Of a DNA stretch of 64,000 nt, positions 1 to 64,000 are shown piece after piece (within the stretch, counting starts at the first letter, position 1; the number at the start of each line of letters is the position of its first letter). The notes under the pieces are model-generated. The model saw only the letters and a program-made list of their open reading frames with translations. It had not been told where the DNA came from and ran no database searches. The DNA is from Kutzneria viridogrisea (GTDB taxonomy: Bacteria > Actinomycetota > Actinomycetes > Mycobacteriales > Pseudonocardiaceae), in the NCBI GenBank assembly GCA_014138725.1, contig JACJID010000005.1, positions 558,001-622,000 on the forward strand, written 5' to 3'. Made by a program: the position numbers and the translations under genes.

Positions 1-233
1 ACGACAACAACCTCTCCGCCGTGTTCGCCGCCGTGGCGTTGGACGCCTTCACCACCGAGCGGGCCACCACCGAGGACCCCATCGAGGCCACCGCGATCGC
101 CCTGGTCACCAGCCTGGGACACCTCCTGGAACGCGTCGGCGTGCGACTCCAGGAAGTGCTGACCATGGGCGAGATGCACTACCACAGCCAGACCACCGCC
201 CCCGTGATCAGCTCGACCGACGGGAGCCTGTGA
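1..233 (+). CDS. Unknown protein, 5' end outside the window
   Basis: The frame is open from the first full codon (position 3) to the TGA at 231-233, so the true start lies upstream. The visible 76 or so residues are mostly helical and acidic, with no motif I recognise. It ends 1 nt before or within the start region of the next gene, so the two are probably co-transcribed. A GTG at 21 could be a start but has no ribosome-binding site, so a truncated gene is more likely. Confidence 0.55.
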   Translation, partial: DNNLSAVFAAVALDAFTTERATTEDPIEATAIALVTSLGHLLERVGVRLQEVLTMGEMHYHSQTTAPVISSTDGSL

Positions 234-670
234 TGGCCCTGCTGGTCAGCGACGCCAACGACATCTCCCGCCTGCTCCACCACCTGATGCGCACCGCAGA
301 GACCGCGCCCGCCGAGGACCAGGTCTGGCAGGCCGCACTGCGGCTCGCCGAACGGGTCAACCGCCAACTGGGAGCCGGGGTGCGCCCCGAACAACTGGCC
401 GAACGCCGGGCCAGCCTGAACCCGACGGCACCGGCTGTGCAGGTGGTGCTCGGTCAGCACCCCGACACCCGAGTCCTCGCGCTCGCGGTGTTCCTGCACG
501 GCCGCCTTGTCGAACCGGTCCTGACGAACCTGGCACCCCAGTTGCCCTATGAGGTCTGCCAGCTCCTCCCCGTCGCAGGAGCCGCACCGCAGCAGGCCAT
601 GACCGCTGACGCCCTGAGCTCCCTGTGGAGCACGACGCAGGGAGATCGGAACGAGGACGGCACGCAGTGA
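233..670 (+). CDS. Unknown protein of mobile element 1 (145 aa)
   Basis: I do not recognise this protein. ATG 233 is chosen over GTG 230 because GGGAG at 222-226 is 6 nt upstream. The ATG overlaps the previous stop as TGATG, and the gene end overlaps the next start (GTGA at 667-670). This makes it the middle gene of a translationally coupled set of three. The protein is soluble, with no signal peptide or membrane segment visible. Confidence 0.6.
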   Translation: MALLVSDANDISRLLHHLMRTAETAPAEDQVWQAALRLAERVNRQLGAGVRPEQLAERRASLNPTAPAVQVVLGQHPDTRVLALAVFLHGRLVEPVLTNLAPQLPYEVCQLLPVAGAAPQQAMTADALSSLWSTTQGDRNEDGTQ

Positions 671-1365
671 GCACCTCCACCGAGCCCACCGTCGTCACGA
701 TCCGCCCGGGCCACAGCGTCAGCGCCACCTGGACCACACGCGGGTACTACCTGCGCTGCGAGTGCACGCGCGGTGGCTACCTGCCCCGCCATCAGGTTCT
801 CGCCCACCGGTTCCTCACCAGCTGGCACGACCGCACGCCTACCGAGACGGCCATCACCCCGCTGCACGTGCTGCGGCTGCGCGAGACCGGCGCCGTGCTC
901 GCCGTCGTCCTGGACAACGAGGACATCCTGTTGGTGCTCATCCAGATGGCCGCCGCAGCCGGTCTGCGGCTGGACGACGCCGAGGCCGAACACCTCCAGA
1001 ACACCACGACCCGCCAAGCCCCGCTCAACCACGCCATGCTCGACAGACTCGCCCGGCGGGCCCTCAACCACGTCATCAAGTCCACCCGACGCCAGGCAGC
1101 TCAACGCGAGCTCGGAGCCGTTGACCGCGACCGCGTCGCCTGGGGCCGGATCTGGGACGTCCAGATCAACGATCACCAGTGGCTGCGCGAGCTGACTACC
1201 GCCGAGGTCAACGACCTCCTTGACGGCGCCCACGATCCGGCGGCCCGGATGTTCGCACGCCGCTTCCCGGTCAGGGTCCGGCTGTTCGACGGCACCAGCC
1301 ACACGCTGCCGCAGTACCAGCTCCTGCGTGAGGAACTCGCCGTCCAGCACGACCACACCCCGTAG
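667..1365 (+). CDS. Unknown protein of mobile element 1 (232 aa)
   Basis: The start is GTG 667, which overlaps the previous stop by 4 nt. The N-terminal part is rich in beta-forming residues (around 8-60) and includes the pair CEC. The remainder is helical with several Arg-rich stretches. There are no transmembrane segments and no family motif I can name. Coupling to the two upstream genes suggests a shared role that cannot be read from the sequence. Confidence 0.6.
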   Translation: MSTSTEPTVVTIRPGHSVSATWTTRGYYLRCECTRGGYLPRHQVLAHRFLTSWHDRTPTETAITPLHVLRLRETGAVLAVVLDNEDILLVLIQMAAAAGLRLDDAEAEHLQNTTTRQAPLNHAMLDRLARRALNHVIKSTRRQAAQRELGAVDRDRVAWGRIWDVQINDHQWLRELTTAEVNDLLDGAHDPAARMFARRFPVRVRLFDGTSHTLPQYQLLREELAVQHDHTP

Positions 1366-1459
1366 CGCACGCCCCTCCCCACCCTCCTCGGCCTGATCGC
1401 GGCAGCCACAGCCGCGACCAGGCCCCTTTCCGCGCGCCCCGCGCACCTGGGAGAACCTG

Positions 1460-2395
1460 TTGTCAGCCCACAGAGTCCGGCCTGGCCCATCCTGCCCCGA
1501 CCAGCACGCCGCTAGGATCGCCGAAGCCGCCGTTGATGCCTGGCACGGCGCCCACGGCTCCGGCCAGTCCCGCATCCCCTTGTCCACCATCGCCGCGCTC
1601 GCGCTGCTGCGCCCACCCGAGGACGACCGCACGGCTTCTGCGCACCTTCTGCTGGACATGAGCCCCGGCTCGCTCGCCCTCAACATCCGCGGCTTGTGGC
1701 GCTGGTTCGCGGGAGAGCGCCCCGACCTGCTCAACCGCGCCTGGCCCCTGGCCGAGATCTGGCTCGGTGAACAGGACCTCACCGAGGATCAGTTGCGGGC
1801 CGCGAAGAAGACTGCGGACGCCGCGATCCGAGGCGACCTGTTTAGCCTCACCGGCACCGACCGACGCGAGGACACCGACCTGCTCGGCATGGTCCTCACC
1901 GCGCTGCGCCCGAAGTCCGCGCTGCAGGGACGCGGCCAGTTCTACAGCCCCAGCACCCTGAGCACGATGATGGGCACAATGCTCGACCCTGCCGAACACG
2001 AGCACATCAACGAACCCGCGGCCGGGACCGGCGGGATGCTGCGCGGCGCCGCCGAAGCGATGCGCCGAGCCGGACGCGAACCTGCACGAGCCCGCTGGGT
2101 CGCCTCCGACATCGACCCCGACGCGGTCGCCTGTCTGGCGGTCAACGTGGTCCTGTGGGGCCTGGGCACCAACGTGCTGCTCGGCTGCGGCGACACCCTG
2201 GCATACGACTTCATGGACCGCGCCGAGCACGAGCGCATCGAACCCGTGCTGGCGATGCGCGAACTCCTGTTCGCGAAGCTGCTCGGCATCACGCTGAGCA
2301 CGGACAGCCTTATCCACGCCGTCCTGCTCGCCAAGGACGCACACAACCAGCCCCGCAACGCAGATCGAGAAACCCTGGAAGCGGCATCGCAATAG
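1460..2395 (+). CDS. N6-adenine DNA methyltransferase-like protein lacking catalytic motif IV
   Basis: This 311-residue protein resembles the HsdM-type N6 DNA methylase fold. GRGQFYSP at 157-164 matches the region before the SAM site. NEPAAGTGGML at 184-194 is motif I, SDIDPDA at 216-222 is motif II, and GCGDTL follows at 242-247. In active enzymes an NPPF/Y or DPPY motif should follow soon after; here the chain goes straight into a helical segment and no such motif is present. It may be a SAM-binding or DNA-binding pseudo-enzyme, or one half of a split enzyme. TTG 1460 is the start, with GGGAG 6-7 nt upstream. About 95 bases without a gene separate it from the previous gene. Confidence 0.75.
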   Translation: MSAHRVRPGPSCPDQHAARIAEAAVDAWHGAHGSGQSRIPLSTIAALALLRPPEDDRTASAHLLLDMSPGSLALNIRGLWRWFAGERPDLLNRAWPLAEIWLGEQDLTEDQLRAAKKTADAAIRGDLFSLTGTDRREDTDLLGMVLTALRPKSALQGRGQFYSPSTLSTMMGTMLDPAEHEHINEPAAGTGGMLRGAAEAMRRAGREPARARWVASDIDPDAVACLAVNVVLWGLGTNVLLGCGDTLAYDFMDRAEHERIEPVLAMRELLFAKLLGITLSTDSLIHAVLLAKDAHNQPRNADRETLEAASQ

Positions 2396-2453
2396 GGAGC
2401 GATAATCACTCGATTAGGCGGCATTTCACCTGGAAATGCAAATAGTCGTGACA

Positions 2454-2468
2454 TAGAATGAAAGTAAC
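2454..2468 (+). promoter_or_regulatory. Putative promoter P1 (-10 TAGAAT and early transcribed motif)
   Basis: An AT-rich island in otherwise GC-rich DNA contains TAGAATGAAAGTAAC. The same 15-nt pattern, consensus TAGRATKRADGTAWC, recurs at 12441, 13475 (weaker 3' half) and 15798, each time just before a gene of this element. No consistent -35 element is visible. Confidence 0.4.
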
Positions 2469-2496
2469 ATCAAGAAGAAACGGCAAGGACGTCATC

Positions 2497-2829
2497 GTGA
2501 GCAACGCGCAGATCAACCTCGTACTTGAGTCGACCATCGGAATCCCAGGATTCACCGTTCACGATCTCGACCTCGACAACCCCGTTGACCACCTCTTCTA
2601 CCTCCTCGCCAACGAGGCCTCCAGCGCCCGCGGCAATGTCGCCCGGTCCGCCGGGGGCATCAAACGCGACCTGGAGCGAACCCTCAACCAGGCCGCCGGA
2701 CAGCTCCCGAGCTCCATCGCCTCAAGCTCAGACTTCCGCAATCACGAGGCCGCAGTCGCGGCCCTGGAAGTCCTCCGTGGCCCGCTCGAATCCGCCGCGA
2801 AGTACGCCCGCGAGGCCCGGAACAAATAA
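2497..2829 (+). CDS. Unknown small protein (110 aa), first gene behind promoter P1
   Basis: The frame is open from ATG 2458, but that codon has no ribosome-binding site and overlaps the putative -10 box. GTG 2497 is preceded by AAGGA with a 7-nt gap, so it is preferred. The protein has an acidic N-terminal half (around HDLDLDNPVDHLF) and a helical C-terminal half; I know no family for it. A 450-base stretch with no convincing gene follows it. Confidence 0.55.
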   Translation: MSNAQINLVLESTIGIPGFTVHDLDLDNPVDHLFYLLANEASSARGNVARSAGGIKRDLERTLNQAAGQLPSSIASSSDFRNHEAAVAALEVLRGPLESAAKYAREARNK

Positions 2830-3281
2830 CCAACTTCGGCGCACCCCGTTCCCGATCCCCGCGGGAGTGCGCCCTGCGAGAGCGGCCGGACGGACTACCC
2901 CCGACGTCCGGCCGCCGCCATGGACACGAAGGCACGTGGGTTCCCGTTCCGACCAGTGCTTGCACACAGTGGCCGGACGTCAAGGCACGGACCAGGACGC
3001 GCATCTCGTCCGATCTGTCCTCGCTCACGTGGGCCGCGCCCCTGTTCCCTCTGATCAGGGACCGTTCTCCGCTTGGGGAGCAGGCTGGTCGGAAGCGCGG
3101 TGAGGGACGGTGGCGGTCGGGATCGTGCGGGGCCTGGTACTTGGTCGTTAGCAGCAGCAACGCGCGCCTCACGGCTCCCAGCAGCGAGGGTTCGCTGACC
3201 TGTCCTCGTGCTGCTCTACCGCGTAGGGGCGATGTTGGGCGGGCAGCACGTGAAGGTCGTTGCTGCCAGACCAGTACGCGG
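2830..3281. other. Non-coding stretch between convergent genes
   Basis: I see no gene here with a plausible start, codon bias or ribosome-binding site. The long frames on both strands look like high-GC open frames. No tRNA or strong terminator hairpin was recognised. Confidence 0.4.
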
Positions 3282-3752
3282 CTATGACCGAGCTGTCGTG
3301 GTGTGCCCGCTGTGAACTGGGACGAGTGCCATGGTCAACTCACCAGCGGCAAGAGTCGAGTTCAGGTGGTCCGCCGTGTCGATGCCCGGTGGCAGCGGCA
3401 GGTAGGTCAGCACGAGCATGACCTCGCGGCGCTCAACCGCTGCTGTGCGCCACCCCTGGTTCACGGGGTCGGTGATGTACTCGCCGTTGGGTGCGTACAG
3501 GCGGGCCCAGCCGTCATCGGCGAACGCCAGGTAGGTGTCGGCCGTTGGGCGGGGTAGCACGGTGCGGGGTTCAGGGTTGAGCCCGAGTTCGTCCGCGAGC
3601 CAGCGCATCCCGTCCCGCGCGGAGGTGTTGGTGGTGCCGCCGCCGGGTGTTCCCAGGTAGACGAAGGCGAGGCGCTGGTCGCTGCGCGGGTCGTCGCCGA
3701 TCCAGCCGCTGAAGATCAGCTGCCCATACAAGCCGTCGACCGGATCGGTCAT
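3282..3752 (-). CDS. Unknown protein (156 aa)
   Basis: ATG 3752 has a strong ribosome-binding site (GAGGAGGA, about 5 nt upstream). The protein is rich in Trp, Tyr and Gly and begins MTDPVDGLYGQLIFSGW; I cannot assign a family. It lies downstream of the ParB-like operon on the same strand but is separated from it by about 90 nt, so it probably has its own ribosome-binding site rather than translational coupling. Confidence 0.65.
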   Translation of the reverse strand: MTDPVDGLYGQLIFSGWIGDDPRSDQRLAFVYLGTPGGGTTNTSARDGMRWLADELGLNPEPRTVLPRPTADTYLAFADDGWARLYAPNGEYITDPVNQGWRTAAVERREVMLVLTYLPLPPGIDTADHLNSTLAAGELTMALVPVHSGHTTTARS

Positions 3753-3841
3753 GGAGTCCTCCTCGTCGCTGGGCTGGCGAGTTCTCAGGCTAGGAGATCC
3801 GCAGTGCGGGTGGGGGTCCGTCGATCGGGCGGATCACCGTC

Positions 3842-4738
3842 CTACGCGTCGGTTCCAGCGAGCAACTGGTCGAGCAGTTGCCAGGGCTTGTCTGTCCGGA
3901 CCTCGCCAGCGTCGATCGCGGCCTTGAGCCTGCGGGTCAGTACGGCGGCGGTGGCGGCGGGGATCGTGCGGGTGCCGAGCACGACCTCGATCCCGACCTG
4001 CCCGCGATGCCGGGTCTCCGCCGAGCCCGGGACAAGGAACCCGGCTTGGAGATCGGTGAGGTGGCGCTCGGCCAAACCAATGAGTATGCCCAGGGCGACG
4101 CCGACGTTGCCGACGTTGTGCGCCGAGTGCGCGGAGGCCAGGGCGTCCAGCAGCGGGTTGTAGTCGGCGTAGGCGGCAAGCCACGTCTCGTCCGCCGACT
4201 TCCCCAGGGATTCCAGGGCGGTGCGGGCGGCGTCGGCCTCGGGCGGGAGAAACGCGATGGTGATCGTCTGGAAGTCCAGGTTCGCCTCCGACAGGGACTC
4301 CAGGTCTATCTGCTGGAGTAGGTCGAGGGTCTTGTCGTCTAGGCCGGCCATCTGCCGGTAGTCGATGTCCTCAATCCCGTCGTAGAGGATCTTCAGAGTG
4401 GCCAGGTCGTCCTCCCCAGCCAACGCGTTGTGGGACAGCTGAAGCGCGGTAAGCCGGTCTTTCGGAAGCTTCTGCCGGATCAGCAGGAAGTCGGCCTCCT
4501 CGATCCCAGCCTCCAGGGCCGCCATCACCCGGTGGTTACCGGAGAGCACGAGTTCGTGGCCTTCGGCGTACTCGCCGTCCCCGCTGTAGATCAGGGGAGT
4601 GGAGGTCAGGTAGCCGTCCTCGCCGAGGTTGGTCACGAGTCGGTCGTAGGTCTCCTTGCGCATGTAGCGGGCGTTGACGTCGAGCAGGGTGAGGTCCTTG
4701 AGCTGGCGGCGGACCACGGCCGGGGGATCGAGCTTCAC
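3842..4738 (-). CDS. ParB-like nuclease-domain protein
   Basis: This 298-residue protein has a ParB/Srx-type N-terminal domain, residues about 8-95, with the signature LVLSGNHRVMAALEAG where GNHR corresponds to the GxRR-type nucleotide-binding motif. The C-terminal 150 residues are helical and unassigned. GTG 4738 is the start: it overlaps the stop of the upstream gene as GTGA and AGGAG is 7 nt away. It is the last of four genes with 4-bp overlaps. ParB-fold proteins in phages and mobile elements often accompany DNA-modifying enzymes, and the Mom-like gene in this operon fits that pattern. A chromosome-partition ParB is unlikely: no ParA is nearby and no classical HTH was noticed. Confidence 0.8.
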   Translation of the reverse strand: MKLDPPAVVRRQLKDLTLLDVNARYMRKETYDRLVTNLGEDGYLTSTPLIYSGDGEYAEGHELVLSGNHRVMAALEAGIEEADFLLIRQKLPKDRLTALQLSHNALAGEDDLATLKILYDGIEDIDYRQMAGLDDKTLDLLQQIDLESLSEANLDFQTITIAFLPPEADAARTALESLGKSADETWLAAYADYNPLLDALASAHSAHNVGNVGVALGILIGLAERHLTDLQAGFLVPGSAETRHRGQVGIEVVLGTRTIPAATAAVLTRRLKAAIDAGEVRTDKPWQLLDQLLAGTDA

Positions 4739-5328
4739 GGGGTGACTCCTGCGTGCTGGTCGTGGAGGGCGTCCCCGGTCCACAAGGCCAGAGCCAGGGC
4801 GAGAACGAGGTCATCGTGGCCAGCACCCGCGGCCTCGTGGCGCTGGTAGCCGCCGGGGCGGGGCTTGGCGATGAACCTGCCGAGCTGGCCCCGAAGTTCC
4901 TGGACGCCGGGGGTGTCGGGCAGGGAGAGGCCGCGCTGTTGCAGCGCGACCTGCACCACCTCGGTCAGGCGGTGCTTACCGACGGAGTAGGTGTCCGGCC
5001 CGGTGTGGCGGACGGTGCTGCCCGCGACGATGGTGACCGCCACGATGTGCAGCTCCGGTGCCGCCGCCACAGCGAGTTCGTGCACGGCGGCGCCAATACC
5101 GGTGGCATCGAGGGTCAGCACCACCGGCCATCCGGCATCCGCGAACTCGCGGGCCAAGCTGACGGCCCGCTGCGCCAGCGCGGTGTAGCTGGTGCCCAGC
5201 GGGAGATTCCCAACGTCGAGGGCGTCCCAGCACGGCCGGTGCGAGCCGGGACGCGGCCCGGCCGAGTGCAGCACGGCCAGGGCAGCGGGGTCGCGCTCAC
5301 GGCCGACGTCCATCCCGATGGAGATCAC
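4735..5328 (-). CDS. Terminase-type RNase H-fold nuclease, stand-alone
   Basis: This 197-residue protein looks like the C-terminal nuclease half of a large terminase without the ATPase half. It has ISIGMDVGRERDP (first Asp), VVLTLDATGIGAAVHEL (second Asp with the usual TGxG), TYSVGKHRL at the position of the conserved Lys/Arg stretch, and GHDDLVLALALALW (final Asp pair). All expected acidic metal ligands are therefore present. GTG 5328 overlaps the upstream stop by 4 nt. It sits between a small Cys protein and the ParB-like gene. It may supply nuclease activity to the terminase encoded on the other strand, whose own nuclease-like gene lacks the central Asp. Confidence 0.75.
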   Translation of the reverse strand: MISIGMDVGRERDPAALAVLHSAGPRPGSHRPCWDALDVGNLPLGTSYTALAQRAVSLAREFADAGWPVVLTLDATGIGAAVHELAVAAAPELHIVAVTIVAGSTVRHTGPDTYSVGKHRLTEVVQVALQQRGLSLPDTPGVQELRGQLGRFIAKPRPGGYQRHEAAGAGHDDLVLALALALWTGDALHDQHAGVTP

Positions 5329-5504
5329 CGCCGCTGCTCCCAGCGCCCACACCCCGGGCAGGCGCGAACCGTGCCACGCAGGCCCGGCACCGCGGACCAG
5401 GGACCAGCGTTGGTGTGCTGGCACCAGCGGCCGGTGCGCACCCAGTGCCGGAACTCGGTACCGAGGACGAGTAGTTCGCCGAGCAGTTCCAGCAGCGGGT
5501 TCAT
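5325..5504 (-). CDS. Small Cys/His protein (59 aa), possible zinc binder
   Basis: The gene starts at ATG 5504, overlaps the upstream stop (ATGA) and overlaps the next start (GTGA), so it is held in the operon at both ends. The N-terminal 15 residues are hydrophobic and helical (MNPLLELLGELLVLG). The rest has a CxH pair (CQH) and a CPGC pair, which together could bind one zinc. I know of no named family. Its position between the Mom-like protein and the nuclease suggests an adaptor for one of them; this is inference. Confidence 0.6.
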   Translation of the reverse strand: MNPLLELLGELLVLGTEFRHWVRTGRWCQHTNAGPWSAVPGLRGTVRACPGCGRWEQRR

Positions 5505-6844
5505 CGGGTGACCGCCGCGTGCTTGGCCTGCCACAGCTCCAGGGCCTCGGCCAGCGACCACGCCCCGAACGTGCCGGAGTACTGGAGCTGGTAGCGGTGG
5601 ATGCCGTCGGCGGCGGGCTCGGTGCGCTTGACCAACCGGAACCCGGGAATCCCCCGCCCATACTTGGAGGACTGGGGGTTGTTGGAGAACGCGGTCGTGC
5701 AGATCGCGGTCACCCGCTTGCCCGCCGAGCGCTGCACGAGCAGCTGCGCCTCGGCCGACATCGCCGCCAGCACGATCAACTTGCTCAGGCGCTTGTACTT
5801 CGACCAGGACACCGGGAAGTCCGACATGAGGTAGACCTCGCCCGGGTCGTACTTACCGGGCAGGTACGCGAACGCGCCGATCAGCGCACCGCCTGCGGAC
5901 ACCCCGACCGCCAACAAGGGCGAGCCCGGCTTGATGGTCTTCGACATGAACTGCGAGCGGATCCCCGCGAACTGCCCACCGCTGAGCGCGTGCAGCCGCA
6001 GCGGGCCCTGGAGCTCCTCGTCGGGAGCGATCTTGCGCATCCGGATCGGGTCCAGCGCCTGCCGCGGTGTCACAACCCGGACGGCGTCACCGGAGGCGTA
6101 CACGGTGATCGGGACGCCCCGGTTGCTGGTCTGCACCCGACCCCGCCGCCACTGAGCGAGGTCCTCACGTTCGTGGTGCAGGCCCAGCATCCAGTGCGGG
6201 CGGCTGACCACCTGCTCGATGATCTGATCCTTGCCCGCCTCGTCCAAGTCCCGGTACTCCGGCACCGGCCAGTCGAAGTGCCGGTCGAGCGCGGCGAACA
6301 TCGACTCGTAGTCGCCGGAGCCGTAGAACGGAGGGAACAACACCACCGGCGAGGATCCAGGGGCGGCGTCGAGATAGTCACGGACGTCCCCGGCCCAAAA
6401 CGACCCCAGGCGCAGCGTCACCGCGTCCAGGCGAGCGCAGGTCTTCGCGTACAGCTGCGGCATCTGCTCCCGGTAGGCAGCCACCATCGTCTCGTAGTAG
6501 GCGCCTTCCCGGCCCACGAACTGCAAGAAGCGCGTGCCGAGCATGAGGACCGCGAGGGTACCGGTCGAGCCGTCGAGGTAGGCCTCCAGCCACTCCAGCT
6601 CGGCACGGCTGTCAGGCTTGAGCTCGAACGGCAGGTCCAGGCCGGTGAAATGCCAGCCCAGCGCGCAGGAGTAGGAGGTGATGTCGTTGCCGTGCAGCGC
6701 GGTGCCGCGCCCGAGCGCGTGGATCGCGCGCTCGATGGTCAAGTTCCCCGAGCAGCCTACGTACACCGGGAGGTCGGCGGGCCAGGACAGGGCATGTTCG
6801 GCCACGATCGACCGCATCTCTGCGGGGATGGTGCCGTTGAACAC
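5501..6844 (-). CDS. Methyltransferase-like / Mom-like GNAT fusion, predicted DNA base-modification enzyme
   Basis: Start GTG 6844 is chosen because GGAGG lies 6 nt upstream; longer frames run into the terminase small-subunit gene. The 447-residue protein has two parts. Residues 1-230 look like a D12-type adenine methyltransferase: VYVGCSGNLTIERA (27-40, motif I), HGNDIT (51-56, motif II) and VLFPPFYGSG (168-177, PPFY motif IV). Residues about 285-410 resemble the Mom/GNAT acyltransferase fold: GGALIGAFAYLPG, VYLMSDFPVS, KYKRLSKLIVL and TTAFSNNPQSSKYGRG. Mom of phage Mu modifies adenine and protects DNA from restriction. It is the first of four translationally coupled genes. The family call is by motif reading only. 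Confidence 0.65.
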   Translation of the reverse strand: MFNGTIPAEMRSIVAEHALSWPADLPVYVGCSGNLTIERAIHALGRGTALHGNDITSYSCALGWHFTGLDLPFELKPDSRAELEWLEAYLDGSTGTLAVLMLGTRFLQFVGREGAYYETMVAAYREQMPQLYAKTCARLDAVTLRLGSFWAGDVRDYLDAAPGSSPVVLFPPFYGSGDYESMFAALDRHFDWPVPEYRDLDEAGKDQIIEQVVSRPHWMLGLHHEREDLAQWRRGRVQTSNRGVPITVYASGDAVRVVTPRQALDPIRMRKIAPDEELQGPLRLHALSGGQFAGIRSQFMSKTIKPGSPLLAVGVSAGGALIGAFAYLPGKYDPGEVYLMSDFPVSWSKYKRLSKLIVLAAMSAEAQLLVQRSAGKRVTAICTTAFSNNPQSSKYGRGIPGFRLVKRTEPAADGIHRYQLQYSGTFGAWSLAEALELWQAKHAAVTR

Positions 6845-7054
6845 CGGGCGCCTCCAGCACATTGGGGGCATCCGGCCAGGTACGCCAGGCGACGCGATGT
6901 GAGCACTACTCACCTGCCTGTGCGAGAGGAGCAGGCGACTCGCGGCGCAGCGTAACGCACCCTGCCCTGGGCGCCCGTAGACTCCTGCCTCGACGATCAC
7001 CGGGCCTGGCGTGGATGGCCGCCGGCAACACCCCCTTGTTGCCGGAGGCCTTTG

Positions 7055-7597
7055 ATGACGTTCGCCGAGGACCGGGACCCCTGGGCCCGCCAGCCCGGCG
7101 AGACCGGCGAGGCGTTCGACTGGTTCTCCCACTGGCGCAACGACGGTCACCGCCGCAGCTACGCGCGCGTCGCCGAGCGTTTCGCGGTGTCCTATCGGCG
7201 TGTGGTCGGCGCGGCCCGCCGGGGTGAGTGGCAGGCCCGGCTGGATGCCTACCGGACGGCGAACTCCGCCGCGCTGCGGGAACGGGCCACGGAGCTGATC
7301 GAGCAGGGCCTGGCTCCGTTCGCCCAGGGGTTCGCGCGGATGAGCGCGCTCGCGGTCACCGGCCCCGCGGACCGGGTACCGCCGGACCGGGCGCTGGCCG
7401 CTGCCGCCACCGCGCTGCGCACGCTGCGCGACCCGGTGGTGCGGGAACTCCTGCGGGCACCGGAGGAACCGGAGCAGACGCGGGAGATTGACCTGGTCGA
7501 GCTTGTCCTCGACCAGCTCGCGCAGCGCTGGCCCGAGGCCCACGACGCCGTCCTGGACGCACTCCGCAACGCCGTCGACACCAACCCGGCGGGCTGA
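7055..7597 (+). CDS. Terminase small subunit-like DNA-binding protein
   Basis: ATG 7055 follows GGAGG at 7043-7047 with a 7-nt gap. The 180-residue protein begins with an acidic stretch and then a helix-turn-helix (about residues 28-55, ...YARVAERFAVSYRRVVGAAR...). A long helical region follows, typical of small terminases that recognise DNA and oligomerise. It overlaps the ATPase gene by 1 nt (TGATG). Its position directly before a terminase ATPase supports the call. It lies divergently from the Mom-like operon with about 210 bp between their starts. Confidence 0.7.
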   Translation: MTFAEDRDPWARQPGETGEAFDWFSHWRNDGHRRSYARVAERFAVSYRRVVGAARRGEWQARLDAYRTANSAALRERATELIEQGLAPFAQGFARMSALAVTGPADRVPPDRALAAAATALRTLRDPVVRELLRAPEEPEQTREIDLVELVLDQLAQRWPEAHDAVLDALRNAVDTNPAG

Positions 7598-8418
7598 TGG
7601 CCTCCGTCGCCCAGCTCGACCGGCTGCTGCTGCGCCGCGACCCCGCGGTGCTGATGCGCCGCGCCGGGATGACCCCGGATGGCTGGCAGCAGGTGCTGCT
7701 GCGCCGCCGCCCGCACCGCGCCCTGGTCACCACCAGCAGGCAGTCCGGCAAGTCCACGACCGCGGCCGCGATGGGACTGCACCGCGCGCACACCACTCCG
7801 CGGACCACGGTGGTCGCGGTGTCCCCGACCCAACGGCAGTCCGCGCTGCTGATCAGCCGAGTGAAGGTCTTCGCCGAGGCAGTCGGGATCACCCTCGCTA
7901 AGGACAACGCCCTGTCGGTGGAGCTGCCGAACCGGTCGGTGATCTACGCGCTGCCCGGCTCCCCGGACACCGTCCGCGGCTACAGCCCCGAGCTGCTGCT
8001 CATCGATGAGGCCGCCTACACCACCCCGCAGCTTTACACCGCCTGCCTGCCGATGCTCGCGGCCACCGGCGGTGACCTGATCGCGGTGTCCACCCCCAAC
8101 GGCCAGCAGGGCTGGTTCTGGGCCGAGTGGTCCGGCCAGGGGGCGCCGGGCTGGCTGCGGATCGAGGTCCCCTACACCCAGATCGCCCGCATCAGCGGCG
8201 AGTTCATCATCGGCCAGCGCGCGTCGATGTCGGCCGAGCGGTTTGCCGCCGAGTACGAGTGCGTGTTCAACGCCGCCACCACCGGCCTGTTCAACCCCGC
8301 CGACCTGGCCGCCGCGTTGCGCGACGACCCGGTCCTGGACGGCAGCGGCCTGCCCGACCCCCGCGAGATCATGCGCCGCAACCGCGCGCGCCACACCACC
8401 GGAACTGGAGCGGCATGA
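7597..8418 (+). CDS. Terminase large subunit, ATPase domain only
   Basis: This 273-residue protein has the ATP motor half of a large terminase. TTSRQSGKST (45-54) is Walker A, ELLLIDEAAY (132-141) is Walker B with catalytic Glu, and AVSTPNGQQG (163-172) is the coupling motif. It stops after EYECVFNAATTGLFNP, the usual link to the nuclease domain, and the nuclease-like part is a separate gene starting in an ATGA overlap. A single-chain large terminase would be about 450-550 residues. The motor would pump DNA through the portal protein encoded next. Confidence 0.85.
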   Translation: MASVAQLDRLLLRRDPAVLMRRAGMTPDGWQQVLLRRRPHRALVTTSRQSGKSTTAAAMGLHRAHTTPRTTVVAVSPTQRQSALLISRVKVFAEAVGITLAKDNALSVELPNRSVIYALPGSPDTVRGYSPELLLIDEAAYTTPQLYTACLPMLAATGGDLIAVSTPNGQQGWFWAEWSGQGAPGWLRIEVPYTQIARISGEFIIGQRASMSAERFAAEYECVFNAATTGLFNPADLAAALRDDPVLDGSGLPDPREIMRRNRARHTTGTGAA

Positions 8419-9173
8419 GACTGCGCGCACCCCACCACCCCACCAGTCCCGCAGGCGGGAGCCGCGAGACGCGCACCGACGCGCCACCCGCACCCGACGC
8501 CCGCGTCCTCGCCTTGGACATCGGCCTGTTCGGTCACTACGGCTCCATCTCCTCGATGTTCTGGTACCAGAACGGTGGGCACCTGCACGCCCACGTCGCC
8601 GAGTTGCTGCCCGAGGACGCGACGCTGCTCGATCAGCTCGACATCCTCGAAGCACTGGCCGAGTCCTACGAGGAGTACTGGCGCATCGCCCCAGTCGTGG
8701 TCCTCGGGGTCACCGTGCTCTCCCCGATTGGCCGCCAGCAGGTCCGCGACCACCTGGGCTCCTGGCACAACCCGCCCTGGCGGCGGCGCCTGGTCACGGT
8801 CGGCGAGTACGCCTCCGAGCACACCGGCACCCGCGCGCTGACCTCGCGGAAGAAGTTGCGCGACCTCATCGCCCAGCGGCTGACCGACCACACCCTGACC
8901 GTGACCCGCGCCCAGCACGACGCGATCGCCCAGTACACCGGCCGCCGCGCCCAGCCCGGCCGGGGCACCGAGGAGGAGTGGCGCACCGACGAGGTCGACG
9001 CCCTCGCCCTCCCGGTGGCCTTGTCGTGCCTGGCCGCTCACTCGCTGCTGCCCCCGCCGCTGCCGACCGCGGTACAGCTCGCCCGCCAGCAGGACCGGGC
9101 CCACCGCGCAGCGCAACACCAGTTCGGCACCATCCCGTTTGACGGTGCTCGTTCCGGGCGGGTGCGCGGATGA
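8415..9173 (+). CDS. Terminase nuclease-like subunit, active site apparently incomplete
   Basis: The 252-residue protein follows the terminase ATPase with an ATGA overlap. It has the order of a terminase RNase H domain: VLALDIGLFGHYGSIS with the first Asp, then VVVLGVTVLSPIGRQQV where a second Asp would be expected but none is seen. RALTSRKKLRDLIAQRL follows, and TDEVDALALPVALSCLA replaces the usual HDDxxxAxALA. The fold seems kept but at least one metal ligand is missing. It could be a structural or regulatory subunit, with nuclease activity coming from the protein at 4735-5328. The first 35 residues are Pro-rich and disordered. The gene overlaps the portal gene by 4 nt. Confidence 0.65.
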   Translation: MRLRAPHHPTSPAGGSRETRTDAPPAPDARVLALDIGLFGHYGSISSMFWYQNGGHLHAHVAELLPEDATLLDQLDILEALAESYEEYWRIAPVVVLGVTVLSPIGRQQVRDHLGSWHNPPWRRRLVTVGEYASEHTGTRALTSRKKLRDLIAQRLTDHTLTVTRAQHDAIAQYTGRRAQPGRGTEEEWRTDEVDALALPVALSCLAAHSLLPPPLPTAVQLARQQDRAHRAAQHQFGTIPFDGARSGRVRG

Positions 9174-10795
9174 GCCCCGGCACGAAGCTGACTGCGCGGC
9201 TGACCCGGTGGCTCACGCCCACCAGCACCGCACCACGGGCGGCGGTGTGGAGGCCGCCGTCGTTGTCAGCCGCCGCGACCGCACCACCACCGGCGCTGAG
9301 CCCGGCACTGGCGCACTCCACACCGGTCACCCAGGAGTGGCAGGCACGGGCCTGGACCTACTACCGGCGCATCGGCGCGGCCCGTCAGGGCGTGGACTGG
9401 CTCGCCCACGGCCTGTCCCGCTGCCACCTCTACATCGGCGTGACCCAGCCCGACGGCGCAGGTGACCCCGTGCCCCTGCTCCGCGAACAGCCCGGCACCG
9501 CGCCGGGCACTCAGGTCGTGGCCGGGTTCGACCCGGCCATGCTCGACCTCGCTGGCGAGGTCCTCGCCGAGCTGTACGACGGGCCGGTCGGCCACGGCGA
9601 CGCGCTGCGTAAGCTGGCCCGCTGCCTGCTCGTGCCCGGCGAGTGCTGGCTCATCGGCTACCCCACGCCACCACCACCCGGCACACCACCCGCGACCCCA
9701 GACCTCGCCCCCAGCAAGGACATCGGCCACGGCACCTCGTGGACGGTGGCCTCCCGGCAGGAGTGGATGGTCACCGGGGAGGACGAGATCGCGGTCAAGC
9801 TGCCCCGCCACCCCGCCCGCGGCCCCGACGGCTGGGTCCAGCTTGGCCCTGGCCAGGCCGTGGCGATCCCGGTCTACCAGGAAGACCCCGAGGACGCGCT
9901 GCGCCCCACCTCCCGCTTCGAAGCGGTCATGCGGGATCTCGACGAACTCGACGGCCTGGCCAGCCGGGTCCTGGCCGACATCCGGTCCCGCCTGGTGTCC
10001 GCGGGCCTGGTGACCGTGCCGGAGTCCGCGATGCTCGCCACCCCCGGACACGCGGTCGGCGCTGGGGTGGACCCGTTGATCACCAGCCTGATCAGCGCCG
10101 CGGCGACTCCGATCCAGGACCAGGACAGCCCCGCCGCGCACATCCCGCTGGTGCTGCGTATCAGCGACGAGGCGATCTCCAGGTTGCAGCACCTGACGTT
10201 CGCCACCCCCTTCGACGACCAGCTGCCGGTCCTGCGCGAAGCCGCGTTGCGGGCGGTGGCCTGCGGTCTGGACATTCCCGCCAGCGTCGTCACCGGCATC
10301 AGCGACCTCAACCACTGGTCGGCGTGGGCAGTCAGCGACGAGGCGGTGGCCAGCCACCTCGGGCCGCTGGCCAGCCTGATCTGCTCCACGCTCACCCGCG
10401 AGATCCTCTGGCCCATCCTGCGCGCCAGCGGCTTCACCGACGTGGAACGGCTCGCGGTCTGGTGGAACGCCTCGGCGATCATCCTGCGCCCCGACCGCTC
10501 CGCCACCGCGCTGGACGCCAAGCGCCTCAACCTGATCAGCGACCGCGCCGCACGACGAGAGCTCGGCTTCTCCGAAGACGACGCCCCCACCCCGGCCGAA
10601 CTAGACCGCGCACACCAGCTCGCCCTGGCCCAGCAACACCTCGCCGCACCGCAGGCCGGCGCCGAACCGATCGACGACAGCGGCCTGAACGAGGACGGCG
10701 GGCAGCCCAACCCCGGCCACCGCCCAAACCCACCCAGCACCCCCACCGGGCAGCCAGCGAACCCACCGGCCGCCCCGGCTCGCGCCACCACCTGA
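9170..10795 (+). CDS. Phage portal-like protein
   Basis: The 541-residue protein is in the position and length range of portal proteins, after terminase genes. Typical features are a disordered N-terminus, the stretch WTYYRRIGAARQGVDWLAHG, a central block with DLDELDGLASRVLADIRSRL, and a C-terminal segment RLNLISDRAARRELGFSEDDAPTPAEL, as in many actinophage portals. The last 60 residues are Pro/Asn/Gly-rich and disordered. Portals form the ring through which a terminase moves DNA. No protease, scaffold or capsid gene follows; the next gene is a recombinase. Confidence 0.75.
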   Translation: MSPGTKLTARLTRWLTPTSTAPRAAVWRPPSLSAAATAPPPALSPALAHSTPVTQEWQARAWTYYRRIGAARQGVDWLAHGLSRCHLYIGVTQPDGAGDPVPLLREQPGTAPGTQVVAGFDPAMLDLAGEVLAELYDGPVGHGDALRKLARCLLVPGECWLIGYPTPPPPGTPPATPDLAPSKDIGHGTSWTVASRQEWMVTGEDEIAVKLPRHPARGPDGWVQLGPGQAVAIPVYQEDPEDALRPTSRFEAVMRDLDELDGLASRVLADIRSRLVSAGLVTVPESAMLATPGHAVGAGVDPLITSLISAAATPIQDQDSPAAHIPLVLRISDEAISRLQHLTFATPFDDQLPVLREAALRAVACGLDIPASVVTGISDLNHWSAWAVSDEAVASHLGPLASLICSTLTREILWPILRASGFTDVERLAVWWNASAIILRPDRSATALDAKRLNLISDRAARRELGFSEDDAPTPAELDRAHQLALAQQHLAAPQAGAEPIDDSGLNEDGGQPNPGHRPNPPSTPTGQPANPPAAPARATT

Positions 10796-10875
10796 CCACC
10801 CCGACGCACCCACCAGCCCGGCGACTTCCAGTGCCGTCAGCGTGCGGTGAATCACCGTTCACCCGAGAAAGTCCC

Positions 10876-12333
10876 GTGAATACTCCCGATTCCCAATTCA
10901 CACACCGCCGCCTAGCTGGCCTGATGCGGCTTTCATCCAACCTGGAACTACCGTCCAACGCGGACTGGCTCGAACCACCCGAACACACCCTGCAGGCCCC
11001 CACAGCGACCGACAACGCCCTGCTCGTCGAGATGGTCGAGGGCTTCGTCCTCGAGTTCCACGCGGCGGGCGGCAGCACCAGCGACACCTACTGCTCGGCA
11101 CTGCGCATCTACCTGCCCTGGTGCGCGGACAACGGCATCGACCCGCTGCTGATCACCCGCAGGCACGCCTCGAAGTTCTCCGCGTGGCTGGCCACCACCC
11201 GCTCGCCCAGCACACACCAGATCCGCTCCGCCTCACGCCGCGCCGGGATCCTGTCGGCCTGCTCCTCGTTCCTCGAGTACGTGATCGACAACGGGGCCCG
11301 CCCGGAATGGGCACGCAACCCGTTCACCCGCTTGAAGCGGCCCACGGTCGACCGGTCAGCAGCCAGCGGCATGCGGCTAACCGTGAGCACCGCCAACCAG
11401 CTCGTACTCGGTGCACGTGCGGACCGGCTCCTGGGTGGCGTGCTGGGCAAGCTGCTGCTGGCGACGCAGGCTCGGATGGGGATCCGGCCGGGTGATGTGT
11501 GCAGCCTCAACCTGAGTGGCGCAGCCGATGACGGGTGCGGAGGGTACGAGTTGCGTGTGCCGGTCAAGGGCGGCAAGTCCGTGACGCGGTGGCTGCCACC
11601 CGACCTCGCATCGGACTTCTACACCTACCTGAAGCTGCGCTCTGAGCCGGTAGAACGGGAGAAGCCGGACCCGCGCGGGCCGGACCCGCTGTTCGTGCAC
11701 CCGGTCCGCCACAGCAGATTGAGCACCGACGACCTGCTGCGGCTACTGCGCCGCTCCGCCGCTCGCGCCGGGATCCTGGACCCCGATGCGTTGACCTGCC
11801 GCATGTTCCGGCCGTTCTTCAACACCTTGGCCAAGGCGCAGGGCGCTGCGTTGGAGGACCGGAAGGTCGCTCTGGGCCACGCCAGGGCGAGCACGACGGA
11901 GCGCTACGACCGCACCGTCTGGGCCCGCGAGCACGATCCGGCCATCGCGGTGGCCGCCGCGTTCGACGGCTACCCCGCAGAAGCGCGAATCGCGCCACTG
12001 CTCGACCAGCAGTGGGCACCGCCCCCGGTGGAGCGGGGCTGCGACTGCACCCCGCGCTGGCCCGAGCTGTTCGTCGACCTGAGCCCGGTGGGCGTCGACC
12101 AGACCGCGGTCGCGGTGATCACCGAGGAACCCGAGCCCGGAACGCACGCCCTGACGCCGTACTGCCGGCGGTGTCGCACCGCCTATCCGGGGCCGTTCCG
12201 CGTCGTGCGGGTGCTCGACGACCTCGGCGAGGTACTGCTCGGGCAGGTGCGCGCGGAACTGGCGGAGGTGGCCCTGTACCCCGAAGCGGTACGGCGCCGG
12301 AGCGAGCGACGGCGGGGTGCGGCGGACTGGTGA
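10876..12333 (+). CDS. Tyrosine recombinase with C-terminal Cys cluster
   Basis: GTG 10876 begins the 485-residue protein (MNTPDSQFTH...); a weak GAGAAAG precedes it. The core-binding domain is at about 40-165, the catalytic domain at about 170-355. Catalytic residues seen are Arg in TQARMGIRPGDV, Lys in VPVKGGKSV, Arg in RMFRPFFNTLA, His in LGHARASTTERY and the Tyr nucleophile in ERYDRT. The box usually written HxxR is RxxR here. After the domain comes a 120-residue tail with CDC and CRRC, a possible zinc ribbon not usual in integrases. It may act in element recombination or resolution rather than integration, since another integrase lies at 21.6-22.6 kb. Confidence 0.75.
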   Translation: MNTPDSQFTHRRLAGLMRLSSNLELPSNADWLEPPEHTLQAPTATDNALLVEMVEGFVLEFHAAGGSTSDTYCSALRIYLPWCADNGIDPLLITRRHASKFSAWLATTRSPSTHQIRSASRRAGILSACSSFLEYVIDNGARPEWARNPFTRLKRPTVDRSAASGMRLTVSTANQLVLGARADRLLGGVLGKLLLATQARMGIRPGDVCSLNLSGAADDGCGGYELRVPVKGGKSVTRWLPPDLASDFYTYLKLRSEPVEREKPDPRGPDPLFVHPVRHSRLSTDDLLRLLRRSAARAGILDPDALTCRMFRPFFNTLAKAQGAALEDRKVALGHARASTTERYDRTVWAREHDPAIAVAAAFDGYPAEARIAPLLDQQWAPPPVERGCDCTPRWPELFVDLSPVGVDQTAVAVITEEPEPGTHALTPYCRRCRTAYPGPFRVVRVLDDLGEVLLGQVRAELAEVALYPEAVRRRSERRRGAADW

Positions 12334-12440
12334 GCAGTAGCGACGTGATACCGGTATTGGGGCTTGTTGGCCCGTGGAATGCGCCGATGAAATCACACGT
12401 TCTCGCGCCGTTAACAATTTCGCGCCAGTGTCCCGATGGA

Positions 12441-12455
12441 TAGAATTGAGGTATC
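12441..12455 (+). promoter_or_regulatory. Putative promoter P2
   Basis: TAGAATTGAGGTATC matches P1 and P4 over 15 nt and lies in an AT-rich stretch 45 nt before the 65-residue gene. Further upstream, ACGTTCTCGC at 12397-12406 is also found upstream of P4 (15750-15759). Confidence 0.4.
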
Positions 12456-12499
12456 AAGATTTTCGCTCTATCTAACTGGATTGAGCGGCAGGGAATGTG

Positions 12500-12697
12500 A
12501 TGAAAGCTGCCGAGATTCGGGAACTCGCTGAGAAATTCGGGGACCGTGAAGCGGTCGTGAGCACCACCTTTGGCGGCGTCCACTATGCGCTGGCATTCGG
12601 AGTCGTGGCAAGCGGTCGGCTCACGGTCGACGCACCCAGGGTGCGCGGTCAGGCGTTCGGCCCTGAGTTTGTGGTTCCCATCGAGCCTGCGAGTTGA
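12500..12697 (+). CDS. Unknown small protein (65 aa), single gene behind promoter P2
   Basis: ATG 12500 has AGGGA 5 nt upstream. The protein starts with a short charged helix (MKAAEIRELAEKFGDREAVV) and continues with beta-forming residues. It is monocistronic as far as I can see, because the next gene is on the opposite strand. No known domain was recognised. Confidence 0.55.
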   Translation: MKAAEIRELAEKFGDREAVVSTTFGGVHYALAFGVVASGRLTVDAPRVRGQAFGPEFVVPIEPAS

Positions 12698-12879
12698 ACT
12701 TCGGCTCTGCGTGAGGAGGTGCGGCACCGGTCGGTGAAGCACCTGATCGGATACGCGATCGGATTGTGTCAGGGAGCCGCCGAAGAATTCGCCAAAAATG
12801 CGGCACATGTGCCCCTGGCCTGTGCGAATTCGGTCGCTCGCAACGCGTTGTGGGGAGAGTCAGGTCGAGTGGTCGCGAG

Positions 12880-13287
12880 CTAGCGTGGAGAGGTGCGGTC
12901 TCCAGGGCGCCGCGGATACACCGCGTCGGCCGGGACGGTGTGCTGCATGCGGAGTGCGCCGACTCCGGTGGGCCCCATCATCAGGTAGGAGACGTAGCCC
13001 AGCCACTGGCCGTCCCGCGTTCGCAGCCAGGCGTGGAGGTGCCCGCGCACAGTCTGGTCCATCGCCATCCCGTGCTGCCGAACCAGCAGGGACGGCGGCT
13101 CGCGTCGACCGTGGTCGCGGACTGCTCGCCAGACGAACGGGAGGCGTACCCATACCGGTCGCCCCTCGTTGGGAAAGCGCCTCCCCAGGGCACGGTCAAC
13201 CCGATCGCCTTCCTCGAACATGTGTGCGAGTCTTGCCTGCTCATGGGCTGATCGCAAGCGGCAGGGGTGCCACGTGACCGCCGGCAC
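12880..13287 (-). CDS. Unknown protein (up to 135 aa)
   Basis: GTG 13287 is the longest start; ATG 13221 (MFEEGDRVDRALGRRF) is a possible shorter one, and neither has a strong ribosome-binding site. The sequence after residue 40 (WVRLPFVWRAVRDHG..., GHLHAWLRTRDGQWLGYVSY) looks like a real small beta-rich domain with many Arg and Trp. I cannot name a family. Overlapping frames on the other strand lack starts and are less likely. Confidence 0.5.
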   Translation of the reverse strand: MPAVTWHPCRLRSAHEQARLAHMFEEGDRVDRALGRRFPNEGRPVWVRLPFVWRAVRDHGRREPPSLLVRQHGMAMDQTVRGHLHAWLRTRDGQWLGYVSYLMMGPTGVGALRMQHTVPADAVYPRRPGDRTSPR

Positions 13288-13474
13288 GTCCTGCTAGGTG
13301 CGGGATTGTGGCGCGTGGTCGCTGCCTTGGTGGCCTACGCAGCCTGTCGACTGACGCGCCACCTGCGGGATCGGGCCCAATGGCGTGCTCCTGCGATCCG
13401 GTCGGGCAATCGCCAACTCGCCACATGTGACCCGCTCCATGGCCATTCCCTATTGTTTGTCGCGACACATTCAA

Positions 13475-13489
13475 TAGAATTGATGCAGA
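13475..13489 (+). promoter_or_regulatory. Putative promoter P3
   Basis: TAGAATTGATGCAGA shares the -10-like TAGAAT and following bases with P2, though the 3' half diverges. TTGTTT lies 16 nt upstream as a possible -35. It lies 87 nt before the five-gene operon starting at 13567. Confidence 0.4.
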
Positions 13490-13566
13490 TCACATTAACT
13501 CCATTCGAATGGGCGGCGTTGACGCCTGTCCATTCACCTTGCCGTGACCCCGTGAAAGGAGTGGCC

Positions 13567-14055
13567 GTGAATTACGCTGGTCCCAACATTAGCAGTATCG
13601 TTATGGGCCGAGACCTGGTCAGGGTCGACGCGGACGGCCTGCCGCTGCTCGACCTGAAGTACATCGACTGCTCGTGGGTCTTGCCGTTCCCGATCCTGCC
13701 GTCGGGAAAACAGCTGTTCACCGCGCCCGGCCATGCTGTGGACGCGATCCGGCACGACGCGAGCTCGCTGTCGTACAAGCGGTTCTGTCAGCACTACCCG
13801 GCCTTCGTACCGGTGCGGGAAGCGCGGGTGCACACCTTCCAGTTCAGGTTGTACCGCGTCGCGAACGGAGTGGAGCAGCCGATCGCGGTCGTCAACAAGG
13901 ACGACCGGACCGACCGGTGGTACGTCACCCACCACAACCTGGACTTGCAGCACCACGTCTCGGCGCCGCGGTACGGCTGGAACAGCGAGGCTGGCGCCTT
14001 CGACTACGTCCGGAGCCACGTCCCCGAGTTCACCGCCGTGGTAGAGCCATTGTGA
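13567..14055 (+). CDS. Unknown protein (162 aa), first of a three-gene coupled set
   Basis: GTG 13567 has AAAGGAG 5 nt upstream; GTG 13561 overlaps that site and is rejected. The protein has many aromatic residues and alternating beta patterns (KYIDCSWVLPFPILPSGKQLF, DRWYVTHHNLDLQHH). No domain is recognised. Its stop overlaps the next start (GTGA), and that gene again overlaps the one after, so the three are translationally coupled. Confidence 0.65.
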   Translation: MNYAGPNISSIVMGRDLVRVDADGLPLLDLKYIDCSWVLPFPILPSGKQLFTAPGHAVDAIRHDASSLSYKRFCQHYPAFVPVREARVHTFQFRLYRVANGVEQPIAVVNKDDRTDRWYVTHHNLDLQHHVSAPRYGWNSEAGAFDYVRSHVPEFTAVVEPL

Positions 14056-14429
14056 CCGCGCCGAGCGAGACTGTCCCGGTGCCGCCGCCGGTGGTCTACG
14101 CCCACGAGCCCCCCGGCGGGGACCTGCCGGTCGGCTCGCTGATCTACCGGTACACCGAGCACGAGAGCGTTGACGAGTACGGCGAACCGACCGGCGACAC
14201 CTGGTCGGCAGCCCTGACCGTTCGCACCTGCGCACCGTGCTGCGGACGCAGGGTCCGAGTGCCCGAGGTTCCGGAGCACTACGCCGTCTACGAGGTGGTG
14301 TGCTGCCGGGACCGGCTGCTGTACGACCTCGTGCTGCGCGATAGCGGCTGCCGGGACTACTGGGCCGTGTTCACCGTGACCGCGACCGACGTGCTGGTGG
14401 CCACCCATCGCGGCGGGGGCAGCTCGTGA
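14052..14429 (+). CDS. Unknown Cys-rich small protein (125 aa)
   Basis: The start GTG 14052 overlaps the upstream stop. The protein has a Pro-rich start and a central region with CAPCC, then CC and C further on, which could form a metal-binding site. Its tail (YWAVFTVTATDVLVATHRG) is beta-rich. It belongs to the coupled set 13567-14659 and I know no family for it. Confidence 0.6.
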   Translation: MTAPSETVPVPPPVVYAHEPPGGDLPVGSLIYRYTEHESVDEYGEPTGDTWSAALTVRTCAPCCGRRVRVPEVPEHYAVYEVVCCRDRLLYDLVLRDSGCRDYWAVFTVTATDVLVATHRGGGSS

Positions 14430-14659
14430 GCGCGCGAGTTCACCGCCACGGTGCGGCCGCCGCGCGGGAACTGCTGCTGTCGGCCTGTGCCGACCTTCGC
14501 CAGATGCGGTCACCCGCACTGTTCGTCCTCGCCATCCGGGTCGACCAGCGCCCCACTGAGCTCATCGGGGCCGCCGAGGCAGGGCCCCCGCTGCGGCGCT
14601 CCGGCGAACGGATTGCCCGCGCGCTGCTGGAACAGACCCACCAGAGCGGCGAGCTGTAG
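14426..14659 (+). CDS. Unknown small protein (77 aa)
   Basis: GTG 14426 overlaps the preceding stop by 4 nt. The protein is basic at the N-terminus and mostly helical (AAARELLLSACADLRQM). No motif is recognised. It closes the coupled run of three genes; the next gene has its own start 50 nt away. Confidence 0.55.
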   Translation: MSARVHRHGAAAARELLLSACADLRQMRSPALFVLAIRVDQRPTELIGAAEAGPPLRRSGERIARALLEQTHQSGEL

Positions 14660-14708
14660 CGCCCCGCCCAACCGACCACGAACCTTCCTCACTCCTAGAA
14701 AGTGAACA

Positions 14709-15404
14709 ATGTTCAACTCTGTTGCTGCTGACACAGCCCGACGCGAGACCACCAGCACCGTCACCCTCGCCCAGGCCCGCGCCTTGGCCATCGCGCTGAC
14801 CGCGTCCTGGGGCCCGCTGCACCAGGTGGTGCCCAGCACCACGGCCGAGCTCGTCGGCGACGAGACTCCGCGGCCGCGCCTCGGGCAGATCCGGGTCAGC
14901 GAGGCCGCCGCACTCCAGCGCGCCCTGCGCGACGAGGAGCCGATGCACACGGCGTTCCGCCGGGCGGGCGTGCGGATCGTGGACCCGCCAGACCTCAGCG
15001 AGCAGCGGGACCGCGTCGAGCACGCCCAGTCCTACGCCTGGGACTGCCTGCCCCGCTGCATCGCCTCCGTGGTGGGCCAGGCCCTGGAGCTGGGGGACCA
15101 CCTCCTCCCGACCCCGTTGCAGGTGGCCCTGGCCACCGAGGTGTTCGCCGCGCGCGGTCGACTCGCGCTGAACCTGGCGCCGAGCCGGGACGCGGTGATC
15201 GAACAGCTTCTCCTCGATCTCAACGCGCTGCCCGACACTCAGGCAGGGACCTGCTGGTACGTGCAGCCGACCCTGATGGCACCGAGCGCGCGAGAACGGG
15301 GCCACCTGGAGAGGTACGAGGTGCTGCTACTCAGCGACGAGCGGGCGGCGGCACTGGGCCTGGTCGACGAGCTCGACACCACCGAGCCGGGGAGCCCCCG
15401 GTGA
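14709..15404 (+). CDS. Unknown protein (231 aa)
   Basis: ATG 14709 is preceded by AGAAAG, a weak ribosome-binding site. The protein is mostly helical with one beta-like segment near the end (TCWYVQPTLMAPS...YEVLLLSDE). No catalytic motif or membrane segment was found. Its end overlaps the next start (GTGA at 15401-15404). Confidence 0.6.
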   Translation: MFNSVAADTARRETTSTVTLAQARALAIALTASWGPLHQVVPSTTAELVGDETPRPRLGQIRVSEAAALQRALRDEEPMHTAFRRAGVRIVDPPDLSEQRDRVEHAQSYAWDCLPRCIASVVGQALELGDHLLPTPLQVALATEVFAARGRLALNLAPSRDAVIEQLLLDLNALPDTQAGTCWYVQPTLMAPSARERGHLERYEVLLLSDERAAALGLVDELDTTEPGSPR

Positions 15405-15700
15405 AGCGCGTCGGCCGGGCCCAGCATGGGTCGGTGCCCTGCACTGTGTTCAGCGATGCGACCTACGGCGACGTGCAGCGCGGTGACCTGATCTTCTGGC
15501 GGCCACTGGGCTGGACGACCGTGCGCTACCTGCGCCACCGCACCGACGGAAACAAGGTGCAGCTCACGTTCGGCCTGTGGCACTGGCCGATCAAGCTCAC
15601 CTCCGAGGACCTACCCGCCACCACGCTGGTGGAGCAGAGCGGCTGGCTGTGGCGCCCACTGCCCACCCTGCCCAACCACATGCCGCACCGGACCGACTAA
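15401..15700 (+). CDS. Unknown small protein (99 aa)
   Basis: GTG 15401 overlaps the previous stop. The protein is rich in Trp, His and beta-forming residues (GDLIFWRPLGWTTVRYL, LTFGLWHWPIKL) and may be a small beta barrel. No family is known to me. It ends the operon; about 100 nt of AT-rich DNA with promoter P4 follow. Confidence 0.55.
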   Translation: MKRVGRAQHGSVPCTVFSDATYGDVQRGDLIFWRPLGWTTVRYLRHRTDGNKVQLTFGLWHWPIKLTSEDLPATTLVEQSGWLWRPLPTLPNHMPHRTD

Positions 15701-15797
15701 CCGCCCGACCTCGCCATCGCACATAAAGCGTCGCCCGCATCACGGAAATACGTTCTCGCAAGCATTAAATATCGACTTTGTAGCGCCGTAAAAATGC

Positions 15798-15812
15798 TAG
15801 GATGAATGTATC
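15798..15812 (+). promoter_or_regulatory. Putative promoter P4
   Basis: TAGGATGAATGTATC fits the element's shared 15-nt pattern, with ACGTTCTCGC 48 nt upstream as in P2 (44 nt there). The surrounding 80 bases are clearly more AT-rich than the genes. Confidence 0.4.
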
Positions 15813-15848
15813 GAAAGAAATCCCCTTCTCTTCCGATTGGAATACGGC

Positions 15849-16409
15849 GTGAATCCTGCTCACGGCACCCTTGTGCCCGTACAGCACCTGCTCAACCACT
15901 ACCTCAACGCCGCCCGCACGGCGAACCCCAGGCTGCGCGTGCGGGACCTCACCGCCGTCACCGTCGAGTGCGAAGCGCCCTACGCCAAGGAGAAGCGGCT
16001 GCTGCTGTCCAGCATCGCCCACCAGCACAACGTGCTGTCCATCGGAATCCCGCGGGGCGAGAACGGGAACTACCGCGCCGGATACGACGTCGACCTCATC
16101 GGATTCAGCTCCCTGGTCCGCCGCACCCGCGAGGCCTACGGCCGGGCCAGCGCGCATGCGGTGACCGCGATGCTCGACACGCCATGCCCGCACGACGAGG
16201 ACCTGGGCACCTTCCGCTCGTCCTTCCTGCTCGGCTACCGGCTTGGCCTGACCGACCGCGACCTGACCCGCGAAGAGGTTCAGGCCGAGGTCTCCGGCCC
16301 GCACCCGACCGACCGGGGCGTGACCATGCGCAGCACCGGCTCCGGCGCCTGGGCCGGATACCGCGCCGCCCGCGACCGGGCAGTCGCTCCTGCCCTGACG
16401 GCGGCGTGA
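15849..16409 (+). CDS. DUF2786/DUF7168-related protein (C-terminal part only)
   Basis: GTG 15849 is taken as start; TTG 15837 is possible and no strong ribosome-binding site is seen. The 186-residue protein has APYAKEKRLLLSSIAHQHNVLSIGI (about 50-74) and LGTFRSSFLLGYRLGL (about 120-135). These match the second domain of DUF2786 proteins, like the gene at 18590, but here the first, DUF2786 proper, is missing. The function of this family is unknown; such genes are frequent in actinobacterial phages and mobile elements. Confidence 0.6.
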   Translation: MNPAHGTLVPVQHLLNHYLNAARTANPRLRVRDLTAVTVECEAPYAKEKRLLLSSIAHQHNVLSIGIPRGENGNYRAGYDVDLIGFSSLVRRTREAYGRASAHAVTAMLDTPCPHDEDLGTFRSSFLLGYRLGLTDRDLTREEVQAEVSGPHPTDRGVTMRSTGSGAWAGYRAARDRAVAPALTAA

Positions 16410-17155
16410 CCGCGATGCCCACACCGAACCCGCCGCGCCTACCCGCCTCGTTCCTGGCCCAGGCCGACGGCCGCTGGCAGCGGACCGTGGCCGACATCCG
16501 CGAGGCCGGGTACCCACTGCGCACTGGACCAGCCGGTGCGTTCGAGCGCCGCGAGCAGGCCGAGCTGAACCTGATCGACCTCGCCGAGCACCTGGCCTAC
16601 ACACGAGGCCAGCACCAGCGGGTCACCCGAGGCGACCGAGTCACCGTCGACACCGACGGCACCACGATCGTGACGACCCCCGAATACTGGGACACCCAAA
16701 TCCAGCAGGTCAAAGCCGCGCTCACCGCCGCCGCCCGCACCGCGGCCGAGACCCGGGGCTTCCGTCAGTACCTCGTCCTGCGCCCCACCGGGCAGCTGCT
16801 GGTGCAGTACTCGGATACCACGATCGGCCAGGCCGTTGCCGAGCACGTCGACACCCCGCTGTTCGACCTGATCGGAGGGCTGCGTGTCTGGTACTCCGGC
16901 GCCCGCGACGCACCATTCCGCGACCGCAACCTGATCGCCGACGCGGCGCTGATCGCCCTTGACCCCGAGCAGCACCAGCACTGGACCGGCACCGTCGCGC
17001 TGTCCCTGGACGCGGGCGGTCCCGGCCCCGTAGCGACCACCGACAGCCCGCTGGGCCGCCACCTGTGTGAGCTGATCACCCAAGCCCAGCACGGGAAGTT
17101 GACCCCAGGCTGCCGCTGCCTGGACGCCATCCCCGGCACCGACCACCAGGCCTGA
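16406..17155 (+). CDS. Unknown protein (249 aa)
   Basis: GTG 16406 overlaps the upstream stop; ATG 16415 is an alternative. The N-terminal part is helical (LNLIDLAEHLAYTRGQHQR), the middle contains a beta region (LVLRPTGQLLVQYSD) and the end has a CRC pair. No family was recognised. It is coupled to the DUF2786-related gene and followed 21 nt later by the next gene with a GAGGAGA-type site. Confidence 0.6.
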   Translation: MTAMPTPNPPRLPASFLAQADGRWQRTVADIREAGYPLRTGPAGAFERREQAELNLIDLAEHLAYTRGQHQRVTRGDRVTVDTDGTTIVTTPEYWDTQIQQVKAALTAAARTAAETRGFRQYLVLRPTGQLLVQYSDTTIGQAVAEHVDTPLFDLIGGLRVWYSGARDAPFRDRNLIADAALIALDPEQHQHWTGTVALSLDAGGPGPVATTDSPLGRHLCELITQAQHGKLTPGCRCLDAIPGTDHQA

Positions 17156-17176
17156 ACCCGAGGAACGAGGAGACCC

Positions 17177-18250
17177 ATGCCGACGATCGTCGTCACCGTC
17201 AACGCCCACCAGGCCCTGGGTGGGGTCCTGCGCGAGGTGGACGAGCAGCGGATCCACGAGCAGATCACCGCCGCCATCGAAGCGGTGCGCTCGGTGCAGT
17301 GCGTCCCGGTCACCCTCAGGATCACCGACATCCGCACCGAACGCTGGCGCCCCGAACCAGCCCGCCGAGGTCCGCGGGGTAGGAGCCGTGCGGACGCTGC
17401 GGACGATCCGGACGCTGCACCCACCCCCTCGTCATTCCGACGGAACCAGCGTCCGGCCTCCGGGCCCCGGCGCCGCACCACGTCCCGGCGATTCCGACGG
17501 AATCGGCCTCCCGCCGCCCCACACCCACCGCACGCCACCGAAGGGAACTGCCAGTCCATGACCGACCAGCACACCCGAACTCCCCAGTGCCAGGCGGCGG
17601 TCGTCGTCGCGGTCACCGTCCCGCCCGGCACCACGATCGCCGTCGCGGACCTGACCGCAGGCGACCAGATCCGCCTGTCACCGTCCACACCTGCCATCGA
17701 GGTCACCGCGACCTCCACACCACCGGAGCACCCGTGGCTGCGGGAGATCACCGCACCGGGCATGCCCACCGTGACGCTGCCCGCCGACCTGCACGTGCCC
17801 GCGATCTGCCTGCCCCGCGCCTACCAGGCCAGCTGCGTGCTGTGCGCCACGCCGACCTGGTACGCCATCGACCGAGCGACCACCACCCGGGCCATGTCGG
17901 TGCTGTGCAAGCCCTGCGACACCCGCACCACCGGCACAACCCGCGCCCACGCCGAGGTCCGACGGCGACCAGCACCACGCCAGGCGATCGTCACCGTCGT
18001 ACCCCACGCCCTGCCCGCCGACCCCAGCCGCGAGGCGGTGTCGTTCTCCGCGTGGGGAACCGTGGCTGAAGGGACCGTCGTGGACGGCGCAGCCCTGGGC
18101 TGGGGCCTGGGCCTGTGGCAGCGGCAGACCGCCGAATGGGTCCCGATCAGCGACCGCACCTACCAGCTCGCTGTCCGCGAGTGCGCCAACGCCGTGCAGC
18201 GATGCGGACGCTGCCGGCACTGCGTCAAGACCAGGCAGGCGAGCCGATGA
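17177..18250 (+). CDS. Unknown two-part protein with Cys-rich C-terminal domain
   Basis: ATG 17177 has GAGGAG upstream. Residues 1-62 are a compact domain (MPTIVVTVNAHQ...PVTLRITDIRTERW). Residues 65-125 are Arg/Pro-rich linker containing the repeated FRRN. The rest is a beta-rich domain with CVLCATPTWY, CKPCDTR and CGRCRHC, likely zinc-binding. An internal ATG 17558, preceded by GAAGGGAA, might be a separate start, so this could be two genes fused in frame. The near-palindrome ATTCCGACGGAA occurs twice in the linker (17434, 17491). Confidence 0.55.
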   Translation: MPTIVVTVNAHQALGGVLREVDEQRIHEQITAAIEAVRSVQCVPVTLRITDIRTERWRPEPARRGPRGRSRADAADDPDAAPTPSSFRRNQRPASGPRRRTTSRRFRRNRPPAAPHPPHATEGNCQSMTDQHTRTPQCQAAVVVAVTVPPGTTIAVADLTAGDQIRLSPSTPAIEVTATSTPPEHPWLREITAPGMPTVTLPADLHVPAICLPRAYQASCVLCATPTWYAIDRATTTRAMSVLCKPCDTRTTGTTRAHAEVRRRPAPRQAIVTVVPHALPADPSREAVSFSAWGTVAEGTVVDGAALGWGLGLWQRQTAEWVPISDRTYQLAVRECANAVQRCGRCRHCVKTRQASR

Positions 18251-18468
18251 CCGAGTTCGTCCTCCCCACCACACAGGCACGGGTCCTGCTCGTAACCAAC
18301 TCCAGTGGACAGCAGGTGATCGTCGGCCCGGTCTACTCCGAGGCCAGCCTGGCGAACCTGGCCAAGCAGATCCGGGCCTGCGGGCCGGTCGTCAACGCCG
18401 CGCTGCCGTACTTCACCCGCCGCGAGGCCCTCGACGCCACCAGCAGCGGCACACCGAACCGCGCATGA
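18247..18468 (+). CDS. Unknown small protein (73 aa)
   Basis: ATG 18247 overlaps the previous stop (ATGA). The protein has a beta-type start (VLLVTNSSGQQVIVGPVYS) and a helical end. No family is known. 120 nt without a gene separate it from the DUF2786 gene. Confidence 0.55.
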   Translation: MTEFVLPTTQARVLLVTNSSGQQVIVGPVYSEASLANLAKQIRACGPVVNAALPYFTRREALDATSSGTPNRA

Positions 18469-18589
18469 ACACCGCATTCCCAGCACACGAGGCCCACCGA
18501 GCCTCACTCGGCCCGCTCCGTCCACATCGGAGCGTCTGCCACTCCGCCCCACCCGAATCATCCGCCCACGGCCCCCGAGGACCACACCG

Positions 18590-19372
18590 ATGACCACACC
18601 TGAGATCGACCCCGCCAAGCTCGAACGGCTCCGCAACCAGATCACCGGCATGACCGCGCTAGCCCAGGATCCCGGCGCCACCGAGGGCGAACGCGCGGCA
18701 GCAGCTCGGTCGCTGGAGAAGCTGATGGCCCGCTACCACCTCACCGACGCGATCCTCACTACCCGCACCGGCAGGAGCCCGACCATCGAGGACGTCGAGG
18801 CCCGCAACTACCAAGTGAGACCGCCCTACGCGAAGGAACTCGCCGAACTGCTGTGCGAGATCGCGGAGTGTTTCAGCACCAAGCCACTTCTCGCCCCACC
18901 CGGCAGGTGGGTGGGCCGGGGGCGTGTACGCACGTGGCACTCGTACTACAGCACAGGTTGCGCGGTGAAGATCTACGGCCAGCCCGCAGACCTCGACCGA
19001 GTGGAGCAGCTGTGGCAGATCCTGCTACCCCAAGCCCTCGCCGCCACCGCTGCCCTGCGCATCCCGCGCGGTGAGTACATCGGTGTGCACCGCGCCTCGT
19101 TCCTCGTGGCCTACAAGGCAGCCGTGCGGAAGCGGTTGCGCGACGCCCGCGACCAGGCTGCTCACGACAGTGACCTCACCCCGGGAGCCGACCTCGTCCT
19201 ACTCGACCGCAGAGCTCTGGCCAACCAGCGTGTGCAACAGGACCACCCGGAGACTACCCAGGTCACCGCCTACAGCAACCCCGCCGCGCACGCGGCTGGA
19301 TGGCGCGCAGGCCAGCAAGCAGACCTCGGCAGGGACAAGCTGTCCGAGTCAGGGCGGCGTCAACTGCACTGA
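18590..19372 (+). CDS. DUF2786 domain protein
   Basis: The 260-residue protein has the DUF2786 pattern at its start (LERLRNQITGMTALAQDPGATEGERAAAARSLE split by a short loop, then LMARYHLTD). The matching C-terminal domain is also present (YAKELAELLCEIAECF..., HRASFLVAYKAAV). The function is unknown. It is the longer relative of the gene at 15849, so element 1 carries two members. ATG 18590 is 121 nt after the previous gene; the tail is rich in charged residues. Confidence 0.7.
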   Translation: MTTPEIDPAKLERLRNQITGMTALAQDPGATEGERAAAARSLEKLMARYHLTDAILTTRTGRSPTIEDVEARNYQVRPPYAKELAELLCEIAECFSTKPLLAPPGRWVGRGRVRTWHSYYSTGCAVKIYGQPADLDRVEQLWQILLPQALAATAALRIPRGEYIGVHRASFLVAYKAAVRKRLRDARDQAAHDSDLTPGADLVLLDRRALANQRVQQDHPETTQVTAYSNPAAHAAGWRAGQQADLGRDKLSESGRRQLH

Positions 19373-19461
19373 CCTACCGCGCGACCAACTCCCACAGCGC
19401 CCGCTCATCGCGGGAAGCAGGCAACTGTTGGCCTATAGACGCTGGGCTGTGGGACAGGCCC

Positions 19462-20571
19462 TCAGCGTTGGATCAACTCGTCGGTTTCCACCCTGGAGAC
19501 GAGATCGGCGATGGCCGGCTCGTTGGCAAGGTTGACGGGGAGCAGTTCGTGGGTGGCGCGCTTGAGATTAACCACGAGTTCGGTCGCGGTGTCATGGACG
19601 ATGGCGTTGGCTTCGGTGCTGTCCCAGAGCACTGCCGCCAGGCTGGCTCTGTCGAAACGCGCGGCCATGACCACATCCACCGCGTGCTTTCCGAAGGCGT
19701 CTGTGCGGGAGTGCTGCAACGCGATGGCCCTGACAGTGGTGATACCTGGCGCGACGGCGAGAGCTTCGCGGACGGTCAGCAACACGTGGGACGAGACAAG
19801 GGCTGCGTGAAGGCTGCTTCGCTCCGTCTTCGTCAGCTTCTTCAAGCTGAGATTGCCGGCTGCGGTCGTGGTCGGCTTCCGCTCGGGCACGGCGTCGACA
19901 CCGGGCACGAGTAGGACGACGGTCAGTTGGGCGTGCTCTACGCCCACAGGGGCTGCCGGTGCCTCGTTGTCATCGAAGGCGGCGGCGACCACACCCAGGA
20001 CCACGTCCTCGTCATTGGCATTGAGCGCCGACCACCAGTGGTCCAGTTCTGCCTGGCGTCGCCTTCTATCCTGATCCCGCTCCTGTTCCAGTTGCCGAAT
20101 CTCCTCGGCTGCGGTGGCATCGGCCTGCGCTTTGGCGGCACGCCGGGCGGCACGTTGGAACACCCCGATACCCCTGAGCATTTCCTTGCGGTGCCTGGAG
20201 CGTACAGCGTCGAGCGGCACAGGATCGCCTTCAGTGGCCAGAGGCCGTGTTGCGCTCGGAAAATCGTGTCGATGCAACGTCAAGATCTTGGACAAGGCTG
20301 CTTGCAATTCCTGCGCTGCTTGCGCCTTGGCTGCTTGAGCCAGAGCGCGCTGGGACGTGGCGACGCCAGTTCGACCGCGACGTGCTCCACCGGTCCGACG
20401 CCGCGAGCCGGACAGTGAGGTGTAGAAGCCCACTGGGCCGACGCCGGTGGAGAGCCCGGTTCGCCCGCCTCCGACGTGTAGCCGTGCTGCTCTGGGGCCG
20501 ATACTGGTGCGCACGCCACGACTTGACGCCCGGATCCGGATACCGGGCGCGATCTTGACCGAAAACCCCAT
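19462..20571 (-). CDS. DUF4236 domain protein
   Basis: ATG 20571 follows GGGGAGG with a good gap; a longer frame to 20646 lacks such a site. Residues 1-55 of 369 form the DUF4236 pattern (MGFSVKIAPGIRIRASSRGVRTSIG...). A coiled, Gln/Ala-rich middle (QAAKAQAAQELQAAL) follows. The C-terminal 150 residues include a Val-rich beta region and the stretch LVVNLKRATHELLPVNL. DUF4236 proteins have no known function. It runs convergently to the 18590 gene, with 89 nt between. Confidence 0.7.
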   Translation of the reverse strand: MGFSVKIAPGIRIRASSRGVRTSIGPRAARLHVGGGRTGLSTGVGPVGFYTSLSGSRRRTGGARRGRTGVATSQRALAQAAKAQAAQELQAALSKILTLHRHDFPSATRPLATEGDPVPLDAVRSRHRKEMLRGIGVFQRAARRAAKAQADATAAEEIRQLEQERDQDRRRRQAELDHWWSALNANDEDVVLGVVAAAFDDNEAPAAPVGVEHAQLTVVLLVPGVDAVPERKPTTTAAGNLSLKKLTKTERSSLHAALVSSHVLLTVREALAVAPGITTVRAIALQHSRTDAFGKHAVDVVMAARFDRASLAAVLWDSTEANAIVHDTATELVVNLKRATHELLPVNLANEPAIADLVSRVETDELIQR

Positions 20572-20880
20572 TGTTGCCTCCCCTGCCCCGTTGGATCCCT
20601 CATCGACGAACCTCGTGCGCCGGTTACCAGCCACACGACGCGTCACCCGAATGGACTATGCGACGAAGGTGAGTGGTCGGCGCGTCATGTCGAATGGGGC
20701 TTGGCGTCCAATATGGGAGACCACGGCTGAAGCATGACCACGTCGGTCCAACGGCGAACATCCTCTTCTGTCACATAGCGATCCTTTGCTGGTCTTCGTC
20801 TGCGTAGCGATCAGCCCGCGTGAGACGGCGCTCTGACCGCTCGACGTGCGAGCGGCTGCACCAGCACCGAGACTGGAGCT

Positions 20881-21600
20881 GTGTGTGGTAGGTGCGCCTC
20901 CACCCGGAGCTCCGCGACGCTTGCGGCCGAGTTCGACGCCATCGACCAGGTCGGCGACGCCGCACGCCCGTCCTACAACGTAGCGCCCACACAACAGGTC
21001 CGTGTCGTCCTCGAACGCTCGCCCCGCGACGAACCCGATGCTCCGCCCCAGCGGCGCCTCACCACCGCCCGCTGGGGCTTGGTGCCCTCCTGGGCCAAGG
21101 ACCCCAAGATCGGCTCCCGCATGATCAACGCCCGCGCCGAGAGCTTCCTGGAGAAGCCCTCCTTCAAGGCTGCCGCACGCCGCCGCCGCGCACTGATCCC
21201 CGCCGATGGCTACTACGAATGGCAGAAGACCAGCGACGGCGCGAAGGTGCCGCACTTCCTGCACCGCGGCGACGAGCTCCTCGCGCTGGCCGGCCTCTAT
21301 GAGCTGTGGCGTGATCCGGAACGAGCCGACGACGATCCCGACAGGTGGCGATTGACCTGCACGATCCTCACTACCACTGCGCCCGACACACTCGGCCACG
21401 TGCACGACCGCTGCCCGGTGATCATCCCGCAGGAACTGCACGAGGACTGGCTAGACCCCTCGATCACCGACCCGGCAGCCGTGCACGACCTGCTGGCCGG
21501 AGTGCCTCAGCCGCACCTGGAGCCGCGTGTGGTGTCCAGCCGCGTGAACAACGTCCACAACGACACACCCGATCTCATCGAGCCCGCGAACCGCGCATAG
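20881..21600 (+). CDS. SRAP (YedK/HMCES-like) abasic-site-binding protein
   Basis: GTG 20881 places the catalytic Cys at residue 2 (MCGRC), which is essential in this family after removal of Met. Other key residues are Asn83 in INARAES, Glu113 in GYYEW and His175 in HVHDRCPVII. SRAP proteins crosslink to abasic sites in single-stranded DNA and shield them. In this element it may protect single-stranded intermediates or modified bases; that is inference. Length (239 aa) is normal. It sits just upstream of, and convergent with, the integrase gene. Confidence 0.9.
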   Translation: MCGRCASTRSSATLAAEFDAIDQVGDAARPSYNVAPTQQVRVVLERSPRDEPDAPPQRRLTTARWGLVPSWAKDPKIGSRMINARAESFLEKPSFKAAARRRRALIPADGYYEWQKTSDGAKVPHFLHRGDELLALAGLYELWRDPERADDDPDRWRLTCTILTTTAPDTLGHVHDRCPVIIPQELHEDWLDPSITDPAAVHDLLAGVPQPHLEPRVVSSRVNNVHNDTPDLIEPANRA

Positions 21601-21609
21601 CTGCGTCGG

Positions 21610-22566
21610 CTAGAACCGATCACCGCGTGCCAGCTTGCGTGCGTTATCGACGGCGCGTTTGTCTCGATTATGGTTGGTATATCGGCGGACCATGACCGAA
21701 CGAGACGACCAGCCACCAAGTACTTCGAGCTGTGGCCCAGAGAGTCCAGCCTCTTCAAGGTCAAGTGCCCAAGAATGCCTGATGGCGTGCGGGTGGATGT
21801 GCACGATTCCAGCGTTGCGCGCCCGCTTTTCGAGCATTTCATTCATGGAGTTGGGAGACAGTCGGCCGTGCTCGGTGCGTGCTGCGTACGAGAGGAAAAA
21901 TACTCTGCTCACTTTCGCGAGACCGTGCGTTTCACGCACGCGGAGGTAGCGGCGGAGGGCAAGGGAGGTGTTGTCGCTGAAGGGAAGGACGCGGAACTTG
22001 TCGCCCTTCCCGTGAACCCTGACTTCCTTCGCTCTGTGATCGACGTGGTCGAGGTCGAGCCTGCAAAGTTCGATTCGACGCATTCCAGTATCGATGAAGA
22101 GGCGCACGATTGCCGTGTCGCGCAAGTCTAGAAAACTTCGACCGCTCATCGACTTGAGTAGTGCTGCCAAGGAATCGTCCGAAATGGGCTTCACCGGCGT
22201 CTTTTCTGGGTCGATATAGGGTAGCTCGATATCGAGAGTCGGATTTCGGTCTGTCGGCAGCTCGCATTCCGTGTAGACGTAGCGGTAGAAGAGGATTAGG
22301 CAGATTCCCCGGAGTCGGACGGTGCCGGGACTCATCGGCGCACGACCTGACTTGGTCGTCTTGCCCTCGTCTGCCAGGTACGCCAGCCAACTGCGGACAT
22401 GGCTCTTGGACACGCCCTCGGCCTCCCGGACCTCGGGATAACGTTCGCTCATCCAGGTGAAGAAGGCTCGGACGTGAACCACGTAGCGCCTGACAGTCTC
22501 GGGTGTACGACGAGGCCGGATGCTGATGCTCCACTCGTCGAGCCAGTCCTCGCCGTTCTCGATCAT
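21610..22566 (-). CDS. Tyrosine recombinase (integrase) at the right end of element 1
   Basis: The 318-residue protein has a core-binding domain at about 20-120 and a catalytic domain with Arg in DTGMRRIELCRL, Lys in VHGKGDKFRV, HAIRH (HxxR), the often Trp-substituted box LGGWSSRSVMV, and Tyr in RRYTNHNRDK. It is XerC/D-like in length. It lies at the border with chromosomal genes, so it is probably the integrase of element 1. No tRNA or clear repeat marks the attachment site. The start is ATG 22566 with a weak ribosome-binding site. Confidence 0.85.
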   Translation of the reverse strand: MIENGEDWLDEWSISIRPRRTPETVRRYVVHVRAFFTWMSERYPEVREAEGVSKSHVRSWLAYLADEGKTTKSGRAPMSPGTVRLRGICLILFYRYVYTECELPTDRNPTLDIELPYIDPEKTPVKPISDDSLAALLKSMSGRSFLDLRDTAIVRLFIDTGMRRIELCRLDLDHVDHRAKEVRVHGKGDKFRVLPFSDNTSLALRRYLRVRETHGLAKVSRVFFLSYAARTEHGRLSPNSMNEMLEKRARNAGIVHIHPHAIRHSWALDLEEAGLSGPQLEVLGGWSSRSVMVRRYTNHNRDKRAVDNARKLARGDRF

Positions 22567-22792
22567 GACGGCGGATCGTAGCGGTATTAGTAACCTCCAG
22601 TCGTGCCACTGTGCGCTTCCGCTGACGTCGAACCAAGATCGTCAGTCGCGGTGTTTTTGCAGGTGGACAAGTTGTCAGAGCAGCTCGTGCCATCGTAGGG
22701 TGGGCCCCCTCCACCGGATGAAACCTGTCAGTAACCCCGGCAAGGGGTGTCGCCCTCTCGTGCAACCACATTGGCGCAGCTCACAGTCACGG
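22567..22792. other. Intergenic stretch, likely junction of element 1 with the chromosome
   Basis: No gene was found. A short hairpin (GGTGG-gcccccT-CCACC, near 22700) and ACCCC-GGCAA-GGGGT near 22734 could be terminators. If element 1 has a right attachment site it probably lies here, but the left copy is outside the window so it cannot be identified. Confidence 0.3.
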
Positions 22793-23512
22793 TCAGCGAT
22801 CAGGAGCGCACGCGAGCAGGCCCATCCGGAAGGCCACGGCCACCGCGTGCGCCCTGTCCCGTGCGCTGAGCTTGCGCAGGATGCCCTTGATGTGGGTGCG
22901 CACGGTCTCCACCGAGACGAACAGCTCCCTGGCGATGGCGCGGTTCTCCAGTCCCTCCGAGATCAGTTGCAGCACCTCGTACTCGCGGCGGGTCAGTTGC
23001 CCGTGGTGGCCGGTGGCGTGCGGGGCGAGCCCGCCGTCCACCGTCATCGACATCAGCGGGGCGATCGCCGGATCCAGGTAGCGCCGGGCGATCGGTGCCT
23101 GGTGGATGGCCTGCACGACCTGCGCGGGCTCCGCGTGCCGGGGCACCAGGCCGCGTGCGCCCCTGCGGAACATGCGGTTGGCGAACTCGGCGGTGCGGTG
23201 CGCGTCACGCAGCAGGACGATGACCACCAACTCGTGGTCGCTGTCGGTGAGCATGCGGGTGAAGTGTCCGAGCGGGTCGAGCGCGGAGTCGATCAATAAC
23301 ACGTCGGGTCGATGCTGCTCCTGGAGCATGGCCGCGGCGCGGTGGTTGCGGGTCGAGCCTGCCCAGTGCAGGCCGGGGGTGCGTGCCACGAGTGCGGACA
23401 GACCCTCGCGGAACAGCGGAACCGGGTCCAGCAGAGCGACCCCGACGGTGGCCTGACGGGTTCTGAGTACACCCGGCGCCATGCGCTGGCGGGCGATGGG
23501 GCTGGCAGTCAT
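22793..23512 (-). CDS. LuxR/NarL-type response regulator
   Basis: ATG 23512 has GGAG 5 nt upstream. The 239-residue protein has a receiver-like domain (about 20-135, with VGVALLDPVPLFREGLSALV, phosphorylatable Asp in LLIDSALD, and VVIVLL). The C-terminal LuxR helix-turn-helix is at about 170-232 (LTRREYEVLQLISEGLENRAIARELFVS split, then VRTHIKGILRKL). The acidic pocket is reduced, so phosphorylation is uncertain. No sensor kinase is adjacent, so the signal is unknown. Confidence 0.85.
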   Translation of the reverse strand: MTASPIARQRMAPGVLRTRQATVGVALLDPVPLFREGLSALVARTPGLHWAGSTRNHRAAAMLQEQHRPDVLLIDSALDPLGHFTRMLTDSDHELVVIVLLRDAHRTAEFANRMFRRGARGLVPRHAEPAQVVQAIHQAPIARRYLDPAIAPLMSMTVDGGLAPHATGHHGQLTRREYEVLQLISEGLENRAIARELFVSVETVRTHIKGILRKLSARDRAHAVAVAFRMGLLACAPDR

Positions 23513-23811
23513 CCGATCTCCGATCTTCCCCTGGCTGGGTATAGGTGACTCCTCCACACGGCCCCGCTGACGGCATCGGTCCCCCGAACAGGTCTTTTCT
23601 CCCCCAACTGGGGTAGTGACCCGCTGGGCGAGCCCGATTTGTTCACTCACCTGAATATCAGTCACGAATGTGACTCAATCCCCTCGCAAGGGTTCCTTCA
23701 CCCGCAACACGCACGTAGGACCGACGTCACACACACCTCACGGGTGCCTGGTCCACCGCCGCCGGACCGGGTGCCCACTCGGACGTCGGAACAGAATCGA
23801 GGCGATTCGGC

Positions 23812-25185
23812 GTGCAGCAGACAACGGGCTTGCCGGCGCGGCGGAAGATCAACAGAGCGACCCTGTACTTCTTCGGTGCCCTGGGCGGCATCCTGTTCGG
23901 CTACGACCTGGGCGTCATCTCCGGCGTGCTGCTGCTGATCAAGCCCCTGTGGCACCTGGACTCCTTCGCCCAGGGCGTGGTCGGCGGCTGCCTCGCCGCG
24001 GGCGCGATCCTCGGTGCGGTCTTCGCCACCCGGCTCACCGACCGGCTGGGCCGCCGCAAGGCGATCATGGCGGCCGCCGTGGTGTTCGCACTCGGCACGC
24101 TGGGCTGCACCTTCGCCCCCGACGTGACCGTGCTGGTCATCTCGCGGTTCGTGGTCGGCGTGGCGGTCGGCGCCTCCTCGGCCTCGGTGCCCACCTACCT
24201 CGCCGAGCTGTCCCCTGGCCGGGCGCGCGGCGCGCTGTCCTCGCTGAACCAGCTCATGATCGTCAGCGGCATCCTGATCGCCTACATCGTCGACTACGCC
24301 CTCAACGACTCCGGCAACTGGCGCGGCATGTTCGCCGCTGCGCTGATCCCGGCCGTGCTCCTGCTGGTCGGCATGGCGTTCATGCCCGAGACCCCGCGCT
24401 GGCTGCTCAAGGCGGGCCGCGAGGAGGAGGCCCGCGCGGTGCTGACGGCCACCCAGCCCGCCGAGGACGTGGAGCGCGAGCTGGCGGAGATCCGCGAGGT
24501 CATCTCGCTCAGCGGCACCGAACGGGGCAAGCTGCGCGACCTGGGCTCCAAGCTGGTCCGCCCGGCGCTGGTCGTGGCGATGATCCTGGCCATCGGCCAG
24601 CAGTTCTCCGGGGTCAACGCGATCAACCTGTACGCCCCGACCATGTTCACCAACCTCGGTTTCGGCACCTCGGCCGCGCTGCTGGCCGCCGTGGTACTCG
24701 GCCTGGTCAAGGTGCTGTTCACCGCGGGCGAGGTGCTCGTGGTGGACCGCTGGGGCCGCCGGCCGCTGCTGCTGGTCGGCAGCCTGATGATGGCGGCCAC
24801 GCTGTTCCTGCTCGGGTTGGCCGTGCTGACCATCCACGACACCAGCCTGGCCGGTATCACCGCCCTGGTGCTGCTGATCGTCTACCTGGCCGGGTACGAG
24901 CTGGGCTGGGGCGCCGTGGTGTGGGTGATGATCGCCGAGGTGTTCCCGCTGCGGGTGCGCGGCATCGGCACCGGGACCGCCAGCGTGGTGCTGTGGGCGG
25001 CCACCTTCGCCATCACCTTCATCTTCCCCGTGATGAACACCGGCATCGGGCTCGCCTACTCGGCCTGGATCTTCGCGGGCATCGGCATCCTGCTGTTCCT
25101 GCTGGTGCGCAAGTTCGTGCCGGAGACCAAGGGCCGCACCCTGGAGCAGATCGAACTGGAACTGCGCGAGCGCGTGCGGGCCTGA
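23812..25185 (+). CDS. Sugar porter family MFS transporter
   Basis: This 457-residue protein is a 12-helix symporter of the sugar porter type (relatives of XylE, GalP and IolT). It has GYDLGVISG in helix 1, DRLGRRKAIM in loop 2-3, PETPRWLLK before the central loop, QQFSGVNAINLYAP in helix 7, VDRWGRRPLLLVG in loop 8-9 and VPETKGRTLEQIE at the end. It imports a sugar or polyol with protons. GTG 23812 is preceded by GAGGCG. The substrate is unknown; a secreted sugar hydrolase gene lies one gene away. Confidence 0.92.
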   Translation: MQQTTGLPARRKINRATLYFFGALGGILFGYDLGVISGVLLLIKPLWHLDSFAQGVVGGCLAAGAILGAVFATRLTDRLGRRKAIMAAAVVFALGTLGCTFAPDVTVLVISRFVVGVAVGASSASVPTYLAELSPGRARGALSSLNQLMIVSGILIAYIVDYALNDSGNWRGMFAAALIPAVLLLVGMAFMPETPRWLLKAGREEEARAVLTATQPAEDVERELAEIREVISLSGTERGKLRDLGSKLVRPALVVAMILAIGQQFSGVNAINLYAPTMFTNLGFGTSAALLAAVVLGLVKVLFTAGEVLVVDRWGRRPLLLVGSLMMAATLFLLGLAVLTIHDTSLAGITALVLLIVYLAGYELGWGAVVWVMIAEVFPLRVRGIGTGTASVVLWAATFAITFIFPVMNTGIGLAYSAWIFAGIGILLFLLVRKFVPETKGRTLEQIELELRERVRA

Positions 25186-25217
25186 ACTTGTCGTACCTCG
25201 TCGGTAGCGTCGGCGAC

Positions 25218-25931
25218 GTGGCTACCCGACTGGACAGCGTGGTGATCGACGCGGCTGATCCGCCCGCACTGGTGCGGTGGTGGGCGGACGCGCTCGACGT
25301 GGAGATCACCCATCGGCACGAGCGCGGGGTGGGGCTGGTACTGGACGGCCTCCACCTCGTGTTCGTGCCCGTAGCCGAGCCGAAGCGCGGTCACAACCGC
25401 CTGCACCTCGATCTGGCCAGTTCCTCCGTGGAGCACCAACGGGCGACCGTCCGGCGGCTGTGCTCGGCAGGCGCGGTGCCCTGCGACATCGGGCAGGGCG
25501 AGGTGCCCTGGGTGGTGCTCGCCGACCCCGAGGGCAACGAGTTCTGCGTGCTCGACCCGCGCCCCGAGTACGCGGACACCGGCCCGCTCGCCGCCGTGGT
25601 CGTCGAGGCCGTGAACCCGCTCTCGCTGGCCACGTTCTGGGGCGTGGCCAGTTCCTGGCCGCTGGTGCGCGGCGACGAGGACTTCGCCTCCCTGCGCCAC
25701 AGCAGCGGCACCGGCCCCTGGCTGGAGTTCATCCGGGGCAGGGCCAAGACCGGCAGGAACCGCGTGCACCTTGAGGTGCGCACGACCGGTGACGAGGACG
25801 GCCTGTGGGGAGAAGTCCGCTACCTGCACCGATTCGGCGCCGAACGCATCGACATCGGGCAGGGGGAGGTGCGGTGCGCCGTGCTCGCGGACCCGGAGGG
25901 CAACGAGCTGTGCGTCTCCACTCCTGGGTGA
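25218..25931 (+). CDS. VOC (glyoxalase-like) protein with two tandem domains
   Basis: The start is GTG 25218 (MATRLDSVVIDAADPPALVRWW...), although no ribosome-binding site is clear. The 237 residues form two halves of the same fold. Each ends in a repeated signature (IGQGEVPWVVLADPEGNEFCVLD and IGQGEVRCAVLADPEGNELCV), a sign of internal duplication. Such Glyoxalase_6-type proteins have unknown substrates and are common in actinomycetes. It lies 32 nt after the transporter and may share its transcript. Confidence 0.85.
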   Translation: MATRLDSVVIDAADPPALVRWWADALDVEITHRHERGVGLVLDGLHLVFVPVAEPKRGHNRLHLDLASSSVEHQRATVRRLCSAGAVPCDIGQGEVPWVVLADPEGNEFCVLDPRPEYADTGPLAAVVVEAVNPLSLATFWGVASSWPLVRGDEDFASLRHSSGTGPWLEFIRGRAKTGRNRVHLEVRTTGDEDGLWGEVRYLHRFGAERIDIGQGEVRCAVLADPEGNELCVSTPG

Positions 25932-26132
25932 TCAGCCGTCCGAACGGGCGATTAGGGCCTTAGGACTCTGCGGACTGGCCCATTCGGTGCGTACCGTGCT
26001 GGACGCGCGATCATTCGCGTACTTGTGGAGCGCTCGTCCTGCGGAAGCCCCCCGACGCAGGGCGAGCCCCACACCAGTCTTGCGATATCGGACATGCACC
26101 GCCACCGCTCATGCATGATGAACACGAACCGT

Positions 26133-26144
26133 CCCCGTACGGGG
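26133..26144. promoter_or_regulatory. 12-bp palindrome before the GH2 gene
   Basis: CCCCGTACGGGG is a perfect palindrome 30 nt before the start of the secreted glycosidase. It could be a repressor site for a sugar-responsive regulator or a part of the transcript leader. No regulator for it is encoded next to it. Confidence 0.25.
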
Positions 26145-26173
26145 GGATCGTCTGAATCGGCTGAGGAGACGGT

Positions 26174-28843
26174 GTGCGGATCAGACGTGCCACGGCGGCG
26201 ACGCTGGTTGGGTTGCTGCTGTTGGCCTTGGTGTCCGCCTCGGCCGCCACCCTGACCTTGCAGAACCCCGCGGCGGTCGCGAGCCCGACCGAGGCCGGTC
26301 AGGTCAGCACGATCCCTGGCTGGCGGATCGCCTCCACCGCGAGCGCCGCGCAGGGCGGTGAGCTGATCTCCTCGCCCGGCTACGACGACCGCCGCTGGAC
26401 CTCCGTGCCCGCCCGGTCCACCGTGCTCGGTGGGCTGATCTCCGCGGGCAAGTACCCGGATCTGGGCTACTCCACGAACCTCGCGGACAAGGTCGACAAG
26501 CAGGACTTCACCGTGCCGTGGTGGTACCGCGAGGAGTTCACCGCGGACAAGACCCCCGGCACGCGCACCACACTGCGGCTGACCAGCGGCGTGATCCCCA
26601 GCGCCGAGGTGTGGGTCAACGGCACGCGCGTCGCAGGTCAGGACACCGTCGCGGGCGCCTATCCCGCACACGACTTCGACGTGACCGACCTGCTGCGCGC
26701 GGGTACCAACGCCGTTGCCATCAAGGTGTTCCCGGCCGATCCCGACAAGCAGCTGGTGATCAGCTTCCTGGACTGGAGCAAGCCCGCGCCTGACAACGAC
26801 ATGGGCGTGTGGCGGGACGTGCGGCTCGTGCGGACCGGCTCCGTGGCGCTGAGCGGGGCGCGGGTCCTGACCGATCTCGCCGTGCCCGCACTGGATTCCG
26901 CCGACCTGACCGTGAAGGCCGAGGTCAGCAACCTCACCGGGGCCCCGGTCGACACCGAGGTCAGCGGCAGCGTCGGGCCGATGACCTTCAGCAAGCAGGT
27001 GCGGCTCAAGGCACACGAGACCGCCACGGTCGCCTTCGACCCACTGCACCTCGCGGATCCCAAGGTCTGGTGGCCGTACCAGATGGGCGACCAACCGCTG
27101 TACCACCTCGACCTGACCGCGAAGGTCGGCGGCGCCTCCTCCGACCGCGCGAGCACCGACTTCGGCATCCGCGAGGTGCAGTCCTCCCTGAACTCCGCGG
27201 GGTTCCGGCAGTTCACCGTCAACGGCAAGCCGTTCCTCGTGCGCGGCGCGGGCTGGGCCTCCGACCTGTTCCTGCGCTACGACCCGCAGCGGCTGACCGA
27301 CCAGCTCTCCCACGCCAAGGACCTCGGGCTGAACACGATCCGGTTGGAGGGCAAGGGGGAGAACGACGAACTCTTCCAGTTCGCGGACCGCGCCGGGCTG
27401 ATGGTGCTCAGCGGCTGGGAGTGCTGCACCCACTGGCAGAACAACGACGCGGACAAGTGGAGCCCGCAGGACCACGCCGTGGCCAGGGCCTCCGCCGAGA
27501 CCGAGGGCATGCGGCTGCGCAACCACCCCAGCATGCTCGGCTTCTACATCGGCAGCGACCAGTCGCCGCCACCGGTGATCGAGAAGGAGTACCTCGACGG
27601 GCTCGCCAAGTCCGACTGGCAACTGCCGGTGATGCCCTCCATCAGCAGCTATGGCGGCGAGCTGACCGGCCCCTCCGGGCACAAGGGCCTCGGGCCGTAC
27701 TGGTGGGTGCCGCCGAACTACTGGTACGGCGACCAGAAGGGCGGTGCGTTCGGCTTCGAGGGCGAGAACGGTCCCGGGCCTGCGATCCCCGACCTGGAGA
27801 GCCTGAAGAAGATGCTCTCGCCCGCCGAACTCGACAGCCTGTGGCAGAACCCCGACGCCGTACAGTTCCACCTGTCCAGCTCAGAACACTTCGACCGGCT
27901 CGGCCCCTACCTCGACGCGCTCGGCGCCCGGTACGGCAAGCCCACCGGGCTCGAGGACTTCGTGCTCAAGTCGCAGTTGGCCAACTACGAGGCCAACCGC
28001 GCCCAGTTCGAGGCGTACGGGCGCAACCAGTCCAAGGCGGTCAACCCCTCCGGCGGTGTCATCTACTGGATGCTCAACAACGCCTGGCCCACCCTGTACT
28101 GGCACCTGTTCGACTACGAGATGGCGCCGTCCGGCTCGTACTTCGGGGCCAAGACCGCCCTGAAGCAGTTGCACGTGCAGTACTCCTACGACGACCGGTC
28201 CATCGCCCTGGTCAACAAGGGCCTCGACGAGGCCCCGAACCTGACCGTGCAGGCCACCGTGTTCGCCCTCGACGGCACCGTGCTGTCCGACCAGAACCTC
28301 ACCGACCTGCGCGCCCGTGCCGACGGCACCACGAAGATCGGCGCCGTGCCCACCCCCGAGGGGCTGTCCACCACCTACTTCGTGCGGCTGCTGCTACACG
28401 ACGCCGACGGCAACCCCGTTGACCGCAACGTGTACTGGCTGTCCACCAAGCCCGACACCTACGACACCGCCGACTCGAAACGGTGGTGGGACAGCCCGCA
28501 GACCGGCTACGCCGACCTCACCGGCCTCCAGCAACTCGGTCCCGCCCAGGTCGGTGCCACCGCCGCCAGCACCGTGCAGGACGGCACCGTGCACACCACC
28601 ACGACCCTCACCAACTCCGGCGGCACCGTCGCGTTCTTCCTGCGCGCCACCGTCACCCGCGGCGAGGGTGGCCCCGAGATCGCCCCCAGCACCTGGTCCG
28701 ACGACTACGTCACCCTCTGGCCCGGCGAGTCGATCACCCTTACCGCCGACTACCGCCAGGCCCAACTCGGCGCCACCACCCCCACCGTGCGGCTCACCGG
28801 CGTCAATCTGCCCGCCCAGTACGTCCCCGCCCCGATCAAGTGA
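26174..28843 (+). CDS. Secreted GH2 exo-beta-D-glucosaminidase-like enzyme
   Basis: The 889-residue protein has a signal peptide ([21 protein letters not shown]..., cut likely near residue 25-36). It has a GH2 jelly-roll domain (about 50-215), an Ig-like domain, and a TIM barrel (about 330-640) with C-terminal beta domains. FYIGSDQSPPP with Asp462 matches the acid motif IGSDFAPD of Amycolatopsis CsxA, and FGFEGE with Glu531 fits its nucleophile position. Such enzymes remove glucosamine from the non-reducing end of chitosan. GTG 26174 has GAGGAG 5 nt upstream. Beta-mannosidase activity cannot be excluded, but Asp rather than Glu in the acid motif favours glucosaminidase. Confidence 0.85.
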   Translation: MRIRRATAATLVGLLLLALVSASAATLTLQNPAAVASPTEAGQVSTIPGWRIASTASAAQGGELISSPGYDDRRWTSVPARSTVLGGLISAGKYPDLGYSTNLADKVDKQDFTVPWWYREEFTADKTPGTRTTLRLTSGVIPSAEVWVNGTRVAGQDTVAGAYPAHDFDVTDLLRAGTNAVAIKVFPADPDKQLVISFLDWSKPAPDNDMGVWRDVRLVRTGSVALSGARVLTDLAVPALDSADLTVKAEVSNLTGAPVDTEVSGSVGPMTFSKQVRLKAHETATVAFDPLHLADPKVWWPYQMGDQPLYHLDLTAKVGGASSDRASTDFGIREVQSSLNSAGFRQFTVNGKPFLVRGAGWASDLFLRYDPQRLTDQLSHAKDLGLNTIRLEGKGENDELFQFADRAGLMVLSGWECCTHWQNNDADKWSPQDHAVARASAETEGMRLRNHPSMLGFYIGSDQSPPPVIEKEYLDGLAKSDWQLPVMPSISSYGGELTGPSGHKGLGPYWWVPPNYWYGDQKGGAFGFEGENGPGPAIPDLESLKKMLSPAELDSLWQNPDAVQFHLSSSEHFDRLGPYLDALGARYGKPTGLEDFVLKSQLANYEANRAQFEAYGRNQSKAVNPSGGVIYWMLNNAWPTLYWHLFDYEMAPSGSYFGAKTALKQLHVQYSYDDRSIALVNKGLDEAPNLTVQATVFALDGTVLSDQNLTDLRARADGTTKIGAVPTPEGLSTTYFVRLLLHDADGNPVDRNVYWLSTKPDTYDTADSKRWWDSPQTGYADLTGLQQLGPAQVGATAASTVQDGTVHTTTTLTNSGGTVAFFLRATVTRGEGGPEIAPSTWSDDYVTLWPGESITLTADYRQAQLGATTPTVRLTGVNLPAQYVPAPIK

Positions 28844-28855
28844 GCCGCTCAGCCC

Positions 28856-29254
28856 GTGGAACCAATCCTCGACCTCGACTCCTGCGCCCGCGAGATCGAA
28901 TCCCGGCGCGCCGAGTGGGTCCGCGCCGGACTCACCGTCGGCCCGTTGACCTGGCGCGATGCCGCCGAACCCTGGCCTTGGCCCCTCCACACCGACCGCG
29001 CCGCCGTTGGTGATCCCGACTCCGTTGGCGTCATGCTCGATTACGAGGATGGTCCTGCCGGATCCATCGTGCTGTTCCGCGGCGGGTGGGCCGACGTCGA
29101 CCTCCTCGATCTGACCGCGAACGAGGTCATCACCTCAGCGCCGGAGGTCCCCACTCCGGCTGCCTTCGCCGCCGTCCTCAACGCAGCCACCCACCACCTG
29201 CTGCGCCCCCTCTCAGGGGCCTGGGGCCCAGGACAACGGCGAGGGACTGAGTGA
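28856..29254 (+). CDS. Unknown protein (132 aa)
   Basis: GTG 28856 lies 12 nt after the GH2 stop. The protein has a charged N-terminus and a beta pattern in the middle (AGSIVLFRGGWADVDLLDL). This resembles small actinobacterial proteins of the immunity or SMI1-like type, but the match is too weak to name. No other gene depends on it in an evident way. Confidence 0.5.
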   Translation: MEPILDLDSCAREIESRRAEWVRAGLTVGPLTWRDAAEPWPWPLHTDRAAVGDPDSVGVMLDYEDGPAGSIVLFRGGWADVDLLDLTANEVITSAPEVPTPAAFAAVLNAATHHLLRPLSGAWGPGQRRGTE

Positions 29255-29289
29255 CCGCTGGTGCCCCTGTGACCTGCCGCAATGGCACG

Positions 29290-29562
29290 CTAATGGCATG
29301 TGATCTTGTGAGGTCGGTCCTTGCCAGCGGTTGTGCTGGGGGCGTCCGTGTGCACACGGCGGGTGCGTACCGACCCGGAGACCGGGGAACGCCGGAGCAG
29401 CTGTAGGACGACCAGCGCGCGCTTGCCGCGCTCACCTGAGGCCAGCACAGCGATCATGCCAGCGACAAGTGTGAGCAGGGCAGGCGGCCCAAATCGAAGC
29501 AGGAGCGTGATCATCGCGATTGACGCGGGCACACTGACAAGGACAGAGTCGGGCGCGAGCAT
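29290..29562 (-). CDS. Small membrane protein (90 aa)
   Basis: ATG 29562 has GAGGGAG upstream with a good gap. The protein has one or two membrane segments (SIAMITLLLRF and ALLTLVAGMIAVLA, residues about 15-45), then a basic tail (RGKRALVVLQLLRR). Such small proteins are common near actinobacterial mobile elements, but no function is known. It overlaps no other likely gene. Confidence 0.55.
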   Translation of the reverse strand: MLAPDSVLVSVPASIAMITLLLRFGPPALLTLVAGMIAVLASGERGKRALVVLQLLRRSPVSGSVRTRRVHTDAPSTTAGKDRPHKITCH

Positions 29563-30118
29563 GCGCGTTCTCCCTCAGGCAAGGAACACGCGCGTGGCGC
29601 AGCGCGCCCTCCCCACCGGTAGCAGGAACGCCTGCGCCTCCACGGCTAGCTGGCACCTCGGTCCCAGCCACCGAACAGAAACAGACGATCTCGGGCAGAG
29701 CCAGTGTTGCAGGACCGCTCACACCCGGACAGGTCCATTCGATGGCTAGGTGGCCGTTGGCGCGGAGCGTCGACGGGCTCCGATCGCCGTGCCCCGCTCC
29801 GGCAACTCGGCCACCCTGGCGATCGTTATGGCCTGGTGCTGCTGCCCAGTCGGCTCTTGGGCTCCGTGCTGCTCGGCGGGGGCCCCTTCTAGTACGTGGC
29901 GCAGGGCGGGCGGCCCGGCCGGTGGGCGCAGCGAAGCGGTAGCCCGCCGTGCCGGTGCCGATCCGCTTGGCGCCCTGCGTACCTGCGCAGACCAGCGCAC
30001 CGCCCTGGCGGTGCGCCTTGATCCCATAGAGCCAAGTTCGGCAGCACTATCGACTGTGCTTGACTAAAGTCCCGATGGGATTGCTTCGACGGTTGTTCTC
30101 TGTTTGTGATGGGAACTG
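29563..30118. other. Non-coding stretch before the integrative element
   Basis: I see no convincing gene in these 550 bases. Composition falls from GC-rich to clearly AT-richer near 30040. If the integrative element has a left attachment site it should lie in or near this stretch, but I found no copy of the tRNA-Gly 3' end. Confidence 0.35.
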
Positions 30119-31186
30119 CTAGAGTCGTTTCATTTGCCGATTAAGTTTCGCCAGGATGGCGTCATCTATTTCGATTGGAAGTGGTATGCCGAGCTCCACT
30201 CGCTCGCCGTTGTCTAGCTTTTGTGAGAGGTTTCTAGTGGCTTCGGAATACTTGTCTACAAAGCCGGTAAGCTGACGGATTGGCTTATCGGCCAGTTGTG
30301 CTGCTAGCTCAAAAACTTCCCTCCAGGATTCGCGGGTAGCGGTACCGCGCAGATCTGCTGCCCAGTCGATGAAGTCCTCGGTTAGCCCGATGAACCGTTT
30401 GCCTAGATGGACTATATTTTCAACGTTACCTTCGACTCCGACGGGGCCGAATGCCCACTCTTGAGCCTGCCTTGTTAGTATTTTTTTGAAGTTTTCAACG
30501 ATCTCCACCGCGTTGGCCATCGCGGTTTGGATGTAGGCCAAAACGGCCGACTTTTCGTCAATTCTTCGTGTAGTCCTCGCGTAGCGAAGTTCGTGGTCGC
30601 GAAGTTTGCCTGCTAGCTGGTTTCGACCGCTAATGAGAGTGCTTGAGAATAGTAGGTATTCCCAACCGCTTGGGCGACTGTTGGTGATGAATTCCTGTTC
30701 CTCTTGGGTTCCCTTGAGGTATGAAAGAGGAGGTTGGGTCGGTTTGCTTGCACTTACGTGTGCGCGACGAGTAGATACCTTTTCGGCTGCAAGTGCTGCC
30801 AGTTCATCTGGTTGGATGAAGCGCAGGTCAATGTAGCCAAGAGTCGGTGGCATGCCTGGAATTTCTGTATCGTCAAATCGTGCTGGTAGCACGTACTCGA
30901 CGCTTTCTTGTAGGGCGCGGGCCTGCGCACTTGCTCTTTCGTGGCCGGTCCAGACTTTTCTGGAGTAGTCTTCGGAGACGAATATTATGCAATATAGTGC
31001 GCGCTTGCGATATATAAGGTCTAGGTGCTCGTATAGATCTTTACCCCAGAGTGATGCTTGTTCGTATGCATCGTAGAAGACTCGAACGTTGCGGCTCTTT
31101 AGTGACTCGGCTACCTGCTGTACGTAAACTCTCTGTTCTCCGGCAAACGAAAGGCAAATGTCATAGTCGTAATCTTCCGATTGCAT
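30119..31186 (-). CDS. TIR domain protein, likely NADase, predicted defence gene
   Basis: The 355-residue protein begins with a TIR domain (about 7-140). DYDICLSFAGEQR opens it, YDAYEQASLWGKDL is the loop region, and VWTGHERASAQ places Glu83 where the catalytic NADase Glu sits. The C-terminal 200 residues are helical and unassigned. The gene is much more AT-rich than its surroundings, a sign of recent transfer. ATG 31186 has AGGAT 6 nt upstream, and it follows the HAD gene by 42 nt on the same strand. In phage defence such proteins destroy NAD on infection; the C-terminal part would be the sensor. No partner gene is evident. Confidence 0.8.
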   Translation of the reverse strand: MQSEDYDYDICLSFAGEQRVYVQQVAESLKSRNVRVFYDAYEQASLWGKDLYEHLDLIYRKRALYCIIFVSEDYSRKVWTGHERASAQARALQESVEYVLPARFDDTEIPGMPPTLGYIDLRFIQPDELAALAAEKVSTRRAHVSASKPTQPPLSYLKGTQEEQEFITNSRPSGWEYLLFSSTLISGRNQLAGKLRDHELRYARTTRRIDEKSAVLAYIQTAMANAVEIVENFKKILTRQAQEWAFGPVGVEGNVENIVHLGKRFIGLTEDFIDWAADLRGTATRESWREVFELAAQLADKPIRQLTGFVDKYSEATRNLSQKLDNGERVELGIPLPIEIDDAILAKLNRQMKRL

Positions 31187-31228
31187 CGCGCATCCTATTG
31201 GTCGAACCTATGTATTTGAATGCAGATG

Positions 31229-31927
31229 TTATTCGATGTAATTGATCAGGTTCATTGACGTGATCACTACGGTCGCGCCGCAACCTGCCAGATTTGATAT
31301 CTTTTCGATCCTATTTGCGTAGCCAATTGAGATAACGTGGGCGGCGCGGGCGGCGTAGATATCGGTCGCCGAGTCGCCGATCAATGTTGCCCGCGCTTGC
31401 TGTTTGGAAAGCGAGTTGAGTGCGGCGTGTATGAGGTGTGGGTCTGGCTTCAGTTGCTCTACTGATGCGTTTACCCTTGCTGATATATAGTCAACTGCAC
31501 CTTGCATTTTATGTTTAGCGAGATACGCCTCGATTGAGGCTGTGCTATTGTTGCTAACGATGGCGAGTGGACGTGTGGTCGATTTCCATTTCAATATTGC
31601 ATTGTGTGCCCCGTTGGTTGCATGTGCGGAGTTCACTGCTTCAAGTTCGTGGGCACGAAAAGCGGCTTCGACGTAGCGGGCTTCATCCTCTCCGAGGGTG
31701 GCGGCGTACTTGAGGACGTCGAAGGGGTCGGCAGACTTGGCGATGTCGGCGGGGAGATCGCGGTGGCCGCCCTGGGCCAGGACGTCGCGGAGTTGGTCGG
31801 CGACGACGTGGGCGGGGAAGCCTGCGAAGACGGAGCAGATGGGGCCGTCGAAGTCGAGGAGTAGGGCTTCGGTGTTGGCGAGGATGCGGCGCAGGGTCTC
31901 GGGGTCGTCAACGGGTACGTCGGTCAT
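31229..31927 (-). CDS. HAD-family hydrolase
   Basis: ATG 31927 overlaps the GntR stop (ATGA). The 232-residue protein has LLLDFDGPICSVF (Asp25 nucleophile, Asp27), VSNNST (motif II), KPDPHL (motif III Lys) and LIGDSATDIYAA (motif IV). It is most like phosphoglycolate phosphatase-type HADs and could act on a small phosphorylated metabolite. The first 95 or so residues are encoded in GC-rich DNA and the rest in AT-rich DNA, so the gene seems to be a recombinant. It is co-transcribed with the GntR gene and perhaps with the TIR gene. Confidence 0.85.
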   Translation of the reverse strand: MTDVPVDDPETLRRILANTEALLLDFDGPICSVFAGFPAHVVADQLRDVLAQGGHRDLPADIAKSADPFDVLKYAATLGEDEARYVEAAFRAHELEAVNSAHATNGAHNAILKWKSTTRPLAIVSNNSTASIEAYLAKHKMQGAVDYISARVNASVEQLKPDPHLIHAALNSLSKQQARATLIGDSATDIYAARAAHVISIGYANRIEKISNLAGCGATVVITSMNLINYIE

Positions 31928-32766
31928 CGAGCGAACTCCGTGGAGACGGTCTCCCACATGCTGGTGAACCACTCGCGGGCCTGTTCGACGTACTGGCTGC
32001 CGGTGCTGGTGTCATCGTCAGTGGCGGAGTGGTGGAACAGGATGGCGTCCTTGCCCATGAGGTCGTACATGGGGCGCGGTGCCCCACCGAGGTTGATGAC
32101 GTGCTCGCGAACGGGGTAGAAGCCGAAGAACGCCTCGTCGTTGTTGATGAGGTAGAGCTTGAACAGCGGGGCGGCCCGGTGAACGCGGATCTCGGCGGAC
32201 ACGTCCTTGACCAGGCCGAGACTGCCCAGCTCCTCGACGGAGTCCACGATGGCCAGGGTGTGGCGGCGCATGATCTCGTCGGCGCGCTTGCGGAAGTCGG
32301 GGCTGTCGGCAAGGTCCTCGACCTGGCACGGGATCGCCATGGGCTGCGTCGGGTCGGGCAGCAGCAGGCGGACGTGGATGGACTCGGGCGTGAGTCGGCC
32401 GATGCGGATCTTGTCCAGCGGCTCCTGGACTACGCCGTGCAGGGTCTCGCCGGAGAACCCGGCGAAGTCGATGGTCACGTTCGGCTGCTCGAAGGCACGT
32501 TCGATGTGCGGGCGCAGGCCGATGGGCCGTTCGGTGCGCTCTCGGACGAAGACGCCGCTGCCCTGTCGGGAGACGATCAGCCCTTCCTCGCGCAGCTCGC
32601 GCAAGGCGTTCTGCACGGTCATCGGGGCGACGTTGTACTTCTTGGCCAGCTCGTTGCGGGAGGGCAGGCGGTCCCCGGCTGCGAAGACCTTGGTCAGGAT
32701 CGCAGCCCGCAGAGCGTTCGCCACCTGTACGTACGGCGGTCGCGGGTCGTCGGGGTCTAGTGCCAT
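31924..32766 (-). CDS. GntR-family regulator, KorSA-like
   Basis: The N-terminal winged helix of this 280-residue protein (about 8-75) has PPYVQVANALRAAI, RLPSRNELAKKYNVAPMTVQNAL and GLIVSRQGSGVFV, typical of GntR. The C-terminal part (about 90-280) does not look like a clear UTRA domain. In pSAM2, the GntR-type KorSA represses the replication and transfer activator gene; this gene is in the same relative place, divergent from the element's main operon. It probably binds the TGTCTAGC repeats upstream. ATG 32766 has GAGGAG before it. Confidence 0.85.
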   Translation of the reverse strand: MALDPDDPRPPYVQVANALRAAILTKVFAAGDRLPSRNELAKKYNVAPMTVQNALRELREEGLIVSRQGSGVFVRERTERPIGLRPHIERAFEQPNVTIDFAGFSGETLHGVVQEPLDKIRIGRLTPESIHVRLLLPDPTQPMAIPCQVEDLADSPDFRKRADEIMRRHTLAIVDSVEELGSLGLVKDVSAEIRVHRAAPLFKLYLINNDEAFFGFYPVREHVINLGGAPRPMYDLMGKDAILFHHSATDDDTSTGSQYVEQAREWFTSMWETVSTEFAR

Positions 32767-32839
32767 TGCTCCTCACTTCGGGCAGATGTGGCGTGGAGTT
32801 ACAGAAGGAACCTTGCGCTTCTCCTTCAGCGTCCCACAC

Positions 32840-32943
32840 CTGTCTAGCCCGCCTAGAGAGCTAGCTGGGCTGGTCTGATCCTTGACTTGTCTAGCTCACC
32901 TAGCTACCTTCTAACTTGTCTAGCCCGGACAGGCGGGCTAGGG
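32840..32943. promoter_or_regulatory. Regulatory region with TGTCTAGC repeats and a sigma70-type promoter
   Basis: TGTCTAGC occurs at 32841, 32889 and 32918, with CCTAG nearby at 32852 and 32899, and a reverse copy (GCGGGCTAGG) at about 32933. TTGACT (32882) and TACCTT (32905) lie 17 nt apart, overlapping the second repeat, in the direction of the transfer genes. A repressor bound here would block that promoter. Confidence 0.55.
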
Positions 32944-32961
32944 AGGCGAGGAGGTGGCGAG

Positions 32962-33426
32962 ATGGCAGTTCCGTACGGGACTCGGTTCGCGGCGGGCTTC
33001 GACCAGGTGTTCCCGATGGGCGCGCTGATGGTCGGCGTGGTGGCGCCGGACATGGAGTACCTGAGCCAGGAGGACAAGGCGCGTGGTCGCCAGCCCAAGC
33101 AGAAGGTGGACGAGCAGTCCGGCAAGAGGCTGTGGAAGGTCGTGGTCACCGACCCGTCAGCCGAGAAGGAGCGGGACGCCTCGGTGACGGTGCTGATCAC
33201 GGCTGACGTCCAGCCGGTTCCGCCTACGGCGGTGCAGGTCATGCCGGGCGTGGAGGTGCGGCCGGTGATCTTCGAGGGGCTGACCGTGGAGCCGCGCGTC
33301 ATGGGCGACAAGTTCCGCTACCAGGGCTTCACAATCCGGGCGACGGGCATCGTGGGCGTCGCTAAGTCCGGGCCGGGCAAGTCCGGGAGCGGGCAGAGCA
33401 CGAGCGAGCAGAAGACGGCGGCGTGA
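32962..33426 (+). CDS. Putative activator of replication, integration and excision (AICE type)
   Basis: ATG 32962 has GAGGAGG upstream. The 154-residue protein has FPMGALMVGVVAP and PVPPTAVQVMPGVEVRPVIFEGLTVEP. These match, as I recall, proteins annotated in Streptomyces integrative elements as plasmid replication, integration and excision activators. The actual function of that annotation is poorly supported. It is the first gene behind the repeat-bearing promoter, followed by three coupled small genes. Confidence 0.55.
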   Translation: MAVPYGTRFAAGFDQVFPMGALMVGVVAPDMEYLSQEDKARGRQPKQKVDEQSGKRLWKVVVTDPSAEKERDASVTVLITADVQPVPPTAVQVMPGVEVRPVIFEGLTVEPRVMGDKFRYQGFTIRATGIVGVAKSGPGKSGSGQSTSEQKTAA

Positions 33427-33707
33427 TGGCCGTGCGGCCGTCCCGTGAGGCGGTCGCTCGCTGGAACCTGGCCTACGCGGAGCAGACGGCGGCGCTGTTC
33501 GCGGCCACGCGTGCCCCGGCCGGTAGTGCTCAGGCGCTGAGGCGGCTCGTACTCGGCTACCAGGAGGTGGCCGATGCCTGGCGGGTGCTCGGCGCGGATC
33601 TCGCAGTGCCGCTGTGGGCACGGCACGCCGCGACAGTCGCGGCAGAGGAATTCGATCGACGGGCGGCCCTGGAGCGGTCGCGGATCAACCCGGAAGCGGG
33701 TGCGTGA
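33426..33707 (+). CDS. Unknown small protein of the integrative element (93 aa)
   Basis: ATG 33426 overlaps the previous stop (TGATG). It is a helical, Ala/Arg-rich protein without a recognised motif. Small genes of this kind between the first regulator and the transfer gene are usual in pSAM2-like elements (often called spd-type), but I cannot assign it to one. Confidence 0.6.
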   Translation: MAVRPSREAVARWNLAYAEQTAALFAATRAPAGSAQALRRLVLGYQEVADAWRVLGADLAVPLWARHAATVAAEEFDRRAALERSRINPEAGA

Positions 33708-33946
33708 TGTTGGCGCTGTGCGGCGGTGATGAGGGCGGCAGGCCGTTGATCGTGGAGGTTTCGGCGCCACGCACGAAGGTCGTGGTGACCGACGTGAGCG
33801 AGCACCACGTGACGCTGTTCCTGGAGGACGACCGCGACCAACTCCACCTGGTGCTGGCGGTGGACATCGCGGCGCAGGTGGTGGCGCGGTTGAACTCGGT
33901 GGTGCGGGATCACGCGGAGTGGTTGCGCCGCCAGGGGTACGCGTGA
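33707..33946 (+). CDS. Unknown small protein (79 aa)
   Basis: ATG 33707 overlaps the previous stop by 1 nt. The sequence has a beta-rich middle (TKVVVTDVSEHHVTLFL) and a helical end. No family is known. It is coupled to both neighbouring small genes. Confidence 0.6.
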   Translation: MLALCGGDEGGRPLIVEVSAPRTKVVVTDVSEHHVTLFLEDDRDQLHLVLAVDIAAQVVARLNSVVRDHAEWLRRQGYA

Positions 33947-34119
33947 TGGCGGGCTACCTGCTGGGCGTGGTCATCGGGCTGGTGATCGGGGTGCCGGGGA
34001 TGCGGTGGCTGGCCGTGCGGTGGGCGCACTTCCGCTACGACGAGACCGACCCCTGCGAAGGCTGCCCGCTGCTGGCGTTGTGCTCCCGGATTGTGCCCTA
34101 CCAGCCGGACGGGAGGTGA
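33946..34119 (+). CDS. Small membrane protein with Cys motif (57 aa)
   Basis: ATG 33946 overlaps the previous stop by 1 nt. One membrane segment (MAGYLLGVVIGLVIGVPGM) is followed by a tail with CEGC and a further Cys. It may be a small membrane factor for transfer or entry control. No family is known. Confidence 0.6.
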   Translation: MAGYLLGVVIGLVIGVPGMRWLAVRWAHFRYDETDPCEGCPLLALCSRIVPYQPDGR

Positions 34120-34332
34120 GTTTGGCGAAAACGTGACGGTGGTTGCTGGCTGGGAACCCGACCACCACAAGGACGAAGAGTCCACTTCAGATGGTTCACG
34201 GGTCCTGCGGGGTCACGTGGCGGGAAGACCTGTGCCCGTTGGGGTGCAACAAAACGTGAGGCGCAGGGCGGTGCTGGCTGGGAACCCGCCGCCTCTGCGC
34301 CGTTCACCACCGAGTGTGCGGAGTGAACGGAC

Positions 34333-34500
34333 ATGACTGTAGAGCAAGGAAAGCAGGGCGCGCCAGACGGGGCAACTCGTCCGCGCTGCGCTACATGCAA
34401 GAAGTACACGCGGCTGCTGCCCGGTGAGACGCAGTGCGCGGAGTGCGCTGGGGTGTTGGCGCTGGTGTTCGTGGTGGTGCGGGGTGATCGCCGTGGCTAG
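34333..34500 (+). CDS. Small zinc-ribbon protein (55 aa)
   Basis: This short frame runs from ATG 34333 to TAG 34498-34500 and overlaps the start of the FtsK/TraSA gene by a few nucleotides. It holds CATC and CAEC pairs separated by 14 residues, a typical single zinc ribbon, and a hydrophobic C-terminal stretch. GGAG is at about 34319. Zinc-ribbon micro-proteins are found next to transfer genes in related elements. The 213 bases before it have no other clear gene. Confidence 0.6.
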   Translation: MTVEQGKQGAPDGATRPRCATCKKYTRLLPGETQCAECAGVLALVFVVVRGDRRG

Positions 34501-35971
34501 GGTGCGCAAGCCGCTGGCCGAACCGGCCGCTCTGGAGATCAACCGGCCGCGTCTGCCCTGGTGGACGCTGCTCCCGCTGTGGGCGCAACTCGTGCTGTCC
34601 CCGGTCGCCCTGGCCTGGCTGGTCGGCTGGCTGACGGTGAACACGGCCCGGGTGGTGTGGCGGTATCCGCTGACCGTGGTCCTGCTCGTGGCCGCCTGGT
34701 GGCTGGGTGCCCACTTGGGGCGGCGGTGGCTGCTGGGCATCCTGCTCGGCGCCGTCGTGGTGGTGTTGGTGTGGCGGTGGCGGCACCGCGCTTCGTTCGC
34801 CCGGTTCGTGGTGCCGCAGGTGCGCACGGAGTGGCGGCGGTTCGCGGTCTACGCCTGCGGGTGGCGCACGGTGATGCGGCTGTCGGACCTGACCAAGACC
34901 AGCCGGGGCCGCGAGCATCGGCCGGTGTTGGGGCGGGTACGGGCGGAGGGCTGGCGGGACCGCGTGCGGGTTCGCATGATCGCGGGGCAGGCGCCGCAGC
35001 AGTGGGAGAACCACGCGGACGGCTTGGCGCACTCGTTCAAGGCGAACTCGTGCAGGGTGCGGGTGGTCAAGCCGGGGCGGCTGGAACTGGACCTGATCCA
35101 CCACGACCCACTGATCCACCCCGTGCCGGTTCCTGCGCTGGCTGATGACGCCATGCAGGTGGATCTGAAGCGGGTCACGGTGGGGCGGACGGAGACGGGC
35201 AAGCCGTGGCGGCTGCGGCTGCTGGGCAACCACGTGTTGGCGGTGGGGGTGTCGGGTGCGGGCAAGGCGTCGCTGCTGTGGTCGATCGTCTGGCAGCTCG
35301 CCCCGGCCATCCGAGCGGGCAAGGTCCGGCTGGTCGGGATCGACCCCAAGGGCGGGATGGAGCTGGGGCAGGCACCGGACCTGTTCCACCGGGTGGTGTT
35401 CGACAACGGCCCGGACGCCGTGGCGTTGCTGGAGGAGCTGGCCAAGGACGTGAAGGCGCGGGCGGGCCGGTACCGGGGGTGGCTGCGGAACTGGACCCCG
35501 GAAACGGGTGACCCGTTCACGCTGCTGGTGGTGGATGAGTTGGCGGATGTCATTGCCTACCAACAGGATCGCCAACTCCGGGAGCGCGCGGCACGTGCGG
35601 TGCAGACGATCACCTCCCAGGGGCGGGCTCCGGGTGTGTGCGTGCTGGGGTTGTTGCAGGACCCGCGCAAGGAGGTCGTGGGCTTCCGGCACCTGTTCCC
35701 GACCAAGATCGCGATGCGGCTGGATGAGACGGCGCAGGTGGACATGGTGTTGGGGGATGGTGTTCGGCAGCGCGGGGCGAACGCGCACGAGATCAGCGAG
35801 CACACCCCCGGCGTGGCGTGGGTGAAGGAGGACGGTAAGCGGGAGCCGGTGCGGGCTCGGGCGTTCCACGTGACCGATCACAACCTGGCTGTGCTGGAAG
35901 CGCACGTGACGGGGCGGCGGGCACGGGTGTACCCGTTCCCCGGCGCTGTTGAGGGTGGTGAGGCGGCATGA
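34493..35971 (+). CDS. FtsK/SpoIIIE-type translocase, TraSA-like
   Basis: GTG 34493 (MARVRKPLAEP...) is taken as start; GTG 34484 is possible. The 492-residue protein has two or three membrane segments (about 20-100) and a cytoplasmic ATPase. Walker A is GVSGAGKASLL (about 251-260; Ala follows the Lys instead of Ser/Thr) and Walker B is LLVVDELADV (about 344). It would move double-stranded DNA between hyphae, as TraSA does in pSAM2, with no relaxase. It overlaps the rep gene by 4 nt. Confidence 0.9.
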   Translation: MARVRKPLAEPAALEINRPRLPWWTLLPLWAQLVLSPVALAWLVGWLTVNTARVVWRYPLTVVLLVAAWWLGAHLGRRWLLGILLGAVVVVLVWRWRHRASFARFVVPQVRTEWRRFAVYACGWRTVMRLSDLTKTSRGREHRPVLGRVRAEGWRDRVRVRMIAGQAPQQWENHADGLAHSFKANSCRVRVVKPGRLELDLIHHDPLIHPVPVPALADDAMQVDLKRVTVGRTETGKPWRLRLLGNHVLAVGVSGAGKASLLWSIVWQLAPAIRAGKVRLVGIDPKGGMELGQAPDLFHRVVFDNGPDAVALLEELAKDVKARAGRYRGWLRNWTPETGDPFTLLVVDELADVIAYQQDRQLRERAARAVQTITSQGRAPGVCVLGLLQDPRKEVVGFRHLFPTKIAMRLDETAQVDMVLGDGVRQRGANAHEISEHTPGVAWVKEDGKREPVRARAFHVTDHNLAVLEAHVTGRRARVYPFPGAVEGGEAA

Positions 35972-37530
35972 ACGCCGGTACTCGCGCGGAGCGGATGCGT
36001 CAACCGATGGCCCTGGACGTGGCCAAAGCCGCCGCTGAGCAGCACGGGGTGTGTGTCCGGCCGTTCACGATGGAGGTGGAGGACCCGGACGCCTACGAGG
36101 TCCGGTACGTGCCGGTGCCGTGCGGGTCGACGGTGGAGTCGGTGTGTCTGCCGTGTGCGCGCAAGGCGAAGGCGTTGCGGCAGGCGCAGTGTCGGGAGGG
36201 CTGGCACCTGACCGAGGAGCCGGACTTCACCCCGGACCCGCCGACGATGGACCAGACCGAGCTGTTGACCTACCGGGCGGACCTGATGGCGGCCTACAAG
36301 GAGGTCCGGGAGACACCGGAGGGCGACGACGTCCGGGAGGAGATCCACAGCGTTGACGCCGAACTTCGGCAACTCGGTGTCCGGGGCCGCCTCCCGTCGC
36401 CGGACGCGCCCGGCAAGCGCTGTCCGAAGCGGTCGACCAAGCGTCGCCAGGATGCGCCGAACCTGCCTCGGCGCAGGGTGGAGAAGCGCACGGTGGGCCG
36501 GGAGTTCGCGGGCCGGTTCCGTCCGAGCATGTTCGTCACGCTGACCCTCGACAGCTACGGCAAGGTCCGTGACGACGGCACCCCGGTCAACCCGGACACC
36601 TACGACTACCGGCGGGCCGCGCGGGATGCGGTGCACTTCGCCTCGCTGGTGGATCGATGGTGGCAGAACCTGCGCCGCGTCGTGGGCTATGACGTGCAGT
36701 ACTTCGCCAGCGTGGAACCCCAGCGGCGGGCGGCCCCGCACCTGCACACCGCGCTCCGCGGCTCCATCCCGCACGAGGTCATCCGGCAGGTCACGGAGGC
36801 CACCTACCACCAGGTCTGGTGGCCCCGGCACGACGAACGCGTCTACATCGACACGATGCCGGTGTGGGACAGCTGGGCTGAGGCGTTCGTGGACCCCGAC
36901 ACCCGGCAACCGCTCACGCCCTGGGCAGAGGCGGTGGAGGAGGCCGACGAGCCAGCGCACGTGGTGACCTTCGGGCGGCAGGTGCACTCCAAGGGCATCC
37001 TCGGCGGCACCGAGGAGGCCGGGCGGCACATCGGTTACCTCACCAAGTACCTGACCAAGTCGGTTGGGGAGGTCGTGGAACAGTCCACCGACCGGCAGCG
37101 ACGGCACGCGGAACGGCTCCATGAGGAGCTACTGATCACGCCGTGCTCGCCGCGCTGCCCGGTCTGGCTGCTCTACGGTGTCCAGCCCCTGGGAGCTCGG
37201 TCGAACACGGTGCCGGGGCACTGCAAGGGCCGCGCACACCGCCGCTCGACGCTCGGGCTGCCGGGGCGGCGGGTGCTGGTCTCGCGGAAGTGGTCAGGCA
37301 AGACCCTGGCGGACCACAAGGCGGACCGGAAGCAGTTCGTCACCGACGCGCTCAAGGCCGTGGGGATCGAGAAGCCGGTCAAGGACACCAGCCGCCTGGT
37401 CTGGCACAAGGTCCGGCCTGGTGATCCGAACGTGCCCCCTCGGGCTCACCTGCTGCTGCACGCGATCGCGGAACGCACGCAGTGGAGAGCCGAGTACGAC
37501 ATGGCACTACTAGCCGGACAAGCGGCCTGA
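35968..37530 (+). CDS. RepSA-type rolling-circle replication initiator
   Basis: The 520-residue protein fits the pSAM2 RepSA family. The N-terminal Cys motif CLPCARK may bind zinc. The rolling-circle motifs are FVTLTLDSYG (about 189), PHLHTALRG with HxH (about 256) and YLTKYLTKS with the presumed nicking Tyr (about 356). It nicks the element's origin and starts replication before transfer. ATGA overlap links it to the translocase gene. A later Cys/Trp segment (CSPRCPVWLLYG) is also conserved in this family as I remember it. Confidence 0.9.
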   Translation: MNAGTRAERMRQPMALDVAKAAAEQHGVCVRPFTMEVEDPDAYEVRYVPVPCGSTVESVCLPCARKAKALRQAQCREGWHLTEEPDFTPDPPTMDQTELLTYRADLMAAYKEVRETPEGDDVREEIHSVDAELRQLGVRGRLPSPDAPGKRCPKRSTKRRQDAPNLPRRRVEKRTVGREFAGRFRPSMFVTLTLDSYGKVRDDGTPVNPDTYDYRRAARDAVHFASLVDRWWQNLRRVVGYDVQYFASVEPQRRAAPHLHTALRGSIPHEVIRQVTEATYHQVWWPRHDERVYIDTMPVWDSWAEAFVDPDTRQPLTPWAEAVEEADEPAHVVTFGRQVHSKGILGGTEEAGRHIGYLTKYLTKSVGEVVEQSTDRQRRHAERLHEELLITPCSPRCPVWLLYGVQPLGARSNTVPGHCKGRAHRRSTLGLPGRRVLVSRKWSGKTLADHKADRKQFVTDALKAVGIEKPVKDTSRLVWHKVRPGDPNVPPRAHLLLHAIAERTQWRAEYDMALLAGQAA

Positions 37531-37544
37531 GGGGGGATCGGATC

Positions 37545-37760
37545 ATGAGCGAGCACTTCACGGTGCAGGAAGCGGCGGAGTACCTGAACACCACGGTCCG
37601 GTTCGTCCGGCGACTCATCGCGGAGCGGCGGATCGCCTTCCACCACCTGGGCCGCCTCGTGCGGATCAAGCGGGTGGACCTGGAGGCATTCGTCAACGCG
37701 GGGCGGGTCGAAGCGATCACGGTTGCCTCGGTGTGGCGTGACCTCGGCGGGGTGGCGTGA
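37545..37760 (+). CDS. xis: Excisionase (Xis), MerR-like winged helix
   Basis: ATG 37545 has GGGGGGAT upstream. The 71-residue protein has [32 protein letters not shown] (split by a turn) and [13 protein letters not shown]. This is the DNA-binding excisionase pattern of AICE elements. It directs Int to excise the element. Its stop overlaps the int start by 1 nt, so Xis and Int are made together. Confidence 0.9.
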
Positions 37761-39208
37761 TGGCGAACAAGGAAGGCCGCCGGGGTTTCGGCAACGTGCG
37801 GAAGCTGCCCTCCGGGAAGTGGCAGGCGCGCTATCCGGGACCGGACGGCAAGCTCCGACCGGCTCCGGACACGTTCGACTCGAAGCGGGCCGCTGAGCAG
37901 TGGCTGAGTAGGACAGAGGCGCTGATCCTCGGTGGGGAGTGGACCAACCCAGACCTCGGGAAGATCCTGATCCAGGACTACGCGGAGCGGTGGATCACGC
38001 AGCGTCCGGCGCTGAGGCCGCTCACGGTCAACCTGTACCGCTGGCTGTTGGCGAAGTACATCGTGCCGGGCCTCGGCGGGGTCCAACTCGGCAAGCTCAG
38101 CACGGCCATGGTGCGGGAGTGGCGGGCGAACCTACTCGGCAACGGCGTGTCGGAGACGATGGCCGCGAAGGCGTACCGGCTGCTGAGGGCGGTCCTGAAC
38201 ACGGCGGTGGAAGAGGACCGGATCTTGCCTCGGAACCCGTGCAAGGTGAAGGGCGCGGACAAGGAGAACCCGGCGGAGCGGCCCGTGGTGTCGGTGGCGC
38301 AAGTGTTCGCCCTGGCGGACAGGGTTCCGGCGCGGTTCCGGGCGCTGATCCTGCTCACGGCCTTCGCCACGCTGCGGTGGGGCGAGGTGTCGGCGCTGCG
38401 GCGGTGCGACGTGGCCCCGGACGGGAGCTGGGTCCGGGTCAACTTCGCGCACACGGAGGTCAAGGGCAGGGGCATCGTGGTCGGGCCGCCGAAGTCGCGG
38501 GCGGGTGTGCGGACGCTGGCGGTGCCCGTGGCGATCAGGCACGAGGTGGTCAAGCACCTGTCCACCTACGTGAAGGCGGCGAACGACGCCCTCCTGTTCA
38601 CCAGGGAGAAGGGCGGCCCGGTCCGGAGCGGCAACTTCTACCAGCGCACGAAGTGGACGAGGACGGTCGCCAAGCTGGGGATCAAGGGCCTGCACTTCCA
38701 CGACCTGCGGCACTCGGGCAACGTGTGGGCGGCGCAGGCCGGGACCAGCACCAAGGACCTGATGGCGCGAATGGGCCATGACGACATGCGGGCAGCCCTG
38801 ATCTACCAGCGGGCGACGAGCGAGGCTGACCGGCAGATCGCGGACCGGCTGAGCGGGTTGATCGACAAGCACCGGTCAGGGGGAGAGGACGAGGACGGGG
38901 CGGCTGGCGCCCTGGTCCCCGCTGGCCATGGCACGACGCGTGCTACCCCACCCCACTACGGGGGTCTCGGGGGCGGAGCCCCCGGCCGGGGGTCTGGGGG
39001 TCGTCCCCCAGAACAACAGCGAGGGCGTCATGTCTGCGCTCTCCGCAGACATGACGCCCTCACGCTCGAGCGGGTGACGAGAATCGAACTCGCGCCTAAA
39101 GCTTGGGAAGCTTTCGTTCTACCATTGAACTACACCCGCAGAACCGAGATCAGCATACACAACGGCGCCGTGACCGCCAGTACCCGGGGGGACGTTAGGC
39201 TGTGTCCT
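37760..39208 (+). CDS. int: Integrase (Int) of the integrative element; no stop codon before dcd
   Basis: ATG 37760 overlaps the xis stop. Core-binding and catalytic domains are at about 65-165 and 175-370. The catalytic set is Arg in [11 protein letters not shown], Lys in the VKGRGI region, HDLRHSG (HxxR), ARMGHDD (His) and Tyr in ALIYQRA. A homologue would end near residue 390-400. Here the frame stays open through the terminator hairpins, across the tRNA-Gly gene (read backwards as [22 protein letters not shown]) and into dcd in the same frame. The end given is the codon before the dcd start, not a stop. The C-terminus therefore depends on integration. Confidence 0.85.
38968..39011. terminator. 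Two GC-rich hairpins after the int catalytic domain
   Basis: CGGGGGC-gga-GCCCCCG (38968-38984) and CTGGGGG-tcgt-CCCCCAG (38994-39011) are close together. They resemble the GC-rich intergenic hairpins common in actinomycetes and may end transcription of the transfer/int operon. Confidence 0.5.
39021..39061. terminator. Perfect 18-bp stem hairpin next to the tRNA-Gly 3' end
   Basis: Arms 39021-39038 and 39044-39061 are exact complements (GAGGGCGTCATGTCTGCG and its reverse complement) with a 5-nt loop CTCTC. It lies 8 nt from the 3' end of the minus-strand tRNA gene and is most likely its terminator. Confidence 0.7.
39069..39139 (-). tRNA. tRNA-Gly (anticodon CCC)
   Basis: Read on the minus strand, the arms are acceptor GCGGGTG/CACCCGC, D stem GTTC/GAAC, anticodon stem AAAGC/GCTTT with loop TTCCCAA (anticodon CCC), and T arm GCGAG-TTCGATT-CTCGT. 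CCA is not encoded. Its 3' end faces the integrase gene, as expected when the 3' part of a tRNA serves as attachment site. In M. tuberculosis a tRNA-Gly gene also lies beside dcd, as I recall. Confidence 0.95.
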
Positions 39209-39790
39209 GTGTTGCTGAGTGACCGTGACCTGCGCAAGGAGCTCGAGGGCGGACGCCTCGTGCTGGAGCCCTACGACTCCGCGATGGTCCAGCCGTCGAG
39301 TATCGACGTCCGACTGGACCGGTACTTCCGCGTCTTCAACAACATCAAGTACACGCACATCGATCCACAGCTGCAGCAGGACGACCTGACCTCGCTGGTG
39401 GAGCCGGACGGGGAGGAGCCGTTCGTGCTGCACCCCGGGGAGTTCGTGCTGGGGTCGACCTACGAGCGGGTGAGCCTGCCGGACGACCTGGCCGGGCGCC
39501 TGGAGGGCAAGTCCTCGCTGGGCAGGTTGGGCCTGCTCACGCACTCGACGGCGGGCTTCATCGACCCGGGCTTCACCGGGCACATCACGCTGGAGCTGTC
39601 GAACGTCTCGAACCTGCCGATCAAGCTCTGGCCGGGCATGAAGATCGGGCAGCTGTGCCTGTTCCGGCTGGAGAGCCCGGCGGAGTACCCGTACGGCTCG
39701 GCGCGGGCGGGGTCGCGCTACCAGGGGCAGCGCGGGCCGACCCCGTCCAGGGCGTACCTGAACTTCCACCGGGTGAACACCCAGCGCTGA
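39209..39790 (+). CDS. dcd: Bifunctional dCTP deaminase/dUTPase
   Basis: GTG 39209 gives [12 protein letters not shown], matching the start of mycobacterial Dcd, and the length of 193 aa is normal. Key segments are [54 protein letters not shown] and [18 protein letters not shown]. The enzyme turns dCTP into dUMP for thymidylate synthesis. The frame upstream has no stop as far as int, which looks like an accident of integration. It is convergent with the CDF gene, 1 nt apart. Confidence 0.97.
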
Positions 39791-39791
39791 C

Positions 39792-40778
39792 TCACTGCTC
39801 GAACGCGGTCCCGTAGCGGGCGAGTACGCGGGCGCGGATCTCGGGGTCGGTGCGCGGCACGGGTTCGAGGAAGATCTCGTCCAGCTGGGGGAACTCGGCG
39901 CGTAGTTCGCTGGCGATCCGCACGCAGGCGAATTCGAGGTCGGCGGCGCCCAGCGCGTCGTCGAAGTCGAGCCGGGCGCACAGCAGCACCTTGCCGGTGC
40001 CGGTGAGCATGGTGAGCAGGTCGACCAGCACCTCGACCTCGGGCGCCTGGACGAGCCGCTGCCGGACGGCGCGGACCAGTGCGACGTCGGCCTGGCGACC
40101 GATGAGCAGCCCGCGGTTGGTGTGCCCGAGCACGTAGGCGCAGCAGGCGAGCAGCACGCCGATGGCCAGCGAGGCGGCGCCGTCCCACACGCGGGAGCCG
40201 GTGAGCTCGTGCAGTCCGAGCCCGGCGAAGGCGAGCAGCAGGCCGATCAGTGCGGCGCTGTCCTCCAGCAGCACGGTCTTGGCGGTCGGGTCGTCGACCT
40301 CGCGCAGGTAGTGCCGGATCGAGGTGTTGGCCTCGGCGGCTTCGGTGCGGATCTGCTTGATGGCCCGCAGCCAGGACACGAGTTCGAGCACGAAGCCCGC
40401 CGCGAGCACGATGTAGGCGACGGTGGTGTTGCCCTGGTCGGCGTCCTCGTCGACCAGGGCGTGGAAGCCCTCGACGAAGGCGAACAGCGCCCCCGAGGTG
40501 AAGATCGACACCGCGGCGAGCAGGGACCAGAAGAACCGCTCCTTGCCGTAGCCGAAGGGGTGTCGGCGGTCGGCGGGCCGCTCGGACCGGCGCAGGGCGG
40601 CGAGCAGCAGCCCCTCGGTGATCGTGTCGGCCACCGAGTGCCCCGCCTCGGCGAGCATCGCGGCCGACCCGCTCAGCACTCCGGCGACCGCCTTCATCAG
40701 TGCGATGCCCAGGTTGATGCCGAGCGCGACCAGAACGGTCAACCTGCTTTCGCCACCGGCCTGTTCCACTGAAGTCAC
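39792..40778 (-). CDS. Cation diffusion facilitator family transporter
   Basis: The 328-residue protein has about six membrane helices (20-230) and a cytoplasmic C-terminal domain. Metal-site patterns are AEAGHSVADT (HxxxD, helix 2) and LLEDSAALIG (helix 5). HRHP-type HPFGYGKERF lies after helix 2. It should export zinc or another divalent metal in exchange for protons. The C-terminal domain (VDLLTMLTGTGKVLLCARLDF) is typical of the dimerising part. ATG 40778 has no strong ribosome-binding site in view. Confidence 0.88.
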   Translation of the reverse strand: MTSVEQAGGESRLTVLVALGINLGIALMKAVAGVLSGSAAMLAEAGHSVADTITEGLLLAALRRSERPADRRHPFGYGKERFFWSLLAAVSIFTSGALFAFVEGFHALVDEDADQGNTTVAYIVLAAGFVLELVSWLRAIKQIRTEAAEANTSIRHYLREVDDPTAKTVLLEDSAALIGLLLAFAGLGLHELTGSRVWDGAASLAIGVLLACCAYVLGHTNRGLLIGRQADVALVRAVRQRLVQAPEVEVLVDLLTMLTGTGKVLLCARLDFDDALGAADLEFACVRIASELRAEFPQLDEIFLEPVPRTDPEIRARVLARYGTAFEQ

Positions 40779-40829
40779 TGGTCAACCGTAGTGGCGGGCG
40801 CCTTTCACGGCCGAGTGAAGATCTGCGGC

Positions 40830-41237
40830 TCAACGTGGGACAGCGACGGCCGTTCGAGTGAGCCGCCGCAGCGCGCTGAGGGCCACGCCGGCGCACACGG
40901 CGGCCAGCGGCAGCTCGCACAGTGCCGCCTCGACGAGCGCCAGCGAGAAGTCCGGCCCCGGTGCGGCGGTGCACAGGTCGAACCAGGCGTCGAAGACCAT
41001 CAGGGTGGCGGTGGCGGTGGCGGGCAGCACCACGCGGATGTCTCGCTGGTGTGCGAGCCAGGCGGTGCCGGCAAGGCCGACCGCGATCAGCGCGTCCAGG
41101 CCGGTCCAGGCCAGGGACCAGTGCTCGGCCTGCGCGACCGGTGGCAGCGTCACGCCCAGCAGCACCGTCCACGGCACGAGCAGCCCGGCCGCCGCCGCCA
41201 AAACGAAGACCTGCCAGCCGATGCCCCCGATTCGCAT
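40830..41237 (-). CDS. Small membrane protein (135 aa)
   Basis: Four membrane segments can be seen (VFVLAAAAGLLVPWTVLLGV, LDALIAVGLAGTAWLA, VVLPATATATLMVFDAWF and the Leu/Ala-rich end). The pattern FDAWFDLCTAAPG is shared with small actinobacterial membrane proteins whose function is unknown. It lies between the CDF and EtfD-type genes on the same strand. Confidence 0.7.
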   Translation of the reverse strand: MRIGGIGWQVFVLAAAAGLLVPWTVLLGVTLPPVAQAEHWSLAWTGLDALIAVGLAGTAWLAHQRDIRVVLPATATATLMVFDAWFDLCTAAPGPDFSLALVEAALCELPLAAVCAGVALSALRRLTRTAVAVPR

Positions 41238-41302
41238 ACGACGATCGTGGCCTCGACTGGCAGGTCCTCACATTGGGGAAGACCCCCCAACCCGCCTCAG
41301 GG

Positions 41303-43522
41303 TCACCCCTGGGACGCGGGCTCGGGTTCCGACTTGGGCTCACCGCGCTTGACCGCGGCCAGCAGCAGCTGCGCCACGTCGACCACCTCGACGTGCTCGC
41401 CGGCCGCCTGCTCGCTCTTGCGGGCGGTCAGGCCGTCGCTGAGCATCACCCGGCAGAACGGGCAGCCCGTGGCGATCTTGGTCGGTGCGGTGCCCAGCGC
41501 CTCGTCCACGCGCTCGACGTTGATCCGCTTGCCGATCCGCTCCTCCATCCACATGCGCGCGCCACCGGCACCGCAGCACATCGAGCGGTCGGCGTGCCTG
41601 GGCATCTCGCGCAGCGCGGCCCCGGTCGCGCCGACCAGTTCGCGCGGCGCGTCGTAGACCTTGTTGTGGCGGCCCAGGTAGCACGGGTCGTGGTAGGTGA
41701 CGTCCTCGGCGATCGGCGCCACCGGCACCAGCCTGCGCTCGCGCACCAGCTTGTTCAGCAGCTGGGTGTGGTGCACGACCTCGTACTGGCCGCCGATCTG
41801 CGGGTACTCGTTGGCCAGCGTGTTGAAGCAGTGCGCGCAGGTGACGACGATCTTGCGCTTGCCGGGCTCGCGGCCCTCGAACACCGAGTTGATCACCTCG
41901 ACGTTCTGCTGTGCGAGCATCTGGAACAGGAACTCGTTGCCAGCGCGGCGGGCCGGGTCACCGGTGCAGGTCTCCTCGGGGCCCAGCACGGTGAACTTCA
42001 CGTCCGCGTTGTAGAGCAGCTCCGCGACGGCCTGCGTGGTCTTCTTCGCGCGGTCCTCGAAGGCGCCCGCGCAGCCGACCCAGAACAGGTACTCCACGTC
42101 CTCGGCCAGTTCGCCGTCGAACACCGGCACCTCGAAGGGCAGGCCCTCGGTCCAGGCCAGCCGGTCCTTGGCGTTCTGGCCCCAGGGGTTGCCCTTGTTC
42201 TCCAGGTTCTTGAACATCCCGCCCAGCTCGGTCGGGAAGTTCGACTCGATCAGCACCTGGTAGCGGCGCATGTCCACGATGTGGTCCACGTGCTCGATGT
42301 CCACCGGGCACTGCTCCACGCAGGCCCCGCAGGTGGTGCAGGACCACAGCACGTCCGGGTCGATCACGCCGAGCTCGTCGGGGCCGCCGATCAGCGGGCG
42401 GCCGGACTCGGCCAGCGCCAGCACGTCGATCTTGGCGAGGCGGGCCTCGGCGTCGTCACCGGTGATGCCGACCTCGTCACCGGCCATGTCCTTGCTGCCA
42501 CCGGCGAGCAGGTACGGGGCCTTGGCGTACGCGTGGTCGCGCAGCGAGGTGATCAGCAGCTTCGGGGACAGCGGCTTGCCGGTGTTCCACGCGGGGCACT
42601 GGGACTGGCAGCGGCCGCACTCGGTGCAGGTGCTGAAGTCCAGCCAGCCCTTCCAGCTGAAGTCCTCGACCTTGCCCGCGCCGAACACGTCCTTGTCCGG
42701 GTCGGCGTTCTCGAAGTCCAGCGGCTGGCCACCGCTCATCATCGGCTTGGCCGCGCCGAGCGCGACCCCGCCGTCGTCGCGGCGCTTGAAGTAGATGTTG
42801 AAGAAGGCGCTGAACCGGTGCCAGGCCACGCCCATGGTCAGGTTCCTGGAGACCACGGCCAGCCAGATCATGCCGGAGAGCAGCTTGATGACGGCCATCA
42901 CCGACACCAGGTCGGGGTTGTCCGGCAGCAGGTGGCCGATCGGGTTGGTCACGAAGTTCGCCCACAGCGGCTGCTCCTCAAGGCCGCTGGCGACCTTGAA
43001 GGACTTCACCCCGAGGATGCCGATGCCCTCGATGATGACCACGGCCTCGACGAAGTACGCCTGCCAGAAGTTCGAACCGGCGAACCGGGACATCCGGTCG
43101 GCGCGCCGCGGGTGGTTGACCTGGCGGATGATCGCCAGCGCCACACCGCCGACCACGGTGCCGACGCCGAGGATCTCCACGAGCAGGTTCCAGACCGCCC
43201 AGTCCCCGATGATCGGCCAGTGGAAGGCGGGTACGAAGACCTCGCCGTAGGCCTCGAACAGCACGGCGGAGCCGATCAGGAACCCCCACATCACCAGCCA
43301 GTGCCACGGCGCGACGGTGCGCACCTTGGCCATGCGGGTGTGCGCGGCGAACTCCTTGATCAGGGTGCGCATGCGCGGCACGAAGGGCCCGTTGCGGGTC
43401 GCGTCGGGTTGTCCGATGCGGATCGTCCGCACCATGCGCAGCACGGCGGCGATGAACATCCCCCACGCGACTACGCTGACGCCAACACCGATCACGCCGA
43501 GCGTGATCTGCAGAGCACCCAT
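41303..43522 (-). CDS. etfD: EtfD-type membrane FeS oxidoreductase (ETF:menaquinone)
   Basis: The 739-residue protein has five or so membrane helices (about 5-250), a ferredoxin-type double cluster (CTECGRCQSQCP at 299-310 and CTTCGACVEQCP at 395-406) and two C-terminal CCG domains (DPCYLGRHNKVYD, MCCGAGGARMW). This is the architecture of Rv0338c (EtfD), which in mycobacteria passes electrons from acyl-CoA dehydrogenases via ETF to menaquinone. As in M. tuberculosis, it lies in the neighbourhood of the dnaK operon. ATG 43522 is the start. Heterodisulfide-reductase-like relatives share the domains but not this context. Confidence 0.85.
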   Translation of the reverse strand: MGALQITLGVIGVGVSVVAWGMFIAAVLRMVRTIRIGQPDATRNGPFVPRMRTLIKEFAAHTRMAKVRTVAPWHWLVMWGFLIGSAVLFEAYGEVFVPAFHWPIIGDWAVWNLLVEILGVGTVVGGVALAIIRQVNHPRRADRMSRFAGSNFWQAYFVEAVVIIEGIGILGVKSFKVASGLEEQPLWANFVTNPIGHLLPDNPDLVSVMAVIKLLSGMIWLAVVSRNLTMGVAWHRFSAFFNIYFKRRDDGGVALGAAKPMMSGGQPLDFENADPDKDVFGAGKVEDFSWKGWLDFSTCTECGRCQSQCPAWNTGKPLSPKLLITSLRDHAYAKAPYLLAGGSKDMAGDEVGITGDDAEARLAKIDVLALAESGRPLIGGPDELGVIDPDVLWSCTTCGACVEQCPVDIEHVDHIVDMRRYQVLIESNFPTELGGMFKNLENKGNPWGQNAKDRLAWTEGLPFEVPVFDGELAEDVEYLFWVGCAGAFEDRAKKTTQAVAELLYNADVKFTVLGPEETCTGDPARRAGNEFLFQMLAQQNVEVINSVFEGREPGKRKIVVTCAHCFNTLANEYPQIGGQYEVVHHTQLLNKLVRERRLVPVAPIAEDVTYHDPCYLGRHNKVYDAPRELVGATGAALREMPRHADRSMCCGAGGARMWMEERIGKRINVERVDEALGTAPTKIATGCPFCRVMLSDGLTARKSEQAAGEHVEVVDVAQLLLAAVKRGEPKSEPEPASQG

Positions 43523-43712
43523 GCTCCTCGCCCTCCTGGTCGGCTAGCCGTGCCGGGAGCCTAAACCAGGTTACCCGTCAGTAACCACTCGGCGTGGCTC
43601 GCGTCGCACCTTCCTGGGGAGCATGATCCGTGAGCCTCGGTGCCGCTCGGTGACAGAGGTCACCCTTACCCGGGAACACGCGGGCCCTCCTCCACGTTGG
43701 ACGAGCAGGAAG

Positions 43713-43788
43713 CTTGAGCGGGTTGGACTCAACTCCGGTTTGACGACCGGATAGGCTACGACCGAGACTTGAGCCGCCGCTGCTCAAC
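43713..43788 (+). promoter_or_regulatory. Two HAIR motifs (HspR sites) upstream of dnaK
   Basis: CTTGAGC-N7-ACTCAAC (43713-43733) and CTTGAGC-N7-GCTCAAC (43768-43788) match the consensus CTTGAGT-N7-ACTCAAG with one or two changes per arm. TTGACG at 43740 may be a -35 between them. HspR, encoded at the end of the operon, should repress from here. Confidence 0.8.
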
Positions 43789-43824
43789 CGGCAGCGAAAA
43801 GGACAGTTCAGGGAGGAAAGTTCC

Positions 43825-45683
<1,859 letters not shown>

Positions 45684-45687
<4 letters not shown>

Positions 45688-46304
45688 CCGACCAGCCGGA
45701 GCAGAACGAGGAGCGGGTCGTGGTGCGCGACCGTCGCCGCATCGACCCGGACACCGGCCAGGTGCGTGAGCCCGAGCCCGAGGAGACCGCCTCGGGCGAG
45801 GGCGAGCCCGCGGGCAGGCACGCCGTTGACGAGCAGGTCGCGGACCCGGCCGCCGAGCTGAAGGCCCAGCTCGACGAGCGGACCGCCGACCTGCAGCGGT
45901 TGCAGGCCGAGTACGCCAACTACCGCAAGCGCGTGGAGCGCGACCGTGAACTGGTCGCGGCCACCGCGAAGGCCCAGGTCACCACCGAGCTGCTCGGTGT
46001 GCTGGACGACGTGGAGCGGGCCGCCGCGCACGGCGACCTGACCGGCGCGTTCAAGGCCGTCAGCGACAAGCTGGTGACCGTGCTGACCGCTGTCGGCCTG
46101 GCGCCGTTCGGCAGCGAGGGCGAGGAGTTCGACCCCTCGGTGCACGAGGCCGTGCAGCACAGCACCTCCCCGGAGGTGAGCGGCCCGACCGTGACGGCCG
46201 TGCTGCGCAGGGGCTACCGGCTCGGCGAGCGGGTGCTGCGACCTGCACTGGTCGCGGTGACCGATCACGAACCAGCGGGCGAGTCGTCCGCGGCTGCAGA
46301 GTAA
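45684..46304 (+). CDS. grpE: Nucleotide exchange factor GrpE
   Basis: GTG 45684 overlaps the dnaK stop by 4 nt. The 206-residue protein has a disordered acidic N-terminus, a coiled-coil dimer helix ([25 protein letters not shown], written in parts) and the beta domain with [11 protein letters not shown] and [22 protein letters not shown], the GrpE signature. It releases ADP from DnaK. Confidence 0.98.
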
Positions 46305-46328
46305 GTCGAGCGAGGGGAGGGGCGCCCG

Positions 46329-47519
46329 GTGAGTGCGCGGGACTGGATCGACAAGGATTTCTACGCCGACCTGGGCGTCTCCTCCGAGGCCTCGGCCGAG
46401 GAGATCAAGAAGTCGTACCGGAAGCTGGCCAGGGAGTTGCACCCCGACGCCAACCCCGGTGACACCAAGGCCGAGGCCCGGTTCAAGTCGGTCTCGCAGG
46501 CCTACGGGGTGCTGTCGGACCCGGAGAAGCGCAAGCAGTACGACGAGGCGCGCAGCCTGTTCGCCTCGGGTGGTTTCCGGCCCGGGGGCGGCGGTGGCTT
46601 CCCCGGGGGTTTCGGCGGTGGCTCCGCGGGCGGCTTCGACTTCGGCGACCTGTTCGGCGGGGCACAGCAAGGCGGGGCAGGCGGCATCGGTGACATCCTC
46701 GGCGGCCTGTTCGGCCGCAGGGGCGGCGCGGCGTCGGCGGCCAGCCGGGCGCGGCGCGGTGACGACGTCGAGACCGATGTGCGCATCGACTTCGTGGAGG
46801 CCGTGCGCGGTGCCACCGTGCCGCTGCGGCTGTCCAGCCCCGCGGCCTGCGCCACCTGTGGCGGCAACGGGGCCAAGCCGGGCACCACGCCCAAGGTCTG
46901 CACCACCTGCAAGGGATCCGGGCTGGTCAGCCGCAGCCAGGGCGCCTTCGCGTTCAGCGAGCCCTGCGGGGACTGCCGGGGCACCGGCCGCATCGTCGAG
47001 GACCCGTGCCCGGACTGCGGCGGGCAGGGCGTGAGCACCAAGACGCGCACGCTCACCGTGCGCATCCCGGTCGGCGTGGACGACGGCCAGCGGATCAGGT
47101 TGGCCGGGCAGGGCGAGCCGGGCCGCAACGGTGGCCCCAGCGGCGACCTGTTCGTGCGGGTGCACGTCACCCCGCACCCGGTGTTCGGGCGCACGCGCAA
47201 CGACCTGACCGTGACCGTTCCAGTGACCTTCCCGGAACTCGCGCTGGGCACCACACTGAGCGTGCCGACCCTGGACGGGTCGGTGAACGTCAAGGTGCAG
47301 CCGGGGACCGCCAGCGGACGGATCCTGCGGGTGCGCGGCAAGGGCATCGTGCGCAAGGAGGGCGCCTCGGGTGACCTGCTGGTGACCCTGCAGGTCGCGG
47401 TGCCCTCGCGGCTGGACGGCAAGGCGGAGGAGGCGTTGCGCGCCTACGCCGAGGCCACCCAGGACCACGACCCGAGGGCTGAGCTGAACGAACTGCTCGG
47501 AAAGGGTGAGACAGGATGA
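46329..47519 (+). CDS. dnaJ: Co-chaperone DnaJ
   Basis: GTG 46329 has GAGGGGAGG upstream. The 396-residue protein has the J domain with HPDANPGD (HPD), a Gly/Phe-rich stretch (about 75-130), and four CxxCxGxG zinc repeats (CATCGGNG, CTTCKGSG, CGDCRGTG, CPDCGGQG). C-terminal substrate-binding domains follow. It is the DnaJ1 type linked to hspR in actinomycetes. It stimulates DnaK ATPase activity. The hspR ATG overlaps its stop. Confidence 0.98.
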   Translation: MSARDWIDKDFYADLGVSSEASAEEIKKSYRKLARELHPDANPGDTKAEARFKSVSQAYGVLSDPEKRKQYDEARSLFASGGFRPGGGGGFPGGFGGGSAGGFDFGDLFGGAQQGGAGGIGDILGGLFGRRGGAASAASRARRGDDVETDVRIDFVEAVRGATVPLRLSSPAACATCGGNGAKPGTTPKVCTTCKGSGLVSRSQGAFAFSEPCGDCRGTGRIVEDPCPDCGGQGVSTKTRTLTVRIPVGVDDGQRIRLAGQGEPGRNGGPSGDLFVRVHVTPHPVFGRTRNDLTVTVPVTFPELALGTTLSVPTLDGSVNVKVQPGTASGRILRVRGKGIVRKEGASGDLLVTLQVAVPSRLDGKAEEALRAYAEATQDHDPRAELNELLGKGETG

Positions 47520-47941
47520 GCCTCCCGTTCCCCCCTGGTGCCGACGAGGACACACCGGTGTTCGTGATCTCCGTGGCGGCCCAGCTGTCCGGACTGCACG
47601 CGCAGACCCTGCGCAGCTACGACCGGCTCGGGTTGGTCTCGCCGGGCCGGGCCACCGGCGGTGGGCGCCGCTACTCAGCGCGGGACATCACGCTGCTGCG
47701 CGAGGTGCAGCGGCTGTCCCAGGAGGAGGGCGTCAACCTCGCGGGTATCAAGCGGATCATCGACCTGGAGAACCAGGTGGACGCGCTGAAGTCACGCCTG
47801 ACCGAGCTGATGGAGGAGCTGGCCGCGGCCCACGCCGCCGCCGAGCACGCCGCCGCGGCGGTGCACGCCTCGTACCGCCGCGACCTGGTGCCGATCCGCC
47901 AGCAGACGGCCCTGGTCGTGTGGAAGCCGAAGGACAAGTAG
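47516..47941 (+). CDS. hspR: Heat-shock repressor HspR (MerR family)
   Basis: The 141-residue protein has a MerR-type winged helix (FVISVAAQLSGLHAQTLRSY, RLGLVSPGRATGGGRRYS, DITLLREVQRLSQEEGVNL), then a coiled coil and the tail LVVWKPKDK. It binds HAIR sites before dnaK and clpB, often with DnaK as co-repressor. It ends the dnaK operon with an ATGA overlap. Confidence 0.96.
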   Translation: MSLPFPPGADEDTPVFVISVAAQLSGLHAQTLRSYDRLGLVSPGRATGGGRRYSARDITLLREVQRLSQEEGVNLAGIKRIIDLENQVDALKSRLTELMEELAAAHAAAEHAAAAVHASYRRDLVPIRQQTALVVWKPKDK

Positions 47942-47953
47942 CCCACCCCCGGC

Positions 47954-48062
47954 GAGTCCCGCTCTGGTGCACGTGAGTCCCGCGTTCCAACCGGCACACA
48001 TCGCCCGGAACGCGGGATTCGGCGTTCTACGGGCGGGACTCGGTTGCGTGTGGGCGGGACTC
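47954..48062. repeat. Inverted repeats of GAGTCCCGC between convergent genes
   Basis: GAGTCCCGC at 47954 and 47975 is answered by GCGGGACTC at 48033 and 48054. A 14-bp stem with one mismatch joins 47975-47988 and 48007-48020. It probably acts as a bidirectional terminator for hspR and the flavohemoprotein gene, and may be a dispersed repeat of this genome. Confidence 0.6.
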
Positions 48063-48067
48063 GCGGG

Positions 48068-49246
48068 TCAGTCCAGGGTGAACGGGTCGTAGCGGATGTG
48101 GTCCAGCGGGGTGCCCGCGACCAGCATCCGGGACACCGTGGAACGGATCATCGAGGGTGAGCCGCACACCAGCACGTCCCGGTCCGACCAGGAGCCGTAG
48201 CGGGTGACCACGTCGGCCAGGGTGCCGTGCTCCACGCCCTGCAGACCGGGCTCGGACTCCACCACCGGCACGACCGTCAGCCAGGGGTTGCCCATGGCGA
48301 TGCGCTGGAGGTTCTCCAGGTCGTACAGGTCCTCCCTGGTCCGCCCGCCGACGAACAGGTGCACGCGCGGGTTCTCGCCCCACTGCGCGAGGTGGTCCAG
48401 GATGGCGCGCATCGGGGCGACCCCGGTGCCGCCCGCGACCATGAGCACGTCCCTGCCGGACTCGCGGTCCACGCCCAGCCGCCCCATCGGGGCGCCGATC
48501 CGCCAGGTGTCGCCGACCTGCGTGTGGCTCACGATGGCCCGGCTGACCCAGCCGCTCTGCACGGCGCGGACGTGGAACTCCATCGAGCCGTCCTCACGCG
48601 GCGCGTTGGCGGGACTGAGGTAGCGCCACAGCCTGCCGCGCTGCGGGGTCTCCACGCTGACGTACTGGCCGGGCTGGTAGGGCACCGGGTAGTCGGGCTG
48701 CACGCGCACCATGGCGAGTTCCCAGCTCAGCCGCTTGTGCTCCAGCACGGTGGCCGACCAGTAGGCGGGGCCCTCGTCGGCGGCGGCGGCCTCCTGCATG
48801 GACCGGGCCATGATCGTGTACGCCTCGGCCCAGGCCCGCTCGACCTGCGTGGTCCACGCCTTGCCCGCGAACTTCTTGACGGAGGCGAGCAGGGCGGTGC
48901 CGACGGCCTCGTAGTGCCCGGCCACGACGCCGAACTTGCGGTGGTCACGGCCGAGTTGGCGCAGGAAGGGGATCAGGTCGTCTGGTCTGTCCACCATCTG
49001 GACCACGTGCACGAGTGCGCGCAGCAGCCTGCTGCGCTGCACCTCCATGTTCACCGGGAACATCTCGCGGGTGGTCGGTGCGAGGCTGAACAGCATCCCG
49101 TAGAAGAACTTGGCGACGTCGTCCGCGCAGGGCTCGACCACCGCGAAGCTTTCGCGAATCATCCGCACCATCGCGGTGACACCTGGTGGCGGTTCGCGGT
49201 GAGGTGTTGTCGAGGGCACAGGGTTCAGTACGGCGTTGGCTGTCAT
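48068..49246 (-). CDS. Flavohemoprotein-like globin/reductase
   Basis: The 392-residue protein has a globin domain (about 22-155, proximal His in FGVVAGHYEAVG) and a ferredoxin reductase-type FAD/NAD domain (GQYVSVETP, RYLSPANAP at the FAD site, VAGGTGVAPMRAIL for NAD, and VCGSPSMI). The FAD motif differs from the classical RxYS, as in type II flavohemoglobins of mycobacteria (Rv0385 is next to clpB there). It may turn over nitric oxide or lactate-linked electrons. The promoter region is shared with the divergent PPOX gene. Confidence 0.85.
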   Translation of the reverse strand: MTANAVLNPVPSTTPHREPPPGVTAMVRMIRESFAVVEPCADDVAKFFYGMLFSLAPTTREMFPVNMEVQRSRLLRALVHVVQMVDRPDDLIPFLRQLGRDHRKFGVVAGHYEAVGTALLASVKKFAGKAWTTQVERAWAEAYTIMARSMQEAAAADEGPAYWSATVLEHKRLSWELAMVRVQPDYPVPYQPGQYVSVETPQRGRLWRYLSPANAPREDGSMEFHVRAVQSGWVSRAIVSHTQVGDTWRIGAPMGRLGVDRESGRDVLMVAGGTGVAPMRAILDHLAQWGENPRVHLFVGGRTREDLYDLENLQRIAMGNPWLTVVPVVESEPGLQGVEHGTLADVVTRYGSWSDRDVLVCGSPSMIRSTVSRMLVAGTPLDHIRYDPFTLD

Positions 49247-49472
49247 GGTCCGGGCGCAGTCTCCACGTAGTCAGGGGCGCCAGGCAAGGCACCCCGTGGT
49301 CAAGCATCCGTCCCCCGACAGGGTGGACCCTAACTCGACTTCTCCTGGTTGCGGGACTTGATGCCACGTTCGGGTGTACCACCATGACTAACTGTTGACA
49401 GCCCCTCACGCCATTGAGCGAACTCGTGATCAGGGGTGTGCAGAGCGCGCTCGACATGACACGGTTTGTGCC

Positions 49473-50234
49473 GTGACCCCCGAGCCCCTTCACCCGACTG
49501 GCACAGCCGGTCCTGACCTTCTGAGCATGGAACTGTCCGATCCGATTCCCCCGTCAGTGACCGGACTCACACCCGTTCCCGAGGACCCGCTCGGCGCGGA
49601 CGAGTCCTACCGGGACCTGCCCGGCTCGCACGGCGAGCACCTGTTGCAACGCGCCTTCGGCACCCAGGACCGGGCCAAGCGCTTCTACGCCGACCAGGTG
49701 CTCGACCACCTCAACGAGGAGATGCGCGCCTTCATCGGGCGCATGGAAATGGCCTTCGTGGGCACCGCGGACGGCAAGGGCGACTGCGACGTCTCCCTGC
49801 GCGCGGGGTCGGCGGGCTTCGTGCAGGTGCTCGGCGAGCGCGAGCTGGCGTACCCGGAGTACCGGGGCAACGGCGTGATGGCCAGCCTGGGCAACATCAG
49901 CGAGAACCCGCACGTCGCGATGCTGCTGGTGGACTTCGTCTCGGACCTGATCGGGCTGCACGTCAACGGCAGCGCCCGCATCGTGGAGGACGCCGAACTG
50001 CGGGTCCGGCACCCCGGCCTGCCCGTCGCCGCCGAGCGCGGGCGCACCCCCGAGCGCTGGGTCGTGCTGCACGTGGACGAGGCCTACATCCACTGCCGCA
50101 AGCACATCCCGCGCATGGTGCCGGTGGACCGGACCCGCGACTGGGGCACCGACGAGGCGCGGCCCAAGGGCGGCGACTACTTCCGCGCCAAGGGGGTGAA
50201 CGGGCAGCGCAGGCACGCCTGGGCCGCCCACTAG
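49473..50234 (+). CDS. Pyridoxamine 5'-phosphate oxidase-like FMN-binding protein
   Basis: GTG 49473 is used; ATG 49527 (MELSDPIPPS) is an equally plausible start, neither with a clear ribosome-binding site. The split-barrel domain (about 85-215 from the GTG) has FVGTADGKGDCDVSLRAGS, VMASLGNISENPHVAMLLVDF, and the tail AYIHCRKHIPRMV. These are typical of PPOX-type flavin proteins in actinobacteria. Substrate unknown. It lies opposite to the flavohemoprotein gene, with 226 bp between starts. Confidence 0.8.
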   Translation: MTPEPLHPTGTAGPDLLSMELSDPIPPSVTGLTPVPEDPLGADESYRDLPGSHGEHLLQRAFGTQDRAKRFYADQVLDHLNEEMRAFIGRMEMAFVGTADGKGDCDVSLRAGSAGFVQVLGERELAYPEYRGNGVMASLGNISENPHVAMLLVDFVSDLIGLHVNGSARIVEDAELRVRHPGLPVAAERGRTPERWVVLHVDEAYIHCRKHIPRMVPVDRTRDWGTDEARPKGGDYFRAKGVNGQRRHAWAAH

Positions 50235-50292
50235 ACAGCACCCACACCTCGGGCCACTACCGTTCTTCGTGCTCAAGGCACAGGAGGACCCC

Positions 50293-50742
50293 GTGGGTGA
50301 CGAGGACGCAGCTGATCGCAGGGAAGCCGCCCAGGCGGTGGAACGCGAGCTGTCGGTGCTGTTCGGCCGTGCGCGCAGCATCTCGCTGCAACTCGCGGCG
50401 GAGGTGCACCCCGGGCTGGACTCCGCCTCGTACGCCCTGCTGCTGCACCTGTTCGACGCGGGCCCGGTCCGTGCCGCGGAGATCGTGGAGCGGACCGGGC
50501 TGGACAAGTCCACGGTGAGCAGGCAGATCGCCCGCCTTGAGGAGCTCGGGCTGCTGGAGCGCGCGGTGGACCTGGCCGACGGCCGGGCCCGGATCGTGCA
50601 GCTGACCGGCACCGGGCACGACCGGCTGGAGGCCATCCGCCAGGACCGCAGGCAGCGGCTGCGGGAGAAGTTCGCCGGCTGGTCCACCGAGGACGTGCGG
50701 ACCTTCTCCAGCCTGCTGAGCAGGTTGAACGAGGCACTCTGA
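50293..50742 (+). CDS. MarR-family regulator 1
   Basis: GTG 50293 has AGGAGG 5 nt upstream, so it is preferred over GTG 50269. The 149-residue protein has the MarR winged helix (GPVRAAEIVERTGLDKSTVSRQIARL, then LGLLERAVDLADGRARIVQLT). It is directly followed by a second MarR gene with a 1-nt overlap. The ligand and targets are unknown; the PPOX gene upstream is a candidate target. Confidence 0.88.
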   Translation: MGDEDAADRREAAQAVERELSVLFGRARSISLQLAAEVHPGLDSASYALLLHLFDAGPVRAAEIVERTGLDKSTVSRQIARLEELGLLERAVDLADGRARIVQLTGTGHDRLEAIRQDRRQRLREKFAGWSTEDVRTFSSLLSRLNEAL

Positions 50743-51191
50743 TGGAGCCGTCGGTGCAGAGCTCGCTGGAGCTGATCCGCAACCTGATGCGCCTGAGCCA
50801 GGTGCAGCACGCGATCAAGACCCGGTTCTGGGACGACGAGTTCGGCCTGCACCCCGCGGCGGGCGGGCTGCTGGCCGACATCGTGGCCCGCGAGGAGTGC
50901 CGGGTGTCCGACCTGGCCGAGCACCGGGTCGTGGACACCTCGGTGGTGAGCAGGCAGATCGCCCAGTTGCAGGCGGCGGGCCTGGTCAGCAGGCGGCCCT
51001 CGCCCAGTGACGGCCGGGTGGCGCTGATCAGCGCCACCGAGCGCGGGGTCGAGGTGCTGCGGGGCTGGCGCACCAGGCAGGCCGACCTGATCAAGCAGGC
51101 GCTGGTGGACTGGGACGAGGACAGCGTGGGCGAGGCGAACCGGGTGCTGGCGGCGCTGACCGCCGCGCTGCGGGCCCACCTGGGTGACTGA
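50742..51191 (+). CDS. MarR-family regulator 2
   Basis: ATG 50742 overlaps the stop of the first MarR gene. The 149-residue protein has the MarR winged helix (RVSDLAEHRVVDTSVVSRQIAQL, then AGLVSRRPSPSDGRVALISAT). Two different MarR proteins in a coupled pair could form a heterodimer. Overall similarity between them is modest outside the DNA-binding region. Confidence 0.88.
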   Translation: MEPSVQSSLELIRNLMRLSQVQHAIKTRFWDDEFGLHPAAGGLLADIVAREECRVSDLAEHRVVDTSVVSRQIAQLQAAGLVSRRPSPSDGRVALISATERGVEVLRGWRTRQADLIKQALVDWDEDSVGEANRVLAALTAALRAHLGD

Positions 51192-51224
51192 GCGGATCAC
51201 TCGGACGGCGGCTGGCGCTCCGGC

Positions 51225-51330
51225 TTGTCGACAAACCTGTGGATTGTCACCTGGGGATTGTGGACAACTGGGGATGAGGTGTGGACAACCCTGGTTCGCA
51301 TGTGGGTGACACGCCGGGTGACCTGTGGAT
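51225..51330. promoter_or_regulatory. Cluster of DnaA-box-like sequences
   Basis: TGTGGACAA (reverse of TTGTCCACA) is found exactly at 51259-51267 and 51280-51288, with related TGTGGATTG at 51238, TGTGGATGC near 51324 and the palindrome TTGTCGACAA at 51225-51234. All TGTGGA copies face the same way. It lies upstream of clpB, not beside dnaA. Confidence 0.55.
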
Positions 51331-51390
51331 GCCGCCCGTGGGAGCGTGTGCCACGGTGGAGGTGAGCGGGGTCACGGCCCCGGGTGGCAC

Positions 51391-51411
51391 CTTGAGTGGA
51401 ACAGACTCAAC
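51391..51411 (+). promoter_or_regulatory. HAIR motif (HspR site) upstream of clpB
   Basis: CTTGAGT-N7-ACTCAAC differs from the consensus at the last base only. TTGAGT inside it may also be the -35 box, with TCTGAC 17 nt later as -10. HspR binding would block clpB transcription. Confidence 0.85.
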
Positions 51412-51457
51412 TTTTCTGACGTTGATCCTGGTGTCCACGAGTTTGGCGAGGTGAGGG

Positions 51458-54049
51458 ATGGACGCTTTCAACCCGACTACCAAGACCCAGCAGGCCGTGA
51501 CGGCGGCTGCCCAGGCGGCGGTGACCGCGGGCAACCCGGACGTGACCCCGGTGCACCTGCTCGGCGCGCTGCTGGCGCAGCAGGACGGGCTGACCGCGCC
51601 GCTGCTGGCGGCGGTCGGGGCCGATCCGGCGCAGGTCCGCGCGGAGCTGGACAAGCTCGCCGGCGCGCTGCCCAGCGCCACCGGTGCCAGCGTGTCCACG
51701 CCGCAGCTGTCCCGCGACGCCCTGATGGCGATCACCAGCGCGCAGCGGCTGGCCACCGAGATGGGCGACGAGTACGTCTCCACCGAGCACGTGCTGCACG
51801 GGCTGGCCGCCACCGAGAGCCGGGTGGCCGACCTGCTGCGCAGGCACGGTGCCACCGCGGACGCGCTGCGCGAGGCGTTCGTGAAGGTGCGGGGATCGGC
51901 GCGGATCACCAGCCCCGACCCGGAGGGCACCTTCCAGGCGCTGGAGAAGTACGGGGTCGACCTGACCGAGCGCGCCCGCGACGGCGAGCTGGACCCGGTG
52001 ATCGGCCGCGACTCGGAGATCCGCCGGGTGATCCAGGTGCTGTCCCGGCGCACCAAGAACAACCCCGTGCTGATCGGTGAGCCCGGCGTGGGCAAGACCG
52101 CGATCGTGGAGGGCCTCGCCCAGCGCATCGTGGCCGGTGACGTGCCCGAGTCCCTGCGCGGCAAGCGCGTGGTGGCGCTGGACCTGGGCTCCATGGTGGC
52201 CGGGGCCAAGTACCGCGGCGAGTTCGAGGAGCGGCTCAAGGCCGTGCTGAAGGAGATCACCTCCTCGGCGGGCCAGGTCATCACCTTCATCGACGAGCTG
52301 CACACCATCGTGGGCGCCGGTGCCACCGGCGAGGGCGCGATGGACGCCGGCAACATGATCAAGCCGATGCTGGCCCGCGGCGAGCTGCGCATGGTCGGGG
52401 CCACCACGCTGGACGAGTACCGCCAGCACATCGAGAAGGACCCCGCACTGGAGCGGCGCTTCCAGCAGGTGCTGGTGGGCGAGCCCAGCGTGGAGGACAC
52501 CATCGCGATCCTGCGCGGGCTCAAGGAGCGCTACGAGGTGCACCACGGTGTGCGGATCACCGACACCGCGCTGGTCGCCGCCGCGACGCTGTCCGACCGG
52601 TACATCACCGCGCGCTTCCTGCCGGACAAGGCCATCGACCTGGTGGACGAGGCCGCGTCCCGGCTGCGCATGGAGATCGACTCGCGGCCGGTGGAGATCG
52701 ACGAGGTGGAGCGCGCCGTGCGCCGCCTGGAGATCGAGGAGATGGCGCTGGGCAAGGAGTCCGACGCCGCCTCGCTGGACCGGCTGGCCGCGCTGCGCGC
52801 CGAGCTGGCCGAACGGCGTGAGCAGCTGTCCGCGCTGACCGCCCGCTGGCAGAACGAGAAGGGCTCCATCGAGAAGGTCCGCGAGCTCAAGGAGCAGCTG
52901 GAGCAGCTGCGCGGCGAGTCGGAGCGGGCCGAGCGCGACGGGGACCTGGGCCGGGCCGCCGAGCTGCGGTACGGCCGGATCCCGACGCTGGAGAAGGACC
53001 TGGACGCGGCGACCAAGGCCACCGCGAACGCGGAGGCCGAGGTCATGCTCAAGGAGGAGGTCGGACCGGACGACGTGGCCGACGTGGTCAGCGCCTGGAC
53101 CGGCATCCCGGCGGGCCGGCTGCTGGAGGGCGAGACCGCCAAGCTGCTGCGCATGGAGGACGAGCTGCGGCGCAGGGTGGTCGGCCAGGCCGAGGCGATC
53201 AAGGTCGTGTCCGACGCGGTGCGGCGGACCAGGGCCGGGGTGGCCGACCCGGACCGCCCGACCGGCTCCTTCCTGTTCCTCGGGCCGACCGGTGTGGGCA
53301 AGACCGAGCTGGCCAAGGCGTTGGCGGAGTTCCTGTTCGACGACGAGCGGGCGATGATCCGCATCGACATGAGCGAGTACGCCGAGAAGCACTCGGTGGC
53401 CCGGCTCGTGGGCGCCCCGCCCGGCTACGTGGGCTACGACCAGGGCGGGCAGCTCACCGAGGCGGTGCGGCGCAGGCCGTACGCCGTGGTGCTGCTCGAC
53501 GAGGTGGAGAAGGCGCACCCGGACGTGTTCGACGTGCTGTTGCAGGTGCTGGACGACGGTCGGCTGACCGACGGGCAGGGCCGCACGGTGGACTTCCGCA
53601 GCACGATCCTGGTGCTGACCTCCAACCTCGGCTCGCAGGTGATCGCCGACCCGGCCCTGACCGAGGAGCAGCGCAACGACGCGGTCATGACCGTGGTGCA
53701 GCGGCACTTCAAGCCGGAGTTCCTCAACCGGCTGGACGACGTGGTGGTCTTCCACGCGCTGGCCACCGAGGAGCTGACCACGATCGTGGACATCCAGCTG
53801 GCGCGGTTGCAGCAGCGGCTGGCCCAGCGCAGGCTGACCCTGACGGTCCGGGATGCCGCCCGCGAGTGGCTCGCGCTCAACGGCTTCGACCCGGTGTACG
53901 GGGCGCGTCCGCTGCGCAGGCTGGTCCAGTCGGCCATCGGCGACCAGTTGGCCAAGGAGCTGCTGGCCGGGGAGATCCGTGACGGGGACACCGTTGTGGT
54001 GGACCTGCTCGCCGACCGGTCCGGTCTGGTGGTCGGGCGGGCCGTCTGA
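51458..54049 (+). CDS. clpB: Disaggregase ClpB
   Basis: The 863-residue protein has the Clp N domain (1-150), NBD1 with [13 protein letters not shown] (about 207), the coiled-coil middle domain (about 410-525) and NBD2 with [13 protein letters not shown] (about 608). It closes with [20 protein letters not shown]. It pulls proteins out of aggregates with DnaK. ATG 51458 is preceded by GAGGTGAGGG. The HAIR motif 47 nt upstream links it to HspR. Length and order are typical. Confidence 0.98.
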
Positions 54050-54088
54050 GGCCGGCGTTACCTCTACGCAGGGTGACAAATATCGCGG

Positions 54089-54114
54089 CGCCTACCCCCG
54101 GTCGGGGGTAGGCG
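54089..54114. terminator. Terminator hairpin after clpB
   Basis: CGCCTACCCC-cggtcg-GGGGTAGGCG is a perfect 10-bp stem with a 6-nt loop, 40 nt after the clpB stop. Confidence 0.65.
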
Positions 54115-54143
54115 ACACCGCCGCACCGTGAACTGACCCACTG

Positions 54144-54902
54144 GTGATCTTCGTTCTGGCCGTGATGGCCGCTACCCTGCGAGGTGTGGGCATACCTACG
54201 TGGGTCTGGTTCACCGCGTTCGTCGTCGCAGCAGTCGCAGGGATGGCGCTGCTGGCGACAGATCGCGCCCAACGGACTGCCCGCAACCGGGAGCGCCGCC
54301 GCTGGGCGGGCCTGCGCGGCTGGCAGTTCGCCGAGACCGACCACGTGCTGCCAACACGCTGGCACCACGGGGCCATCGCCTACTACGGCACCGGCACCGC
54401 CCGTGACGTGGTGGCCGGGTCCACCTTCACCGCGGACGGCCGTCGCCAGGTGTACGTGCTGGACCTGGAGACCGGCGGCAAGGTCAACTCGGTGCTGGTG
54501 GGCATCCGCTGCCGCCGCAGCCACCCGGTCGTCGTGGAGCTGTGGCTGCCGAGCGTGCCGTTCCAGCGCGAGCAGATGCCCGACCTGCTGGGCCCGGTCG
54601 GCCAGCGCTACGCCTTCGTGTCCGACCTGACCGCCGCCCGCATGCTGATCACCCCCGACCTGGTCGAGGCCGCCGAGGAGATCGGCGGGGACGTGACCGT
54701 GGTGTGGCTGGAGGAGGACTGGGTCCTCGCGGCGGCCCCGCCCGGTGCGAGCCCGGCCCGGCTGGAGCGGCTGCTGCGCGACGTCGGCGAGCTGGCCGAC
54801 GTGGTGGACCCGTTCGAGGCCGAGGCCGAGCCGGAGCAGCAGGAGGAGAGCGAGGGCGGCGAGGTGTACCGGCCGTCTTTCGGTGGCCGCAACCCGTCCT
54901 GA
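54144..54902 (+). CDS. Unknown membrane-anchored protein (252 aa, Rv0383c-like position)
   Basis: The start is uncertain: GTG 54144 gives the longest protein and GTG 54186 a shorter one ([12 protein letters not shown]...). An N-terminal membrane helix ([19 protein letters not shown]) is followed by a cytoplasmic or extracellular domain with [14 protein letters not shown] and VYVLDLETG. In M. tuberculosis the gene between clpB and pyrE (Rv0383c) is of this type. No function is known. Confidence 0.75.
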
Positions 54903-54921
54903 CTCCGCTACGGTTCCCGGC

Positions 54922-55701
54922 ATGGCTACCGCGCTCGTCACCGGATCGACCGCAGGGATCGGCGCCGCCTTCGTGCGCCGCTTCGCCGCCGACGGGGACC
55001 GCCTGGTGCTCGTGGCCCGCACCGCATCCCGGCTCAAGGAGCAGGCCGCCGAACTCGGTGCCCGCTACGGCTGCGAGGTCGAGGTGCTGCCCGCCGACCT
55101 GTCCAGCGAGCAGGGCCGCGCGCTGGTGGAGGACCGGCTGCGGGACACCGCGCTGCCGATCGACGTGCTGGTCAACAACGCGGGCTTCGGCACCTCGGGC
55201 GAGTTCTGGACCTCCCCGGTCGAGGACCTCCAGGGCCAGCTGGACGTCAACGTCACCAGCGTGATGCGGCTGACGCACGCCGCCCTGTCCACCATGGTGC
55301 CCCGGCGCGGCGGCGTGATCATCAACGTGTCCAGCGTCGCCGGGTTCATGCCCGGCCGTGGCTCCACCTACTCGGCGAGCAAGGCCTACGTCACCTCCTT
55401 CTCCGAGGGGCTGTCCGTGGCGCTGGCCGACAGCGGGGTCCGCGTGCTCGCACTGTGCCCCGGCTTCGTGCGCACCGAGTTCCACGAGCGCGCGGGCATC
55501 GACATGTCCAGTTCGCCCGAGCGGCTCTGGCTGGACGCCGACCGGGTCGTCGCCGACTGCCTGGTCGACCTGGGCCGCGGCAAGACCCTGTCCATTCCCG
55601 GGGTGCAGTACAAGACGATCGTGGGCGCCAGCCGCCTGCTGCCACGCGGGCTGTTGCGCAAACTCGCCGGACGGCTCGGCGCGGGCCGCGGTCGCACCTG
55701 A
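54922..55701 (+). CDS. Short-chain dehydrogenase/reductase
   Basis: ATG 54922 gives a 259-residue protein with TGSTAGIG (nucleotide site, residues 7-14), VLVNNAGFG, a Ser in INVSSVAGF and YSASKAY (YxxxK). It is a classical SDR using NAD(P)H. The end ([25 protein letters not shown]) is basic and may contact the membrane. Substrate unknown. It lies between the Rv0383c-like gene and pyrE, an insertion relative to the M. tuberculosis order I remember. Confidence 0.9.
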
Positions 55702-55713
55702 GCCGGGCCCGAT

Positions 55714-56283
55714 GTGATTAGCTCACGACCCGTGCGACTGGAATCCCCCGCGAAGTCCGAACTGGCCCGACTGATCTCCGAGTTGGCCGTTGTACACGGT
55801 CGCGTCGTGCTCTCCTCCGGAGCCGAGGCCGACTACTACATCGATCTGCGCAGGGCGACCCTGCACCACGCGGCGGCCCCGCTGATCGGCAGGCTGCTGC
55901 GGCAGCTGACCGCCGACTGGGACTACGTGGCCGCGGGTGGTCTCACCCTCGGCGCCGACCCGGTGGCCTGCGCGATGATGCACGCCGCCGCGGCCGAGAA
56001 CGAGGTGCTCGACGCGTTCGTGGTGCGCAAGGCCACCAAGGCGCACGGCATGCAGCGCAGGATCGAGGGCATCGAGGTGGCCGGGCAGCGCGTGCTGGCC
56101 GTGGAGGACACCTCGACCACCGGCGGCAGCGTGCTGACCGCCGTCGAGGCGCTGCGCGAGGCCGGCGCCCAGGTCATCGGCGTGGCCACCGTGGTGGACC
56201 GGGACACCGGTGCGCGCGAGGCCATCGAGGCCGCCGGTCTGCCGTATCGCTCTCTGCTCGGTCTCGCCGACCTCGGTCTGTAG
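55714..56283 (+). CDS. pyrE: Orotate phosphoribosyltransferase
   Basis: The 189-residue protein has the PRPP-binding motif VLAVEDTSTTGGSVLTAVEA, the catalytic Lys loop VRKATKAHGMQRRIEG and the substrate region YYIDLRRATLHH. It makes orotidine 5'-phosphate in pyrimidine synthesis. GTG 55714 is the longest start; GTG 55732 is possible. In M. tuberculosis pyrE likewise lies near clpB. Confidence 0.95.
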   Translation: MISSRPVRLESPAKSELARLISELAVVHGRVVLSSGAEADYYIDLRRATLHHAAAPLIGRLLRQLTADWDYVAAGGLTLGADPVACAMMHAAAAENEVLDAFVVRKATKAHGMQRRIEGIEVAGQRVLAVEDTSTTGGSVLTAVEALREAGAQVIGVATVVDRDTGAREAIEAAGLPYRSLLGLADLGL

Positions 56284-56297
56284 GAGCGCAGATCCCC

Positions 56298-56771
56298 TTG
56301 CTCGTCCTGGTCCTCGTCATCCTGCTGCTGGCACTGGTCAGCGCCGCCGTCGCCACCCACTACCGGTTCGCCGCCCAGCGCGGTGCGGCCGAGCTGTCCT
56401 GGCAGCAGTTGGATGCCGAGTTGCAGCACAGACACCAGCTGATCGGCGAGCTGATCGCGGCGGCCAGGGCGAGCGGGGCGGATGAGGACGCGCTGACCGG
56501 GATCGTGCAGGCGCGCTCGCAGGCGATGGCCTCCAGCGGGGCCGGGGTGCTGCCGCAGGCCGAGGCCGAGCGCTCGCTCAACCGCGTGCTGGCCGCGTTC
56601 GGCCCGCGCAGTGCCGACCTCGAGGCCAGCGACCGCCGGGTCGAGCACCTCGTGCTGACCTACAACGAGCAGGTGCAGTCCTACAACGAGCGGGTGCAGA
56701 CCTTCCCGAGCAGCCTGGTCGCGAAGGTCGGCAAGTTCGAACCGGCGGCCGAGTACCCGGTGCGGGCGTGA
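56298..56771 (+). CDS. LemA-like membrane protein
   Basis: TTG 56298 lies 14 nt after pyrE. One membrane helix (VLVLVILLLALVSAAVAT) is followed by LSWQQLDAELQHRHQLIGELI and YNEQVQSYNERVQTFPSSLVA, matching LemA proteins. Function unknown. It overlaps the RNA methyltransferase gene by 4 nt (GTGA). Confidence 0.8.
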   Translation: MLVLVLVILLLALVSAAVATHYRFAAQRGAAELSWQQLDAELQHRHQLIGELIAAARASGADEDALTGIVQARSQAMASSGAGVLPQAEAERSLNRVLAAFGPRSADLEASDRRVEHLVLTYNEQVQSYNERVQTFPSSLVAKVGKFEPAAEYPVRA

Positions 56772-57484
56772 GCACCTGGGCCCGCACGCCGGGATCCGTT
56801 GTGCTGGAAGGGTTTCACCCCGTCAAGCACGCGTTGCGCTTCGGGGCCGAGGTCGAGCAGGTCGTGACCACCGACCTGGCGGACCTGCTCGACCTGGCCA
56901 CCTCGCACGCGCCGGACCTGTACGACCGGCTCGCCGCTGGAGCTACGCAGGTGGACCGCGCGCGGTTCACCGAGTTGGTCGGCCGCCCGCACCCCACCGG
57001 CACCGCGGGCCTGGCGCGGCGCCCGCACTGGGACCCAGCCACCGTGCTGGGCGCCGACCGGACCTCGCCCGCCGTGCTGCTCGACCACCCGCGAAACCTG
57101 GGCAACCTCGGCGCCGTCGTGCGCGTGGCCGCGGGCCTGGGGGCCGCCGCCGTGCTGTCCACCGGCGAGGTGGATCCCTGGCACCCCACGGTGTTGCGGG
57201 GCAGCGCGGGCCTGCACTTCGCGCTGCCGGTGGGCCGGTTGGCGGAGGCCGAGTCCCCGGCGGGAACGGTGATCGCCTTCGACGCGGACGGGGAGGACCT
57301 GCGCGGGGCACGGATCCCGGACAACGCGGTGCTGGCCTTCGGTTCCGAGCGGCACGGCCTGTCCGAGCGGGTGCGGGCCCGCGCCGACCGGGTGCTGTCC
57401 CTGCCGATGCGCGCCCAGGTCTCCAGCTACAACCTGACCACCTCGGTCGCCATGGCGCTCTACCACTGGACCCTCACGGCCTGA
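56768..57484 (+). CDS. SpoU/TrmH-family RNA methyltransferase
   Basis: The 238-residue protein has the SPOUT knot motifs LDHPRNLGNLGAVVRVAAGLG (motif 1), AFGSERHGLSERV (motif 2) and LPMRAQVSSYNLTTSVAMALY (motif 3). It 2'-O-methylates a ribose in rRNA or tRNA with SAM. GTG 56768 overlaps the LemA-like stop. The position next to pyrE matches Rv0380c as I recall. Confidence 0.93.
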   Translation: MSTWARTPGSVVLEGFHPVKHALRFGAEVEQVVTTDLADLLDLATSHAPDLYDRLAAGATQVDRARFTELVGRPHPTGTAGLARRPHWDPATVLGADRTSPAVLLDHPRNLGNLGAVVRVAAGLGAAAVLSTGEVDPWHPTVLRGSAGLHFALPVGRLAEAESPAGTVIAFDADGEDLRGARIPDNAVLAFGSERHGLSERVRARADRVLSLPMRAQVSSYNLTTSVAMALYHWTLTA

Positions 57485-57561
57485 GCCGGGGCAACACGCC
57501 GGGTGCACCCATCCCGGTGACTTCGCCACGGCCTGACGTGTGCGGTTGTCACGATGGAGGG

Positions 57562-58650
57562 GTGAACGCACCCGCGTTGTGGGCAGCCAGGGCCGGGATG
57601 GCCGAGAGCGCCGTGCGGACCAGGCACCTGCGCAGACTCTGGGCGCTGCCCGGCACCCGGCTCGCGGTCACCGACTGGCCCGCATCGTTGGGCAGGCGGC
57701 TGCAACTGGTCTGGCACTACTGGTGGCAGGCCCACCTGCTGGACTGCCTGGTGGACGCGCAGCTGCGGTCCCCGGACTACGACCGGGTCCGTGAGATCAA
57801 GCGGCTGATCGGCACTATCCGGCTGCGCAACGGCCTGCGCTGGACCAACCGGTACTACGACGACTGCGCCTGGCTCGCGTTGGCGTTGTGGCGTGCCGGT
57901 GAGGAACTCGGCGTGCACCGCACCGAGGCCGTGGACGTGCTGGCCGCGCGGCTGCGCTCGGGCTGGACCGATCACGGCGGCGGCGGGATCTGGTGGCGCA
58001 CCAAGGACGATCTCAAGGGCGTGCCGAGCAGCGGACCGGCCGCGATCCTGTTCACCAGGCTGGCCGCGGGCGGCGGGGACCGGGCGGACCTGCAACGCGC
58101 TCTGTCCACTGTGGACTGGATCGAGGAGTGGCTCGTCGACCCGGACACCGGGCTGGTGCTCGACGGCATGCGGGTCAACCCGGACGGTGAGGTGCGCGAG
58201 GTCGTCGACTGGGTCTTCACCTACAACCAGGGCACCTTCATCGGGGCCTGCGCCGAGTTGGCGGCCCTCACCGGCTCGCGGGTGTGGGCGCAGGTCGCGC
58301 GGCGCACCGTGCTGGCCGTGTGCGAGCACATGACCGGCAAGCGCGGGGTGCTGCCCGGCGGTGGCGGCGGGGACGGCGGGCTGTTCCCTGGCATCGGCGC
58401 GCGCTACCTGGCCAGGGCCGCGGTGCTGTTGGAGGACAAGGACGCCGCGCAGGTGGTGTACCTGTCCGCGGAGGCGGCGTGGCGCAACCGCGTGAGCGCC
58501 CCGGGCGGGCCGCTGTTCTGCTCGGAGTGGACCGAGCCCGCCGTGGTGGGCCAGGAGCGGGACCTGTCGGTGCAGCTGTCGGCGTGGATGCTGTTCGAGG
58601 CCGCGGCCATGCTGGAGCGCGAGGGAGTGCACCCCTACTCGTCAAGCTAA
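57562..58650 (+). CDS. GH76-like glycosidase (Rv0365c-like)
   Basis: GTG 57562 follows GGAGGG very closely; ATG 57598 is an alternative start. The 362-residue protein has HYWWQAHLLDCLVDAQLR, RWTNRYYDDCAWLALAL with the Asp pair of GH76, GGGGIWWRTKDDLKG and VFTYNQGTFIGACAELA. GH76 enzymes act on alpha-1,6-mannan. No signal peptide was seen, so a cytoplasmic role is likely. It precedes the CobW gene but has no evident link to it. Confidence 0.85.
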   Translation: MNAPALWAARAGMAESAVRTRHLRRLWALPGTRLAVTDWPASLGRRLQLVWHYWWQAHLLDCLVDAQLRSPDYDRVREIKRLIGTIRLRNGLRWTNRYYDDCAWLALALWRAGEELGVHRTEAVDVLAARLRSGWTDHGGGGIWWRTKDDLKGVPSSGPAAILFTRLAAGGGDRADLQRALSTVDWIEEWLVDPDTGLVLDGMRVNPDGEVREVVDWVFTYNQGTFIGACAELAALTGSRVWAQVARRTVLAVCEHMTGKRGVLPGGGGGDGGLFPGIGARYLARAAVLLEDKDAAQVVYLSAEAAWRNRVSAPGGPLFCSEWTEPAVVGQERDLSVQLSAWMLFEAAAMLEREGVHPYSSS

Positions 58651-58651
58651 A

Positions 58652-58666
58652 TGAAAACCGTTATCA
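58652..58666 (+). promoter_or_regulatory. Zur-box-like palindrome before the CobW gene
   Basis: TGAAAACCGTTATCA is a near-palindrome, like actinobacterial Zur sites (TGAAAATGATTTTCA). It is 8 nt before the start codon at 58674, so a bound repressor would block transcription. Confidence 0.6.
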
Positions 58667-58673
58667 TTACCGT

Positions 58674-59783
58674 ATGATTCCGGTGACGGTGCTGTCCGGC
58701 TGGCTCGGCAGCGGCAAGACGACCCTGCTCAACCACGTGCTCGCCAACCGCGCCGGGCGGCGGGTCGCGGTGATCGTGAACGACATGAGCGAGATCAACG
58801 TGGACGCCGCGCTGGTGCTCGGCCGCACCCCGGAACGGCTGGTCGAGCTGACCAACGGCTGCATCTGCTGCACCCTGCGCGCCGACCTGCTCGACAGCAT
58901 CGCCGAACTGGCCGAGGGTGGGCGGTTCGACAGCATCCTGGTCGAGTCCACCGGCATCTCCGAGCCGATGCCCGTGGCGGCCACGTTCTCCTGGGAGTTC
59001 GCCGACGGCCGCGGCCTGTCCGAGGTGGCCGCGCTGGACACGATGGTCACCGTGGTCGACGCCAGCACCTTTCTGTCCACTGTGGATGATCCGGAAACCT
59101 TGGCGGACAAGGGCATCGGCGTGGACGAGACCGATGAGCGCGGGATCTCCGACCTGCTGGTGGACCAGGTCGAGTTCGCCGACGTGCTGGTGCTGAACAA
59201 GACCGACCTGGTCGGCGCCGAGCAGGTGCACAAGGTGGAGTCCGTGCTGCGCCAGCTCAACCCGACGGCCCGCCTGGTCCGCAGCAGCTTCGGCCAAGTG
59301 CCGCTGGAGGAGGTGCTGGACACCGGCAGGTACGACCCCGAGGCCGCGGCACAGGCCCCTGGCTGGGCGCGTGAGCTGGCGGGCACGCACACGCCCGAGA
59401 CCGAGGAGTACGGGATCCGCAGCGTCGTGTACCGCGCGCGGCGGCCGTTCCACCCGCGCAGGCTCGCCGAGGCACTGGCCCGTGACTGGCCAGGTCTGTT
59501 GCGCAGCAAGGGCTTCTGCTGGCTGGCGAGCCGCCCCGAACTGGCCGGGCTGTGGTCCCAGGCCGGGCCGAACCTGCGGCTGGAGCCCGTCGCCCGGTGG
59601 GCGGAGTTCGAGGGCCCGCGCGGCCAGGAGATCGCGTTCATCGGTGTCGGCCTGGACCCGATGGAGCCCTACCTGCGGCTGGACAACGCCCTGCTCAACG
59701 ACGTGGAACTGGCCGCGGGTCCCGACTCGTGGCTGGACCTGCCCGACCCCCTGCCGACCTGGCCGCCCCTGCACACCCACTGA
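58674..59783 (+). CDS. CobW/ZNG1-type metal-chaperone GTPase
   Basis: The 369-residue protein has Walker A VLSGWLGSGKTTLLN, the metal site NGCICCTLR (CxCC), VESTGISEP (Walker B region), NKTDLVG (guanine specificity) and a C-terminal CobW domain (SVVYRARRPFHPRRLAEAL). Such GTPases deliver zinc to target proteins when zinc is low, and the upstream box supports that. ATG 58674 is the start, since the box lies directly before it. Exact partner proteins are unknown. Confidence 0.88.
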   Translation: MIPVTVLSGWLGSGKTTLLNHVLANRAGRRVAVIVNDMSEINVDAALVLGRTPERLVELTNGCICCTLRADLLDSIAELAEGGRFDSILVESTGISEPMPVAATFSWEFADGRGLSEVAALDTMVTVVDASTFLSTVDDPETLADKGIGVDETDERGISDLLVDQVEFADVLVLNKTDLVGAEQVHKVESVLRQLNPTARLVRSSFGQVPLEEVLDTGRYDPEAAAQAPGWARELAGTHTPETEEYGIRSVVYRARRPFHPRRLAEALARDWPGLLRSKGFCWLASRPELAGLWSQAGPNLRLEPVARWAEFEGPRGQEIAFIGVGLDPMEPYLRLDNALLNDVELAAGPDSWLDLPDPLPTWPPLHTH

Positions 59784-59825
59784 GCCTGCAACACACCGTA
59801 CGGGAACGTCCGACACGCGCTACGC

Positions 59826-59865
59826 GAAGCGCCGACACGCGCTGCACCCCGCGTGTCGGCGCTTC
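59826..59865. terminator. Perfect 16-bp stem hairpin between convergent genes
   Basis: Arms 59826-59841 (GAAGCGCCGACACGCG) and 59850-59865 are exact complements with an 8-nt loop. Weaker flanking complementary arms (about 59789 and 59875) extend it. It is a bidirectional terminator for the CobW and LacI-type genes. Confidence 0.7.
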
Positions 59866-59907
59866 TGGTACCGCGTGTTCGCGCTTCCGGTACGCCGTGT
59901 TGCGGGT

Positions 59908-60909
59908 TCAGGGACAGCCGCAGGACTGCCGGTGCATGAGCTTGGCGGGCAGCCGCATGGTCTGCGGCTCGCGGTCCGGGTCCTTGATCCGCTCCAGCAG
60001 GAGCCGCACCGCGGTCCGCCCGATGTCGGCGATCGGCTGCGCCATGGTGGTCAGCGGCGGGTCGACCAGATCGGCCCACTCGACCTCGTCGTAGGCGACC
60101 ACGGCCAGGTCACGGCCGATCTTCAGCCCGCGCCTGCGCGCCGCGTGCAGCACGCCGACCAGCATGTTGTTGTTCGCGGCGACCACGGCGGTCGGCGGCG
60201 AGGGCAGGTCGAGCAGGTGCTCGAGCGCGACGGCGCCGAGCTCGGTGGTCGACTCCCCGGAGGCCACCAGCTCGGCGTCCCAGGGCAGTCCGGCGCGCCC
60301 CAGGCCGAGCCGGTACCCCAGCGCGCGCTCGGACGAGGTGGTCAGGCCGCTGGCCCCGCTGACCAGGCCGATCCTGCGGTGCCCCAGTTCGCCCAGGTGC
60401 TGCACCAGCGCCGAGGTCGCCTGCACGTTCTCCGGGCCGACCTGGTCGATGGGCTGGTTGCCGGGCAGGCGGTCCACCAGCACGGTGGGGATGTTGAGCC
60501 GCCGTAGCTCGGGCAGCACGGTGGCCGCCGCACCGGGCGAGGGGGTCAGCAGCAGGCCGTCCACGCGGCGGGCGCGCAGCATGCGGACCGAGTACTCCTC
60601 GGTGTCCGCCTCGTCGTGGGTGTCCACCAGCAGCAGCGTGTAGCCAGCGGCGGAGGCCTCACTTTCGATGGCCTGCATCAGCTCGGCGAAGTACGGGTTG
60701 GCCACCAGGGAGATCGCCACGCCCAGCGAGCGGGTGCCGCCGGTCACCAGCGAGCGGGCGATCGCGTCCCCGGTGTAGCCGGTCTTTGCGACGGCGTCGA
60801 GCACCCGCTCCTTGGTGCTCGCCGCGACGGCTCTGGTGCCGTTGACCACGTGAGACACCGTCGTGATCGACACGCCCGCGAGTTGCGCGACGTCCTTCAT
60901 GGTGACCAT
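59908..60909 (-). CDS. LacI-family repressor of the sugar ABC operon
   Basis: ATG 60909 has GGGGATG upstream; ATG 60900 is an alternative. The 333-residue protein has the LacI helix-turn-helix (TMKDVAQLAGVSITTVSHVVNG) and a periplasmic-binding-type sensor (LGVAISLVANPYFAEL, HRRIGLVSGASG, VVAANNNMLVGVL). It is divergent from the substrate-binding gene and should bind the palindrome at 60948-60971 until a sugar or sugar phosphate releases it. Confidence 0.93.
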   Translation of the reverse strand: MVTMKDVAQLAGVSITTVSHVVNGTRAVAASTKERVLDAVAKTGYTGDAIARSLVTGGTRSLGVAISLVANPYFAELMQAIESEASAAGYTLLLVDTHDEADTEEYSVRMLRARRVDGLLLTPSPGAAATVLPELRRLNIPTVLVDRLPGNQPIDQVGPENVQATSALVQHLGELGHRRIGLVSGASGLTTSSERALGYRLGLGRAGLPWDAELVASGESTTELGAVALEHLLDLPSPPTAVVAANNNMLVGVLHAARRRGLKIGRDLAVVAYDEVEWADLVDPPLTTMAQPIADIGRTAVRLLLERIKDPDREPQTMRLPAKLMHRQSCGCP

Positions 60910-60947
60910 GGCAGCATCCCCAGCGATACTTCTTGATCGAGTCAGTT

Positions 60948-60971
60948 GCAAGCGTTTGCGCAAACGCTTGC
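60948..60971. promoter_or_regulatory. LacI-type operator, perfect 24-bp palindrome
   Basis: The two halves GCAAGCGTTTGC and GCAAACGCTTGC form a perfect palindrome. Each half holds a LacI-type core (AAGCGTTT, AAACGCTT), so two overlapping sites are possible. It lies 39 nt before the repressor gene and 63 nt before the ABC operon. Confidence 0.85.
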
Positions 60972-61034
60972 CGGGGACCTTACCCGGATTTACGGTCCCC
61001 GCAACCAGCAACGCCGCTGATCAGGAGGCAAACG

Positions 61035-62066
61035 ATGGGACGACGAGGTCCTCTCGGTCGCCGGGTGGGGGTCTGCCTCGCCGTGGCGGTCGTCGGGGCG
61101 GTGGGCCTCACGGGCTGCACCGAGCAACGCTACTGGGGCGGCGCCTCGGTCGCGGGCAACGGGGCCAAGGCCAAGATCGGCCTGGTCACCAAGACCGACA
61201 CCAACCCGTACTTCGTCGCGCTCCGCGAGTCCGCCAGAGCCGAGGCCGCCGCGCTCGGCGCCGAGTTCTCCGCGCTGGCCGGCCGGTTCGACGGGGACAA
61301 CGACGGCCAGGTCACCGCGATCGAGAACCTGGTGCAGCGCGGGGTGAACACCATCCTGATCACGCCGAACAGCGCGACCGGTGTGCTCGGCGCGATCAAA
61401 CAGGCCAGGGACAAGGGCATCATGGTGATCGCGCTGGACACCGAGACCGACCCGGCCAGTGCGGTGGACGCCACCTTCGCCACCGACAACACCGCGGCGG
61501 GCCGTCAGGAGGGCGCCTACGTCAAGGCCGCGCTCGCGGGCAAGGCGCCGCAACTGATCATGCTGGACGGCACGGCAGGGTCCACTGTGGACACGCAGCG
61601 GCACACTGGTTTCCTCCAGGGAATCGGGCTGACCAACGACTCCCCGGCCGTGCTGGGCCACCAGTCGGTCAACGGGGACCAGAACCTCGCCCAGCAGGGC
61701 ATGGAGAACCTGTTGCAGCGTGCGGGAAACGTGAACGCGGTCTACACGCTCAACGAGCCGACCGCGCGCGGGGCCTTCGCGGCGTTGCAGGCCAGGGGCC
61801 TGACCGCGCAGGCGGTGATCGGGTCCATCGACGGTGGCTGCCAGGGCGTGCAGGACGTCAAGGACGGCAAGTACGCCGCCACCGTCATGCAGTTCCCGGC
61901 GAAGATGGCCAAGCTCGCCGTGGACGCCGCCGCCGAGTACGCCAAGAGCGGCACCAAACCGAAGGGCTTCCAGGACACCGGCTCGATGGTGATCACCGAC
62001 CGGCCGGTGCAGGGCGTGCGGTCCCAGGACACCGCGTGGGGCCTGCAGAACTGTTGGGGGAAGTGA
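61035..62066 (+). CDS. Sugar ABC transporter substrate-binding lipoprotein
   Basis: ATG 61035 has AGGAGG upstream. The 343-residue protein has a lipoprotein signal (GAVGLTGC, lipidated Cys near residue 26) and the ribose/fructose-binding fold (IGLVTKTDTNPYFVALRES, VNTILITPNSATG, VIALDTETDP, VIGSIDGGCQG). It delivers a sugar to the permease encoded next, and GGGGGAAG precedes that gene. Confidence 0.95.
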   Translation: MGRRGPLGRRVGVCLAVAVVGAVGLTGCTEQRYWGGASVAGNGAKAKIGLVTKTDTNPYFVALRESARAEAAALGAEFSALAGRFDGDNDGQVTAIENLVQRGVNTILITPNSATGVLGAIKQARDKGIMVIALDTETDPASAVDATFATDNTAAGRQEGAYVKAALAGKAPQLIMLDGTAGSTVDTQRHTGFLQGIGLTNDSPAVLGHQSVNGDQNLAQQGMENLLQRAGNVNAVYTLNEPTARGAFAALQARGLTAQAVIGSIDGGCQGVQDVKDGKYAATVMQFPAKMAKLAVDAAAEYAKSGTKPKGFQDTGSMVITDRPVQGVRSQDTAWGLQNCWGK

Positions 62067-62067
62067 G

Positions 62068-63012
62068 ATGACTCTGAACCTGCGTACCCCCGCCGTCGGG
62101 CCGACCATCGCGCTGGTGGTCGCCGTGGTGGTCTTCTCGGTGACCACCAGCACCTTCCTCGAACTGGACAACCTGTCCCTGGTGGTCGAGCAGTCCCTCG
62201 TGGTCGGCACGATGGCGCTGGGCCAGACGCTGATCATCCTCACCGCGGGCATCGACCTGGCCAACGCCGCGAACACCGTGCTGGCCACCCTGCTGATGGC
62301 CAAGCTGGTGGTCGGCGGCGCCCCGTCCTGGCTCGCGCTGCTGGCCGGGCTCGCGGTCGCCGCGTTCATCGGCGGGGTCACCGGCGGGCTGGTGACCCGG
62401 GTCAAGCTGCCCCCGTTCATCGTCACGCTCGGCCTGCTGACGATCCTCACCGCCGTCAGCCGGATCTACACCGGGCAGAGCGTGCCGGTGACAGACCCGC
62501 TGCTGTCCTGGCTGGGCACCCGCCGCTACCTGTTCGGCGGCATCGAGGTCACCTACGGCATGACCGTGGCCGTGATCATGTACGTGGTGCTCTGGTACGC
62601 GCTGACCCGCACCTCCTGGGGCAAGCACGTCTACGCCGTGGGCAACGAACCCGAGGCCGCCCGCCTGTCCGGCATCAACGTGCGGCGCACCGTGCTCAGC
62701 GTGTACCTGATCGCCGGGCTGATCTACGGGATCGCCGCCTGGCAGGCGCTGGGCCGGGTGCCCAACGCGGACCCGAACGCCTACCAGACCGGCAACCTGG
62801 ACTCGATCACCGCCGTGGTGCTGGGCGGCACCAGCCTGTTCGGCGGCCGGGGCAGCGTGCTCGGCACACTGGTCGGCGCGCTGATCGTCACCGTGCTCCG
62901 CTCCGGGTTGACCCAGGCGGGCATCGACGACCTATACCAGAACGTGGCGACCGGCGTGCTGGTGATCGCCGCCGTGGCGCTGGACCGGTTCTCCCGGGGG
63001 AGGCAGCGGTGA
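62068..63012 (+). CDS. Sugar ABC transporter permease (RbsC/FrcC-like)
   Basis: The 314-residue protein has 8-10 membrane helices and the family motif EPEAARLSGINVRRTVLSVYLIAGL, written in parts, plus VLGGTSLFGGRGSVLGTLVGAL. It forms the channel of the importer. ATG 62068 starts 1 nt after the previous stop. Confidence 0.95.
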   Translation: MTLNLRTPAVGPTIALVVAVVVFSVTTSTFLELDNLSLVVEQSLVVGTMALGQTLIILTAGIDLANAANTVLATLLMAKLVVGGAPSWLALLAGLAVAAFIGGVTGGLVTRVKLPPFIVTLGLLTILTAVSRIYTGQSVPVTDPLLSWLGTRRYLFGGIEVTYGMTVAVIMYVVLWYALTRTSWGKHVYAVGNEPEAARLSGINVRRTVLSVYLIAGLIYGIAAWQALGRVPNADPNAYQTGNLDSITAVVLGGTSLFGGRGSVLGTLVGALIVTVLRSGLTQAGIDDLYQNVATGVLVIAAVALDRFSRGRQR

Positions 63013-63839
63013 ACGAGCCGATTCTGCAGGCACGTGGCCTGGTCAAGCGGTACGGCAAGGTCACCGCGATCGACGGTGCCGACTTCGACCTGCTGCCCGG
63101 CGAGGTGCTCGCCGTGGTCGGTGACAACGGTGCGGGCAAGTCCAGCCTGATCAAGGCCTTGTCCGGCGCGGTGGTCCCGGACGAGGGCGAGATCCGGGTG
63201 GACGGCCAGCCCGTGCACTTCCGCGGGCCGCTGGACGCGCGGCGGGCCGGGATCGAGACCGTCTACCAGGACCTGGCGCTGGCTCCCGCGCAGGACATCG
63301 CCTCGAACCTGTTCCTGGGCAGGGAGAAGCGGCTGCCGGGGTGGCGCGGGTCCGTGCTGCGGGCGCTGGACGCGAAGGCGATGCGCGCGCAGGCCCAGCA
63401 GGTGCTGGACGAGCTGGGCATCAACATCAAGTCGATCCTGCAGCCGGTGGAGACCCTGTCCGGCGGTCAGCGCCAGGCCGTGGCCGTGGCCAGGGCCGCC
63501 GCGTTCGGCACCAAGGTCGTGATCATGGATGAGCCGACGGCCGCGCTCGGTGTCGCCGAGTCGGCCAAGGTGCTCGAACTGATCGCGAAGATCCGTGACC
63601 GCGGTCTGCCGGTGGTGCTGATCAGCCACAACATGCCGCACGTGTTCGAGATCGCCGACCGGGTGCACGTGCACCGGCTCGGCCGTCGCGCCGCCGTGGT
63701 GAAACCCGCTGACAGCACCATGAACGAGGTGGTCGGTCTGCTCACCGGCGCCCTGCGCATGGGCGAGGACGGGGTTGTCGAGGAGGTCCGGCACGCCGTG
63801 ACCACCGGGCTCGGCGAGCACCGGAAGTCCGCCGAGTGA
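63009..63839 (+). CDS. Sugar ABC transporter ATPase (single-domain)
   Basis: GTG 63009 overlaps the permease stop. The 276-residue protein has Walker A GDNGAGKSSLIK, signature LSGGQRQAVAVARA, Walker B VVIMDEPTAAL and H-loop ISHNMPHVFE. Only one ATPase domain is present, as in FrcA, not two as in RbsA. It drives import. Confidence 0.95.
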   Translation: MNEPILQARGLVKRYGKVTAIDGADFDLLPGEVLAVVGDNGAGKSSLIKALSGAVVPDEGEIRVDGQPVHFRGPLDARRAGIETVYQDLALAPAQDIASNLFLGREKRLPGWRGSVLRALDAKAMRAQAQQVLDELGINIKSILQPVETLSGGQRQAVAVARAAAFGTKVVIMDEPTAALGVAESAKVLELIAKIRDRGLPVVLISHNMPHVFEIADRVHVHRLGRRAAVVKPADSTMNEVVGLLTGALRMGEDGVVEEVRHAVTTGLGEHRKSAE

Positions 63840-64000
63840 GCAAGATCCTGCTCGCCGGACTGTCCACTGTGGACGTCGTGCAGCGCGTTGTCGAGCTGCC
63901 CGTGCCCGGTCGCAAGGTGCAGTCCAACTCCGTCGCGTTGGTCGCCGGTGGTCCGGCGGCCAACGCGGCGGTGGCCGTGGCCGCACTCGGCGGGCAGGCG
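63836..64000 (+). CDS. PfkB-family sugar kinase, 3' end outside the window
   Basis: GTG 63836 overlaps the ATPase stop. The 55 visible residues (MSKILLAGLSTVDVVQRVVELP..., AGGPAANAAVAVAALGG) are the N-terminus of a ribokinase-type kinase, with the GGxxxN motif. It would phosphorylate the imported sugar, giving a complete uptake-and-activation operon under the LacI-type regulator. Confidence 0.88.
   Translation, partial: MSKILLAGLSTVDVVQRVVELPVPGRKVQSNSVALVAGGPAANAAVAVAALGGQA

Follow-up and report, generated by a model that had tools for sequence, protein, structure and literature searches.

Which protein cuts the DNA at packaging when the motor ATPase, a degenerate nuclease-like protein (P1) and an intact nuclease (NUC) are encoded by three separate genes, one of them on the opposite strand? 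This question is raised by a locus in a 64,000-nucleotide stretch of Kutzneria viridogrisea, the whole of which is called the window here. Terminases are usually described as having one large subunit, whose own nuclease has to be silent during packaging and to fire only at the end (excerpt of PMC7617512).

The large terminase of the window was not a single two-domain protein: P1 started in a different frame within the end of the ATPase gene, and NUC lay on the opposite strand (Table 1). The frames of ATPase, P1 and NUC were all open, which bears out the claim of a sequence-only reading of this DNA that the ATPase and its nuclease-like part are separate genes. Gene order was TerS-ATPase-P1-portal on the plus strand and Mom-like-NUC-ParB-like on the opposite strand. 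The P1 gene overlapped the ATPase gene and the portal gene by 4 bases each, and the GTG start of the ParB-like gene shared 4 bases (GTGA) with the NUC stop. By its matches (PF03237, phrog_7579) and its place in the order, the ATPase was a terminase-type P-loop ATPase; its residues 10-224 were 42-45% identical to TerL of Thermus phage Riverbug and of Meiothermus phages MMP7 and MMP17.

Table 1. Genes and motif of the terminase locus, in window coordinates, with E-values of the matches
Feature	Position	Strand	Assignment
ParB-like gene	3842..4738	-	phrog_7405 (8e-59); final gene of the minus-strand operon
NUC	4735..5328	-	Stand-alone RNase H/RuvC-like nuclease, terminase-type; phrog_27743 (2e-21)
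Mom-like gene	5501..6844	-	Phage DNA Adenine Methylase-like domain PF22555 (3e-88); Phage GNAT-like domain PF22559 (2e-49); also phrog_7858
Conserved non-coding motif ACCGGGYCTGGCG-N(n)-GGCCGCCGG	6999..7025	.	Immediately upstream of terS
Small terminase (TerS)	7055..7597	+	phrog_6299 (6e-15)
Large-terminase ATPase gene, nuclease domain absent	7597..8418	+	PF03237 (2.7e-13); phrog_7579 (6e-39)
P1, degenerate protein resembling a terminase nuclease, in the canonical nuclease slot	8415..9173	+	Profile comparison, homologues
Portal protein	9170..10795	+	phrog_776 (1.7e-97)
Tyrosine-recombinase-like gene, directly 3' of portal	10924..12333	+	phrog_1 integrase (1.7e-17)

Both nuclease genes were found together in three further viral contigs (L152, L153/L118 and L154), which with the window make four P1-type loci. 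The two divergent gene orders were the same in 4/4 loci, and the divided terminase described by the sequence-only reading, with a degenerate nuclease beside the ATPase and an intact terminase-type nuclease in the opposite operon, was thus conserved across four diverged loci. Identity among them was 58-67% for P1 and NUC and 62-67% for the P1 protein, whose frame was intact in 4/4. Pairwise dN/dS was 0.43-0.63 for P1, 0.50-0.67 for ATPase and 0.48-0.76 for NUC, a state of purifying selection; P1 is not debris, since the constraint on it was about that on the ATPase. Because all four P1 loci belong to a single lineage, the co-occurrence of NUC and P1 is in effect one evolutionary event. The tyrosine-recombinase-like gene (PF00589 at 4.6e-6, narrowly short of the Pfam cut-off) had the identical position in 4/4 loci, and the motif upstream of terS, a candidate packaging site or operator, was also found in 4/4. 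Scans for promoters and terminators found none, and the genes scanned included no recognisable major capsid gene; functionality of the prophage is putative. Between the Mom-like gene and NUC, at about 5325-5500, lies a small frame with a CxxC motif; it was dropped as a part of the system because, by coordinates, NUC directly followed the Mom-like gene in L153 and L154.

The catalytic residues of NUC were intact (D7, D74 and H171-D172-D173, in the motifs MDVGRERD, LTLDATGIG and GHDDLVLAL). D7, D74 and D173 were kept in 4/4 loci, as expected from the earlier statement that NUC retains every acidic residue, and by alignment correspond to the three Asp that the G20c terminase requires (D294, D347 and D429; excerpt of PMC5389553). 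The NUC profile matched the TerL nuclease chains of G20c/P74-26 (5m1q, 5m1f and 5tge) with E of 0.002-0.005, chiefly in the HDD region. In a 52-row alignment of the NUC family, which omits the weaker matches (E above 1e-15) of 9/48 viral loci, the central catalytic position was D in 42 rows, E in 10 and G in 0. No match to NUC was found in the phage collection, the genome contig collection or the other genomes of the genus. Distances of ATPase and NUC were correlated over 39 loci (r 0.55; 0/2000 permutations), most of these genes being linked or fused anyway. The node of the NUC tree uniting the four NUC with their neighbours had a support of 0.016, and the tree left descent from the partner of their own ATPase undecided.

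P1 carried the motifs LALDIG, VVVLGVTVLSPIG and TDEVDALALP, and the three essential Asp were incomplete in 4/4 loci: D35 and D192 were present, and Gly (G98) replaced the central Asp at the position of D347 of G20c. The reported lack of the central Asp was therefore found in every P1, none of which had regained an acidic residue at motif II. TDEVDALALP was quoted correctly as standing in place of HDDLVLALAL, but the loss is smaller than that wording implied: the position aligned to the first Asp of HDD was T or H in 4/4, D192 aligned to the second and was kept in 4/4, and the L153 homologue reads HDD. D195 was also kept in 4/4. Residual or unusual activity of P1 may exist, because both metal-A ligand positions (D35 and D192) and the invariant His (H41) were kept; judged by its motifs, P1 would nevertheless lack cutting activity.

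P1 probably retains the fold of a terminase nuclease domain. Four P1 rows aligned co-linearly with the 52-row NUC-family profile over 177 columns with a score of 27.8, reached by 0/150 column-shuffled and 0/100 block-shuffled decoys (best block shuffle 26.8), but by sequence the homology to terminase nucleases was weak, with an hhalign probability of 12%. Within a small set of frames, the P1 profile also faintly matched those of the NUC family at their HDD region (E from 9e-4 to 4e-3). The structure model had a pLDDT of 38 from the single sequence and 45 (poor) from 3 rows, the latter with strands and helices in the order of RNase H. With this low-confidence model, the 50 Foldseek matches listed (best E 1e-3) included RNase H-like folds and terminase nucleases, the herpesvirus terminase nuclease domains 4iox and 3n4p among them; given the poor model (pLDDT 45) and that best E, the fold matches are suggestive at most. 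P1 had no significant match in Pfam, PHROGs or PDB sequences (best PDB E 0.05) and no relative in phages and plasmids (tblastn) or in the genome contig collection. Searches of 7 genomes of the genus and 200 of the family returned the window's own copy alone, and 298 genomes of the order returned that copy and weak matches in 9 other genomes, plus one more in the window's own genome. These weak matches (best E 6e-5, 24 bits, 31% identity over 100 residues within a 1098-aa frame) were judged compositional and rejected.

The combination of NUC in a modification operon with a degenerate P1 occurred in this lineage only, among the matches listed. Plain split terminases are frequent. The two families of the window, phrog_7579 (ATPase) and phrog_27743 (nuclease), formed them in at least 16 viral loci and in genomes G054, G190, G206 and G233, with an ATPase-only gene and a stand-alone RNase H-like nuclease gene as in the window. 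Those genes shared a strand and were mostly neighbours, with no P1 detected, whereas the window has NUC in the opposite operon and P1 in its place. Among the matches listed, the NUC relative was on the same strand as the ATPase-only gene in 16/16 viral split loci and adjacent or within about 330 nt in 15/16 (2 kb off in L081); it adjoined the ATPase in G054 also. NUC of the window, on the other strand, had the Mom-like gene and TerS between itself and the ATPase. The association of NUC with a terminase, on which the earlier interpretation depended, held in the four P1-type loci, where the ATPase was always present, but not throughout the family: a distant full-length relative in G212, with a fragment of another NUC-family gene ahead of it, was on a 16.9 kb contig without a terminase ATPase. 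Short NUC pieces occurred alone, with no ATPase nearby, in G122, G173, G286 and G254. Because of G212 and these four genomes, the NUC family is not strictly tied to the ATPase. The NUC-family match of G209 reached the contig end.

On balance, it is probable that this temperate actinobacterial phage lineage has a tripartite large terminase. The ATPase would translocate the DNA; P1, in the place and probably with the fold of the nuclease domain, would be a structural and DNA-holding part of the motor, docking ATPase, DNA and portal; and NUC, acting in trans, would cut the DNA at the start and at the end of packaging. P1 is proposed to be non-cutting because its metal-B aspartate is missing. In this virus, DNA cutting may have been transferred away from the packaging motor. 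We infer the subunit contacts and the effect of separate expression.

If P1 instead cut DNA in packaging through a diverged metal site, in which for example H41 or a conserved carboxylate took the place of D347, NUC would have moved from packaging to another job. The canonical slot of P1, the overlaps of its gene with those of ATPase and portal, and the retention of D35, D192 and D195 agree with such activity, which is nonetheless unlikely: the central ligand was D or E in 52/52 NUC-family rows and G in 4/4 P1, D347N ranked with the least active mutants of G20c (excerpt of PMC5389553), and it is NUC that has every catalytic residue and a family found on the strand of the terminase ATPase in the split loci. 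Ordinary decay, in which a second copy took over from P1 as a dying nuclease and left it with no lasting role, would account for the loss of the central Asp and for T or H at the first Asp of HDD; it is highly improbable, since decay would not keep P1 intact over such divergence, and the intact frame, the dN/dS comparable with that of the ATPase and a loss fixed at the same residue all stand against it.

The third alternative concerns NUC, which might belong to a DNA-modification cassette and not to the motor, for example by destroying unmodified DNA while Mom-like modification protects phage DNA. The window contains such a Mom-like (DAM+GNAT)/ParB-like cassette (a PF22555+PF22559 gene, then the ParB-like gene), and NUC lies between the two genes, overlapping the latter, in an order constant in 4/4 P1-type loci; the NUC relative of G212 without a nearby terminase ATPase is also in keeping with this. 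Among 27 viral loci with Mom-like genes, however, a ParB-like gene followed the Mom-like gene in 26/27, and NUC was between them in 3 P1-carrying loci vs. 0/23 other uncut loci. NUC was likewise absent from the cassettes of phages Sting, GodPhather, Clawz and Taptic, and its closest relatives were terminase nucleases, stand-alone or fused. A cassette nuclease is accordingly quite unlikely, and NUC would, from its residues and relatives, take the role of the packaging cut.

Under the tripartite terminase, cutting might still be linked to DNA modification, as the earlier reading proposed. The link is drawn from operon membership, the 4-base overlap of NUC and the ParB-like gene, and the fact that this lineage alone has NUC within the cassette. 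NUC might be made, and perhaps held, alongside both cassette proteins (Mom-like and ParB-like); the concatemer would then be cut for packaging only once modified, with P1 as a cutting-dead clamp of the motor. This coupling, built on gene arrangement, is unlikely; if true, the cleavage step of this terminase would be licensed by base modification. A cutter inside a DNA-modification operon is a testable control point, and the separation of a probably dead P1 from an intact cutter makes the holding and docking roles of the nuclease domain testable apart from its cutting role.

Gordonia, Mycobacterium, Faecalibacterium and Microbacterium phages have the same DAM-like plus GNAT-like (Mom-like)/ParB-like flanking genes in identical order, but none of their cassettes examined had NUC inside, and their TerL was a single polypeptide with the acidic motifs in place. 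The large-terminase nuclease of G20c/P74-26 has the D / D / HDD catalytic set of NUC but forms one polypeptide with the ATPase, whereas NUC is separate (excerpt of PMC5389553). Among titles and abstract openings on split, separate or vestigial terminase parts and on terminase with ParB or Mom, a body of literature from which subscription papers were mostly absent, none described separate ATPase and nuclease genes plus a degenerate partner. In phi29 gp16, the vestigial nuclease domain keeps the fold without the catalytic set and is thought to hold DNA, and P1 would resemble it; that domain is fused to the ATPase, with no small terminase and a unit-length genome (excerpt of PMC7672431). The window encodes P1 as a protein of its own, together with TerS and an intact nuclease. 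It thus departs from the phi29 type, which is marked by fusion to the ATPase, no small terminase, pRNA and a protein-capped unit genome, in the first two of these respects. The same excerpt states that the terminase nuclease domain is functional in all phages except phi29-like ones, to which P1, if inactive, would be an exception. The HNH endonuclease gp74 of HK97 has a gene of its own and contributes to the packaging cut, as proposed for NUC, but it is an HNH enzyme and stimulates a TerL that is described as having its nuclease centre (D302, D388 and D471) in place (excerpt of PMC9410871).

The gene content marks the element as a prophage, since tape-measure and minor-tail genes lie upstream of the window, and portal, terminase and tyrosine-recombinase-like genes within it. 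No major capsid gene was recognisable among the prophage genes scanned. The window corresponded to G000:C5:558001-622000 of a 10.25 Mb genome. By arithmetic on contig ranges, IMG/VR contig 2863105245_000004 (32,469 bases) covered about -16 kb to +16.4 kb in window coordinates (negative positions being upstream of the window). The contig carried the stand-alone nuclease (NUC), the terminase ATPase and the degenerate nuclease-like protein (P1), each 99-100% identical to the window copy. Neighbouring genes overlapped by 1 to 4 bases at the TerS/ATPase, ATPase/P1 and P1/portal joins, and by 4 bases between NUC and the ParB-like gene.

Table. Genes of the two divergent operons, and tRNA genes upstream of Mom-like genes in other viral loci.
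Feature	Source	Coordinates	Strand	Family or remark
ParB-like	window	3842-4738	-	phrog_7405
NUC	window	4735-5328	-	phrog_27743
Mom-like	window	5501-6844	-	PF22555 + PF22559
TerS	window	7055-7597	+	phrog_6299
ATPase (terminase)	window	7597-8418	+	PF03237, phrog_7579
P1	window	8415-9173	+	nuclease slot; no significant family match
Portal	window	9170-10795	+	phrog_776
tRNA	L153	6455-6527		
tRNA	L152	6335-6407		
tRNA	L154	6363-6435		
tRNA	L056	9893-9964		GodPhather
tRNA	L158	2893-2964		Taptic

P1 very probably belongs to the terminase nuclease fold, as judged jointly from its gene slot, hhalign, an AlphaFold2 model and Foldseek, each weak singly. The four orthologues were 62-67% identical. Alignment of the 4-row P1 with the 52-row NUC-family alignment in hhalign gave a co-linear 177-column match (score 27.8, reported probability 12%), a score reached by 0/150 column shuffles (best 19.6) and 0/100 block shuffles (best 26.8); reversed controls scored 22.2 and 20.4, and P1 against the ATPase 13.2. 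The 3-row AlphaFold2 model, of low confidence (pLDDT 45, pTM 0.36), ordered its strands and helices as in RNase H; D35 fell on strand one, G98 on strand four, and D192 where a late helix begins. Foldseek matches to this model were weak (best E 1e-3), and the best 50 of 1166 included two terminase nucleases, RNase H domains and, among RNase H-like folds, hexokinase, uS11 and poxvirus resolvase.

NUC is, by homology, a terminase-type nuclease. Its three-row profile reached E 0.002-0.005 against the G20c and P74-26 nuclease structures, the HDD motifs being in register. D294, D347 and D429 are described as indispensable in G20c (PMC5389553), and their spacing was the same when counted along the 5tge alignment. 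The NUC equivalents (D7, D74, D173) were present in 4/4 orthologues, which bears out the sequence-only reading that this nuclease keeps its catalytic acids. That reading also had the central Asp missing from P1, and alignment by motif agreed: the D347 position was G98 in 4/4 P1, so not all metal ligands were kept, and this is the decisive loss. The D294 and D429 positions were D35 and D192 in 4/4. The TDEVDALALP that the reading noted in place of HDDLVLALAL differed from HDD at two positions (H427, R190 in 4/4; D428, replaced by T, H, T and T) and not at the third, since D192 retains one catalytic-position Asp. The P1 reading frame was unbroken in 4/4, and dN/dS was 0.43-0.63 for P1 vs 0.50-0.67 for the ATPase (Nei-Gojobori; values likely inflated by high GC content), which shows about the same constraint on both.

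P1 occurred on four distinct contigs, namely that of the window, 2827231811_000003 (L118/L153), 3300018429_000060 (L152/L161) and 3300049441_000045 (L154), with the same two divergent operons in all four. No further P1 was found among 298 order genomes, 200 family genomes, genome contigs, phages and plasmids, and P1 is therefore rare in what was searched. The four loci were monophyletic in both the ATPase and NUC trees (support 1.0 each), so the entry of NUC into the Mom/ParB cassette beside a degenerate P1 counts as one event and not four. A motif, ACCGGGYCTGGCG-N(n)-GGCCGCCGG, just 5' of terS (window 6999-7025) was kept in 4/4 P1-type loci and is a candidate packaging site or operator. A tyrosine-recombinase-like gene (window 10924-12333) lay directly 3' of the portal gene, the usual place of head genes, and in the same place in L152, L153 and L154. 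The L154 portal gene (8417-11545) carried an in-frame insert of ~400 residues at DLNHW^SAW, a site uninterrupted in the window; the insert, starting CTLPDVEIM and ending FYTGN ahead of Ser, resembles an intein. A tRNA-Gly (ccc) at window 39068-39139, inside an integrase-looking frame (37760-39790), may be the att site at which another element integrated.

Matches to phrog_27743 were found in 11/296 genomes of the phylum sample, including the window's own, and the NUC profile matched at least 48 viral loci. Among the matches listed, many of the 48 were ordinary fused TerL, and at least 16 had the terminase split into an ATPase-only gene and a distinct nuclease gene that shared a strand (three, L072, L073 and L074, being near-copies). 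The nuclease overlapped, adjoined or lay within ~330 nt of the ATPase in 15 of the 16 split loci listed; in L081 (3157-6579), five small frames (2 kb) separated them. Another terminase-nuclease duplication was seen in L069 (5959-7012), where two tandem NUC-type genes, the second truncated at the end of the contig, lay 3' of the ATPase and downstream of a ParB-looking frame. The association of NUC-type genes with a terminase, on which the earlier reading depended, held at the split loci and in genomes G054, G190, G206 and G233, where ATPase and nuclease genes were adjacent, and not in genome G212, where a full-length frame (L186 7923-8717, G212:C39) lay on a 16.9 kb contig without a terminase ATPase and just after a piece of another such frame. 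The G212 gene is a candidate prophage remnant or nuclease with another role. Genomes G122, G173, G254 and G286 had short NUC pieces only, with no ATPase within 8.5-18 kb, and the match in G209 ran into a contig end. These ATPase-less matches look like remnants, yet they show the family to be capable of standing alone.

Four Mom-like queries returned 27 viral loci, 26 with a ParB-like gene 3' of the Mom-like gene; the exception, L183, was truncated where its contig ends. Mom match and ParB homology were separated by a gap of -8 to 321 nt in 23 loci and 595-1361 nt in three. NUC lay inside the gap only in those three (0/23 others), all with P1 and ATPase across the divergent gap; in 6/23 short-gap loci the upstream DNA was too short to show whether P1 was present. 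L154, a fourth such locus, was found via P1 and was not returned by the Mom-like scan. Where the cassette lacked NUC, the TerL encoded by that phage or contig was acidic at the three motifs, by eye, in Sting, Brigit, ValentiniPuff, GodPhather, L168, L172, L182, L173 and L176 (L167 was unclear at the second motif and L175 was cut), a loose contrast because most of these TerL come from lineages other than phrog_7579. Even so, NUC joined an otherwise NUC-free cassette at the loci whose ATPase-linked nuclease is degenerate.

A same-strand tRNA-Gly lay within ~400 nt upstream of the Mom-like gene in 10/27 viral loci (L160, L161 (=L152), L162 (=L153), L163, L164, L166-L169, L183). L154, GodPhather and Taptic had one as well. 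The anticodon was Gly in all except L152/L161 (irregular anticodon loop, tc). The 27 loci (387,173 bases, two strands) contained 14 tRNA genes altogether, of which ~0.2 would be expected by chance in the upstream stretches (11,340 bases). FP_Brigit had tRNA-Lys at that place; none was found in the window (6845-7054), Sting or Clawz, and in ValentiniPuff the Mom-like gene stood at the very start of the record, with its upstream region outside. Mu Mom attaches a glycinamide-like group to the base. The arrangement points to glycyl-tRNA as a possible donor for the GNAT half in a glycine-type modification of bases. Nothing on this association was found in the literature searched at title level.

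The gene order, gene overlaps, motif states and conservation observed suggest steps of assembly, gripping and recruitment. ATPase and P1 would assemble on the portal, and P1 would grip DNA but leave it uncut, a role proposed for the vestigial domain of phi29 gp16, described as still DNA-binding (PMC7672431). NUC, made from its own operon, would be recruited to cut at packaging start and end. Separate expression would be a simple means of keeping the cutter away during translocation, control for which ordinary terminases are described as needing regulation of their own nuclease domain (PMC7617512). DNA modification has a possible, putative role as licence for cutting.

The split terminase itself is not new in sequence space, because PHROGs already lists the ATPase-only family apart from the nuclease-only one; phrog_27743 has no function annotated there. 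The combination of small terminase, ATPase, separate degenerate nuclease and intact nuclease in a DNA-modification operon was not found in the literature searched at the level of titles and abstract starts. HK97 gp74 is described as a separate nuclease aiding the packaging cut (PMC9410871), and NUC is likewise separately encoded. The nuclease domain is described as functional in all phages other than the phi29-like ones, in which it is vestigial (PMC7672431), whereas P1 is a degenerate nuclease encoded as a separate protein.
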